From assembly GCF_014201835.1 (NCBI RefSeq), contig NZ_JACHFH010000024.1, positions 1 through 45,439 on the forward strand: a DNA stretch of 45,439 nucleotides, read 5' to 3'. This DNA comes from Pectinatus brassicae (lineage in GTDB: Bacteria; Bacillota; Negativicutes; Selenomonadales; Selenomonadaceae). Both the position numbers and the translations under genes were made by a program. Of the stretch, positions 1-45,439 are shown piece by piece. Positions within the stretch are counted from its first letter, which is position 1, and every line of letters begins with the position of its first letter. Below the pieces are notes generated by a model. It saw only the letters and a list, made by a program, of their open reading frames with translations. It had not been told where the DNA came from and searched no databases.

Positions 1-109
1 CAGTATTGGATTGGTCTTTTGCCAATCTCTATATGCATATTTCTATACATACTGACTAGTTTGGTCGCCTAACTCACGACTTAAGTCACGAGTGTGCGGC
101 TCCCATTTA
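1..109 (-). mobile_element. 5' end of a second IStron copy, inserted in uvrA (runs off window)
   Basis: These 109 bases match 5871-5979, the 5' end of the complete element in pgi, with only a few differences. On the minus strand the boundary reads uvrA...TTTGAT then TAAATGGGAGCC, exactly as in pgi. The element therefore has the same target and the same sense orientation relative to its host gene. Only the intron 5' end is visible; whether the copy is complete cannot be told from the window. Confidence 0.85.
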
Positions 110-2227
110 ATCAAATATACTGGTATAAGTAGCCGGATTAGAGCGTGGTGTACGACCAATAGGTGATTGGTCGATATCAATTATCTTATCGATATTTTCA
201 ATTCCCTTTATTTCTTTATGCTTGCCCGGCTTACCTTTTGCTGTATAAAATTCTGTTGCCAATCCCTTAAATAAAATTTCATTTACCAAGGTTGATTTAC
301 CTGAACCAGATACTCCTGTAACTACCGTCAAAACACCTAGTGGGAATTTTACCCGCAGATTTTTTAAATTATTTTCAGCTGCACCAATCACTTCAATATA
401 TTTGCCATTTCCCTGGCGCCTTGTAAGCGGCACTGGAATAAACTTCTTACGACTCAAATATTGCCCGGTCATGGATGCTTCTACCTGTTTTATTTCCTCA
501 GCTGTTCCCTGAGCTACTACCTTACCGCCATTAGCTCCGGCCAGCGGTCCAATATCAATAATATTATCAGCTGCATACATGGTATCTTCATCATGTTCCA
601 CAACTATTAAGGTATTGCCTAAATCACGTAGATGCTTAAGCGTTGCTAACAGACGATTATTATCACGCTGATGCAGTCCAATACTCGGCTCATCAAGAAT
701 ATATAAAACACCCATAAGCCCTGAACCAATCTGCGTTGCTAATCTTATTCGCTGGGCTTCGCCACCGGATAAAGTTCCGGCCGCCCGACTTAAAGTAAGG
801 TAATCAAGCCCCACATTCAGCAAAAAACCTAAGCGGGCATCTATTTCCTTTAATATCTGCGCCGCAATAATTTTATCACGTTCATCCAATTGCAGTGCTT
901 CAAAAAATTTATGATTTTCCTCTATTGTCATATTTGTTACTTCATTGATATTTTTCTCGCCAATAGTTATCGATAATGCTTCTGGCTTTAATCGTGCGCC
1001 ATGACAGGTAGGACATGGCGTTGTACTCATATATGCCTCATAGCCTTCACGCATCACATCGGAATTTGTTTCCCGATAGCGTCTGGCTAACAGGGGCATT
1101 ACACCTTCGAAGCTTGTATGATATTCCTTTAGTTCGCCGAACATGTTTTCATAGGAAAAACTATACTGTTCTTCACCTGTCCCGTACAGTAATTTTTCCT
1201 GCACATCCTTTTTTACTGCTGTCCACGGTGTATCCAGTGTATAGCCATATACTTTAAGCACAGCATCTATCTGACACATCGCATACGACGCTGGATTTTT
1301 TGATAATGGGGCAAATAATCCATCAGCAAAGGGCATATTTTTATTGGGCATAACGAGTTCCAAATCAAACTCCTGCCGACTGCCTAATCCATCACAATCA
1401 GGACAAGCTCCATATGGGCTGTTAAAGGAAAACATCCTTGGTGCAATTTCCGGCAGGCTGATACCGCAGTCAATACAGGCAAAATTTTGGCTATACATTA
1501 ATAACTCACCATCGATTACCTGCACATAAACAATGTCATCGCCTAGTTCCAATGCCGTTTCTACTGAATCTGCCAGTCTTGACTCCATGCCTTCCCGCAC
1601 AATTAATCTGTCAATAACAACCTCAATCGTATGTTTCTTATTTTTTTCCAGCTCAATATCTTCATTAATATCAATAATATTACCATCAATCCTGACACGT
1701 ACATAGCCCTGTTTTCTGATATCTTCCAATAATTTTTTATGCTGACCTTTTTTACCGCGGACTACCTGAGCCATAATCATTAATTTACTTTTTTCTGGTA
1801 AACTCATTATACTATCCAAAATCTGGTCAACACTTTGCTGTGCTATCGGCTTACCGCATTTAGGACAATGTGGTTTACCGGCACGAGCAAATAATAAACG
1901 CAGATAATCGTATATTTCAGTTACCGTTCCCACTGTCGAACGGGGATTGCGGCTGGTTGTTTTCTGGTCTATTGATATTGCCGGCGACAAACCTTCGATA
2001 TAATCAACATCCGGCTTATCCATCTGTCCAAGAAACTGTCGGGCATAAGAAGACAATGATTCCACATAGCGTCTTTGACCTTCAGCATAGATAGTGTCAA
2101 ACGCCAAAGAAGATTTTCCTGAGCCCGATAAACCTGTAATAACTACAAGCTTATCACGCGGAATAGTAACATCTATATTTTTTAAATTATGCGCACGTGC
2201 GCCTTTTATTTTTATTTCATCCGGCAA
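107..2227 (-). CDS. uvrA: Excinuclease ABC subunit A, 5' exon interrupted by IStron
   Basis: UvrA is the damage-recognition ATPase of nucleotide excision repair. The visible part holds the first Walker A (GLSGSGKSS, about residue 35), zinc-binding cysteines (CPKCGKP and a later CIDCG/CPDC set), the first-domain signature [12 protein letters not shown] with the Walker B region [14 protein letters not shown], and the second Walker A (GVSGSGKST). It stops after about 706 residues where the family has roughly 940. The stop codon TAA at 107-109 belongs to the inserted element. The second ATPase signature and second zinc module are missing. I place the start at TTG 2227, seven bases after GGGAG; a GTG at 2236 and a TTG at 2242 are also in frame. 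The gene is either disrupted or, if the intron splices and the rest lies beyond the window, functional. Confidence 0.9.
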
Positions 2228-2409
2228 AGTATTCACTCCCAAATCATCTATAAATAAACTCTAATATGAACATTATATATTAAAAAATAATCTTTTTCCA
2301 TAGTTAACTTATATAAATTTACATTTAATCATTTATTTTTATTACCGAATTTTTTATAAGATAAAAAATAATGAGTCTGCTGCATACATATTACTATTTA
2401 ATACCCAAA

Positions 2410-2453
2410 GGCTCCCCCATAGGGGAGCTGGCAGCTTTAGCTGACTGAGGGGT
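2410..2453 (-). repeat. Dispersed hairpin repeat, family B
   Basis: This matches the reverse of the family B consensus: ggctccc...ggggagctggc, then a GC-rich stem-loop, then ctgaggggtt. It has the local stem variant CAGCTTTAGCTG. Confidence 0.8.
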
Positions 2454-2470
2454 TAACTAGCTTATTTCTT

Positions 2471-2520
2471 AACCCTTCCGTCATTGCTTCACAATGCCAC
2501 CTTCCCTACAGGGACGGCTT
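2471..2520 (-). repeat. Dispersed hairpin repeat, family A
   Basis: Reverse of the family A consensus (aacccttccgtc, a CATTG stem, ccaccttccct, agggacggctt). It lies 17 bases from a family B copy, the usual A/B pairing in this window. Confidence 0.8.
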
Positions 2521-2683
2521 TTAAACCATATCATAACTAATATTGTTTTTCTAATCAATATACAGCTCTACTCCAAGATAACTGACAGGTTTAATTGCCT
2601 GAGGAATTAACCTACTTATTACATAAATTTTTTTATCACTACCTCATAGTACCTCCTCTTTTACATAAATATCTTTCAAATTG

Positions 2684-2731
2684 CAAAAAAAGGCTGCCAC
2701 ACATATTTATTAATGTGCGGCAGCCTTTTTA
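2684..2731 (-). terminator. Rho-independent terminator after pgi
   Basis: AAGGCTGCC and GGCAGCCTT arms flank an AT-rich loop and are followed on the minus strand by a T-run. The structure lies just downstream of the pgi stop and ends the manB-galU-pgi transcript. The A/T flanks would let it work in both directions. Confidence 0.8.
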
Positions 2732-2743
2732 AGTTAATTCATA

Positions 2744-4174
2744 TTATTTATTTTGTGCTTTTACTTCCTGAAGTTTTGGTCCCATAATACGTTTATAGGC
2801 TTCAACGCCTGGCTGATTAAATGCATCAACATTAGCCAATTCGCCTTCATAAGCTATAGACATAGCCAACATATAAAGCAGCTGTCCAAGATTAAATGCA
2901 TCCAGTTTAGGCATGCTGAACAACGCATTAAAACGTTTATTAGAAGTAAGCGCATCAGCATTGGACTGACGGGCAACTTCCAAAGCCTGACCCATTGTTA
3001 CACCGGAAATATCGGATAATTTCTGCGCTTCAGGGAAAGCATTAGGAATTGTTATATCATTATCCCATTCATTGATACGGATAAATTGAACAATTTTATT
3101 AAGCTTGCCTTCCTGATGCTGCTGGGTCTGAGAATGCATATCACGTGTACCCAATGCTACGATTGGTGTACGACCATAGCAAACTTCTTTATCATCTTTA
3201 TCAAACTGTTTGCCCAAAGATTCAGCAAGCAGCTGGATATACCACATGGAAACAGATTCCAAATAATCACCGTATGGCATCATTACTTCTTCATCGCGTC
3301 CATATTTTTCAGCTGCAATATATTTAAGTGCTGCATTAAGCATAGCCGGATTCTGCCAAATATCATCATTTTGGCAAGCAATATCCATCTGCTTAGCACC
3401 TTCCAAAAATGCTTCAATATCAAAACCGGTAACAGCTGCTAATACCAAACCTACTTCACAGAAAATAGTAAAACGTCCACCAATACCATCTGGTACAGCA
3501 AAGCTTTCCCAATTATTTTCCATAGCCATTTTCTTAAGTAAGGTTGGTTTCTTTTCATTAGGATCGGTAACAGCAACAATTTCTATTTCCACATTAGGAT
3601 TATCTTTTAAAGCATTATAAATAACCATAAAGTTAGACATGGTATCAAGTGTACCACCTGACTTGGAAATACAAATAAGCATTACTGTATATTTGTGCGG
3701 ATTCTTTTTATCATGATTCATTGCCATATCAGCAGCATGGCTTATATAATCAATTAAATCTTTTGTGCTGCGCGGGTCAATATTATTGCCGCTAAAGAAC
3801 ACTTTTGGATAGCCATTGCGTTCTTCTTTAGTTTTTAAATTCCAATAACTGCCGCATTGTACATCAAACAGTACTTTATTGCCTAAGAATGAGCCGCCAA
3901 TACCAAGTGAAACAACAGCATCAACACGATTACGTGCTGATTCACCAAATTTTTTCAAGCGGGCAATTGATTCCGGGGAATTAAGATTACCTTCTTCAAT
4001 ATAAGGTAATTGGCTGAATAATACTTTTTCTGGGGTACCATCTTTTGATAAATGCGCGTGGATAACACCGGTCTTACGCATTACATCCATAGCTTCATGC
4101 GCTTTTTTTATCTCTGGCATCAATTCTTCTACATCATTTTTTGTTACACCATTATCACCAAAAAGATTGTCATA
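2744..4174 (-). CDS. pgi: Glucose-6-phosphate isomerase, 3' exon (residues 13-488)
   Basis: The enzyme interconverts glucose-6-P and fructose-6-P. This exon carries the isomerase hallmarks, including LGIGGSFLGNK, the SKSGGTLDT phosphate-binding loop, and GIGGRFTIF. A methionine at 4123 could start an isolated open frame, but coding sequence clearly continues upstream through YDNLFGDNGVTKNDVEEL to base 4174. There it meets the IStron 3' end. Joined to 5980-6015, the frame is continuous and reads GFEFD-YDNLFG, resembling the FDYS start of Bacillus isomerases. The gene is the last of the manB-galU-pgi operon. Without splicing the product would lack its start and upstream residues. Confidence 0.93.
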   Translation of the reverse strand, partial: YDNLFGDNGVTKNDVEELMPEIKKAHEAMDVMRKTGVIHAHLSKDGTPEKVLFSQLPYIEEGNLNSPESIARLKKFGESARNRVDAVVSLGIGGSFLGNKVLFDVQCGSYWNLKTKEERNGYPKVFFSGNNIDPRSTKDLIDYISHAADMAMNHDKKNPHKYTVMLICISKSGGTLDTMSNFMVIYNALKDNPNVEIEIVAVTDPNEKKPTLLKKMAMENNWESFAVPDGIGGRFTIFCEVGLVLAAVTGFDIEAFLEGAKQMDIACQNDDIWQNPAMLNAALKYIAAEKYGRDEEVMMPYGDYLESVSMWYIQLLAESLGKQFDKDDKEVCYGRTPIVALGTRDMHSQTQQHQEGKLNKIVQFIRINEWDNDITIPNAFPEAQKLSDISGVTMGQALEVARQSNADALTSNKRFNALFSMPKLDAFNLGQLLYMLAMSIAYEGELANVDAFNQPGVEAYKRIMGPKLQEVKAQNK

Positions 4175-4300
4175 CTGAACCTCCCACGACTAAAGTCGCG
4201 GGGTTCCTGCTTCACAGATAGTTGCGCAAAAAACACGTCTTACATTATCTCCACAGGCTATCCCCGTAGTTCCTACGGTTCTTATATATGTTATTACACT
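4175..4300 (-). ncRNA. Probable omega-RNA scaffold / IS right end
   Basis: The segment from the tnpB stop to the element's 3' end is non-coding. It ends in a strong hairpin (4181-4202) followed by TTCAG. In IS605 elements this region is the TnpB guide RNA, with the guide read from flanking DNA. Here the guide would be pgi sequence starting TATGACAATC (from 4174 downward), and the matching TAM would be TTGAT/TTTGAT. The 5' limit of the RNA is not visible; the assignment follows family knowledge. Confidence 0.65.
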
Positions 4301-5403
4301 GCTGTGTTTAAAATTCTTAATCCTTCATTGCGAATGTTTATAGCGGCATTTATGTCTCTGTCGTGATGCGATTTGCATTCAGGACATTCCCAATGTCTTA
4401 TAGTAATGTCTTTTATTTCTTTATTTTGATAACCACAATTATGACAAATCTGACTTGATGGATAGAATTTATCTATTTGCATTATTTCTTTGCCATACCA
4501 CTGAGCTTTATATTTTAGCTGGCGGATAAATTCTGACCAACTGGCATCTATAATACTACGGGCAAGTTTGTGGTTTTTCAGCATGTTATTTACTTGTAAG
4601 TCTTCTAAGCAGATAACATCATAGTTTTCTATAAGTTTGAGCGAGAGTTTATGCAGCATATCTTTTCGCTGATTTGCAATACGTGCCTGTAGTCTGGCCA
4701 CTTTGATTCTTGCTTTATTTTTGTTTGCGCTGCCCTTTGTTTTTCGGGACAAGCGTCTTTGCAGTTTGGCAAGTTTTTCCAGTGACTGTTTGAGGTATTT
4801 ATGACGGGGATATTTATCGCCATCGGATGTAATTGCAAATTCTTTTAAGCCAAGGTCGATACCGACATAGTTGTCAGTTCGTTTAAAAACAGGTTTTTTT
4901 ACTTCGGTGCAACATAGAGATACAAAGTATTTACCATCGGGCGTTTGTGATATTACAGCGTTTAATATTCTGCCCTGTGGTATTTGTTTGTCTCTTATTT
5001 TTACTTTACCCAGCTTGGGAAGTTTTATCTTTGTTCCCAAAAATTCAATGTTGCCATTAGTAAAGTTTGTCTTGTAAGATTTATGCCTGTTCTTTTTTGA
5101 CTTGAATTTAGGAAAGCCAGTATTTTTACGCTTAAAGAAATTCTGATAGGCCGTATCGAGGTCTTTTAACGAGTTTTGTAGGGAACATTTATCCGGCTCT
5201 TTCAGCCAGATGTTCGCTTTTTTTAACTGCGTTAAATTTCTTGAACACTTGGAAAATGTAAGTGTTGTTTTATCATCTTGATATGCTTTAATTCGCATAG
5301 CGAGATAGTGGTTAAAGACATATCTTACACAGCCAAATGTTTTTTGTATCAGTATTTCCTGTATTTTGTTGGGATATATCCTAAATTTGAAGGCTTTTTC
5401 CAT
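4294..5403 (-). CDS. tnpB: TnpB RNA-guided nuclease of the IStron
   Basis: This is a 369-residue TnpB (OrfB_IS605), the family ancestral to Cas12. An N-terminal OrfB helix-turn-helix domain ([13 protein letters not shown]...) precedes the RuvC fold. All catalytic acidic residues are present: D183 in [11 protein letters not shown]267 in ICLEDLQ, and D350 in [12 protein letters not shown]. The zinc ribbon cysteines C320/C323 and C340/C343 are intact, so the nuclease looks active. In related elements TnpB cuts the empty donor site and promotes element retention, and is not itself the transposase. The start ATG at 5403 lies about 180 bases downstream of the intron core. No TnpA gene is nearby. 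Confidence 0.93.
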
Positions 5404-5579
5404 AACGTACTCACTTTTCTTTTCATCTTTACAAGATTATCGCCTGATTACCTTAAAAATAACATGCAGGCTTTAGAAAAGCAAGTTTTTCATAGTAACA
5501 TATATAAGAATCGTAAGTTCTTTTTTAGTCGTATTGGGGAGGTGTCGTTCACACAGGTTCGCTGCTTCCTATGCGGTTC

Positions 5580-5979
5580 TCTTATGAACTCCTTTATGTT
5601 TCCATAAAGCACAGACTATATCTTGTCCTTCGGCATTATCCGTTAAGGTCTGCCCACTTCCGGTCGCTTGACCGTACTTCCCTCAAGAGGAATAGTCGTT
5701 GGGGATTCTCCTGTTCGGAGCTTTCCTGCTGATTGTCCATTTTCTTAGTGTTTAGGGTTTAACCTTGCACCATACAGTATATTTTTTCTACTTTCGTCGC
5801 CGTCACGTTTGAGTTTATTTCATCTTAGCGTTGTGGCTATACTGTCTTTAGGAGTTTCCAGCATTTCAAGCAGTATTGGATTGGTTTTTTGCCAATCTCT
5901 ATATGCATATTTCTATACATACTGACTAGTTTGGTCGCCTAACTCACGAGCAAAGTCACGAGTGTGCGGCTCCCATTTA
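5580..5979 (-). ncRNA. Group I intron ribozyme core (IA-type features)
   Basis: Read on the minus strand, the conserved group I segments occur in order. AATCAGCAGGAAAGCTCC is at 5717-5734 and CAACGACTA at 5693-5701. Two peripheral stems follow (TTCCTC/GAGGGAA and CGGTC/GACCG), then GTGGGCAGACC, then AAGATATAGTC at 5614-5624. GACTAT near 5695 can pair with ATAGTC at 5614-5619 as the P7 helix. No intron homing endonuclease is present; tnpB takes the downstream space. I could not identify P1 and the internal guide with certainty. Confidence 0.88.
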
Positions 5980-6015
5980 ATCAAATTCAAATCCTGATTC
6001 TAGCTTTAAACTCAT
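5980..6015 (-). CDS. pgi: Glucose-6-phosphate isomerase, 5' exon (residues 1-12)
   Basis: ATG at 6015 is preceded by AAGAAGAGGGG, a good Shine-Dalgarno 10 bases away. Twelve codons encode MSLKLESGFEFD and the sequence then enters the IStron after TTTGAT. The exon is 36 bases, a multiple of three, and is in frame with the exon ending at 4174. It lies 34 bases after galU in the operon. Unspliced mRNA would give a 12-residue peptide, because the element begins with TAA in this frame. Confidence 0.88.
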
Positions 6016-6049
6016 TACTAATATACCCCTCTTCTTAATAGATGAACAT

Positions 6050-6928
6050 TTATTTCAATAATGGCCCAATAGATTTCACTAAATAAGCCATAAAACGATC
6101 ACGTAATTCCGGTCTTTTTAGCGCCTGCTCTACAGTGGCTTCTAAAAATCCTTCTTTATCGCCAATATCATAGCGTCGTCCGGCAAAATTAAGGGCATAA
6201 ACCTTCTGGTTGCGCCCCAGTTCACAAATGGCATCTGTCAACTGTATTTCATGTCCACTGCCCGGCTGGGTATGCTCTAAAATTTTAAAAATCTCTGGAT
6301 CTAATATATAGCGACCCAATACAGCCAGATCAGAAGGTGCTTTGTCAATATCTGGTTTTTCAACTAAATTTTTAGCCAGCCAAACATTGTCATTTACCTG
6401 CTCAGGGTCAACTATACCATAGTTAGATACCTGATCGTGTGCTACCTTTTGTACTCCCAAAATACTGCCGCCTAAATCATCATAAGCCTTTATCAATTGA
6501 GCTAAACATGGCACTTCCGCATCAACTAAATCATCGCCTAATAATACGGCAAACGGTTCATTGCCGACAAACTGTTTAGCACATAATACAGCATGCCCAA
6601 GGCCACGCGCTTCTTTTTGCCGAATAAAATGCAGGGAAATACTCGATATCTCTTCAATAGTCTTAAGCATTTCATATTTACCTTTGGATTTAAGCTGCAG
6701 TTCAAGTTCCAAAGAACGGTCAAAATGGTCTTCAATTGAACGCTTATTACGTCCCGTTATTACCAGAATTTCTTCAATACCAGAGGCAATGGCTTCTTCA
6801 ATAATAAACTGTATTGCCGGTTTATCAACAATTGGCAGCATTTCCTTGGGCTGTGCCTTAGTCGCTGGTAAGAAACGTGTCCCCAGACCAGCTGCCGGGA
6901 TAATAGCTTTTCTTATCTTTTTCTGCAT
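6050..6928 (-). CDS. galU: UTP-glucose-1-phosphate uridylyltransferase
   Basis: Makes UDP-glucose from glucose-1-P and UTP in the cytoplasm, feeding surface-glycan synthesis. At 292 residues it has normal GalU length. It has the nucleotide-binding motif PAAGLGTRFLPATKAQPKEM (residues 11-30), followed by VDKPAIQFIIEEA, GLGHAVLCA, LLGDDLVD and VEKPD. It lies 29 bases downstream of manB and 34 upstream of pgi on the same strand. The three genes thus look like one operon moving hexose phosphates between glycolysis and nucleotide sugars. Confidence 0.96.
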   Translation of the reverse strand: MQKKIRKAIIPAAGLGTRFLPATKAQPKEMLPIVDKPAIQFIIEEAIASGIEEILVITGRNKRSIEDHFDRSLELELQLKSKGKYEMLKTIEEISSISLHFIRQKEARGLGHAVLCAKQFVGNEPFAVLLGDDLVDAEVPCLAQLIKAYDDLGGSILGVQKVAHDQVSNYGIVDPEQVNDNVWLAKNLVEKPDIDKAPSDLAVLGRYILDPEIFKILEHTQPGSGHEIQLTDAICELGRNQKVYALNFAGRRYDIGDKEGFLEATVEQALKRPELRDRFMAYLVKSIGPLLK

Positions 6929-6957
6929 AAATTACAAATCCAATCCTATATTTTCTT

Positions 6958-8310
6958 TTACGCTCTTATTATTTCTAATAATTCTTTTGTTTTGGCATCC
7001 AATAATTCTTTATCACCGCGTGCTTCGACATTTAGACGAATGACCGGTTCTGTATTGGATATCCGCAGATTAAAGCGCCAGTCAGCAAAAGCTACGCTCA
7101 ATCCATCTGTTTTATCAACCTGTCCTTTAGGTCCATATAATTCTTCCATTTTCAGCATAACCGCAGCACCATCTTTTACCGTGCTGTTTATTTCACCGCT
7201 TATCGGGTAGCGCTGCATACGTTCAGCCAACATCTTTGATAATGGCTGATTCGCTTTAGACACTAATTCTAAAACAAGCAGCCAGGTAATCATGCCACTA
7301 TCACAAAATGTGAATTCACGGAAGTAATTATGGGCTGACATTTCACCGCCATATACAGCATCAACCTTGCGCATCATTTCCTTAATAAAGGCATGTCCAC
7401 TTTTACACATAACTGGTATTCCGCCAGCTTCTTCAACAATCTCAATAGTATTCCATATCAAGCGTGGATCGTAAATTATCTTTGCTCCTGGGTTTTTATC
7501 AAGAAAAGCCTTAGCTAGGAAACCTACTATATAGTACCCCTCTATCATATCGCCTTTTTCATCAAAAATAAAGCATCTGTCAAAATCACCATCCCAGGCA
7601 ATACCAACATCAGCATTATTTTCGCGTACAGCTTTAGCTGTAGCTACACGATTTTCCAGCAAAATGGGATTAGGTACGCCATTAGGAAAATTACCATCAG
7701 GCTCATTATTTATTTTAATAAACTCAAAAGGCAATGCCTTTTCCATTTCGTCAAGAATCGGACCTGCGGCTCCGTTACCAGCATTAACTACTATCTTTAA
7801 CGGTTTTAAATCTTTTTTATCTACATAAGCCAAAATATGGTCAACATAATCAGCCATAATGTCCTTTTGCTCTACAGAACCTTTTGTTGCTGCTATTTCA
7901 CCAAGTTCGCCAGCAATTGCTTTATTTTCTATATCCTTAAGACCAGTATCAGCGCTTATTGGGCGGGCTCCCTCGCGTACTAATTTCATACCATTATAAT
8001 CCTTAGGATTATGACTGGCGGTTATCATTATTCCGCCATCAAGCTGCCAAAAATATGTAGCAAAATAAATCATTTCAGTACCGCACTGACCAATATCGAT
8101 AACATCACAGCCCATATCAGTAAGTCCCTGTACCAAAGCATCTCTTATATCAGGTCCAGACAAACGTATATCATGTCCGACAACTACCTTCTTAGCCGCA
8201 AATGACTTTGCGAAAACCCTTCCTATACGATAGGCTAATTCCTCATTTACTTCTTCTGGATACTTTCCACGAATATCATATGCTTTAAAAGCTGTACGTT
8301 TTAATTCCAT
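6958..8310 (-). CDS. manB: Phosphomannomutase / phosphoglucomutase
   Basis: An alpha-D-phosphohexomutase of 450 residues that interconverts hexose 6- and 1-phosphates. The phosphoserine loop TASHNP has S99. The metal loop DGDFDRC has D240, D242 and D244. The sugar-binding GGEMSAHNYF and the C-terminal phosphate-binding RISNTEP are present. It opens the manB-galU-pgi operon, with GAGGGG upstream of ATG 8310. Mannose-1-P from this enzyme would feed manC (12778-14154). The family is often bifunctional for mannose and glucose. Confidence 0.93.
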   Translation of the reverse strand: MELKRTAFKAYDIRGKYPEEVNEELAYRIGRVFAKSFAAKKVVVGHDIRLSGPDIRDALVQGLTDMGCDVIDIGQCGTEMIYFATYFWQLDGGIMITASHNPKDYNGMKLVREGARPISADTGLKDIENKAIAGELGEIAATKGSVEQKDIMADYVDHILAYVDKKDLKPLKIVVNAGNGAAGPILDEMEKALPFEFIKINNEPDGNFPNGVPNPILLENRVATAKAVRENNADVGIAWDGDFDRCFIFDEKGDMIEGYYIVGFLAKAFLDKNPGAKIIYDPRLIWNTIEIVEEAGGIPVMCKSGHAFIKEMMRKVDAVYGGEMSAHNYFREFTFCDSGMITWLLVLELVSKANQPLSKMLAERMQRYPISGEINSTVKDGAAVMLKMEELYGPKGQVDKTDGLSVAFADWRFNLRISNTEPVIRLNVEARGDKELLDAKTKELLEIIRA

Positions 8311-8436
8311 TATGCATTATTCCCCTCTTATTTAATTTTTCAAACAAATATATCTTATTAAAAAATTACATAAAAACCTTAATATATATTCTCTATATAA
8401 CGGTAAATTTCCTTTTAAAAGTTTATACGCATTACT

Positions 8437-8445
8437 ATTATAGCA
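8437..8445 (-). promoter_or_regulatory. Extended -10 promoter for manB-galU-pgi
   Basis: The minus strand reads TGCTATAAT, a consensus extended -10 box, with no clear -35. It lies about 130 bases upstream of manB and just after the MATE stop codon. Confidence 0.45.
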
Positions 8446-8462
8446 GAAAAGTTAAACGTTTA

Positions 8463-9803
8463 CTATAACTTATCATAATTCAAAATATGTTTTTTAGTAT
8501 AATAATACATTATTGCTAACGGCACACATGAACCAATCCAAGCCAAGGGATTGGCAAAACAAGCTCCTGTATACCCCCAGATTTTTACCAAAAAGATTGC
8601 CGCGGCAGCACGCATAATAAGTTCCATAACACCTGCTATTGTCGGCACAATACTTTGTCCCAATCCCTGCAAAGTAAAACGATAAATAAATAGAAATGAT
8701 AAAACAATATAATTTATTCCATCTATAATTAAATATAAATGTCCATATTCTATAACCTTTTGTTCACTGGCACCAACAAATTGTTCCAACATAACAGGAC
8801 CAAACGTTATTAAGATAACTGCGATAACTAGCGCAAAGCCCCCAGACATAAACATGCATTTTTTTACACCGTCATTAATTCTGTCTATTTTTCGCGCACC
8901 ATAATTTTGTGCCGTATAGGCCGCCATGGCCATGCCAAATGACATCATTGGCATAATTGCTATAGCGTCAATTTTTTGGGCCGCAGCATAAGCCGCCACT
9001 GCTATTTCACCCAAACCATTTAAGGCTATCTGTAAAATAATCGCACCTACGGCAATTATTGAAGCCTGAAATCCCATAGGAATCCCAATACGCAGATGCT
9101 GCCAAATAAAATTTCCATTCATATGCCAATCTTCTTTTTTAAAACGCAGTATCGGCATTTTTTTTGCAATATAAATAAAACATAAAATTGCTGACAACAA
9201 CTGAGATATAACCGTTGCCGCAGCCGCACCGGCAATTCCCAGCCCCAAAGATAATATAAATATGATTTCCAATAATATATTAATAACCGTTGCAAAAATC
9301 AAAAAATATAAAGGCGTACGACTATCTCCTAATGCTCTTATAAAGTTCATCAGCATATTAAACATAATAGTTACCGTCGTACCTGCATAAATAATGCTTA
9401 TAAAAGAATAGGCATTGTCCAGTATTGCTGCTGGGGTATTCATAAACAGCAGCATCGGCTTTGCTATAAACATACCAATACTCGTCAAAATAATCGCTGT
9501 AACTATACAAATCGCCAAACATGCTGCTGCACTTTTACGTACACCAGCCATATCACCTGCACCAAAACGTTGACCTGTATAAATAGCCAATCCATTGGTG
9601 AAACCCAAAACAAGACCGATCATTAAAAACATCAGACTGCCGCAACAGCCCACAGCGGCCAATGCACTTACTCCTAAAAATCTTCCCACTAATAATGTAT
9701 CAACCAATGCATACATCTGTTGAAAAACATTACCTATTATCAGCGGGACAGCAAAAGAAAAAATAAGCTTAGCCGGTCCGCCTACTGTCAAATCTCTTGT
9801 CAT
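8463..9803 (-). CDS. MATE family multidrug/toxin exporter
   Basis: A Na+ or H+-coupled exporter of the MatE/NorM type with twelve predicted membrane helices in two pseudo-repeats. Typical motifs are MTRDLTVGGPAKLIFSFAVP at the start, MYALVDTLLVGRFLG, and the second-half AYAAAQKIDAIAIMPMMSFG. I start it at ATG 9803, giving 446 residues. An in-frame ATG at 9845 would add 14 residues unlike the family. The substrate is unknown. It stands alone upstream of the manB operon. Confidence 0.88.
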   Translation of the reverse strand: MTRDLTVGGPAKLIFSFAVPLIIGNVFQQMYALVDTLLVGRFLGVSALAAVGCCGSLMFLMIGLVLGFTNGLAIYTGQRFGAGDMAGVRKSAAACLAICIVTAIILTSIGMFIAKPMLLFMNTPAAILDNAYSFISIIYAGTTVTIMFNMLMNFIRALGDSRTPLYFLIFATVINILLEIIFILSLGLGIAGAAAATVISQLLSAILCFIYIAKKMPILRFKKEDWHMNGNFIWQHLRIGIPMGFQASIIAVGAIILQIALNGLGEIAVAAYAAAQKIDAIAIMPMMSFGMAMAAYTAQNYGARKIDRINDGVKKCMFMSGGFALVIAVILITFGPVMLEQFVGASEQKVIEYGHLYLIIDGINYIVLSFLFIYRFTLQGLGQSIVPTIAGVMELIMRAAAAIFLVKIWGYTGACFANPLAWIGSCVPLAIMYYYTKKHILNYDKL

Positions 9804-9918
9804 TATATTCACCAAGTCCAATATATTTTTATTGTAAATAATCATTTATTATCTGAGTCATAATAGCATAAAGAAGTAAAATTTGCAAAATTATTTTTTT
9901 TTTACAATAAATTTATAA

Positions 9919-10677
9919 TTAAAACTTTAAATATTTTGCTACAATATATCTGAGATTTTCCTGTAGTGCCATTTCCGTATCAGCTAAAGCCGCGGCTGAC
10001 GGTGCTAATTTATTATAATGAAATACGTGCTCTTTATTACTGAAATAATCTGCTGGATAAGGTGTCACAGCAACACCGGCTTGTTTAAAATTAAGCACAG
10101 CCCGGCGCATGTGAAATGCAGATGTTACCAACAATGGCTCTTCCAAACAATGCTCCTGCAGAATTTTTGCAGAATAAACAGCATTTTGCTTAGTGTTAAG
10201 ACTTTTATCTTCTACTAATATTTTATTCTCCGGCACACCTAAATCCATCAATACACGTTTAGCTATAACAGCTTCCTTGCCACTATCCTCATAAACCTGT
10301 CCGCCTGATACAATAATTGGCACATGCAGTATTTTTTGCAGTCTAACTGCCGTAAGCAGACGATTTGCCGGCACACTACGCAATTCTCCAACCCCTGTTA
10401 CATCAGGTCTATCTAATGTAGCTCCGCCCCCCAGCATAATAATAGCATCTCCCGTAGGATATGCTGGCGGATTATATATGTTTTCTAAATTTCCAACCAA
10501 ATTTTCTGCCACCCAGCCTGTTGATAATACATACAAAAGAAATGTTATAATAAAAATTGTCCCAGCAATTCTGCTCTTTCCTTTTTTATAGCAGCATCGA
10601 GCCAGCAACATAAACATTACTATAAAAATTCCCGGCGGTAAAATAAAACTCGCCCCGAATTTCAACAAATAAATCAT
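9919..10677 (-). CDS. YdcF/DUF218-family membrane protein
   Basis: About 252 residues: two N-terminal membrane helices, then a soluble domain with GDAIIMLGGGATLDRPD, VPIIVSGGQVYEDSGKEA, ILVEDKSLNTKQNA and LLVTSAFHMRRA. These are the hallmarks of the DUF218 (YdcF, SanA, ElyC) fold. Members are linked to envelope integrity and lipid-carrier metabolism, but the reaction is not established. ATG 10677 follows GGGGGAATTGG, so I prefer it to the in-frame start at 10716. It is divergent from the cupin gene. Confidence 0.85.
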   Translation of the reverse strand: MIYLLKFGASFILPPGIFIVMFMLLARCCYKKGKSRIAGTIFIITFLLYVLSTGWVAENLVGNLENIYNPPAYPTGDAIIMLGGGATLDRPDVTGVGELRSVPANRLLTAVRLQKILHVPIIVSGGQVYEDSGKEAVIAKRVLMDLGVPENKILVEDKSLNTKQNAVYSAKILQEHCLEEPLLVTSAFHMRRAVLNFKQAGVAVTPYPADYFSNKEHVFHYNKLAPSAAALADTEMALQENLRYIVAKYLKF

Positions 10678-10775
10678 TAATCCAATTCCCCCACAAGGAT
10701 ATTTTTCGCCAATCACGAAATATTATATATTATATTATCACAAATTAATAAAATTTAGTAAAGAGGCGTTGTATT

Positions 10776-11117
10776 ATGTTAATGAAAAAACAAGAAATCA
10801 TCCGTGCTGAAAAAAAAGCTGGCGGTAAAGGCCATATACTAATCGAGCATTTAATAACTCCTGCTGAAATGAAAGATAAATGCCAAATGTTTGCCAAAGT
10901 AACCTTAGAACCGCATTGCTCGCTCGGTTATCACCAGCATGTCGGCAATAACGAAACCTATCATATAATTGAAGGAACCGGCCTTTATAATGATAATGGC
11001 AAAGAAATTACTGTGCAGTCTGGCGATACCACCTTTTGCCCAGATGGTGAATATCATGGCATTGAAAACACCGGTGACAGCAATCTTGTATTTATGGCAT
11101 TGATTATTACCGAATAA
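10776..11117 (+). CDS. Small cupin-domain protein
   Basis: A 113-residue single-domain cupin. Motif 1 is GYHQHVGNNETYHIIEGTG, with the two histidines and glutamate for metal binding. Motif 2 is GDTTFCPDGEYHGIEN. Such proteins are isomerases, dioxygenases or sensors, and the substrate cannot be inferred. AGAGGCG lies seven bases before the ATG. It is followed by a perfect hairpin at 11272-11308 and by hairpin repeats. Confidence 0.85.
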   Translation: MLMKKQEIIRAEKKAGGKGHILIEHLITPAEMKDKCQMFAKVTLEPHCSLGYHQHVGNNETYHIIEGTGLYNDNGKEITVQSGDTTFCPDGEYHGIENTGDSNLVFMALIITE

Positions 11118-11135
11118 ATTTACATACACTAATTT

Positions 11136-11255
11136 AACCCTTCCGACTTGGCTACGCCAAGCCACCTTCCCTTGCTACAGTTCTTTGCACTTCAGTGCTT
11201 AGAAATGTAGTAAGCAAAGCAGAAATGTAGTACACACAGTGCAAGGAACGGCTTA
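11136..11255 (-). repeat. Family A hairpin repeat with nested insert
   Basis: Family A arms (aacccttccgac...ccaccttccct and ggaacggctt) are separated by about 70 extra bases of the nested element (TTCTTTGCACTTCAGTGC, GAAATGTAGTA, CACACAGTGCAA). The stem variant is CTTGGC/GCCAAG. Confidence 0.8.
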
Positions 11256-11271
11256 CAAACCATATATACCA

Positions 11272-11308
11272 AATCAAGTAGTATTCACTTAAAAAATACT
11301 ACTTGATT
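11272..11308. repeat. Perfect 14-bp inverted repeat
   Basis: AATCAAGTAGTATT and AATACTACTTGATT flank a 9-base loop downstream of the cupin gene. No T-run follows on the plus strand, so it is either a weak terminator or an mRNA 3'-end stabiliser. Confidence 0.6.
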
Positions 11309-11355
11309 CAATGCTATAATTTTAGCTACTATTACATATACGCTCTATCCCAACA

Positions 11356-11400
11356 GGCTCCCATTTAGGGGAGCTGGCGGCTTAAGCCGTCTGAGGGGTT
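11356..11400 (-). repeat. Dispersed hairpin repeat, family B
   Basis: Reads ggctcccatttaggggagct, then GGCGGCTTAAGCCG, then tctgaggggtt. It ends 37 bases before the Nudix start. Apart from this, the family A copy and the hairpin, nothing is seen in 11118-11437. Confidence 0.8.
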
Positions 11401-11437
11401 ATTTTATAAATACGTATATATTCCAGAGGTTATACAT

Positions 11438-12091
11438 ATGTTAAATAGCGATTTAGAAAATATAAAAAAAATAATACCCGCTGTGCCTGGTATTTTGGGA
11501 AAAGATGATTACATAAATGCTGCTGTACTTGTACTGCTGCTTTCAATAAATAACGAATACCATTTATTATTGCAGCAGCGAAGTGCTTTTATTTCCCAAG
11601 CCAATGAAATATGTTTTCCCGGCGGCAAGTTTGACAGCAGTTTAGATAACTCCATGCAGGATACTGCATTGCGTGAAACCGAAGAAGAACTTGGTCTTAA
11701 CGCTAAAAACATCTCCATAATTGGTCAATTAGACACCTTATGTTTATCGATTGGCAAAACTATCGATATATTTATTGGAACTGCTGATTATACTCTGGCA
11801 GATGTCCAAATTGACAGTAATGAAGTTGATCATGCCTTTACTTTACCGTTATCGTATTTTAAAAACAATCCACCAGAAAAATATAGTGTTATGGTAAAAA
11901 ATCATCCCTTTATAAATTCACCCCATAAAATTATTACATTTCTACCAGCGAAAAGAATTGGCTTGCCGCCTCGTTATCATAATGCCTGGGGAACTTTTAA
12001 ACAGCCTATTTTTGTTTACAAAACACCAGAAGGTATTATTTGGGGATTAACTGCCCGTATTATTAATCATATAATAAGTCAATTACCTTAA
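11438..12091 (+). CDS. Nudix hydrolase, probable CoA pyrophosphatase
   Basis: 217 residues. The Nudix box runs from FPGGKFD to ALRETEEELGL. It is preceded by LLLQQRSAF...EICFPGG, which matches the extra motif of CoA-diphosphatase Nudix proteins (NudL/YeaB). Those cleave CoA to 3',5'-ADP and phosphopantetheine. The Nudix box has the longer D...R spacing seen in that subgroup. AGAGG precedes the start. Substrate assignment rests on the motif only. Confidence 0.85.
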   Translation: MLNSDLENIKKIIPAVPGILGKDDYINAAVLVLLLSINNEYHLLLQQRSAFISQANEICFPGGKFDSSLDNSMQDTALRETEEELGLNAKNISIIGQLDTLCLSIGKTIDIFIGTADYTLADVQIDSNEVDHAFTLPLSYFKNNPPEKYSVMVKNHPFINSPHKIITFLPAKRIGLPPRYHNAWGTFKQPIFVYKTPEGIIWGLTARIINHIISQLP

Positions 12092-12138
12092 AAAATCGGC
12101 ATTCTTTCCATATTATCCACATCGTTTTAGTAATGTTT

Positions 12139-12294
12139 AAACGTAAAGTTAATTTTTATTTAATTTTTTCTGCAGCAAATTATCTATATTAAACAAATAA
12201 CTGCCTGACAATATAAGTGCTACTGCTGCTGTTAAATATATTAAATACTAGTCTTAAAACCAATAAACTAACTTCATAATAGCTGTATTTCATA
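12139..12294 (-). pseudogene. DoxX-family membrane protein remnant (internal deletion)
   Basis: On the minus strand an ATG near 12294, after AGAGG, starts MKYSYYEVSLLVLRLVF. This resembles the first helix of DoxX proteins. A few bases on, in another frame, IYLTAAVALILSGSYLF...NIDNLLQKKLNKN resembles the last DoxX helix and tail and ends at a TAA near 12139. The middle of the gene (some 80-100 residues) is missing. It faces the HxlR gene, a common DoxX/HxlR arrangement. The call rests on short matches. Confidence 0.5.
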
Positions 12295-12343
12295 CTAATA
12301 GCCTCTTTCTATTTACTTTCTTTTTATTTTTTAATTACTTTAT

Positions 12344-12369
12344 GTAAGTATCATAATATACGTACTTAC
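12344..12369. promoter_or_regulatory. Candidate HxlR operator
   Basis: GTAAGTA and TACTTAC form an inverted repeat separated by about 12 bases. It lies in the gap between the divergent DoxX remnant and the HxlR gene. HxlR-type regulators commonly bind such sites in divergent promoters and repress their own genes; this is inference. Confidence 0.4.
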
Positions 12370-12418
12370 TTTTGTCAAGTAAATATGTTATTATTATATT
12401 GGAAGGAGTTGATTTATC

Positions 12419-12742
12419 ATGAATAAGTTTTCACTATGTCCTCGTTATGAAATAGCATTTTCTATATTAGGTAAAAAATGGACAGGTCTTATTATAAGAT
12501 GCCTCTTAGATGGTCCAAAAAGATTTTCTGACCTGTCTGAGTTAATTCCCCATTTAAGTGCCAAAGTCCTTGCGGACAGAATGAAAGAACTTGAGCAATT
12601 GAAGTTAGTCAATCGTACTGTTTATCCTGAAATTCCAGTAAAAATTGAATATTCATTAACTGAGCAGGGCCGCGATTTAGAACAAACTTTGCATGCTGTA
12701 CAAGCATGGGCAGAGAAATGGATTACCGTTGATTGCAAATAG
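12419..12742 (+). CDS. HxlR-family winged-helix regulator
   Basis: 107 residues covering the whole HxlR domain: CPRYEIAFSILGKKWTGLIIRCLLDG, RFSDLSELIPHLSAKVLADRMKELE and the wing EYSLTEQGRDLEQTL. The conserved N-terminal cysteine (C7) can act as a redox or aldehyde sensor in family members. GGAAGGAG lies about 10 bases before the ATG. The neighbouring DoxX-like gene, probably its original target, is deleted. The transcript ends at a terminator shared with convergent manC. Confidence 0.92.
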   Translation: MNKFSLCPRYEIAFSILGKKWTGLIIRCLLDGPKRFSDLSELIPHLSAKVLADRMKELEQLKLVNRTVYPEIPVKIEYSLTEQGRDLEQTLHAVQAWAEKWITVDCK

Positions 12743-12779
12743 CAAAAAACCTCGGATAGCAAAATCCGAGGTTTTTGCT
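12741..12779. terminator. Bidirectional terminator between HxlR gene and manC
   Basis: AAAACCTCGGA and TCCGAGGTTTT form a stem with A- and T-runs on either side. It lies directly between two convergent stop codons, so it serves both genes. Confidence 0.88.
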
Positions 12780-14154
12780 ATTTGGTATTATCCATATATT
12801 CTACATCATCATCAGCAAGATATTCCCCGCTGGCTACTTCAATTATTATCAAAGGCACTTTTCCAGGATTTTCCAAACTGTATGGCGTTGTCATTGGTAT
12901 GAATACACTTTCATTGCCATGCATCATTCGATTTTCTCCATCAATACCAATAAAAGCAGCGCCTCTGGTTACAATCCAATGCACTGCCCGATGATAATGC
13001 ATTCTTACTGGTAAAACTCCGCCCGGATTTATTGTTAATTTTCTCATACAATAACCTGGTCCTTCATTTAATAATGCTGCCTGTCCCCATTTATAATAAA
13101 TAGTCGTATGTTCATCAACTTCCCGCCGTCCACGCGCTTTTAAAGTATTTACTATTTCCCTTACATATTGAGATTCACCTTTTTGCGCCACAAGAATTAC
13201 ATCATCAGTTTCGACAACCATAATATCTTTTAAGCCAATCCCTGCAATCAAGCGACTTTGACTCCACAGTAAACTATCATTACAATTTATTCTTATACAA
13301 TCACCCTTTACAGCATTACCGCTAGAATCCTTCTCTAGTACCTCGTATAATGCATCCCAAGAGCCTACATCATTCCAATATAAATCAAGCGGAATCATTA
13401 CACCACGCTGTGTTTTCTCTGCTACAGCATAATCAATAGAAATTCCTGGCATGTTAGCAAAATTTGCTGCCGTTTCCTCATAAGTATTGCCAATATATTT
13501 AACTATAGGATTAGCGTATTTCTGCAATTCCTCATAATAAGTCTGCCATGTAAAACAAAACATGCCTGAGTTCCAGAAATATTTTGTATCTTCTGTATAT
13601 TCTAAGGCAGTTTTTTTATCTGGTTTTTCTGTAAAACCAGATATTTTATAAAAACCATTTTCTTCTTTTATACCTGTCCTAATATAACCAAAAGCAGTTT
13701 CCGGTTTTGTTGTTTTTGCTCCAAATGCTACAAAACTACCTCTTTGTGCTTCCCTTTCCGCTTTTTCTACTATATCATTATATATTTTTAGTGGTCTTAT
13801 AATATGGTCAGAAGGTGCTATAAACAATGCTTCATCGTCCTGGCTATTTAAAATATCCTTACAATATTGAGCTGCTAAAACAATGGCTGGTGCAGTGTTT
13901 CTGGCTTCATTTTCAATAACTATATGCGCCTCTAATGCATTGCATTCAGCTAATTCACTTTTTACTGAAAAAAGGTAATCCTTACCAGTTACTATAACTA
14001 TATCCGTTACCTTTACAATCTGGCGGAATCTATCAATAGTTTCCGCTAAAAGTGATTTATCCTGATTTATATGCAAAAACTGTTTAGGACGTTTCTTGCG
14101 TGACAGTGGAAATAAACGTGTTCCGCCACCACCAGCTAAAATAATTACTTTCAT
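12778..14154 (-). CDS. manC: Mannose-1-phosphate guanylyltransferase / mannose-6-P isomerase
   Basis: Makes GDP-mannose from mannose-1-P. The nucleotidyltransferase domain begins MKVIILAGGGGTRLFPLSRK and continues with RPKQFL, FIAPSDHII, GYIRTG and FTEKPD. The C-terminal cupin (about residues 340-455) has GYCMRKLTINPGG and MHYHRAVHWIVTRG, typical of the type II isomerase domain. ATG 14154 follows GGAGAA; the TTG at 14169 gives an unlikely extension. With manB it completes the GDP-mannose route. It sits alone, apart from the glycan cluster. Confidence 0.93.
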   Translation of the reverse strand: MKVIILAGGGGTRLFPLSRKKRPKQFLHINQDKSLLAETIDRFRQIVKVTDIVIVTGKDYLFSVKSELAECNALEAHIVIENEARNTAPAIVLAAQYCKDILNSQDDEALFIAPSDHIIRPLKIYNDIVEKAEREAQRGSFVAFGAKTTKPETAFGYIRTGIKEENGFYKISGFTEKPDKKTALEYTEDTKYFWNSGMFCFTWQTYYEELQKYANPIVKYIGNTYEETAANFANMPGISIDYAVAEKTQRGVMIPLDLYWNDVGSWDALYEVLEKDSSGNAVKGDCIRINCNDSLLWSQSRLIAGIGLKDIMVVETDDVILVAQKGESQYVREIVNTLKARGRREVDEHTTIYYKWGQAALLNEGPGYCMRKLTINPGGVLPVRMHYHRAVHWIVTRGAAFIGIDGENRMMHGNESVFIPMTTPYSLENPGKVPLIIIEVASGEYLADDDVEYMDNTK

Positions 14155-14240
14155 ATATAAATTCTCCAATCATTATAGTTATAAATAGACTATCGTACAT
14201 TAATAAATAATGGATTCAACCTTATTTTTAGTTTTTTAAA

Positions 14241-14289
14241 GACTTCCCTTTAGGGAAGGTGGCACTGCAAAGCAGTGACGGAATGGTTA
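14241..14289 (+). repeat. Dispersed hairpin repeat, family A
   Basis: Reads gacttccctttagggaaggtgg, then the CACTGCAAAGCAGTG stem, then acggaatggtt. Confidence 0.75.
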
Positions 14290-14301
14290 TATAATAAGTC
14301 A

Positions 14302-14347
14302 AACCCCTCAGTCAGCTAAAGCTGCCAGCTCCCCTGCATGGGAGCCT
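14302..14347 (+). repeat. Dispersed hairpin repeat, family B
   Basis: Reads acccctcagtcagc, taaagctgcc, then agctcccctgcatgggagcc. It pairs with the family A copy 12 bases away. Confidence 0.8.
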
Positions 14348-14389
14348 TTGGTGATTATCATACACGGGTTCGCTTCATCAAAACAGCTT

Positions 14390-14485
14390 TTTCCGTATAC
14401 CATTTTTTTCACTTCAATGCTTAGAAATGTAGTAAGCAAAGCAGAAATATAGTACACACAGTGCAAGGGACTGCTTTTAGAACCT
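14390..14485 (-). repeat. Decayed family A repeat carrying the nested element
   Basis: The nested-element segments CTTCAATGCTTAGAAATG, TAGTAAGCAAAGCAG and CACACAGTGCAAGGG are recognisable. The flanking family A arms are eroded. The 14155-14575 gap contains only such repeats. Confidence 0.6.
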
Positions 14486-14530
14486 CACTAATAATTTATG
14501 CAAATTTAATATAATTACTATTGGTTGTAA

Positions 14531-14576
14531 GGCTCCCTTATAGGGGAGCTGGCGGCAAAGCCGTCTGAGGGGTTAT
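14531..14576 (-). repeat. Family B repeat abutting the rfbD stop codon
   Basis: Reads ggctcccttataggggagct, then GGCGGCAAAGCCG, then tctgaggggtta. Its end touches the complement of the rfbD TAA stop (14576-14578), so the repeat forms the immediate 3' UTR. Confidence 0.8.
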
Positions 14577-15421
14577 TATCCATTGAGTTCTTTTATATAT
14601 CTATCTAAGGCATCATGCCAATCTGGCAGACGCTTAAAGCCCGCTTCATCCAAAGATTTTTTACTTAAACGTGAATTTAGTGGTCTTTTAGCTTTAGTTG
14701 GATAAGCCTCACTAGGCTGACCTGTTACCTCAACATTTTTTCCCGCTAATTTAAAAATTTCCGCAGCGAACTGTGCCCATGAGCATATTCCTTCATTAGT
14801 AGCATGATATGTACCATATTTTTCACTTTGTGCCATATCACAAAGCAACGGTGCTAAATCAGCTGTATATGTAGGTGAACCTATCTGGTCATCAACTACC
14901 TTTAAATCAGCATGACTGTCAGCCAATTTCAGCATTGTTTTTATGAAATTATGTCCATTTATACCAAAAACCCAGGATATTCTTACAATAAAATATTTCT
15001 CCAATAAATCTTTTACAATTTCTTCTCCGTCAAGCTTGGACTTTCCATATACATTTGGCGGATTTTTTTCATCATCGATATTATAAAATTTTTCGCCATC
15101 CCCTGGGAATACATAATCTGTGCTTATATATATTAATTTGGCATCAATTAACTTACAGCCATCAGCTATAGCTTTTACTGCATCAACATTTATTTTCCGA
15201 CACAAATCCACTTCATCTTCGGCCTTATCTACTGCTGTATAAGCTGCACAATGAATAACTACCTCAGGCTTATATCCTTCTATAAATTGCTGTATCGCTT
15301 TTTTATCAGTTAAATCAAAATCACTGCGCACAGCACCATAATATGCTATATTTCTTCTATCCAACTCACGACAGACATCAAACCCCAGCTGTCCTGAACA
15401 GCCTGTTACCAAAATCTTCAT
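14576..15421 (-). CDS. rfbD: dTDP-4-dehydrorhamnose reductase
   Basis: An SDR-type reductase of 281 residues for the last step of dTDP-L-rhamnose synthesis. MKILVTGCSGQLGFDV is the NAD(P)-binding start, and YISTDYVFPG and YGKSKLDGE give the catalytic Thr/Tyr/Lys set. RISWVFG, DQIGSPTYTADLA and RPLNSRLSK are typical of RmlD. ATG 15421 follows GGGGGAA; the upstream ORF extension is not supported. The rfbA, rfbB and rfbC genes are not adjacent, so the pathway must be completed elsewhere. Confidence 0.92.
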   Translation of the reverse strand: MKILVTGCSGQLGFDVCRELDRRNIAYYGAVRSDFDLTDKKAIQQFIEGYKPEVVIHCAAYTAVDKAEDEVDLCRKINVDAVKAIADGCKLIDAKLIYISTDYVFPGDGEKFYNIDDEKNPPNVYGKSKLDGEEIVKDLLEKYFIVRISWVFGINGHNFIKTMLKLADSHADLKVVDDQIGSPTYTADLAPLLCDMAQSEKYGTYHATNEGICSWAQFAAEIFKLAGKNVEVTGQPSEAYPTKAKRPLNSRLSKKSLDEAGFKRLPDWHDALDRYIKELNG

Positions 15422-15650
15422 ATATTTCCCCCACATTTACTGCTTTTAAAGTATGATTATTACTTATTCTCCTTTTTACTTATATATCCTTTATTATAAG
15501 CTACAAAGACTATATTTACAAAAACACATTAATATTACGTTAACATAATCTCTTTCACAATTGCTTTTAAGAGAAATATACGATAGAATTATTAGACTAC
15601 TAAATATATATATATTAACTCTGTCATTTTTATTTTATAAAGGATTTTTT

Positions 15651-17417
15651 ATGTATTTTATACGCCTATTACGACCTTTTACCGTCTTATTTGTTTTTAT
15701 TAATATTCTTTTTTTTAATATTGACGGTTTTGCTTCCAGTAAGCATATCTTAATTTTAAATAGCTATGAAGCCGACTATCCCGCTACCTCAGACTGGTTT
15801 AGCGGTTTAAAAAACACCTTGAATAACAATGAAAATATTAATTTTACCTACTCCAATGAATATTTTCATCTTTTATATTTTGGACAGCAGCCTGACTATT
15901 TACAGGAAATGGCGCGGCATATTGCCAGTAAGTACAAGCAGCACCCACCAGATTTAATTATTAGTGACAGTTACCTGCTATCTTATTTTAATTCCTATTT
16001 GGAGAAAATTTTTCCAAATACAAAAATTTTATGCTTAGACCCATCTTGTGATAAAATTTCCGCTTATAATAAATCTGCCAATATTATTCCTATACAAGGC
16101 TTTGGCAATGAATACCAAAAAAACATTCCACTTATTTTAAATCTTTTTCCTGAAACAAAAAAAATTATTGTTATTGTCAATGACTCCTATTTTGGTAAAC
16201 GCGCCATAAAAGATATATCATTATCAAGCAACAAATATAAAAATACCGTCAATTTTGTTTTTACCAATAAAATGCATTATGCCGAAATGATTCATGAAAT
16301 CAGCTACTCTCCACCCCATACAGTCATCTTTTTCCTAGGCTGGAACAGCTATCTGCATGATGAACACCTCTCCTCAATTCAAATGTTCAATCATATAAAG
16401 GAAAATACAAATTTCCCTATTTTTACACTCAACCCCTATTATATAGGTAATGGTGCTATCGGCGGCTATATAAATCATTGGGATAAGCTAGGACAGCAAA
16501 CAGCCACTATCAGTTTGGATGTTTTAAATAATCCCAGCCATAAAAATTCATATACTATCGCCCCCATTAATGAATACATTTTTGATTGGAATCAATTAAA
16601 TCGCTGGAATATAAGCACTCAAGTTCTACCTATTAATTCCCAAGTAAAATTCGAGCCTCTATCTTTTTGGCAGCATTATAAACACTGGCTGATCATTGGC
16701 TGCAGTATTATTATAGTTCAGGCTTTCTTTATTGCGTTTTTGTTGTTTACCTACCAAAAACGGAAAAAAGCTGAGCTGGAAATAAAAAATCTAAATAATA
16801 ATTTAGAAAATACCATTCATCAGCGTACCGCCCAGCTACAAGCTACTATTGCTGAATTAACTAATATAAAGTACACGCAGGATGCAACCAACAAATATTT
16901 AATAAAATTAAATCAGCAGTTACAGACAAAAGCTATGACCGATGAATTAACGGGGCTTTACAATCGTCGTTATGCTCTAGAAAAGCTTAAACAGCTTATT
17001 AAAAATTACAATACTAACCATACAAATTTTTCTTTAGCCATAACCGATATTGATTTCTTTAAAAAATTTAATGATTCTTACGGTCATGACACTGGTGATT
17101 TTGTACTAATATCCATAACCCAGTCAATGCGCTTCTTACTTCCCAATAACTTTATTGTTTCACGCTGGGGTGGCGAAGAATTTGTAATATTAATGCCCGA
17201 AACAAATGTCACTGAGGCTGCCGCAGTGCTTGATGAATTCCGTCAGACATTAGCAGAAAAAATATGGACATATAATCTGCAGCAATTACATATTACCATG
17301 ACATTTGGCATAACAGCTGTACAAGTCAATGATACCGCAGATAACCTGCTAAAACGAGCCGATGCTGCACTTTATTCAGGTAAAGAAAATGGCCGCAATA
17401 CCATCGTAATAAAATAA
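15651..17417 (+). CDS. Diguanylate cyclase with periplasmic ABC-type sensor domain
   Basis: 588 residues from ATG 15651 (AAAGGA seven bases before); an upstream in-frame ATG at 15561 adds an implausible leader. An N-terminal signal segment is followed by an extracytoplasmic ABC-substrate-binding-like domain (HILILNSYEADYP...PDLIISDSYLLSYF). Then come one membrane helix (HWLIIGCSIIIVQAFFIAFL), a coiled coil, and a C-terminal GGDEF domain. The active motif is RWGGEEF, competent for c-di-GMP synthesis. The RxxD product-inhibition site is not seen at its usual place. The ligand is unknown. Confidence 0.9.
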   Translation: MYFIRLLRPFTVLFVFINILFFNIDGFASSKHILILNSYEADYPATSDWFSGLKNTLNNNENINFTYSNEYFHLLYFGQQPDYLQEMARHIASKYKQHPPDLIISDSYLLSYFNSYLEKIFPNTKILCLDPSCDKISAYNKSANIIPIQGFGNEYQKNIPLILNLFPETKKIIVIVNDSYFGKRAIKDISLSSNKYKNTVNFVFTNKMHYAEMIHEISYSPPHTVIFFLGWNSYLHDEHLSSIQMFNHIKENTNFPIFTLNPYYIGNGAIGGYINHWDKLGQQTATISLDVLNNPSHKNSYTIAPINEYIFDWNQLNRWNISTQVLPINSQVKFEPLSFWQHYKHWLIIGCSIIIVQAFFIAFLLFTYQKRKKAELEIKNLNNNLENTIHQRTAQLQATIAELTNIKYTQDATNKYLIKLNQQLQTKAMTDELTGLYNRRYALEKLKQLIKNYNTNHTNFSLAITDIDFFKKFNDSYGHDTGDFVLISITQSMRFLLPNNFIVSRWGGEEFVILMPETNVTEAAAVLDEFRQTLAEKIWTYNLQQLHITMTFGITAVQVNDTADNLLKRADAALYSGKENGRNTIVIK

Positions 17418-17426
17418 AATTACAAT

Positions 17427-17474
17427 ACACCTATCGTTTTAATTTATACTTTAGACGATAGGTGTATTTTTGTG
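17427..17474 (+). terminator. Terminator after the diguanylate cyclase gene
   Basis: ATACACCTATCGT and ACGATAGGTGTAT form a long stem followed by TTTTTG, ten bases after the stop codon. Confidence 0.85.
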
Positions 17475-17526
17475 GTACAATATAGCCTGTATTTAATATA
17501 TTCAACAATCTTAAAGAGGTGTAATA

Positions 17527-18891
17527 ATGACCTACAATAAAATTTCCTTATCATCGTACATATTTGTCGGTTCAATGTTATTTGGTCTTTTCTTTGGTGC
17601 TGGTAACTTAATATTCCCAGTACATATGGGGCAAGAGGCTGGTACTAACATTTTGCCGGTAATAGCTGGTTTTTTGCTTACTGGTGTTGGTCTGCCATTT
17701 CTTGGTGTAATCGCCATTGGATTTTCTCAATGTGATGACTTATATGAACTTTCCAGCCGTGTACATCCTGGCTATGCCTTATTTCTTACTATCGCCTTAA
17801 ACCTTACCATCGGGCCTATATTCGCCTTGCCGCGTCTAGGCTCAGTATCTTATGAAATTGGACTTTCTCCTTATATAGAGCCAGCTCATCAAACTATCGC
17901 TCTATTGGTTTTCACTGCCATTTTCTTCATTGTTGCACTTATATTTTCTCTAAAACCTAATAAAATACTCCTTTGGATAGGTAAAATATTAAATCCATTA
18001 TTCTTAATGTTTTTAGCGGTACTGATTATCGTAGCTTTTATCCATCCCATGGGACAGGGACATCTGCATGCCGCCCAGGGTGCTTATACTACTTCGCCAT
18101 TCTTCCATGGTTTTACTGAAGGTTATAACACTATGGATGCTTTAGCTTCACTAGTCTTTGGTGTTATCGTTATCGATACCCTTCGCAATCTCGGCCTTAG
18201 TACACCTAGTGAAATGACCATGGGGGCATTAAAGTCTGGTATAATTGCTGTTGTTTTAATGTGTATTATCTATACCTGCCTGACTTATATTGGCGCATAC
18301 AGTTCCAATCAATTTGCCGTTTCAGCCAATGGTGGGATTGCGCTGGCTCAAATTGCCGACCATTACCTTGGTACTGCTGGTGCTATACTTCTGGCTATTA
18401 TTGTAACCCTTGCCTGTCTCAAAACTTCTATCGGACTTATTACCGCCTGTTCTGATATTTTTCATAAAATGTTTCCTAATGGTATCAGCTACGAAAAATA
18501 TGTATTTATCTTTACCTTTATATCTTTTGTAGTCAGTAATGTCGGTCTTACCGAAATAATCAGTCTGGCTGTCCCTGTATTAATGTTTTTATATCCTCTA
18601 TGCATAACACTGATAATATTGACATTTTTGTCCCCTATATTTCGCCACGACCGCAGCATTTATGTAATAACTACAATTTTTACTGCCATTGCTGCTTTAG
18701 GTGATGCCTTAAACAGCACACCTGCTGTTATAAAAGGCAGTGCCATCGTACAAAATATTCTTGGTCTTTATCACAGTTATATTCCCTTCTTTGATATTGG
18801 TATGGGCTGGACAATCCCTGCGCTTATCGGACTTATCATTGGAATTATCTTTTGTATAAAGAATAATATTTTCAGCCGACCAAAATTTTAA
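17527..18891 (+). CDS. brnQ: Branched-chain amino acid:cation symporter
   Basis: LIVCS-family carrier for Leu, Ile and Val uptake, 454 residues with about twelve membrane helices. Family motifs include SMLFGLFFGAGNLIFPVHMGQEAG near the start, LNLTIGPIFALPRLGSVSYE and ACLKTSIGLITACSDIF. AAAGAGGTG precedes the ATG. It is monocistronic between two strong terminators. Confidence 0.94.
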   Translation: MTYNKISLSSYIFVGSMLFGLFFGAGNLIFPVHMGQEAGTNILPVIAGFLLTGVGLPFLGVIAIGFSQCDDLYELSSRVHPGYALFLTIALNLTIGPIFALPRLGSVSYEIGLSPYIEPAHQTIALLVFTAIFFIVALIFSLKPNKILLWIGKILNPLFLMFLAVLIIVAFIHPMGQGHLHAAQGAYTTSPFFHGFTEGYNTMDALASLVFGVIVIDTLRNLGLSTPSEMTMGALKSGIIAVVLMCIIYTCLTYIGAYSSNQFAVSANGGIALAQIADHYLGTAGAILLAIIVTLACLKTSIGLITACSDIFHKMFPNGISYEKYVFIFTFISFVVSNVGLTEIISLAVPVLMFLYPLCITLIILTFLSPIFRHDRSIYVITTIFTAIAALGDALNSTPAVIKGSAIVQNILGLYHSYIPFFDIGMGWTIPALIGLIIGIIFCIKNNIFSRPKF

Positions 18892-18909
18892 TATAAATAT
18901 TTGAAAAAT

Positions 18910-18955
18910 AAGGCCGTAGTGCATAATTTTAATGCGCTACGGCTTTGTTTTTATA
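18910..18955 (+). terminator. Terminator after brnQ
   Basis: GCCGTAGTGCAT and ATGCGCTACGGC arms, with the second arm followed by TTTGTTTTT. Confidence 0.85.
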
Positions 18956-19060
18956 ATTTTAAATTTTTATCCATGTGCATTTCATTCTTATTGTGCTTAC
19001 TATATTGTCAAAGCTACACTATGTAATAGTTCTTATTTGTACTTAGATATATCTCCCATG

Positions 19061-19104
19061 AACCCCTCAGACGGCTTTGCCGCCAGCTCCCCTATAGTGG
19101 AGCC
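19061..19104 (+). repeat. Dispersed hairpin repeat, family B
   Basis: Reads aacccctcagacggctttgc, then cgccagctcccctatagtgg, then agcc. In the 18956-19255 gap I see only this and the next repeat. Confidence 0.8.
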
Positions 19105-19168
19105 TTACAACTATACCCTTATTTTCAACAAGTTCTATCAAAATCACTTTTATATTGTATATTATTTT

Positions 19169-19220
19169 AAAGCCTTCCCTGTAGGGAAGGTGGCACTGCA
19201 AAGCAGTGACGAAAGGGTTT
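19169..19220 (+). repeat. Dispersed hairpin repeat, family A
   Basis: Reads aaagccttccctgtagggaa, then ggtgg, the CACTGCAAAGCAGTG stem and acgaaagggttt. Confidence 0.8.
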
Positions 19221-19255
19221 TATCTAATGTCCCCTTGCTATAACTAGCTTATTTT

Positions 19256-20140
19256 TTATTTATTACTGTCACTATATAATGTCCGAATAAATCGCTTACT
19301 ATTTATATGAACCTGTGAAATCTGAATTTTTTCTTCCTTTTCTAACTTTTTCATAACAGCATATATCTCTGCCAAATCAAAATATCTTGCTGCATAGTCA
19401 TCAAACTTAGGATTAGCACAATCCACATTTCCAAATGATGCTATATTTACCATAGCTTGAAAAATAGTTCTTCGTATGCGCTGTTCCATTGCTTTTACTT
19501 CTTTTTTTATATCGACAACGTTTTTTTCTTTTGCTATCTGTACAAAAATTTCTTTTAATGCGGGAAATGATTGTTCAACCTGCTGTCCATTATTGTCCAG
19601 CCATTGTAACATCTGTACAAAATCACTACCACCACTTTCACCGGCAATACCCAAATCACGCAAAATCACTTTTCCCGCCATAGCCAGTGAATGCTTATCT
19701 TTCTGCTCACTGCTTTTATCACTATTTAATATATTAGATAAATTATCTTTTACATTACTGACAAAATTTTGCAGATTAACATGTTCACAAGCAGTGTGTA
19801 TTACCCCTACAACCTCATTGCGATTTATCGGCTTGGTTATATAATAATCAACGCCTAAAGCATAAGCTTTTCCTACCATTTCTTTATCCTCAACCTGGGA
19901 CAGCATTATGATTTTTCCAGTGAAATTCTCTTTTATTGCTTTTACCGTTTCAACACCATCGCGTACCGGCATCAGCATATCAATTATCAGTATATCAATA
20001 TTTTTTATATGCAGATAATTATTATCAATATCTACAGCATTATCAATAGACTCTACAATCTCACCAAGTTCAAAATCTTCAATAATATCCTCAAGCATAT
20101 AGCGTACAGCCTTATCATCATCTATTAACATAAATCTCAT
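19256..20140 (-). CDS. YcbB/GlnL-type response regulator
   Basis: 294 residues. The receiver domain has DDDK at residues 7-10 and the phospho-acceptor D54 in LIIDMLMPVRDGV, with TKPI carrying the conserved lysine. The C-terminal half matches the YcbB output domain: LRDLGIAGESGGSDF, KKEVKAMEQRIRRTIFQAM and the tail DDYAARYFDLAEIYAVM. In Bacillus this family (GlnL) regulates glutamine utilisation. ATG 20140 overlaps the kinase gene's end with one base between, and GGAGAAG lies within the kinase's last codons, implying translational coupling. Its regulon here is unknown; the divergent dicarboxylate/aspartate genes are candidates. Confidence 0.85.
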   Translation of the reverse strand: MRFMLIDDDKAVRYMLEDIIEDFELGEIVESIDNAVDIDNNYLHIKNIDILIIDMLMPVRDGVETVKAIKENFTGKIIMLSQVEDKEMVGKAYALGVDYYITKPINRNEVVGVIHTACEHVNLQNFVSNVKDNLSNILNSDKSSEQKDKHSLAMAGKVILRDLGIAGESGGSDFVQMLQWLDNNGQQVEQSFPALKEIFVQIAKEKNVVDIKKEVKAMEQRIRRTIFQAMVNIASFGNVDCANPKFDDYAARYFDLAEIYAVMKKLEKEEKIQISQVHINSKRFIRTLYSDSNK

Positions 20141-20141
20141 A

Positions 20142-21455
20142 TCAGCACTTCTCCTCAATCTCTGATAATGGTACATATATAGTACATTTTACTTCATTAA
20201 CTCCATCTGATTCCATTTTTACACTACCGCCCAAACTTTTTACATGCTGCTGTACATATGATAAGCCCACACCAGTGGATGCCGTCCCATCAGATGCAAA
20301 TTTAGTAGTATAACCGGCTTGAAATATTAATTCAAGCTTTTTCGGCTGAATGGAACTGCCGCTGTTTTTTATTTCTATTAATAACTCTCTACTTTTGCTC
20401 TGCAACTTTATTTCAATACTGCCAGTAGCTGTAATTGCCTCAACAGCATTGGAAACTATATTATTTATTAGAGCCAGCAAAGTATAAGCATGTAATTTTT
20501 TTATTTTTTTATCACCGCTGGCTGTAAATTTTATTCTTTTATGTAATGATTTGCCATACTGTTTATGAACATTGACAATAAAATCTAATAAATCATCTAC
20601 TGCAAGATAATCTGCTATATGCTCCTGCTGGGTATTCATTAGTGTCATGAACCCTGCATGTATACGCTGATTATCCTTTTTTATTTCATGCAAAGCTCCT
20701 GCCAATGCCAAGACTTTTTGCGATAAAATATCATCTTTATCCTCTGACTGAGCCTTGATCTGCTCATATATTTTATAACACTCCCGTGTCAAATTCTCGG
20801 CATTTTTCTGTGACCGCTTCAATTGCAGTATTTCATTATATATATCAGTTATTAATAAAAGCATTTTTTCTTTTTCTTGTCGTTCCTGCTGCATACGCAG
20901 CTCCATCGTATATATTTGGGCCAAAAAGAAAAAACTCAAAATAAAAAAGCACCGAAGTACTGCAATAGCAACTATTTTTAGTACCATAGCTCCAGTGACA
21001 AAAAGCAAAGGATAATTAAAAACAATACAATTAGCAAACAATTCGGCAAAGCTGGCTGCAGTTTCTGCTAAAATTGACCAACCTGCAATCATCAATGCTT
21101 TATTGTAAATACTGCCCTTTTCCAGCTTAATAAACATAAACAAACTAGCATAAATAAAATAATAAAAAAAAGTAGGCAAGTGATTTATAACTGCCATCAT
21201 AAAATTAATTTCCAAAATATAATAATCTAATATTGACCTAAATAAAACAACGACTATTCCTGCACTAAACCCTGTTGCCACCAGTATATTTTTAGGCAAA
21301 GATAATATAAATAATAAAAATACCGGTGACCCCAGGCTAACTTGGAAATTGGCAAAATCACCGCTTAGTGGATGAAATTTAAGTTCACCCGCTAATGGCA
21401 CAAACAATAACATTAACAGCATAATCAACCATTTATTCTGCTTTCGAAAAAACAC
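20142..21455 (-). CDS. Membrane sensor histidine kinase, GlnK/YcbA-like
   Basis: 437 residues starting at GTG 21455 after GAGGTG. Six or seven N-terminal membrane helices (residues 10-185) have no large extracellular domain. They are followed by a coiled coil, a histidine-containing segment (LAGALHEIKKDNQRIHAGF) and a GHKL ATPase domain with NNIVSNAVEAI (N box), TASTGVGLSYVQQHV (G box) and GGSVKMES. The partner regulator follows after one base. The sensing signal is probably a small metabolite or membrane-derived cue, and this is not visible. Confidence 0.85.
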   Translation of the reverse strand: MFFRKQNKWLIMLLMLLFVPLAGELKFHPLSGDFANFQVSLGSPVFLLFILSLPKNILVATGFSAGIVVVLFRSILDYYILEINFMMAVINHLPTFFYYFIYASLFMFIKLEKGSIYNKALMIAGWSILAETAASFAELFANCIVFNYPLLFVTGAMVLKIVAIAVLRCFFILSFFFLAQIYTMELRMQQERQEKEKMLLLITDIYNEILQLKRSQKNAENLTRECYKIYEQIKAQSEDKDDILSQKVLALAGALHEIKKDNQRIHAGFMTLMNTQQEHIADYLAVDDLLDFIVNVHKQYGKSLHKRIKFTASGDKKIKKLHAYTLLALINNIVSNAVEAITATGSIEIKLQSKSRELLIEIKNSGSSIQPKKLELIFQAGYTTKFASDGTASTGVGLSYVQQHVKSLGGSVKMESDGVNEVKCTIYVPLSEIEEKC

Positions 21456-21535
21456 GATAACACCTCAAAATCAATCATATTAAAATTATATATAACTTCT
21501 TCGCATTGTGCTAGTTGAATTTTAGTTGCATGAAA

Positions 21536-21630
21536 GGCTCCCCTGTATGCTATAGTTCTTTGCGCTTTAGCGCTTAGAAATATAGTACACAGTGTGTGTG
21601 GAGCTGGCAGCAAAGCTGCCTGAGGGGTTA
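21536..21630 (-). repeat. Family B repeat with nested element in its loop
   Basis: Family B ends (ggctcccctgtat and gtggagctggcagc...ctgaggggtt) flank CTATAGTTCTTTGCGC, TTTAGCGCTTAGAAAT and ATAGTACACAGTGTGTG. The same nested element found in family A loops is therefore also inserted in a family B loop. The rest of the 21456-21873 gap is AT-rich DNA with promoter-like boxes. Confidence 0.75.
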
Positions 21631-21873
21631 ACCCTTCCGACCTTAACTAGCGCAACACGAAAATCCTATATGATTCTATCATATTTTCTATTTATTTTAA
21701 AATAAATCGTTGTAATTAAAATAAATTATTAAAATTATCAAAAAAATTTGTAGATTATTGTCGGATTTTATAGTCGCCATAATATATATAATATATAAAT
21801 TAAATCATAGATTTTATTAATGCATAAAAATAGCTATTTTTACATATAAAAATCTTAAAGGAGGATTTTCCCC

Positions 21874-23307
21874 ATGGCTCATAGTGAATCATCTACTGGC
21901 AAAAATCTATTTTTGCGCGGTCTTATCTGTATCGTTATTGGGTTAATAATATGGTTTAGTCCTATTCCTGCAGGAGTAAATGTGACAGCCTGGCATCTTT
22001 TAGCCATCTTTGCCGCTACTATTGCCGGCTTTATCTTACAGCCGCTGCCAATTGGTGCTACTGCGGTAATTGCCTGCACAGCTTTAGTACTTTTCCATGT
22101 TTTAAAACCCGGTGAAGCCCTGGCTGGTTTTAGTAATACTACCATCTGGCTGATTGTTTCTGCCTTTATGTTTGCTGAAGGTTTTATAAAAACAGGACTC
22201 GGCAAACGCATTGCTTATAAATTACTCAGCCGCTTTGGCAGCAGTACTTTGCGTGTCGCCTATGTAATGAGCGCTGCTGATTTCATTATTGCGCCCTTTA
22301 CACCATCGAATACAGCACGCGGTGGTGGCATAATATTTCCTATAGTGCGCAGTATTTGTTCAGCAATTGGCTCCGAACCAGGACAGGAACAAAATAAACG
22401 CACAGGTGCATTCTTAATATTCAGTGCTTACTGTGCTGTTATAACCTCTGCCTGTATTTTTCTTACAGGTGCCTCCAACAACGCACTTGCCGCTTCACTA
22501 AGCCAGACATTATTCCATGTAACAATCAGTTGGACTGACTGGTTTCTAGCCTGTATTGTTCCAGGCATAATTTTAAGTATTTTCACACCTTGGTTATTAT
22601 ATAAGTTAATAAACCCAGAATTAAAAGCTACTCCTAAAACACGTCAGCTGGCCATTGATAACTTAAAAGAAATGGGACCCATGTCTACTGCCGAAAAAAT
22701 TCTCTGTGTTATTTTTATTGCAGCACTGTTATTATGGGCTACCAGCTGTATTCATGGCATTAATTCAGCTTTTATAGCACTACTGGGACTAAGTGCTATG
22801 CTTGTGACCCGCATTCTTACTTGGGATGATGTCCTTAACCAAAAAGGTGCCTGGGATGTGCTTATGTGGATGGGTGTATTGGTAAATATGGCTGCCTATT
22901 TAGCTAAATTAGGGTTGATGAAGGCACTTGCCGTACATATCAGTAGCAATATGTGCAATATTTCCTGGCTGATGATGCTTATCATTCTATCAATTATTTA
23001 TGTCTATCTTCACTATGCTTTGGCGAGCAATAGTGCCCATATTATGGCATTATTCGGTGCTTTTTCCACAATATTAATTGCTGCTGGTGCGACTGCTCTT
23101 GGTGTACTTATTATCTTTGGTGTTCTTGCTAATAGCTGCTCATTCCTCACCCATTACGGCTGTGGTGTAACACCGATATTCTTTGGTGCCGGCTATATGC
23201 CGCAGGGACAATGGTGGAAAATAGGCTTTATTGTTTCTACCCTGCATATAATTGTCTGGCTGGCTATTGGCCTGCCATGGATGAATTTGATAGGCTTTTT
23301 TAAATAG
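21874..23307 (+). CDS. DASS-family dicarboxylate/anion transporter
   Basis: 477 residues, about twelve membrane helices, related to bacterial CitT/TtdT and plant 2-oxoglutarate/malate exchangers. The two SNT-type substrate motifs are present (PFTPSNTARGGGIIFP and LTGASNNALA), as are a DVLMWMGVLVNMA helix and LHYALASNSAHI. AAAGGAGG precedes the ATG. It lies 161 bases upstream of aspartase on the same strand. This suggests C4-dicarboxylate or tartrate/succinate exchange in anaerobic fumarate metabolism; the exact substrate is inferred. Confidence 0.9.
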   Translation: MAHSESSTGKNLFLRGLICIVIGLIIWFSPIPAGVNVTAWHLLAIFAATIAGFILQPLPIGATAVIACTALVLFHVLKPGEALAGFSNTTIWLIVSAFMFAEGFIKTGLGKRIAYKLLSRFGSSTLRVAYVMSAADFIIAPFTPSNTARGGGIIFPIVRSICSAIGSEPGQEQNKRTGAFLIFSAYCAVITSACIFLTGASNNALAASLSQTLFHVTISWTDWFLACIVPGIILSIFTPWLLYKLINPELKATPKTRQLAIDNLKEMGPMSTAEKILCVIFIAALLLWATSCIHGINSAFIALLGLSAMLVTRILTWDDVLNQKGAWDVLMWMGVLVNMAAYLAKLGLMKALAVHISSNMCNISWLMMLIILSIIYVYLHYALASNSAHIMALFGAFSTILIAAGATALGVLIIFGVLANSCSFLTHYGCGVTPIFFGAGYMPQGQWWKIGFIVSTLHIIVWLAIGLPWMNLIGFFK

Positions 23308-23342
23308 TTTTAATTAATATATAAAATACTAAAAAGTTTTTA

Positions 23343-23371
23343 TTGCTATTTTTAAAATTATGCTATACAAT
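23343..23371 (+). promoter_or_regulatory. Promoter of aspA
   Basis: TTGCTA, 17 bases, TACAAT, with TGC before the -10 box. It gives aspA its own transcript separate from the transporter. Confidence 0.65.
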
Positions 23372-23386
23372 ACAAGTGTAAAATGT

Positions 23387-23409
23387 ATTTTGTATACAAC
23401 ATACAAAAT
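23387..23409. promoter_or_regulatory. Candidate operator in the aspA leader
   Basis: ATTTTGTAT and ATACAAAAT form a perfect 9-bp inverted repeat around ACAAC, some 10 bases after the expected transcription start. This is a repressor-like position. The binding protein is unknown. Confidence 0.5.
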
Positions 23410-23468
23410 ATCTTATTGAATATTACAAAATTTTATCATAGTGATAAACATAAGAAAGGTGAACTAAG

Positions 23469-24857
23469 ATGAGAAAAGAACATGATTTTTTAGGTGAATT
23501 AGAGGTACCCGATAACGTTTATTACGGCGTTCAAACTCTTCGCGCTATAGAAAATTTTCATATCACCGGACAAACAATAGATCATGATTTTGTTCAATCA
23601 ATGGCTAAAGTAAAAAAAGCTGCTGCCATAGCGAATATTGCTACCGGCAGACTAAATAAAAAAACCGGTAATGCCCTTATTGCTGCTGCCGATGAAATAA
23701 TTGCCGGCAAAATGCTCGACCAATTCCCTGTTGACCCTATCCAAGGCGGTGCTGGAACTTCTATCAATATGAATGTCAATGAAGTAATCGTAAATCGTGC
23801 TTTAGAAATAATTGGTGAACAAAAAGGCCGCTATGACATCATTTCCCCTAACAACGATGCTAATATGGCTCAATCAACCAACGACAGTTTCCCTACCGGC
23901 ATAAAAGTATGTATTTCCCATAAAAGCAAAAAACTTATCAAAGCATTGAATTATCTTGCCGATGAATTAGATAAAAAAGCTGAAGAATACAAAGATATCC
24001 TAAAAATGGGTCGTACTCATCTGCAAGACGCTGTGCCAATCTCACTAGGTCAGGAAATGGGCTCCTATGCTTCTGCTGTACGCCGTGGTATCAAACGCAT
24101 CGAAAATTCCGTAAGCTCCGTTCATACCATAAATATGGGTGCAACTGCTGTCGGCACCGGTCTTAACGCTGAACCGGAATATATAAAAATGGTTGCCAAA
24201 ACCTTATCCGAAGTAACTGGTGAAAACTTTACCACTGCTGATAATCTTATTGATACTACCAATAATACTGATGGTTTTGCCGATGTATCATCAGCTATGA
24301 AAGTAACAGCACTTGTTCTTATAAAAATGGCCAATGATTTCCGTCTTATGGCTTCCGGCCCACGCTGCGGCCTTAATGAACTAAAACTGCCAGCTCGTCA
24401 GCCTGGCTCATCCATAATGCCTGGTAAAGTAAATCCGGTTATTGCCGAAGTACTTGACCAAACCTGCTATCAGGTCATCGCTAACGACCTTGCTATCAGC
24501 CTTGGCGTAGAAAACGGTCAGTTTGAGCTAAATGTTATGGAACCAATAATGGCCTTTAACTTATTTAACTCCATGAACTATCTGACCAATGCCGTAAATA
24601 CATTTGTCGATAAACTTCTTATTGACTTGCAGCCAAATATCAAACAATGCACCACCTGGCTCGATAACAGTGTCGGCATTATCACCGCTCTTTTGCCGCA
24701 TATCGGCTACGAAAACTCCGCTATGCTGGCTAAAGAAGCATATGCTACCGGCAAACCGGTCCGTGAAATTGTACTAAAAAAAGGACTACTGCCAGAAGAA
24801 AAACTTAACCATATTCTTTCTCCTGAACAAATGACTCACCCTGGTATTGCCCAATAA
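23469..24857 (+). CDS. aspA: Aspartate ammonia-lyase (aspartase)
   Basis: Converts L-aspartate to fumarate and ammonia, 462 residues. Motifs: NNDANMAQSTNDSFPTG (residues 128-144), GRTHLQDAVP (181-190) and the flexible catalytic loop GSSIMPGKVNP (313-323). GKVNPVIAEVLDQ favours aspartase over class II fumarase (GKVNPTQ). AAAGGTG precedes the ATG. With the upstream transporter it supports anaerobic aspartate/fumarate use. Codon use is richer in C-ending codons than in neighbours, consistent with high expression. Confidence 0.93.
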   Translation: MRKEHDFLGELEVPDNVYYGVQTLRAIENFHITGQTIDHDFVQSMAKVKKAAAIANIATGRLNKKTGNALIAAADEIIAGKMLDQFPVDPIQGGAGTSINMNVNEVIVNRALEIIGEQKGRYDIISPNNDANMAQSTNDSFPTGIKVCISHKSKKLIKALNYLADELDKKAEEYKDILKMGRTHLQDAVPISLGQEMGSYASAVRRGIKRIENSVSSVHTINMGATAVGTGLNAEPEYIKMVAKTLSEVTGENFTTADNLIDTTNNTDGFADVSSAMKVTALVLIKMANDFRLMASGPRCGLNELKLPARQPGSSIMPGKVNPVIAEVLDQTCYQVIANDLAISLGVENGQFELNVMEPIMAFNLFNSMNYLTNAVNTFVDKLLIDLQPNIKQCTTWLDNSVGIITALLPHIGYENSAMLAKEAYATGKPVREIVLKKGLLPEEKLNHILSPEQMTHPGIAQ

Positions 24858-24912
24858 TAGCGCCCATAACGAAACAATTAAACAAAATTTAGTTTCGCTA
24901 TAATAATATATC

Positions 24913-24979
24913 CCAAAAAAGCCTGTGCTATCGTCTTAGTGATAAATATTTATCATCAAGACATCAGCACAGGCTTTTT
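24913..24979. terminator. Bidirectional terminator between aspA and YvrJ gene
   Basis: AAAAAAGCCTGTGCT and AGCACAGGCTTTTTT arms flank a region with an inner stem. It separates the convergent aspA and YvrJ-like genes. Confidence 0.85.
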
Positions 24980-25123
24980 TCATGAATGTTTTTCTATGAT
25001 GCGTGTCAGTTCCTTAATACTACTGTCTAATGCCGCAATTTTACTTTCGATTCGAACAAGTAAAAATGCCGTTACCAGTATAGGGAAATAGCCATTGGCA
25101 ACATAATTCATCCAATCGTTCAT
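24980..25123 (-). CDS. YvrJ-family small membrane peptide
   Basis: A 47-residue peptide starting at ATG 25123 after GGAGGTG: MNDWMNYVANGYFPILVTAF, LLVRIESKIAALDSSIKELT, RIIEKHS. One membrane helix (residues 9-23) is followed by an amphipathic helix, as in YvrJ. In Bacillus subtilis yvrJ belongs to the SigO/RsoA regulon beside its sigma-factor genes; here it is divergent from a small sigma factor. Its function is unknown. The reading frame, ribosome-binding site and family resemblance support a real gene. Confidence 0.8.
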   Translation of the reverse strand: MNDWMNYVANGYFPILVTAFLLVRIESKIAALDSSIKELTRIIEKHS

Positions 25124-25202
25124 TATTTTCACCTCCCTACTATATACATGCCTTAAATAATAGTTTTTACTATTTTAAGTTTTCTTAATTATATTATTGT
25201 TT

Positions 25203-25231
25203 TTGATATATATTTTCTAAACATATATTAT
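25203..25231 (+). promoter_or_regulatory. Promoter of the small sigma-factor gene
   Basis: TTGATA, 17 bases, TATTAT. Transcription would start near 25238, leaving a leader of about 44 bases that contains two overlapping hairpins. Confidence 0.65.
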
Positions 25232-25250
25232 AAAACAAGCGCTAATACAA

Positions 25251-25280
25251 GAGAAACCGGTTTCTCACCACAGGTGAGAA
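25251..25280 (+). promoter_or_regulatory. Overlapping alternative hairpins masking the sigma-factor RBS
   Basis: GAGAAACCGGTTTCTC (25251-25266) is a perfect palindrome. TTCTCACC (25262-25269) pairs perfectly with GGTGAGAA (25273-25280), which is the Shine-Dalgarno just before ATG 25282. The two stems share TTCTC, so only one can form at a time: the first frees and the second hides the ribosome site. The palindrome could instead be a LacI-type DNA operator (AAACCGGTTT). Confidence 0.6.
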
Positions 25281-25281
25281 T

Positions 25282-25794
25282 ATGTATAAAACAAATAACT
25301 TTGAAAAACTTTTCCATGATTATCAGGGCTTACTATGCAAAGCCGCCCGACAGCATCATTTACAGACGATTTATGAAGAAGCCTATGCCCATGCAGTTTT
25401 AAGCTTTTACGAAGCTGTACAAAACTATGATACGTCACTGCACGTACCCTTTGCCGGCTATGCCAAAGCTAAAGTTTATGGTGATCTACGTACATTATTC
25501 AAAAAATATCGTCGCAATTGGCAGCGAGAAATTTCTGCTGATAACGATGACAATCTAAAAAATCAGCTGCTTACCATCGCTGACAAATCCATCTTTGAAG
25601 ATAATATCGTAAGCAAGCTATCACTGCAAAATGCTGTTAATCAATTACCTCCACGCCAACAAAAAATAATAAAATACACTATCATTAATGGCTGTACACA
25701 AGCACAGACCGCTAAAATATTAGGTATTTCCCAACAAGCTGTTGCCGCTAATAAAAAACAAGCCCTAAACTACCTAAAACAGTTTCTGTCATAA
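25282..25794 (+). CDS. Small sigma-70-family factor (SigO/phage-like)
   Basis: 170 residues: a region 2-like segment (FEKLFHDYQGLLCKAARQ, YEEAYAHAVLSFYEAVQNYD, FAGYAKAKVYGDLRTLFKKY) and a region 4 helix-turn-helix (LPPRQQKIIKYTIINGCTQAQTAKILGISQQAVAANKKQAL). This is the layout of alternative sigma factors in YvrJ/DUF1659/DUF2922 neighbourhoods. No anti-sigma gene is adjacent. Its targets are probably local. It is preceded by a consensus housekeeping promoter and a masking hairpin. Confidence 0.85.
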   Translation: MYKTNNFEKLFHDYQGLLCKAARQHHLQTIYEEAYAHAVLSFYEAVQNYDTSLHVPFAGYAKAKVYGDLRTLFKKYRRNWQREISADNDDNLKNQLLTIADKSIFEDNIVSKLSLQNAVNQLPPRQQKIIKYTIINGCTQAQTAKILGISQQAVAANKKQALNYLKQFLS

Positions 25795-25818
25795 CAAAAA
25801 GCCGCCTCTCTCGATAGA

Positions 25819-25850
25819 AGGCTTCCCCGCCAGTCCCCCTACAGACGAGC
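25819..25850 (-). repeat. Partial, degenerate family B repeat
   Basis: Pieces ggcttccccgccagtccccc and acgagcc resemble family B with several changes. Confidence 0.5.
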
Positions 25851-25882
25851 CACAACCATGAATATAAATATATACTGGTTTT

Positions 25883-25934
25883 AAGCCTTCCCTTCAGGGA
25901 AGGTGGCATTGCGTAGCAATGACGGAAGGGTTTT
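25883..25934 (+). repeat. Dispersed hairpin repeat, family A
   Basis: Reads aagccttcccttcagggaag, then gtgg, the CATTGCGTAGCAATG stem and acggaagggttt. Confidence 0.8.
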
Positions 25935-25952
25935 CCCAACTCTTATCCCAAT

Positions 25953-26230
25953 AAAAAAAACCGTCTATCACTCTCGATAGACGGTACTAATTCCCTATGT
26001 TATAATATTTTTACGGATAGTTGATGTTTCGGTTTTTCCTCTTCGGAGGAGGTGGTACTTTGGATACATTTCAAGTTTTATCTTTAATGATAAGCTTCGG
26101 TATTCTTATAGTTGCCATTATTTCATGCACTAAAATGAAATAAACCGACTCATGTGACAAGCCGGTTTTCATTCAAACTCAAACATATTCTAGGAAAACC
26201 GAGCTCTCACACATCAGCTATCCTTTTATT
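25953..26230 (-). ncRNA. Antisense antitoxin RNA, copy 1
   Basis: A minus-strand promoter (TTGCAA at 26260-26265, 17 bases, TATTAT at 26237-26242) points across the whole toxin gene. A Rho-independent terminator (ACCGTCTATC/GATAGACGGT plus T-run, 25953-25985) ends it upstream of the toxin promoter. The predicted RNA is about 278 nt and fully complementary to the toxin message. No RNA evidence exists in the sequence itself. Confidence 0.7.
26060..26143 (+). CDS. Holin-like type I toxin, copy 1
   Basis: 27 residues from TTG 26060: MDTFQVLSLMISFGILIVAI then ISCTKMK. A short polar start, one membrane helix (5-22) and a basic tail match the putative holin-like toxin family (TxpA/BsrG-like). A TGTTATAAT extended -10 (26001-26006) sets the mRNA start near GGATAG (26015). 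The Shine-Dalgarno GGAGGAGG is paired in CCTC-TTCG-GAGG. A weak terminator (AAACCG...CGGTTTTC) follows the stop. Toxicity is inferred from the family. Confidence 0.8.
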   Translation: MDTFQVLSLMISFGILIVAIISCTKMK

Positions 26231-26295
26231 ATTTTTATAATAACATATATTTTTTCCCATTGCAATAATACTATCTGGTAAAAATAATGGTTTTA

Positions 26296-26346
26296 AAGCC
26301 GTCCCTTCAGGGAAGGTGGCTCAGCGCAGCTGAGTCGGAAGGGTTA
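26296..26346 (+). repeat. Dispersed hairpin repeat, family A
   Basis: Reads aaagccgtcccttcagggaa, then ggtgg, the CTCAGCGCAGCTGAG stem and tcggaagggtt. Confidence 0.85.
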
Positions 26347-26369
26347 TACTTTTACCTTGTTCTAATAAT

Positions 26370-26413
26370 AACCCCTCAGACGGCTTCGCCGCCAGCTCCC
26401 CTGCATGGGAGCC
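26370..26413 (+). repeat. Dispersed hairpin repeat, family B
   Basis: Reads aacccctcagacggcttcgc, then cgccagctcccctgcatggg, then agcc. This copy is the consensus form. Confidence 0.85.
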
Positions 26414-26478
26414 ATAGGGCCATCACTATATATCACTTTTTCAATAAAATATATCAAGTTTATTTTACCTGTGGTTTT

Positions 26479-26580
26479 AAAGCCGTCCCTAGCACTGTGT
26501 GTACTGTATTTCTAAAGTGCTAAAGCACTAAGAACTACAGCATAGGGAAGGTGGCATTGCGTAGCAATGACGGAAGGGTT
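26479..26580 (+). repeat. Family A repeat with nested element
   Basis: The family A loop between gccgtccc and agggaaggtgg is expanded by about 50 bases (TAGCACTGTGTGTACTG, AAAGTGCTAAAGCACT, AAGAACTACAGCAT). Confidence 0.85.
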
Positions 26581-26599
26581 TTCCCAACTCTTATCCCAA

Positions 26600-26875
26600 T
26601 AAAAAACCGCCTCTCTCTCTCGATAGACGGTGCTAATTCTCTATGTTATAATATTTTCATGTATAGTTGATGTTTCGGTTCTTCCTCTCCAGAGGAGGTG
26701 GTACTTTGGATACATTTCAAGTTTTATCTTTAATGATAAGCTTCGGTATTCTTATAGTTGCCATTATTTCATGTAATAAAATGAAATAAACCGACTCAAT
26801 TTGCAAGCCGGTTTTCTTTCAAACATGATAAATTCGAGGAAAACCGAGCGAGCAAGCATCAGCTATCCTTTTATT
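26600..26875 (-). ncRNA. Antisense antitoxin RNA, copy 2
   Basis: Minus-strand promoter TTGCAA (26905-26910), 17 bases, TATTAT (26882-26887). The terminator stem upstream of the toxin is degenerate (ACCGCCTCTC against GATAGACGGT), so 3' ending may be inefficient. Confidence 0.6.
26706..26789 (+). CDS. Holin-like type I toxin, copy 2
   Basis: 27 residues from TTG 26706, identical to copy 1 except N for T near the end (ISCNKMK). The TATAAT box is at 26647-26652. The ribosome site is paired as CCTCT-CC-AGAGG, a different sequence from copy 1 but the same structure. Confidence 0.78.
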   Translation: MDTFQVLSLMISFGILIVAIISCNKMK

Positions 26876-26939
26876 ATTTTTATAATAACATATATTTTTT
26901 CCCATTGCAATAATACTATCTGGTAAAAATAATGGTTTT

Positions 26940-26990
26940 AAAGCCGTCCCTTCAGGGAAGGTGGCTCAGCGCAGCTGAGTCGGAAGGGTT
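26940..26990 (+). repeat. Dispersed hairpin repeat, family A
   Basis: Near-identical to the copy at 26296, with the CTCAGC/GCTGAG stem. It sits just after the DUF2922 terminator (on the minus strand). Confidence 0.85.
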
Positions 26991-26993
26991 AAC

Positions 26994-27032
26994 AAAACAG
27001 GTGCTGCATTATTTTCGCAGCACCTGTTTTCT
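26994..27032 (-). terminator. Terminator of the DUF1659-DUF2922 operon
   Basis: AAAACAGGTGCTGC and GCAGCACCTGTTTT form a 14-bp perfect stem just after the DUF2922 stop. Confidence 0.88.
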
Positions 27033-27038
27033 ATCCCG

Positions 27039-27257
27039 TTATGCTAATTCCACATTTTCCGTTGTCCGTACATAAGCTTCCGCAATTGTTGAAGCCGCCA
27101 CACCATTTTTACTAACAATATTATTGGTAATCATGCTGTTCATTGCCGCTTCAACTTCAGCCTTAGTAATACCATCTTTAGGATTACTTAAGCTATAGGT
27201 CAATTTTTTACCGTCCTCTAAAGCAAATACCATCTGAAGTTTCTTAGTTGCCGCCAT
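27039..27257 (-). CDS. DUF2922-family protein
   Basis: 72 residues: MAATKKLQMVFALEDGKKLT, then YSLSNPKDGITKAEVEAAMN and a short C-terminal part ending TTENVELA. It matches the small DUF2922 family of Firmicutes, function unknown, usually found beside DUF1659 and YvrJ genes. Predicted beta-rich and soluble, with no signal peptide. It lies 31 bases after the DUF1659 gene, is preceded by GGAGGTGAG, and shares its MAATK start with that gene, hinting at a common origin. Confidence 0.8.
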   Translation of the reverse strand: MAATKKLQMVFALEDGKKLTYSLSNPKDGITKAEVEAAMNSMITNNIVSKNGVAASTIAEAYVRTTENVELA

Positions 27258-27288
27258 TTTCTCACCTCCTCTGCTGCCTTATTTTTAC

Positions 27289-27513
27289 TTACGCTTCACT
27301 TAAAGTACATACATCCTGACGCATAACAGCGCCGACAGGATATTCCTGCAGTGCGCCTAATGCATTACCAGCACTTAAAAGACTGTCATCAGTTGCTGCC
27401 GCATTAATTGAAGCAAAATTACGCTGACTGAACTTTGGTTCCCCACTAGCAGTAAGTCCGGTCTGTACCTTAACAATAAGCTTTGTGCTTTGCTCTGTTT
27501 TTGTTGCTGCCAT
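27289..27513 (-). CDS. DUF1659-family protein
   Basis: 74 residues: MAATKTEQSTKLIVKVQTGL, followed by GEPKFSQRNFASINAAATDD and a tail ending VMRQDVCTLSEA. The KFSQRNFASINAAATDDSLL stretch is characteristic of DUF1659. First gene of a two-gene minus-strand operon, with AAAGGGGG before its ATG. No known activity. It lies between toxin copies 2 and 3 in the island. Confidence 0.8.
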   Translation of the reverse strand: MAATKTEQSTKLIVKVQTGLTASGEPKFSQRNFASINAAATDDSLLSAGNALGALQEYPVGAVMRQDVCTLSEA

Positions 27514-27602
27514 CTTTCATTCCCCCTTTCACTTCTATACATGCCACTAGCCTAAAAAAATACAATCATTAAATAAAACTTCTCTTAAATATTTTTAGTT
27601 TT

Positions 27603-27653
27603 AAAGCCGTCCCTCTAGGGAAGGTGGCATTGCGTAGCAATGACGGAAGGATT
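27603..27653 (+). repeat. Dispersed hairpin repeat, family A
   Basis: aaagccgtccctctagggaa arms with the CATTGCGTAGCAATG stem. Confidence 0.85.
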
Positions 27654-27677
27654 ATACTTTTACCTTGTTCTAATAAT

Positions 27678-27721
27678 AACCCCTCAGACGGCTTCGCCGC
27701 CAGCTCCCCTGTATGGGAGCC
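27678..27721 (+). repeat. Dispersed hairpin repeat, family B
   Basis: Consensus form with loop ctgtat between GCTCCC and GGGAGC. Confidence 0.85.
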
Positions 27722-27787
27722 ATAGGGCCATCACTATATATCAATTTTTCAATAAAAATATATTAAGTTTATTTTACCTGTGGTTTT

Positions 27788-27888
27788 AAAGCCGTCCCTA
27801 GCACTGTGTGTACTGTATTTCTAAAGTGCTAAAGCACTAAGAACTACAGCATAGGGAAGGTGGTATTGCGTAGCAATGACGGAAGAGT
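27788..27888 (+). repeat. Family A repeat with nested element
   Basis: Nearly identical to 26479-26580, including the flanking bases, indicating duplication of a larger unit. Confidence 0.85.
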
Positions 27889-27908
27889 TTCCCTACTTCT
27901 CGCTCCAA

Positions 27909-28186
27909 TAAAAAAACCGCCTATCACTCTCGATAGACGGTGCTAATTCTCTATGTTATAATATTTCCATGGATAGTTGATGTTTCGGTTTTTCCTCTCC
28001 AGAGGAGGTGGTACTTTGGATACATTTCAAGTTTTATCTTTAATGATAAGCTTCGGTATTCTTATAGTTGCCATTATTTCATGTAATAAAATGAAATAAA
28101 CCGACTCATGTGTGTAAGCCGGCTTTTTCCAAACTAATCAGTATATGAGGAAAGCCGAGCAACCACGCATCAACTATCCTTTTATT
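27909..28186 (-). ncRNA. Antisense antitoxin RNA, copy 3
   Basis: Minus-strand promoter TTGCAA (28216-28221), 17 bases, TATTAT (28193-28198). The terminator stem (CCGCCTATC against GATAGACGG) is followed by a T-run at 27909-27916. Confidence 0.68.
28016..28099 (+). CDS. Holin-like type I toxin, copy 3
   Basis: 27 residues from TTG 28016, identical in protein to copy 2. TATAAT is at 27957-27962. The mRNA start GGATAGTTGATG pairs perfectly with CATCAACTATCC at 28168-28179. The ribosome site is in a CCTCT-CC-AGAGG hairpin. Confidence 0.78.
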   Translation: MDTFQVLSLMISFGILIVAIISCNKMK

Positions 28187-28250
28187 ATTTTCATAATAAC
28201 ATATATTTTTTACTATTGCAATAATACTATCTGGTAAAAATAATGGTTTT

Positions 28251-28303
28251 AAAGCCGTCCCTTCAGGGAAAGTGGCATTGCGCTAGCAATGACGGAAAGG
28301 TTT
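28251..28303 (+). repeat. Dispersed hairpin repeat, family A
   Basis: aaagccgtcccttcagggaa arms with an extra base in the second loop (CATTGC-GCTA-GCAATG). Confidence 0.8.
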
Positions 28304-28321
28304 TCCTACTTCTCTCTCCAA

Positions 28322-28610
28322 TAAAAAAACCGCCTATCACTCTCGATAGACGGTACTAATTCTCTATGTTATAATTATTTTGTGGATAGTTGATTTGGCT
28401 TTTCCTCCTTAGGGAGGTGGCACAATGAGTACATTCCAAGTTTTATCTTTAATGATAAGCTTCGGTATACTTATCGTTGCTATTATTTCTTGTACTAAAA
28501 TGAAATAAAGCCAGACCTTTTGCTAAGATCCAGCTTTTCTTTCACACTATTAAAATTCACTCGAGGAAAGCTGAGCCTCTGCAAAGGCATAAATCAACTA
28601 TCCTTTTATT
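28322..28610 (-). ncRNA. Antisense antitoxin RNA, copy 4
   Basis: Minus-strand promoter TTGCAA (28640-28645), 17 bases, TATTAT (28617-28622). Terminator CCGCCTATC/GATAGACGG with a T-run at 28323-28329. Confidence 0.68.
28425..28508 (+). CDS. Holin-like type I toxin, copy 4
   Basis: 27 residues from ATG 28425: MSTFQVLSLMISFGILIVAI then ISCTKMK. Unlike copies 1-3 it has an ATG start and third-position changes. The TATAAT box is at 28370-28375. The ribosome site lies in a CCTCC/GGAGG hairpin. The mRNA start GGATAGTTGATT matches AATCAACTATCC downstream (28592-28603), a compensatory G-to-T/C-to-A change relative to copy 3. Confidence 0.8.
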   Translation: MSTFQVLSLMISFGILIVAIISCTKMK

Positions 28611-28671
28611 GTTTTTATAATAACATATATTTTTTACTATTGCAATAATACTATCTTATAAACCGTATCTC

Positions 28672-28820
28672 AAGCCGTCCCTTGCACTGTGTGTACTATA
28701 TTTCTGCTTTGCTTACTACATTTCTAAGCACTGAAGTGCAAAGAACTGTAGCATAAGCGCTAAAGCGCAAAGAACTATAGCAAGGGAAAGTGGCATTGCA
28801 AAGCAATAGCGGAAGGATTA
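28672..28820 (+). repeat. Family A repeat with double nested element
   Basis: The loop holds two tandem nested units: AAGCACTGAAGTGCAAAG and AAGCGCTAAAGCGCAAAG, each followed by AACTRTAGCA. Their hairpin arms differ but still pair (GCACT/AGTGC and GCGCT/AGCGC). Confidence 0.85.
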
Positions 28821-28840
28821 TCTTTTACCTGGTTCTAATC

Positions 28841-28872
28841 GGCTTCGCCGCCAGCTCCCCTGTATGGGAGCC
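28841..28872 (+). repeat. Truncated family B repeat
   Basis: ggcttcgccgccagctcccc then tgtatgggagcc, lacking the usual aacccctcaga start. Confidence 0.8.
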
Positions 28873-28937
28873 ATAGGGCCATCACTATATATCAATTTTT
28901 CAATAAAATACATTAAGTTTATTTTACCTGTGATTTT

Positions 28938-29058
28938 AAAGCCGTCCCTTGCACTGTGTGTACTATATTTCTGCTCTGCCTACTACATTTCTAAGCACTG
29001 AAGCGCAAAGAACTATAGCAAGGGAAGGTGGCATTGCGTAGCAATGACGGAAGGGTTT
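28938..29058 (+). repeat. Family A repeat with nested element
   Basis: Loop carries TTGCACTGTGTGTACTA, TACTACATTTCTAAGC and ACTGAAGCGCAAAGAACT; the outer stem is CATTGC/GCAATG. Confidence 0.85.
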
Positions 29059-29076
29059 TCCCAACTCTTATCCCAA

Positions 29077-29361
29077 TAAAAAACCGCCTCTCTCTCTCGA
29101 TAGACGGTGCTAATTCTCTATGTTATAATATTTTCATGGATAGTTGATGTTTCGGTTCTTCCTCTTCGGAGGGAGGTGGTACTACTTGACTACTTTTCAA
29201 ACCTTGTCTTTAATGATAAGCTTTGCCAGTCTAATAGTACTTGTTATTTCTTGTTGTAATACTAAGAAATAAAGCCGCGACTCTGTGATTAGCCCGGCTT
29301 CTTTCAAAACAAACGTTATGTGAGGAAAGCCGAGCAACCACGCATCAACTATCCTTTTATT
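29077..29361 (-). ncRNA. Antisense antitoxin RNA, copy 5
   Basis: Minus-strand promoter TTGCAA (29391-29396), 17 bases, TATTAT (29368-29373). The terminator stem is the degenerate form also seen in copy 2. Confidence 0.6.
29186..29272 (+). CDS. Holin-like type I toxin, copy 5 (divergent)
   Basis: 28 residues from TTG 29186: MTTFQTLSLMISFASLIVLV then ISCCNTKK. It keeps the family pattern but differs at about ten positions from the other copies. The TATAAT box is at 29124-29129. The ribosome site is in CCTC-TTCG-GAGG with a one-base insertion (GAGGGAGG). GGATAGTTGATG pairs exactly with 29343-29354. Conservation of the frame despite divergence argues for selection. Confidence 0.75.
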   Translation: MTTFQTLSLMISFASLIVLVISCCNTKK

Positions 29362-29452
29362 GTTTTTATAATAACATATATTTTTTACTATTGCAATAAT
29401 TACCACCATCACTAATGACAAACTATATTATTTATTGTATTATTATGGTCTC

Positions 29453-29503
29453 AAAGCCTTCCCTTTAGGGAAGGTGGCTCAGCGTAGCTGAGTCGGAAGG
29501 GTT
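29453..29503 (+). repeat. Dispersed hairpin repeat, family A
   Basis: aaagccttccctttagggaa arms with the CTCAGCGTAGCTGAG stem. Confidence 0.85.
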
Positions 29504-29525
29504 ATTCTTTTACCTGGTTAATAAT

Positions 29526-29569
29526 AACCCCTCAGACGGCTTCGCCGCCAGCTCCCCTGCATGGGAGCC
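29526..29569 (+). repeat. Dispersed hairpin repeat, family B
   Basis: Consensus form with loop ctgcat. Confidence 0.85.
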
Positions 29570-29634
29570 ATAGGGCCATCACTATATATCACTTTTTCAA
29601 TAAAATATATCAAGTTTATTTTACCTGTGGTTTT

Positions 29635-29737
29635 AAAGCCGTCCCTAGCACTGTGTGTACTGTATTTCTAAAGTGCTAAAGCACTAAGAACTACAGCATA
29701 GGGAGGGTGGCATTATACAGCAATGAAGGAAGGGTTT
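29635..29737 (+). repeat. Family A repeat with nested element
   Basis: Same nested unit as 26479-26580; the second stem has decayed (cattatacagcaatg). Confidence 0.8.
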
Positions 29738-29756
29738 TCACAACTCTTTTCTCCAA

Positions 29757-30041
29757 TAAAAACCGCCTATCGCTTATGATAGAGGGTTTTATTTCTCTAT
29801 GTTATAATTATTTTGTGGATAGTTGATTCGGCTTTTCCTCCTTAGGGAGGTGGCACAATGAGTACATTCCAAGTTTTATCTTTAATGATAAGCTTCGGTA
29901 TACTTATCGTTGCTATTATTTCTTGTACTAAAATGAAATAAAGCCAGACCTTTAATAAGACCCAGCTTTTCTTTCATACCTTTAAATTTACTCGAGGAAA
30001 GCTGTGCCTTAGCAGAGGCATAAATCAACTATCCTTTTATT
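29757..30041 (-). ncRNA. Antisense antitoxin RNA, copy 6
   Basis: Minus-strand promoter TTGCAA (30071-30076), 17 bases, TATTAT (30048-30053). The terminator stem is damaged (CCGCCTATC against GATAGAGGG), so the 3' end is uncertain. Confidence 0.6.
29858..29941 (+). CDS. Holin-like type I toxin, copy 6
   Basis: 27 residues from ATG 29858, protein identical to copy 4, with the same CCTCC/GGAGG ribosome-site hairpin and GGATAGTTGATT start. The TATAAT box is at 29813-29818. Copies 4 and 6 form one subgroup. Confidence 0.8.
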   Translation: MSTFQVLSLMISFGILIVAIISCTKMK

Positions 30042-30105
30042 GTTTTTATAATAACATATATTTTTTCCCATTGCAACAATACTATCTGGTAAAAATAGTG
30101 CTTTT

Positions 30106-30157
30106 AAAGCCTTCCCTTCAGGGAAGGTGACTCAGCATAGCTGAGTCGGAAGGGTTA
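30106..30157 (+). repeat. Dispersed hairpin repeat, family A
   Basis: aaagccttcccttcagggaa arms, CTCAGC-ATA-GCTGAG stem. Confidence 0.85.
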
Positions 30158-30180
30158 TACTTTTACCTTGTTCTAATAAT

Positions 30181-30224
30181 AACCCCTCAGACGGCTTCGC
30201 CGCCAGCTCCCCTGCATGGGAGCC
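30181..30224 (+). repeat. Dispersed hairpin repeat, family B
   Basis: Consensus form. Confidence 0.85.
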
Positions 30225-30289
30225 ATAGTATCATCAATATGTATCAATTTTTCAATAAAATATATTAAGTTTATTTTACCTGTGGTTTT

Positions 30290-30341
30290 AAAGCCGTCCC
30301 TCTAGGGAAGGTGGCATTGCGCCAGCAATGACGGAAGGGTT
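30290..30341 (+). repeat. Dispersed hairpin repeat, family A
   Basis: aaagccgtccctctagggaa arms, CATTGC-GCCA-GCAATG stem. Confidence 0.85.
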
Positions 30342-30368
30342 AAAAACTTAATATATAATAGTAAAATC

Positions 30369-30412
30369 ACCTCCTAACAACATGTATATATATGAAAACA
30401 TATTTAGGAGGT
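30369..30412 (+). promoter_or_regulatory. Hairpin masking the amidase ribosome-binding site
   Basis: ACCTCCTAA (30369-30377) pairs perfectly with TTAGGAGGT (30404-30412), the Shine-Dalgarno eight bases before ATG 30420. Partly paired AT bases lie in the loop. Translation would need the stem to open. Confidence 0.6.
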
Positions 30413-30419
30413 ATTATTT

Positions 30420-30986
30420 ATGAAAATATTTATCAATCCCGGTCATATGCCCAATGTCGACAGCGGTGCTGTAAATGAACATCTTATACTGCGAGAATGT
30501 GACATAGCTTTATCCATTGGTAATTTACTGGCTCACAAGTTAAAAATCACTGGTCATAAAGTTAAGCTGCTCCAAAGCAATAACCTTTGCGGCGAATCAC
30601 CCGATTATCCTAATATCTGTGCTATAGCCAATAACTGGCAAGCCGATATTTTTATCTCACTGCATTGCAACGCCTTTAATACTAAAGCCCGCGGCACTGA
30701 AACGCTCTGCTATAATAAAAATAGCAACGCTGGTGCCCTAGCACAACTTATCCAGCTGCAGCTTATCAATTCCCTGCAAAATTTTGATGCAGCCCTGCCT
30801 GACCGTGGTATTAAACAGCGACCTGACCTTGCCGTACTGCGCTGTACCACAATGCCCGCAATTTTAATAGAAATGGCCTTTATTGATAATGATAACGATG
30901 CTTTATTGCTTATTAATAAACAAGATACTATTGCTGCTGCAATCTCTCGCGGTATTACCGATTATGACGCTCAGTTGCACTGCTAA
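30420..30986 (+). CDS. N-acetylmuramoyl-L-alanine amidase (Amidase_3), no signal peptide
   Basis: 188 residues forming a single zinc amidase domain that cuts the lactyl-Ala bond of peptidoglycan. Metal and catalytic residues are visible: H9 in INPGHM, E26 in LRECDIA, H82 in ISLHCNAF and E151 in AILIEMAFIDN. There is no signal peptide, membrane helix or wall-binding domain, so it resembles phage endolysins or enzymes released by another route. It sits at the end of the toxin/sigma island, with TTTAGGAGGT before the ATG in a masking hairpin. Confidence 0.88.
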   Translation: MKIFINPGHMPNVDSGAVNEHLILRECDIALSIGNLLAHKLKITGHKVKLLQSNNLCGESPDYPNICAIANNWQADIFISLHCNAFNTKARGTETLCYNKNSNAGALAQLIQLQLINSLQNFDAALPDRGIKQRPDLAVLRCTTMPAILIEMAFIDNDNDALLLINKQDTIAAAISRGITDYDAQLHC

Positions 30987-31040
30987 ACTTATAAAGCTCA
31001 CATATTCTATCCCGATAGTCTAAAATGGTCTTTTCGCCTT

Positions 31041-31168
31041 ATAAATATTTTGGTAGGCATTGGCCTAGACAAAAATTTACTGGAATGATACGTATGGATT
31101 TATGTTGTCTGAGCGTAGCGAGTTTGAAATCCGTATCAGAACAGGACATTTTGGTCAAAAATATTTAT
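31041..31168. repeat. Imperfect long inverted repeat element
   Basis: ATAAATATTTT (31041-31051) and AAAATATTTAT (31158-31168) bound the segment. Inside, GATACGTATGGATTT and AAATCCGTATC (ending 31137) form a second imperfect stem. It resembles a small non-autonomous palindromic element and lies next to the break in toxin copy 7. Confidence 0.5.
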
Positions 31169-31191
31169 GATAGCGAAATATTTCTTTTTGA

Positions 31192-31220
31192 TACTTTTTC
31201 TTTGTGCCAAAGAAAAAGTA
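31192..31220. repeat. Perfect 13-bp hairpin
   Basis: TACTTTTTCTTTG and CAAAGAAAAAGTA with a TGC loop; it abuts the truncated toxin remnant. Confidence 0.65.
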
Positions 31221-31230
31221 TATATCACTG

Positions 31231-31273
31231 TATCCTTATCGTTGCTATTATTTCTTGTACTAAAATGAAATAA
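31231..31273 (+). pseudogene. Holin-like toxin copy 7, 3' remnant
   Basis: From about 31235 the sequence matches copies 4 and 6 (LIVAIISCTKMK and stop). The promoter, ribosome site and first half of the gene are gone, replaced by the inverted-repeat element. Confidence 0.8.
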
Positions 31274-31381
31274 AGCCAGACCTTTGGTTAAGACCCAGCT
31301 TTTCTTTCAACTTGTTTAAATCTACCTGAGGAAAGCTGTGCCTTGCCAGAGGCATAAATCAACTGTCCTTTTATTGTTTTT

Positions 31382-31410
31382 ATAATAGCATATATTTTTT
31401 ACTATTGCAA
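31382..31410 (-). promoter_or_regulatory. Orphan antisense promoter of toxin copy 7
   Basis: TTGCAA (31405-31410), 17 bases, TATTAT (31382-31387), as in intact copies. It would transcribe leftward through the toxin remnant and toward the amidase gene, with no full toxin to oppose. Confidence 0.6.
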
Positions 31411-31466
31411 TAATGACAAACTATATTATGTTGTTTATTGTAGTACTAATAGTAGAAAATGGTCTC

Positions 31467-31517
31467 AAAGCCGTCCCTCTAGAGAAGGTGGCTCAGCACA
31501 GCTGAGTCGGAAGGGTT
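31467..31517 (+). repeat. Dispersed hairpin repeat, family A
   Basis: aaagccgtccctctagagaa arms, CTCAGC-ACA-GCTGAG stem. Confidence 0.8.
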
Positions 31518-31539
31518 ATTCTTTTACCTGGTTAATAAT

Positions 31540-31583
31540 AACCCCTCAGACGGCTTCGCCGCCAGCTCCCCTATATGGGAGCC
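31540..31583 (+). repeat. Dispersed hairpin repeat, family B
   Basis: Consensus form with loop ctatat. Confidence 0.85.
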
Positions 31584-31648
31584 ATTAAACCATGAACATA
31601 TATCAATTTTTCAATAAAATATATTAAGTTTATTTTACCTATGGTTTT

Positions 31649-31797
31649 AAAGCCATCCCTAGCACTGTGTGTACTATATTTCTGCTCTGCCTACTACATT
31701 TCTAAGCACTGAAGTGCAAAGAACTGTAGCATAAGCGCTAAAGCACAAAAAACTATAGCAAGGGAAGGTGGCTCAGCGCAGCTGAGTCGGAAGGGTT
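31649..31797 (+). repeat. Family A repeat with double nested element
   Basis: Two tandem nested units as in 28672-28820; the outer second stem here is CTCAGC/GCTGAG instead. Confidence 0.85.
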
Positions 31798-31841
31798 AAA
31801 AAAAAGCAAAAGCCAAATTATTAACGGCTTTTGCTTTTTTT
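31798..31841. terminator. Terminator
   Basis: AAAAGCAAAAGCC and GGCTTTTGCTTTT arms with A- and T-runs, able to act on both strands. It closes the toxin island and lies 120 bases after the end of the secreted-protein gene. Confidence 0.8.
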
Positions 31842-31960
31842 ATGCATTTTTACCTGAGAAAGAACTTATCACTATATTCAATTCTATTATCCATAGGGGT
31901 TAGATAACAGTTTAGGCATATATGATAATTTAATGTATAACAAATCCTATATTCAGTTTT

Positions 31961-32620
31961 TTATTTAGCTTTATGCTGTATAGGCCCCATATCCTCTCTT
32001 ACAGCTGAATCGTCAACTCCAAGTGACTGAGCGACATCATGCCAGCTATTATTTATTTTCTTCATATTTATTACTTCATTGACCTCTTTTGAAGACAGTT
32101 TAGCAAGCTCTGCTGCCATCATAATATCGCGGTCATGGTAACCTTGTTTAAATAGAACACCTATAGCATTTTTATTAGCACCAGTTTTTTGAGCAATAAC
32201 ATTAGCAGCTAATTCATCACGTGTCTGGCGTACTTGTTCAAAAGTTACTCCAGTTTTTTCCATAACTTCTTTCCATGAATTATCACCAGTTTTATAACTC
32301 ATCACCTTATCAAGTGAAGTATTACCAGCTTTAGCTACAAGTGCTGCAGCTACTACATCATCGGGGCGAGTGCCATCTTTGCAGTATTTATCCATATCTG
32401 TTTTGCTGATGCCCAGCTGTTGTTCAATCCCTGGGAAAAACATTCTTGGCCCACCTTGATGATGGCCATGATGACCTTGATGCATTTCCTGCTGCGTTGG
32501 CGGTGTCATTGCCTCATTGGCATTAGCTACCTCACTTAAAACCGGAAATGCTGCTCCGACTGTCATCACTGCGCCTAGTGCAAGTGCGGCACATTTTTTT
32601 CTTGATAAATTATTAAACAT
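31961..32620 (-). CDS. Secreted His-rich protein with internal repeat
   Basis: 219 residues. A signal peptide (residues 1-35, cleavage near ANA-NEA) precedes a His-rich stretch, MHQGHHGHHQGGPRM, that could bind metal. Two homologous segments follow: one with DDVVAAALVAKAGNTSLDKV then NSWKEVMEKTGV, and one with RDIMMAAELAKLSSKEVNEV then NSWHDVAQSLGV. I do not recognise a named family. The helical repeats and periplasmic location could fit a stress or metal-responsive protein. GGAGG precedes the ATG. Expression appears driven by its own promoter with an upstream palindrome. Confidence 0.8.
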   Translation of the reverse strand: MFNNLSRKKCAALALGAVMTVGAAFPVLSEVANANEAMTPPTQQEMHQGHHGHHQGGPRMFFPGIEQQLGISKTDMDKYCKDGTRPDDVVAAALVAKAGNTSLDKVMSYKTGDNSWKEVMEKTGVTFEQVRQTRDELAANVIAQKTGANKNAIGVLFKQGYHDRDIMMAAELAKLSSKEVNEVINMKKINNSWHDVAQSLGVDDSAVREDMGPIQHKAK

Positions 32621-32671
32621 ATTAAATTCCTCCCTATATGATTTACTTACTCGTTTGTTGTTTCGGTATGT

Positions 32672-32699
32672 TTATATAATATAAAAAGAATTTGACAAA
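32672..32699 (-). promoter_or_regulatory. Promoter of the secreted protein gene
   Basis: Minus strand TTGTCA (32694-32699), 16 bases, TATAAA (32672-32677). Confidence 0.5.
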
Positions 32700-32708
32700 A
32701 CTAAGGCA

Positions 32709-32734
32709 AAAATGTCATTTATTTATGACATTTT
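32709..32734. promoter_or_regulatory. Candidate operator
   Basis: AAAATGTCAT and ATGACATTTT form a perfect 10-bp inverted repeat with a 6-base loop, ten bases upstream of the -35 box. This position suits an activator. Confidence 0.45.
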
Positions 32735-32746
32735 CCTCTTTATAAA

Positions 32747-32790
32747 CAAAAATCTGCTGCACGTAACCATACCGCACAGCAGATTTTAAT
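32747..32790. terminator. Terminator-like hairpin
   Basis: AAAATCTGCTG and CAGCAGATTTT arms with A/T flanks between two same-strand genes. It would end transcripts from the ComK-like gene. Confidence 0.7.
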
Positions 32791-32816
32791 ATCAAGTTAT
32801 TTTCTTTTGCATCTAT

Positions 32817-32868
32817 AAGCCTTCCATTTAGGGAAGGTGGCACTGCAAAGCAGTGACGGAAGGGTTTA
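32817..32868 (+). repeat. Dispersed hairpin repeat, family A
   Basis: aagccttccatttagggaag arms, CACTGC-AAA-GCAGTG stem. Confidence 0.8.
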
Positions 32869-32947
32869 TTCCCTTCTATTCATTTTATCAGTCTATATCT
32901 ATATAAAATTTATATTATTATCTTATTTATAATACATTTATCAACTT

Positions 32948-33442
32948 TCAAATCCCTTTTTGCAGCCTTGCCCACAACATATCATCCAATTTTTTCATAA
33001 GAAGTGAATGTATAATCATTGCATCACGCAAATGCTTCCTCACCGTTCTAATCTGCCACAAAATTATATATTCCCTGCCATCATTCATAATCAAAATTGT
33101 TTCGTCCTTATTTTCCCGTATATCCTTAATATAATTAAAATTAAAATATCCCACTGTGGCATCACCATTAATTTTAGCTTCCCTTATCTTTAGTGGTACT
33201 AATACCAGTTCATAGCTAATCCCTAGCGGCATCCATATCTTTTGTCCGGTCAGCTGGCTCGCCCATGTCCGTAATAAATGAATATCCTTACAACAGCGAC
33301 TGCATAAATTGTGTAACATCGCCCGCTGCCCCATTGAATAAAAAACATCCTTATTCATACTGTCCACAACAACTGTTCCATCGCCCAAATCGCTATACTG
33401 TGGTAAAAGAGCCATAATACTTCTGTCCTGTACAATATCCAT
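32948..33442 (-). CDS. ComK-like transcription factor (probable)
   Basis: 164 residues. The order of features follows ComK: an N-terminal IMALLPQ stretch, CSRCCKDIHLLRTWASQLTG (compare DRSCRFFGSSYAGRKAG), a hydrophobic ELVLVPL strand, GDATVGYFNFNYIKDI (compare QCGWISHVHVKEF), then an ILIMNDGREYIILW strand pair and a basic helix RTVRKHLRDA. ComK is the master competence activator in Bacillus. Similarity is structural-pattern level, not high identity, so function is uncertain. AGGAAAG precedes ATG 33442, with its own promoter upstream. Confidence 0.5.
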   Translation of the reverse strand: MDIVQDRSIMALLPQYSDLGDGTVVVDSMNKDVFYSMGQRAMLHNLCSRCCKDIHLLRTWASQLTGQKIWMPLGISYELVLVPLKIREAKINGDATVGYFNFNYIKDIRENKDETILIMNDGREYIILWQIRTVRKHLRDAMIIHSLLMKKLDDMLWARLQKGI

Positions 33443-33513
33443 ATTGTCGCCAACTTTCCTAAAATTTTAATATTATTCTTTTGTAATATATAAAAAATGT
33501 AACTTATGAATAA

Positions 33514-33542
33514 AGTATAGCACTATGATTCAGCTTTGTAAA
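33514..33542 (-). promoter_or_regulatory. Promoter of the ComK-like gene
   Basis: Minus strand TTTACA (33537-33542), 17 bases, TATACT (33514-33519). Confidence 0.6.
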
Positions 33543-33543
33543 T

Positions 33544-33593
33544 ATATTATGTGGAATATTTAGAATATTTTATATAAATATTCCACATAATAT
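33544..33593. repeat. Perfect 18-bp inverted repeat upstream of the ComK-like promoter
   Basis: ATATTATGTGGAATATTT (33544-33561) and AAATATTCCACATAATAT (33576-33593) with a 14-base AT-rich spacer. It starts one base upstream of the -35 box. It could be an operator or a terminator for the glycan operon; no strong T-run follows on the minus strand. Confidence 0.7.
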
Positions 33594-33615
33594 AATTTTT
33601 AACTTATTTTATTTT

Positions 33616-33646
33616 CTATAAAAAACAGCTGATAGAAATTAATCTA
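33616..33646 (-). terminator. Terminator of the glycan gene cluster
   Basis: Minus strand TTGATAGATTAATTTCTATCAG followed by CTGTTTTTTA directly after the last glycosyltransferase stop. Confidence 0.65.
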
Positions 33647-34621
33647 TCAACTATTTTTTATCATTGTATAATCAATAATCTTTTTTCCGTCCATCTCTTT
33701 AGCAAAATAAAGCGGCCGCCCCTTACTTTCCGTAAAAATTCTGCCAATATATTCTCCCATTATTCCCATACAGAAAAGCTGCACTCCGCCAATAAATAAA
33801 ATAGCCGAAATAAGTGACGGATAGCCCGGAACTGTATGACCTATCCCCAAAATGGTCTTTATAACTATCACACACATATAGATAACCGCTGCCAATGCCG
33901 TAAATAATCCCATAATAGTAGCCAGTCTTAACGGAACTATCGTGAAACTTGTTATGCCATCTATTGCCAAATTAAATAGTTTAAAATAATTCCACTTCGT
34001 TTCACCGGCAAAGCGGGCATCTCTATCATATAAAATTTCTTTTTTATTAAAGCCTATCCAGCTGCATAAGCCTTTATTATAACGTTCAAACTCACGCATA
34101 GACTTTAAAGCTTCAATACATTGACGACTAAGCAGCCGGAAATCGCCAACATCCGTCTGAATAGAAATCCGGGTCACACTCTGCAAAATACGATAATACA
34201 TATGCGATGACCATTTCTTAAAGAATGTTTCACCCGCCCGTGATTTTCGCTTAGCCGCAATATCATCATACCCTTGCTGCCAATATTCAATCATCTTTTC
34301 AATAAGCTCAGGTGGATCCTGCAAATCTGCATCGATTAATATCATGGCATCCGCATCTATATAGTCAATTCCGGCAATCACTGCAATTTCCTTGCCATAA
34401 TTGCGTGATAAATCAAGATAGTGTACTCTCTTATCTTTTTTATTTAAATCTTTCATTATTTCCAATGTTCTATCACTACTGCCATCATTTACAAAGAATA
34501 TTGAAAAATCACCGCTTTTTATATCACTTATTACACTACTCACACGACCATAAAATTCTTTAAGTACAGCCTCTTCATTATAACAGGGAACTAAAATTGT
34601 TATCTTTTTTTTATCTGCCAC
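33647..34621 (-). CDS. GtrB/CsbB-like polyprenyl-phosphate glycosyltransferase
   Basis: A 324-residue family 2 glycosyltransferase. The nucleotide-sugar site has TILVPCYNEE, FFVNDGSSDRT and the metal-binding LIDADLQDPPE; QTDVGDFRLLS is also typical. Two C-terminal membrane helices (about residues 235-300) anchor it. Such enzymes load a sugar onto undecaprenyl phosphate. GTG start at 34621 with AGGAGGG five bases before. It follows a GtrA gene by 36 bases, the classic GtrA-GtrB pair. It is the last gene of the minus-strand cluster. Confidence 0.9.
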   Translation of the reverse strand: MADKKKITILVPCYNEEAVLKEFYGRVSSVISDIKSGDFSIFFVNDGSSDRTLEIMKDLNKKDKRVHYLDLSRNYGKEIAVIAGIDYIDADAMILIDADLQDPPELIEKMIEYWQQGYDDIAAKRKSRAGETFFKKWSSHMYYRILQSVTRISIQTDVGDFRLLSRQCIEALKSMREFERYNKGLCSWIGFNKKEILYDRDARFAGETKWNYFKLFNLAIDGITSFTIVPLRLATIMGLFTALAAVIYMCVIVIKTILGIGHTVPGYPSLISAILFIGGVQLFCMGIMGEYIGRIFTESKGRPLYFAKEMDGKKIIDYTMIKNS

Positions 34622-34657
34622 CTATACCCTCCTAAAAACATTATATAAATAATTTTT

Positions 34658-35074
34658 TTAATTTTTTAGTGCTCTTTTCTTCATAATATAGTTCCACATT
34701 GTAACAATCGCAGTAGATACTAATTTTGCTATCATATAATAAATCCCCACTACACTAACGAAGAAATACATACAAACCTGATTCAAACCTAATCCTGCTA
34801 TACTAGAACCTAAAAATAAAACTTTTGCCTTCTTCCCAATTTTTCCTGTATTTTTAAATACGTATCTAACACATAAATAATAGTTTACAATAACAGCTGC
34901 CGTAAACGATATTCCCGATGAAATAAGATAATTTATATTAAATATTTCTGTCAATACATATAGTCCTGCATAGTCTATTATAAAAGTAAATCCACCAACT
35001 AATAAGAAACTTAATATTTCACGATAAATATTAATAAATTTCTTTGAGTACAGCATAATACAATTTTTTATCAT
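34658..35074 (-). CDS. GtrA-family membrane protein
   Basis: 138 residues with four membrane helices in the GtrA pattern (REILSFLLVGGFTFIIDYAGLYVLTE at the start, YYMIAKLVSTAIVTMWNYIMKKRALKN at the end). GtrA proteins are thought to move polyprenyl-linked sugars across the membrane for the partner glycosyltransferase encoded next. An in-frame ATG at 35074 is used; no strong ribosome site is seen, so ATG 35056 is an alternative. Confidence 0.9.
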   Translation of the reverse strand: MIKNCIMLYSKKFINIYREILSFLLVGGFTFIIDYAGLYVLTEIFNINYLISSGISFTAAVIVNYYLCVRYVFKNTGKIGKKAKVLFLGSSIAGLGLNQVCMYFFVSVVGIYYMIAKLVSTAIVTMWNYIMKKRALKN

Positions 35075-35119
35075 ATTTATCGTAGCCTTTTCCTATATTT
35101 TTCATATAATTAAATCCTA

Positions 35120-36847
35120 TCAATTTATCTTATAGATAGCATATTTTTTATCATTGTAAACTTCACTCATATATATATTGGGGACAATATTATTTGATTT
35201 ACTTACTAAAAGATAATCTATTTTCAAGTTTTTTAAATGTATGCTTAATTTTTCATATTCTTTTGCATTTAATAAATCATCAACATCTGCATACCTGTAT
35301 TTGCCAAACCAATCCCCATATACTTTTCCCTTGCCGTAATAGTTAATATACTCCAAATGCATTGCATAAGTTTTTCCTGGCAGTTTTGAAGCATAATCAA
35401 CCGCATTATACGCAGGAAATTTTTCTTGTAAAAATTTTCCCCGATCTGTACATACCATACGATATTTTACAATATTATCCTTCCAAATAATTTTCTTATC
35501 GAAAGAATAATCATATACAAAACTTATTACTACAATTATATAATTGCACAAAATAAGGCTGGCAATAACTTTATAAATTTTTTCCTTTTTTCTAAATTTA
35601 TCAATAAAAACTATATATCCATTTGTCGCCATAAGTACCAAAAATGGAACTATCGGCATCAAATATCTTGTATATTGTGCTGAATTATACCACATTATAA
35701 AATATGCTGTTATAATTCCAATATATAATTTAAACCATTTTTGTTTTCTTGCCAAAAGACAATATAATCCTAACCCTAAAAAAATTACAACAGAAATGCC
35801 CCCCTCTGCATGTAAAATTCCTTTAAAAAGATCTGAGATTGTATCGTATTTTTTCATTAAATCACCGAACTGTAGCAAATAATCCTGCTCTGTCCAAACT
35901 GGTTTAGTTTGAAAAATCTTTGTCATAAATGGCCATAATGGATTATTTAAAACTAAATATGTTCTTATATACCAAATACTACCAATAACGATTGCTGGTA
36001 ATGCATATTTTATTGTTGCTTTCCATTGGCGCAGCAATAATAAAATAATGCCTATTTCTATTGCACAAAAACCAGCTGTATATTTAACACCAATTGCAAT
36101 TCCCATAAATATTCCCGACAAATATATTGGTATATTTTTTTTATCTACAAAATTATTTTTCAATACTAAAAATGCTGCAAAGAAAAATAATGCTAATATA
36201 TTATCAATATACGCTGTTCCTGAAAAATTAATCAAAACCTTTACTATAAATAACAGGCCTACTGATATAATTGACTTCCAATAGCTTTGATAAACAAATT
36301 CCTTCCCAATTGCTAATGCTAATAAAAATAAAATATACGCTGATAATACATTCACCGATGTATCACCAAATACCATTCCTAATGATAAAAAAACCTCACC
36401 AAAAAATGGATAAGTTGGATATCTTATGCTTGTAGAAAAATCAATATTGGCATTCTGCACCAGCTGATTAATAATAGGCAAATGATACATTGTTGCATCG
36501 AAATCATTTGGTGGATACACAGTATATATCATCACTTTAAATAACAACACTAAAATAATTGTCATCAATATAGTACTTTTTTTGTCACGCGCCTGTGTAA
36601 GAAAATATATCCCCGGCACTACTGCTAAACACATAATATATACAAAATATTTGCTATAAACACCAGTTAAATAAAATGCTGTAAATAAAATTATTGCTAA
36701 TGAACAGCCTAGCACAGACGCGTAAAAAATTTTATCTGCCATATATTTCAGTCGGATAGAAAATGCTTTAAAAACAAGCATGCCTATACCAAAAAATGTT
36801 AAAACAAATACAAGCAATAAAATATATTGATAAAAAATATTATACAA
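35120..36847 (-). CDS. GT-C fold membrane glycosyltransferase (GT39/ArnT-like)
   Basis: 575 residues, about 11-12 membrane helices then a soluble C-terminal domain (from about 460). The first extracytoplasmic loop has PPNDFDATMYHLP, an acidic motif typical of lipid-linked sugar transferases of the PMT/ArnT type. The start is TTG 36847, seven bases after GAGGTCGG. It is positioned between a glycosyltransferase and GtrA, so it probably uses the polyprenyl-sugar made by the GtrB enzyme. The acceptor is unknown. Confidence 0.75.
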   Translation of the reverse strand: MYNIFYQYILLLVFVLTFFGIGMLVFKAFSIRLKYMADKIFYASVLGCSLAIILFTAFYLTGVYSKYFVYIMCLAVVPGIYFLTQARDKKSTILMTIILVLLFKVMIYTVYPPNDFDATMYHLPIINQLVQNANIDFSTSIRYPTYPFFGEVFLSLGMVFGDTSVNVLSAYILFLLALAIGKEFVYQSYWKSIISVGLLFIVKVLINFSGTAYIDNILALFFFAAFLVLKNNFVDKKNIPIYLSGIFMGIAIGVKYTAGFCAIEIGIILLLLRQWKATIKYALPAIVIGSIWYIRTYLVLNNPLWPFMTKIFQTKPVWTEQDYLLQFGDLMKKYDTISDLFKGILHAEGGISVVIFLGLGLYCLLARKQKWFKLYIGIITAYFIMWYNSAQYTRYLMPIVPFLVLMATNGYIVFIDKFRKKEKIYKVIASLILCNYIIVVISFVYDYSFDKKIIWKDNIVKYRMVCTDRGKFLQEKFPAYNAVDYASKLPGKTYAMHLEYINYYGKGKVYGDWFGKYRYADVDDLLNAKEYEKLSIHLKNLKIDYLLVSKSNNIVPNIYMSEVYNDKKYAIYKIN

Positions 36848-36889
36848 AATCCGACCTCACTTATTTATACTATAAAACTTTGAATATCA

Positions 36890-37845
36890 TCATTTAAGCA
36901 TCATTTTAATAATATTCATCTGCAATTCAAAATTTTTCCTACTATTATTTGCTATTGTATCCAATATCAATCCACATACACTTGATAAAAAACCTGTCAG
37001 CATAAGAATAACACTAACAATTAAGGTAGGAACTCTAGGAACCAATCCTGTTTCTAAATATTCTATAAAAACAGGAGCAAACAATATCATCGCAAAAATC
37101 ATAGCTATAAACGCAGCTACACCAAAAAATTTTAAAGGCTTATAATTTCGGTATAAATTAAAAATAGTAAATAAAACTTTTATACCATCACTATATGTAT
37201 TAAGTTTGCTTTCACTACCTGATGGTCTATCTCTATATTGAACCGGTATACTTTCTATTAATAAATTCTTATCCAGCGCGTGTATAGTCATTTCTGTTTC
37301 AACTTCAAAACCTTGTGAAAGAATTGGAAAACTTTTAACAAATATAGGACTAAAGGTACGATATCCTGTCATAACATCAACTATTGTTTGTTTAGTATGC
37401 CAAAACATATTAATGCATTTTCGAACCATAAGATTGCCGATATTATGAAACGGACGTTTATTTTCTTCAAAATATGTCGATGATAATCTATCACCTATTA
37501 CCATATCTGCTTTCCCCTGCAATACTAAATCACACATTGTCCGAGCATTCTCTGCCGGATAGGTGTTATCTCCATCAATCATCAAGTAACAATCCGCATT
37601 TATATCCCTAAACATTGATCGAATAACATTTCCTTTTCCTTGCCGATATTCATACCTGACAATAGCTCCCATCTGTCTGGCAATTAAATCTGTTCCATCG
37701 GAAGAATTATTATCATATACATAAATATCTGCTTCAGGTAAAACATCTTTATAGTCTTTTATCACCTTAGCAATTGTCTGACTTTCATTGTAGCAATTGT
37801 CTGACTTTCATTGTAGCAGGGAATTAAAATCGCAATTTTATTCAT
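36890..37845 (-). pseudogene. Family 2 glycosyltransferase, frameshifted by a tandem duplication
   Basis: The gene starts at ATG 37845 (MNKIAILIPCYNESQTIA). A 23-bp unit is repeated in tandem (37771-37793 and 37794-37816), shifting the frame and giving an early stop. Removing one unit restores MNKIAILIPCYNESQTIA-KVIKDYKDVLPEADIYVYDN and a 310-residue protein. The rest is intact: MIDGDNTYPAENA, TGYRTFSP, QGFEVETEMTIHA and two C-terminal membrane helices, as in polyprenyl glycosyltransferases. A GTG at 37765 could start a truncated form. The change is exactly reversible. Confidence 0.88.
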
Positions 37846-37892
37846 ATTTTACCTTCCATAAAATCTTAAGTCCAAAATATTGTAATATTTTC

Positions 37893-38831
37893 TCAATGTG
37901 TTAATTTTTCTATAGATTCTATAGTAGATGTTTTTTTCTTAAATACTAAACCAACAAGTAAATCTAAATATTTTATTATAATTGCTGACACAGCAAATAT
38001 TCCTGTAAAGCCAACAGCCATAAATATCATCATACTAGTCCATCCTGAAACAGGTTTTTCTGCAATAAAAATAAAAGCTGTATATGCAGCAATGATGATG
38101 CTTATTGCCATCATTACCAGCGTAAGAATGAAAGCTGTTTTGTAACCGATATCAGTAAACAAAATTAAAGCATCAACAGCCATCTTATAACGATAATGCT
38201 TTTCCTGACTATCTTTTTCAATAGTTTGACTTTTAGTTTTATAATATAAAGTATCCTGTTTCAATCCACAATTGGCATAAAGTGCTTTTCTATAAGGAAT
38301 CGTCTTGCTCATAGAAAAAATACGATTTATTGCCCGCCTAGACAAAATACGGAAACATTCTGTTTTTAATTCATATTGATTATTAGAAAATTTATTGTAC
38401 AGCTTATAAAATAATTGTGAACCTTTACTTTTAGCTTCTGCTGGTGAAACACTAACTATATCATAGCCGGTAAGCGAACGTCTGTAAGTATCCATTATAT
38501 ATTTATCATCATAATCAATACTAACTTTATCAAATTCAAAAACAAAATCGCCAATAGCTAATTGTACACCAGCATTCATCGCTAACTCATTACCATGGTA
38601 GTAACTCATATGTATTATTTGCACCGTACAGGATTTTATTTTCTGAACAGCTTCTTTTATAATGGCTACACTAATATCATTTGATGCATCATCAACTAAT
38701 ATAATTTCATATTTATTAAAATTATTACTTAAAATTTCATTTATATTTTCAATAAATTTTGCTATATCATTTTCATCATTATGAATATATGCCACTACCG
38801 ATAAAAAATTTTTTTCTTTATTTATATCCAT
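37893..38831 (-). CDS. Family 2 glycosyltransferase-like membrane protein
   Basis: 312 residues. The GT-A start is FLSVVAYIHNDENDIAKFIE and IILVDDASNDIS. The usual DxD position reads EFDKVSID and the fold ends in two membrane helices (residues 230-295). The weak DxD and shortened catalytic part suggest a specialised or inactive member. ATG lies two bases from the preceding oxidoreductase gene, so the two are translationally coupled. Confidence 0.75.
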   Translation of the reverse strand: MDINKEKNFLSVVAYIHNDENDIAKFIENINEILSNNFNKYEIILVDDASNDISVAIIKEAVQKIKSCTVQIIHMSYYHGNELAMNAGVQLAIGDFVFEFDKVSIDYDDKYIMDTYRRSLTGYDIVSVSPAEAKSKGSQLFYKLYNKFSNNQYELKTECFRILSRRAINRIFSMSKTIPYRKALYANCGLKQDTLYYKTKSQTIEKDSQEKHYRYKMAVDALILFTDIGYKTAFILTLVMMAISIIIAAYTAFIFIAEKPVSGWTSMMIFMAVGFTGIFAVSAIIIKYLDLLVGLVFKKKTSTIESIEKLTH

Positions 38832-38833
38832 TA

Positions 38834-39973
38834 TTATAATACCTCGTCTAAATCATATACAGTATTTATTTTCCCTGATAAAATACTTATCAATACTGGG
38901 TTATCAGATAATTTCTTTATTACGGTTGGACGTGAATCATCAATTTCCGATGCCTGAAGTATTGGTTTCATTGAAAAAAGAGACTCTTTATACTTAAATT
39001 CATAGTCTTTTTTTAAATATTTTCTAGCCATCTGTGACATATAAGGCCAAGCTGATTGCGGCTTAGCTGGACAATCATTACAATTCCCCAGCTGACCAGG
39101 ACTGCAATAATTTTCAGCTTTTTTTTGACATTCAAATTGCGGCAAACTATCGTAACTTGTTACATGCGGTGTAAAAGTAACCGCTGTTAAAGAATGATAA
39201 CCTGTTTTACCAAATGGCATAATTGAAAAGAACGGTCCATCCATAACTGTAATACCAACATTCTTAAAATTTTCACTTATTTCACATAAAATAATTTCAC
39301 ACAATTCGTATTTTATCTTAAAAGGCTCATAATTTTTGCTATTTTCATCCCCATCCTTTACCAAAGAAAGTATTTGATTACTTGAGGCATAAGTAGCATT
39401 AACAAGAAAATCTGTAGTATATATTGTCCCATCTTGTAAATACACATCAAAATGGCTAATTTTTTGTACAATTTTTTGTATCCGTATACCATATTCAATA
39501 GTAACATTAGGGTGTTTTTTCAGCCTATCAAGAAAGTATTGTTTTAATATCTGAGCGTCATATGTATATTCTTTTGTTACAAATGCCCCATCACACATAC
39601 CATTATTAAAATATTTATCAACACTAACCTCATCACAATAAATATTTGAATTACAACAAAATTTTTTAAACTGTCCGGCATCTGTCCATGAGAATGCTGC
39701 CGAAGTAGCGTAGATCTGTTCAAACCGAGTATGAACACAGAAACCATAATCTTCGTTAAACCTATCAAAATAATGCGCTGATTTTGTTGCCGTAGAAATC
39801 GAACGCGGATAATGATATCCCATATGTACTCGTGCCTGATTTATATATGTTGCACGCATAAAAGGAGCTTTGTCATACTCAAGAACTAAAACTTTTTCAC
39901 CCTTTTGTGCGCAAAAATCAGCTGCATAAAGGCCATATAATCCTGCCCCAATAATAATTTTATCATAACTCAT
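38834..39973 (-). CDS. FAD-dependent oxidoreductase (DAO family)
   Basis: 379 residues. The dinucleotide-binding start is YDKIIIGAGLYGLYAADFCA with the acid end VLVLEYDKAP. RVHMGYHYPRS and FLVNATYASSNQ fit the DAO/amino-acid-oxidase fold. CNDCPAK and a further cysteine near residue 295 are unusual and may bind metal. Likely oxidises a sugar or amino-sugar intermediate in the cluster; the substrate is unknown. Coupled to the next gene by a 2-base gap. Confidence 0.8.
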   Translation of the reverse strand: MSYDKIIIGAGLYGLYAADFCAQKGEKVLVLEYDKAPFMRATYINQARVHMGYHYPRSISTATKSAHYFDRFNEDYGFCVHTRFEQIYATSAAFSWTDAGQFKKFCCNSNIYCDEVSVDKYFNNGMCDGAFVTKEYTYDAQILKQYFLDRLKKHPNVTIEYGIRIQKIVQKISHFDVYLQDGTIYTTDFLVNATYASSNQILSLVKDGDENSKNYEPFKIKYELCEIILCEISENFKNVGITVMDGPFFSIMPFGKTGYHSLTAVTFTPHVTSYDSLPQFECQKKAENYCSPGQLGNCNDCPAKPQSAWPYMSQMARKYLKKDYEFKYKESLFSMKPILQASEIDDSRPTVIKKLSDNPVLISILSGKINTVYDLDEVL

Positions 39974-39984
39974 CTAAAAACTCC

Positions 39985-40776
39985 TTATGGATTATATCTT
40001 CTAAACAAATTTTTCACTAAAATTTTAAATAAATTTATATTTCCTTTAAAAGGACTTATTTTTGTTGGTGTCTTACCAGTTTTCGGATATACCCGTAGTA
40101 CTGGTACCTCACAAGCCTTTAACCCCAGCTGTGATGCCCTTACTGATAAATAAGCTAATAATTCATATGTCTGAAAAATATCCCGAAATGGCAAAACACG
40201 TTCATCTAATAAATACTTCTGTGAATGTGCCCGATATGCATTTGTAGTGTCTGTAAACCACTGACCAGCCGTAAGTGAAATAATAGGAGCATGTAGTAAT
40301 CGTACAGCAATATACCTTGATAAAGGAGTATTTTCTGCTCTACCGCCAGCTATAAAACGCGATCCCTGAACAAAATCGTATCCATCTTCTAGTTTATTTA
40401 TAAACAATGGCACTGCTTCAATATTGTCCTTATCATTACCATCAATAGTTATAATCCCTTCATATCCCCGCTCTAATGCCCACCACATTCCCATACGTAG
40501 CTGAGCAGCCTGCTTTCCTACATCATTTTTTTTTAGTAGTGTATTTACATTATACTTTTTTAAATATTTTTCTGACAAAGAATTATCTGTCGAACCACCA
40601 TCACAAATGATTATATCAATTTTTTTATCAATTTCAGCCGCTTGTGCTTTTTTCAATTCCCTATGTATTTTTTCACCTTCATTTATAACAGGAATACATA
40701 AACAATATTTCGTTTTTTTAGGCTGGTATTCCATGGATTCAAATTTAGGAACGCCCCTTATATTTTCATATTTCAA
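39985..40776 (-). CDS. Family 2 glycosyltransferase
   Basis: 263 residues with KYCLCIPVINEGEKIHRELK, IIICDGGSTDNS, ITIDGNDKDNIEA and FVQGSRFIAGG. This is the GT-A/DPM-type core. No membrane anchor is seen. It is transcribed 11 bases before the oxidoreductase gene. Its predicted role is transfer of a sugar to a lipid carrier or glycan in the same cluster. Confidence 0.85.
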   Translation of the reverse strand: MKYENIRGVPKFESMEYQPKKTKYCLCIPVINEGEKIHRELKKAQAAEIDKKIDIIICDGGSTDNSLSEKYLKKYNVNTLLKKNDVGKQAAQLRMGMWWALERGYEGIITIDGNDKDNIEAVPLFINKLEDGYDFVQGSRFIAGGRAENTPLSRYIAVRLLHAPIISLTAGQWFTDTTNAYRAHSQKYLLDERVLPFRDIFQTYELLAYLSVRASQLGLKACEVPVLRVYPKTGKTPTKISPFKGNINLFKILVKNLFRRYNP

Positions 40777-40791
40777 AAAAAGCCCTCACTT

Positions 40792-41586
40792 TTAATTATT
40801 TAAGCCAAATATAGATTTAATATATATTAATACTGATTTTATTATTTCTATATCGGATTTTTTCATTTCAACTGATATATATTTATTATATTTTTTTTCA
40901 AATAATAATTGTGATAGTTCAGTATGAATTTCTCTCTTTTGTACTATATTAAGATATGGTTCACTAACATGAATATGATTTACTAAATCAATATTATCAA
41001 ATATTACCTGTAAATTTTCTTTATTTTCAATAATAGTTCCTAAATCAACATTAACGCCTATCCCATCACTATTAACATCACGACATAACTTAAAAGCTTC
41101 TGCTGTAGTATTTATAAAATTAGTACCATATATAGCTGGATTAGCCTCAATGGCAACACAAGTATGTTTTCTTTCAGCATACTGTCCCAATTCAGCAAAA
41201 AACTGTACTGCTTGTTCATATTGCGATGCATCTTGCATTATCCGATTTTTAGGACTGCCAAAAACAATATTTTTACAATTTGCTACCTTAGCAAACTCAA
41301 TGGCCTTCTTGGTATACTCAATAAGCATTTGTCTTTCAGATATGCTTCCAAATAAATGTTCTGTTCTTCCATACCAAATAGACTGCATAGAACATATTTC
41401 TATGCCATATTTTTCTTTTATTTGTCCACTAAATTTTTCTACTTCTGTTAGACACTCATATGGTTTTTCTGGAAAAATACGTGTTGGTGCTATTTCCAGT
41501 CCAGAAAAACCATTATTTTGCATAAATATATATATTTCATTGTCGAACTCCGAACTCCAAGCTATATTTGATATTGATAATTTCAT
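40792..41586 (-). CDS. TIM-barrel sugar isomerase/epimerase-like protein
   Basis: 264 residues of the AP_endonuc_2 (xylose-isomerase-like) TIM barrel: LSISNIAWSSEFDNEIYIFM, GLEIAPTRIFPEKPYE, NIVFGSPKNR, VAIEANPAIYGTNFI, VNVDLGTI and NHIHVSEPYL supply the usual metal-ligand acidic and His residues. ATG 41586 overlaps the epimerase gene stop by four bases (ATGA). It probably processes a sugar precursor with its neighbours. Confidence 0.82.
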   Translation of the reverse strand: MKLSISNIAWSSEFDNEIYIFMQNNGFSGLEIAPTRIFPEKPYECLTEVEKFSGQIKEKYGIEICSMQSIWYGRTEHLFGSISERQMLIEYTKKAIEFAKVANCKNIVFGSPKNRIMQDASQYEQAVQFFAELGQYAERKHTCVAIEANPAIYGTNFINTTAEAFKLCRDVNSDGIGVNVDLGTIIENKENLQVIFDNIDLVNHIHVSEPYLNIVQKREIHTELSQLLFEKKYNKYISVEMKKSDIEIIKSVLIYIKSIFGLNN

Positions 41587-42500
41587 AATTTATACGCCTC
41601 GATAAAGTTCTTTATATCATCCAGTACCGTCTTTTTTTTATAAATATATCCATCCTTACCACCAAACAGCTCGCTGTATTTTGTTCGATAATCATAAACT
41701 ACAGGTTCTTCAAGGAACTCATTTAAAAAGTTTTTCCCATAAACATATCGATATATTTCGCTAGCTTTCACTGGCTCAACTGCTAAATGTAAAATTTTTA
41801 ATTTATTTTTCAAAGCAATATTGATATCTTTCCACAAATATTTAAGATTATAAAACTGATATGTAGATCTACTATCAGTAAAATTTAATGCACTAAAACC
41901 TATTCGTAAAAATTCCTCTTTTAGAGTGCCTTTATCAATATATCCCATAAATTTATAAAAACCATTCTTTTGTAATTCATAACTTTTCTTTACAATCTGC
42001 GATTTAGCTGCCAATTCCTGATATTTTTCTTTATTAAGCATTGATGGAACTATGTTTATCATATCGAAAATAAAATTTTTTTTAATATTTTCTCCATATA
42101 AAGCCGGTAACCTAACAATTAAGTAATCATTAATATTATTTTGCACCCACTGTTCTAAATAATATCTATTTTTCCCATATGGACACAAATTAACTGTATC
42201 TATTTCATTCATTTCATCCACATTAACTGGATTTTTAAATACATCAATAGTTGAAATTAAAATCATTTTTTGAGGATTTATTTGTTTTATGTTTTCAATA
42301 GCATTTTTTATAACTAATAAATCTGCATTTTCATCATTATTAGCTAAAAATTTAGTTGCTGGCACACCAGCATATACTAAAATGTTTGGTTTTGTATTAT
42401 AAGCATTTACTATATTCTTAGAATTGTACACATTATCAAACTTAAAACTGGCATTTATATTAGATCCAACAAACCCTGTATATCCTACTAAAATATTCAT
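41583..42500 (-). CDS. NAD(P)-dependent sugar epimerase/dehydratase (SDR)
   Basis: 305 residues. Rossmann start MNILVGYTGFVGSNI, LISTIDVF for the Ser/Thr, and PYGKNRYYLEQWV at the catalytic Tyr position (the usual Lys four residues on is Arg). VRLPALYGENI follows. Most similar in plan to RmlD/GalE-type nucleotide-sugar enzymes. The substituted lysine makes the activity uncertain. Four-base overlap with the following TIM-barrel gene. Confidence 0.8.
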   Translation of the reverse strand: MNILVGYTGFVGSNINASFKFDNVYNSKNIVNAYNTKPNILVYAGVPATKFLANNDENADLLVIKNAIENIKQINPQKMILISTIDVFKNPVNVDEMNEIDTVNLCPYGKNRYYLEQWVQNNINDYLIVRLPALYGENIKKNFIFDMINIVPSMLNKEKYQELAAKSQIVKKSYELQKNGFYKFMGYIDKGTLKEEFLRIGFSALNFTDSRSTYQFYNLKYLWKDINIALKNKLKILHLAVEPVKASEIYRYVYGKNFLNEFLEEPVVYDYRTKYSELFGGKDGYIYKKKTVLDDIKNFIEAYKL

Positions 42501-42551
42501 TTATGTTTCCATTCCCTTTCTTAATTTTTATAGTCCTCTATACTTTTAATT

Positions 42552-45341
42552 TTATTCATTAACTAAATAGAATTCTTCTACTTGGGCCATATTTCCAACA
42601 TTTGTTTTTATAACTGATTTTTCTTTATCATACCATAAAATATCACTACTACATCTTATTTTGTAAAAATGATTGCCTGTTACTAATCGAAAATTATACT
42701 TAATTTTCTCTTTAGCATTTTTCTTTTCTATTGTTAAATCACAATTTCCTTCTATTTTAGAATCAACCCGTAAAATCATGTACTTTCCTTTATTTTCATC
42801 AATTGAATTATCATTTAAGATATAAATATTTGATGCTATTTTATGCTTCTCAAAATCATATATTATTTTACTGTTTTGACTATTTTTCCTATCATAATTA
42901 CACCATATAAATGGTATAAATCCTAACTCATGATTATAATATTCGGCTTTATTATAATCATAAGTGTTAACAAGTCTCACATGTTTTTCATTCATAATAT
43001 GGTTTATTCTAGTATTAAATTCATCTTTTTTACACCAAATAATCATATCGTCAATAATACACAAAGGACGATAATTTTTACATATGTATTCTGTTATTAG
43101 ATAGTATCTATCTGTATTTAACACACTATCCAAATAAAAAAAGCATGAATATCTTCTATCTTCCTGCTTAACAATATATGGCATTAATACAAATGGTATA
43201 TCTTTATTTTTTATTTCTTTTAAAAAGTTTTCCTGCCCTTTTTCACCATTAACTAGTGCCGGACTTTGATTAATATAAACTGGATTTTTTCTATTCAAAA
43301 AAGCATATAAAAAGGTTTGATTAGTAAAATCTAAATACGTTTCATTATCTGATAGATTATTGTCAAAAAATCCCTTTAAATCTTTTATCAAAATTTTATC
43401 TTTTTCAATCGGCTTAAACACATATGTAATTTTACTATTGTTTAATATTTTTATCTGATTGTTTACCATTTTTAAACAATCAAATGCATATGGTTGAATA
43501 TTAATTTGCATAAAATAGCTTATTAGAGTAAATATTACAGCCAAAAATATAGCTTTATATTTTTTCTGACTATCAATACATAGCAAGCTAAAAAGTAAAA
43601 CAGCTAAACCATACCCTATAATACTATGCTCCATCAAATTATGTCTAACTATAGATCTTGGAACATTCAAAATGTATGCTATATATATATATATTATTAT
43701 CCAAATCTCATAAACTGACTTCTTTGTATATTTTATTTTGTTAAAAAGTAATCCCATTATAATTATAGGTAAAATAAAATATACACATAAAACATGTATT
43801 TTATCACCTAACACTCCATACGCCCAATTTTGATTAGATGTTATTAATGGCATAATATTTGAATATAATATTCCTATATTCAAATTTAAATGAATACTAA
43901 TTAAATATAAAATAAGCATCATTAGAAAAAAAACACTTAATTGACATAAAATAAATATTTTTAATCTAGAATAATATTTATTTATTATTAAATATAAAAC
44001 TGCACATACTATAAATGCTATTCCAAATGATGCTCCAATATCCAATTTATATATAAAACTACACCAAAATAATAATGCATAAATAACATCTGCCATATAA
44101 ATTTTTTTTGATTTTATCCAATAAGCAAAATATAGAATTAATCCTAATCCTAAAAAATAAGTATGTGTATAAATCCTTAGTGCAGGTAATAAAAATATAA
44201 GTATATATGTCTCTCTTTCTGTAATAAATCTTCTCAATACAAAAAACAAAAACATAAATATAAGTATACTATTTATATAACTATATGGTATAAATAAGGC
44301 TCCTATTGCATCGTTAGTTACTAGATAATATAGTATTCCCCACAATGAACTGCTAAGCATATGTGCATCAAAATTCCCTAAAATTGGTATAACATTATTA
44401 TTGATAAAATCATATATTGCAATACCATGATTTGCCCCTTCAAAAAAATCTATATTATGTACTGCACCTAATATTCTCATATGACTTTGAGATAAAAATC
44501 CAATTGTTGCATAAACAAAAATGTTTCCATTTTTGTTTTTTATATTATTAAAATTTTTCCATCTATATATGCATAATAAAAATCCTAAAATATATGTCAT
44601 AATCAATAATATATTTGCACTAAAAAATATATTATTGATTCGTAAAGCATATATAACTTCAATTTCAATTAAAATTATAATTGAAACGATTGTCAATGGA
44701 AAAATTATATATAAAATCTTTTTATTATTTTGGGAATTAACACCATACAAATAAGCAATTATCGCAAACAATATTATATAACAAACAATATAAAAACTTT
44801 TATAGCCATATGCGTTAAAAAATTCATTATAAATAATCATGAATAAATAATTACATGCCGTACCAGCTATTAACCATGCAATATATATTTTAGAATATAA
44901 TTCCTTATCCTTACATTTATATCCAATACAATATGATGCTAATAATCCTAATAACAACAATATTGTCATCCCCAACATGTCCATTGAATACTTTACATTA
45001 AAATATAAATTATTTAATAACAATAAGGAGACAAAAATAAAAAATCCCATCGATGATATTTTAATTCTATTTATATTTATGTTCACATTAATTTTACCTT
45101 TAAAAAAATTAAACAGACCTAATTTATTTATACAATAAATTAATATTGGACATAATATTAATAAAAATACATAATACCACTTAATTACGCTACTAATGTC
45201 AACATTGCATTTTGATGCTAAACTTAACACACCATTAGAAAATTCTGTAATGTTATATTTAAAACTATAAATATTATGTGCTATTTTTCCCATCATGAAA
45301 ATTATAGTTGCCAAAATAAATCCCATAAATATTTTAAACAT
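42552..45341 (-). CDS. Large polytopic membrane protein of the glycan cluster
   Basis: 929 residues: about sixteen membrane helices to residue 600, then a roughly 330-residue soluble C-terminal domain (from LKMVNNQIKILNNS). This layout is common in GT-C transferases and glycan-export or acyltransferase proteins, but I recognise no signature motif and assign no activity. The gene is notably AT-rich, more than its neighbours, suggesting separate acquisition. ATG 45341 lies two bases inside an IS3-like end, so the native upstream region has been replaced. It is first in the minus-strand cluster. Confidence 0.75.
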   Translation of the reverse strand: MFKIFMGFILATIIFMMGKIAHNIYSFKYNITEFSNGVLSLASKCNVDISSVIKWYYVFLLILCPILIYCINKLGLFNFFKGKINVNININRIKISSMGFFIFVSLLLLNNLYFNVKYSMDMLGMTILLLLGLLASYCIGYKCKDKELYSKIYIAWLIAGTACNYLFMIIYNEFFNAYGYKSFYIVCYIILFAIIAYLYGVNSQNNKKILYIIFPLTIVSIIILIEIEVIYALRINNIFFSANILLIMTYILGFLLCIYRWKNFNNIKNKNGNIFVYATIGFLSQSHMRILGAVHNIDFFEGANHGIAIYDFINNNVIPILGNFDAHMLSSSLWGILYYLVTNDAIGALFIPYSYINSILIFMFLFFVLRRFITERETYILIFLLPALRIYTHTYFLGLGLILYFAYWIKSKKIYMADVIYALLFWCSFIYKLDIGASFGIAFIVCAVLYLIINKYYSRLKIFILCQLSVFFLMMLILYLISIHLNLNIGILYSNIMPLITSNQNWAYGVLGDKIHVLCVYFILPIIIMGLLFNKIKYTKKSVYEIWIIIYIYIAYILNVPRSIVRHNLMEHSIIGYGLAVLLFSLLCIDSQKKYKAIFLAVIFTLISYFMQINIQPYAFDCLKMVNNQIKILNNSKITYVFKPIEKDKILIKDLKGFFDNNLSDNETYLDFTNQTFLYAFLNRKNPVYINQSPALVNGEKGQENFLKEIKNKDIPFVLMPYIVKQEDRRYSCFFYLDSVLNTDRYYLITEYICKNYRPLCIIDDMIIWCKKDEFNTRINHIMNEKHVRLVNTYDYNKAEYYNHELGFIPFIWCNYDRKNSQNSKIIYDFEKHKIASNIYILNDNSIDENKGKYMILRVDSKIEGNCDLTIEKKNAKEKIKYNFRLVTGNHFYKIRCSSDILWYDKEKSVIKTNVGNMAQVEEFYLVNE

Positions 45342-45343
45342 AA

Positions 45344-45439
45344 GTGACCTGATATACTAAAGTTGTAACACTCGGTGATAGTTTGGTAAAATCAATCTAT
45401 CGGAGGATGTTACACATGACAAAACATTATGAGCCTGAG
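45344..45439 (+). mobile_element. 5' end of an IS3-like insertion sequence (runs off window)
   Basis: A terminal sequence beginning TGACCTGATATACTAAAG is followed by a leader with CGGAGG and an ORF start. The element's end lies directly beside the start of the 929-residue gene. Only 96 bases are visible. Confidence 0.6.
45416..45439 (+). CDS. Transposase OrfA start, IS3-like (partial)
   Basis: ATG after CGGAGGATG encodes MTKHYEPE before the window ends. This is a typical start of IS3-family helix-turn-helix OrfA proteins. Eight codons only, so the call depends on this and on the IS-like terminus. Confidence 0.5.

What the first reader, a model, noticed from the sequence alone, without database searches (positions are those of the whole stretch)
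4175..5979. An IStron (group I intron plus TnpB) sits inside pgi
The element carries both a group I ribozyme core (P7 pair GACTAT/ATAGTC, AAGATATAGTC, AATCAGCAGGAAAGCTCC) and an intact TnpB with an IS605 right end. IStrons are best known from Clostridium/Clostridioides (CdISt1). Here one interrupts a central glycolytic gene of a probable Negativicute. The element lacks TnpA. Group membership follows from named motifs; activity is inferred.
Basis: partly seen in the sequence, partly recalled or inferred. Interest (0 to 1): 0.88.

Follow-up and report, generated by a model that had tools for sequence, protein, structure and literature searches.

The report
Self-splicing IStron transposon inside pgi
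A transposon that carries its own self-splicing ribozyme sits in the only gene for a key sugar-metabolism enzyme; it is one of about 25 related copies in this bacterium, and most copies whose surroundings could be read lie in genes in the direction in which splicing could remove them.

Summary
Window 4175-5979 (minus) is a complete 1805-bp IStron after TTGAT, between codons 12 and 13 of pgi. It has a group I intron core (Rfam RF00028, 69.2 bits), an intact TnpB, IS605-type end hairpins and a 3' TCAG end. TnpA is deleted but for a short 3' remnant. pgi is single-copy, and four sister species hold it uninterrupted at that point. It fits the published group A IStrons, already known from Negativicutes (MfISt1 of Megamonas; PMC4227781), so kind and host class are not new. 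The genome shows 23 left and 25 right ends. Of 22 copies whose flanks I could pair, 21 lie in genes on the sense strand (background 59%), among them pgi, uppS, tsaB, ahcY and an amber-containing mtmB. A sister genome has a TnpA-bearing copy beside TnpA-less ones; there, 8 of 10 copies with a complete intron lie in genes with frame kept, while copies without one mostly lie outside genes. I read this as a selection footprint of splicing in vivo. Splicing itself is not shown.

The parts
5980..6015 (-). pgi exon 1: 12 codons (MSLKLESGFEFD), ending in the target TTGAT (5980-5984)
4175..5979 (-). complete IStron, 1805 bp, starts TAAATGGGAG, ends GGAGGTTCAG
   Evidence: the same ends in 23 left-end and 25 right-end matches in the genome, window copy included
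5942..5963 (-). left-end imperfect hairpin (IS605-type subterminal palindrome)
   Evidence: stem changes on both sides in relatives, GAC/GTC to GAT/ATC, read by eye
5922..5929 (-). internal guide sequence CTAGTCAG, can pair with the 5' exon UUGAU (P1 with a U-G pair at the splice site)
   Evidence: read by eye, TAGTCAG present in all 10 elements printed
5592..5926 (-). group I intron core
   Evidence: Rfam RF00028, 69.2 bits, gathering 50
5541..5550 (-). GAACGACACC, containing the GAACGA motif after which the IS part begins in published IStrons
   Evidence: motif from PMC4227781 section 14
5408..5423 (-). remnant of the 3' end of tnpA (last codons and stop), shared with an intact tnpA copy in a sister genome
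   Evidence: read by eye
4294..5403 (-). tnpB, 369 aa, RNA-guided endonuclease family, with GIDLG 181, LEDL 266, CHNC 320, CPEC 340 and HDRD 347
4175..4293 (-). right end: covarying hairpins, candidate omega-RNA scaffold; the adjoining pgi bases would be the guide (inference)
4180..4203 (-). right-end hairpin CCCCGCGACTTTAGTCGTGGGAGG
2744..4174 (-). pgi exon 2 (476 codons), glucose-6-phosphate isomerase
1..109 (-). left end of a second IStron copy, cut by the contig end, inserted in uvrA after ...TSIFD
   Evidence: joined uvrA flanks are spanned by UvrA models

Best explanation
It is a group A IStron: a group I intron with an IS200/IS605-type tnpB unit in its 3' part. It transposed as single-stranded DNA into TTGAT of pgi, probably driven in trans by a TnpA from another copy (inferred). 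In pgi mRNA the intron folds, pairs its guide sequence with the 5' exon UUGAU, removes all 1805 nt and rejoins codon 12 to codon 13, so that PGI is made (inferred from structure, exact frame, single-copy status and the insertion pattern of the copies). TnpB with the right-end RNA would cut the empty TTGAT-pgi allele and so favour keeping the element (inferred from known TnpB biology).
For: Rfam match over the whole model. TnpB above NCBIfam cut-off, 530.8 against 425. Joined exons in frame and collinear with four sister PGIs. Single PGI match in the genome. Of 22 paired copies, 21 are intragenic and sense (16 phase 0, 5 phase 2) and 1 antisense; TTGAT sites in a 320-kb sample are sense in 869 of 1482; P 1.3e-4, or 6.6e-3 when 21 is set against all 25 right ends. 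In G004, 8 of 10 copies with a complete intron and both ends lie in genes with frame kept; of copies without one, most lie outside genes. tnpB dN/dS 0.09-0.20 in six comparisons. Right-end RNA: 11 of 25 predicted pairs change on both sides in at least one of 8 sequences.
Against: No RNA data: splicing, TnpB cutting and transposition are all unshown. One G000 copy is antisense; two relative copies are intergenic (L165 in G004, L185 in G043); one is sense but exact splicing would not keep the frame (L181); one G004 copy with the intron but no right end is intergenic (L174). The contrast with intron-less copies is not clean: open frames run into two of them (L173, 186 codons; L175, 331 codons). 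Phase 0 is not enriched beyond the coding frame of TTGAT (16 of 21, expected 86%). One left end and three right ends stay unpaired, and the L010/L028 pair rests on continuity alone. The intron part is no more conserved than the rest between the two complete copies (13 of 57 differences in the first 450 of 1805 bases). No IStron-type TnpA was found in this genome's assembled contigs.
Confidence: 0.86

Rival explanations
1. The intron no longer splices here. pgi is a fresh loss-of-function allele, or a shortened PGI starts at an internal codon such as TTG 4123 (lacking about 29 residues).
For: No RNA data. An in-frame internal start exists downstream of the element. The insertion is absent from the four sister genomes, so it may be recent.
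Against: The ribozyme core scores 69.2 bits, like the two other intron cores scored in this genome (70.3 and 67.8). The paired copies favour sense positions in genes, some of them usually essential (essentiality recalled). The four sister PGIs keep the N-terminus.
Confidence: 0.08
2. The sense-gene bias reflects insertion preference (lagging-strand single-stranded target, TTGAT-rich coding strand), not selection by splicing.
For: TTGAT is itself enriched on coding strands (869 sense, 398 antisense of 1482). IS200/IS605 TnpA acts on the lagging strand (PMC3984707, passage). Two copies without a complete intron also abut open frames.
Against: The observed bias exceeds the TTGAT background (P 1.3e-4 to 6.6e-3 in G000). 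In G004, genic 8 of 11 with the intron against 2 of 11 without on the harshest count, P 0.03.
Confidence: 0.17
3. Intact pgi is supplied by precise DNA excision in part of the population rather than by RNA splicing.
For: IS605-type ends; other TnpA genes are present in the genome.
Against: No IStron-type TnpA in the assembled contigs; a complete group I core would then have no use for the host.
Confidence: 0.03

Closest known systems
MfISt1, group A IStron of Megamonas funiformis (PMC4227781)
   Same: Same host family, TTGAT target, TCAG end, TnpB with TnpA deleted, size 1839 against 1805. G042, whose chromosome length equals that of M. funiformis JCM 14723, carries copies of 1794-1841 bp.
   Different: About 70% nucleotide and 67-69% TnpB identity to the G042 copies; about 25 copies here against 1 listed in 2014; G042 itself has at least 5. 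MfISt1's published letters were not compared.
CdISt1 of Clostridioides difficile (PMC4227781)
   Same: Group A, TTGAT target, IA2-type intron with IS200/IS605 ORFs, up to 24 copies, ORF A often lost.
   Different: Different host class; 2213 bp in its longest form. No direct sequence comparison made here.
ISDra2/IS8301 TnpB (PDB 8bf8, 8h1j; identified as ISDra2 from recall)
   Same: Closest natural TnpB with a solved structure (E 1.4e-109); ISDra2 shares the TTGAT target (PMC4227781, passage).
   Different: ISDra2 has no intron (recalled); here the TnpB unit is nested in a ribozyme.

Membership tests
IStron (group A) | group I intron core | tested here: met
   RF00028 69.2 bits, gathering 50
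IStron (group A) | IA2 class: two hairpins P7.1 and P7.2 | tested here: met
   TTCCTCTTGAGGGAA and CGGTC-AAGC-GACCG follow GACTAT; the second becomes CAGCC-AAGC-GGCTG in G004. By eye; class features from PMC4227781
IStron (group A) | IS part placed after a GAACGA-type motif | tested here: met
   5541-5550
IStron (group A) | insertion after TTGAT/ATTAT/TTTAT, 3' end TCAG, no target duplication | tested here: met
   TTGAT in all 23 left ends found by a pattern that includes TTGAT but allows 3 mismatches; right ends
IStron (group A) | ORF B of IS200/IS605 type | tested here: met
   NF038281 530.8 bits, cut-off 425
IStron (group A) | ORF A (TnpA); optional, truncated or missing in many published members | tested here: not met
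   only a 3' remnant in the window; intact in one G004 copy
IStron (group A) | self-splicing | not testable with these tools
   inferred only
TnpB RNA-guided nuclease | RuvC motifs and zinc finger | tested here: met
   GIDLG 181, LEDL 266, CHNC 320, CPEC 340, HDRD 347; PF07282, PF01385. Which residues are catalytic is recalled
TnpB RNA-guided nuclease | structured omega-RNA at the right end | tested here: inconclusive
   covarying hairpins, z -3.24; Rfam matches there only below gathering score
TnpB RNA-guided nuclease | guided DNA cleavage | not testable with these tools
   none

The most novel reading that the evidence does not exclude
This bacterium has become dependent on ribozyme splicing for normal expression of some twenty chromosomal genes at once, several usually essential (pgi, uppS, tsaB, ahcY), with TnpB holding each copy in place by cutting the restored allele: an addiction of a whole genome to a selfish intron.
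Probability: 0.3. Interest if true: 0.65.

Novelty: new member of a known kind. Interest (0 to 1): 0.42.

Why it matters
Bacterial group I introns mostly sit in tRNA and rRNA genes (PMC3984707, passage). Here about twenty copies lie in protein genes of one cell, which makes the conflict between splicing (harmless to the host) and TnpB guide-RNA production (good for the transposon; recalled from a 2024 paper not read here) testable at many natural sites. The sense bias is a footprint of splicing readable from sequence alone. A sister genome with a TnpA-bearing copy beside TnpA-less copies with like ends reopens mobilisation in trans, which the 2014 survey thought unlikely. The counts also suggest that the 'in-frame' preference reported there may, for TTGAT elements, come from the coding frame of TTGAT itself.

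Tried and rejected
Trans mobilisation by the other TnpA genes of this genome: L079/L081 belong to an intronless IS605-type element with a different left-end sequence; L079 and L080 are 34% and 33% identical to the TnpA of the G004 IStron copy; possible, not supported. Phase-0 selection: not needed, since 746 of 869 sense TTGAT sites are phase 0 anyway and the third phase holds a TGA stop. First pairing of L036 with L014 was wrong and was replaced by L036/L056 and L053/L014 on protein grounds. The first script for sister PGI printed nothing on that point, redone. One BLAST script printed nothing, probably through an unsupported option, redone. TnpB of G042/G043 was missed by my motif filter, so dN/dS covers G000 and G004 only. 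RAGATH-18 and Ref70 matches at the right end are below their gathering scores and are not claimed. The 2024 Science paper on IStron splicing against guide RNA could not be read; I know it only from recall and from reference lists.

Full report
OBSERVATION. On the minus strand, pgi starts with ATG at 6015, reads 12 codons to ...GAATTTGAT (5980), is interrupted by TAAATGGGAG...GGAGGTTCAG (5979 to 4175), and resumes with TATGACAATC. Cmscan gives one match above gathering in the 45-kb window: group I intron, 5592-5926 minus, 69.2 bits, full model length. TnpB (4294-5403, 369 aa) is intact and above the cut-off of NF038281 (530.8 against 425); its best natural relatives among solved structures are TnpB entries 8bf8 and 8h1j. 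No TnpA ORF lies in the element.

WHY IT SHOULD SPLICE. Joined exons read MSLKLESGFEFD|YDNLFGDNG and align without a gap to PGI of four sister genomes, where the site is uninterrupted. One PF00342 match exists in this genome. The guide sequence CTAGTCAG can pair with UUGAU of the exon, and the element ends in G (read by eye). Phase-0 insertion gives GAT TAA, a stop right at the junction, as in most published IStrons (PMC4227781 section 20 part 1).

THE GENOME. A DNA search gave 41 matches, with 40 of 97 first-look candidates scored, so I used end patterns: 23 left ends, all with TTGAT, and 25 right ends. Many lie at contig ends, so the assembly breaks at copies, and the inside of those copies is not seen. 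I paired left and right flanks by protein continuity: 22 pairs, 21 sense intragenic (16 phase 0, 5 phase 2) and 1 antisense in an amino-acid permease. Of the 22, 19 were tested with family models. For 16 a model spans the junction: UvrA, RecN, UppS, TsaB, MotA, CysW, AhcY and a glycyl-radical activase; MtmB, nitroreductase, Fe-ADH, class III aminotransferase, two LacI-type regulators, HsdR and the permease. For PGI the model starts after the junction but the sister alignment covers it; the ABC-transporter model starts just past the junction; the metallo-beta-lactamase-like protein (my reading) had no match. Three pairs were not tested: an ABC-F-like one, a dynamin-like one and L010/L028, the last resting on continuity alone. 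Left end L039 and right ends L013, L022 and L059 stay unpaired.

BACKGROUND. In 16 stretches of 20 kb, 1482 TTGAT sites (both strands) divide into 746 sense phase 0, 123 sense phase 2, 398 antisense and 215 intergenic (ORFs of 100 aa or more taken as genes). Sense is 58.6%. P for 21 of 22 is 1.3e-4; for 21 of 25, counting unpaired right ends as failures, 6.6e-3. Among genic sites only, sense is 68.6%, P 2.8e-3. Pairing by protein favours genic copies, hence the second figure. Phase is not skewed beyond background (16 of 21 phase 0, P 0.17).

RELATIVES. In the genus, 5 genomes are held; G000 and G004 match the element, G001 to G003 do not. In G004 (2 contigs) I examined 10 copies with complete intron and both ends: 8 sense in genes with frame kept, 1 sense near a gene's end with frame not kept (L181), 1 intergenic (L165). 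I also examined 12 partial copies. Ten lie outside genes or just beside them: L169, L170, L171, L172, L177, L178, L180, L182, L183, and L174, which keeps the intron but has no right end. Into the other two an open frame runs from the left: L173 (186 codons) and L175 (331 codons; left end and 5' part of the intron missing); these may truncate genes. Fisher P is 7e-4 for 8 of 10 against 0 of 10, the count I first made with L173 as outside and L174, L175 left out; 0.0075 for 8 of 11 against 1 of 10; and 0.03 for 8 of 11 against 2 of 11. Other weak partial matches (such as 1195980, 1128902, 1553311, 202967) were not examined for context.

In G043, 9 of 10 examined copies are sense in an ORF and 1 intergenic (L185); in G042, 5 of 5 (two with only about 6 residues upstream of the junction); the one of G019 is in an ORF. 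Only copies found through TnpB were examined there; at least one more intron in G043 was not. Pooled over G000, G004, G043 and G042: 43 of 47, or 43 of 50 with unpaired ends against, P 6e-7 and 3e-5, using the G000 background for all; alone, G004 (P 0.15), G043 (0.04) and G042 (0.07) are weak. Of 10 relative junctions tested, 9 are spanned by a family model, among them Cmk, PyrF, UvrB, CCA transferase, KdsC and RfaE, the aldo-keto one weakly; the asparaginase-like one had none. G042's chromosome length, 2,522,577, equals that published for M. funiformis JCM 14723 (PMC7163012 seen in the search listing with abstract only), the species of MfISt1. RF00028 rings in 27 of 189 genomes of the family, 13 above cut-off, with strict filters.

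MOBILITY PARTS. One G004 copy (L109) carries an intact 138-aa TnpA of IS200/IS605 type (144.7 bits, cut-off 55) upstream of TnpB; G004 also has TnpA-less copies with like ends. The window copy keeps the last codons of that gene, so it is a deletion form. The own genome has three Y1 matches; the two complete ones are 33-34% identical to the G004 TnpA and the third is a partial near-copy of the first. Unassembled copies cannot be excluded. tnpB is under purifying selection (dN/dS 0.09-0.20 in six comparisons). The right-end RNA has 25 predicted pairs, 11 with changes on both sides among 8 sequences, and folds better than most shuffles (z -3.24, 2 of 200 as good), as expected for an omega-RNA; this is not proof.

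NOVELTY. It meets every testable defining feature of group A IStrons except the optional TnpA. The survey PMC4227781 (abstract, sections 14 and 15, section 20 part 1 of 2, and passages seen; supplement not seen) lists Negativicute members, usually 1-6 copies per strain except up to 24 in C. difficile, 58% of insertions intragenic and 54% of these in-frame. Its main text does not use 'orientation', 'antisense', 'same strand' or 'sense strand'. The listings shown by my searches (most capped, open-licence library only) held no paper on IStrons in Selenomonadaceae other than that survey. So: a new member of a known kind, with a genome-scale insertion pattern that points to splicing. Essentiality of uppS, tsaB and the like is recalled, not tested. 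Activity remains inferred.

Noticed in passing
window 1-109 (minus): The window begins inside a second IStron copy, which splits uvrA; the downstream part of uvrA is on contig C6 (L004).
   Followed up: yes
G000 C26 start (L053) and C54 start (L014): An IStron interrupts mtmB, a monomethylamine methyltransferase gene with an in-frame amber codon (pyrrolysine by family knowledge); a PylS match lies on contig C54, the contig of the downstream exon. A gene that would need both splicing and amber recoding.
   Followed up: partly
L065 1516-4098: A Clostridia MAG copy has about 1 kb of extra sequence, with other ORFs, between intron and tnpB.
   Followed up: no
L177, L183, L172 (G004): Short intron-less derivatives of about 140-320 bp with pieces of both element ends, like MITEs, in the sister genome, outside genes.
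   Followed up: partly
L181 (G004:C1:2096000-2101500): IStron near the end of a small ThiS-like gene (my reading) where exact splicing would not keep the frame; perhaps another 3' splice site or a dead gene.
   Followed up: partly
G072:C132:3346-3578: The strongest group I intron in the family survey (91 bits) lies in a genome not listed among the TnpB matches; context not examined.
   Followed up: no
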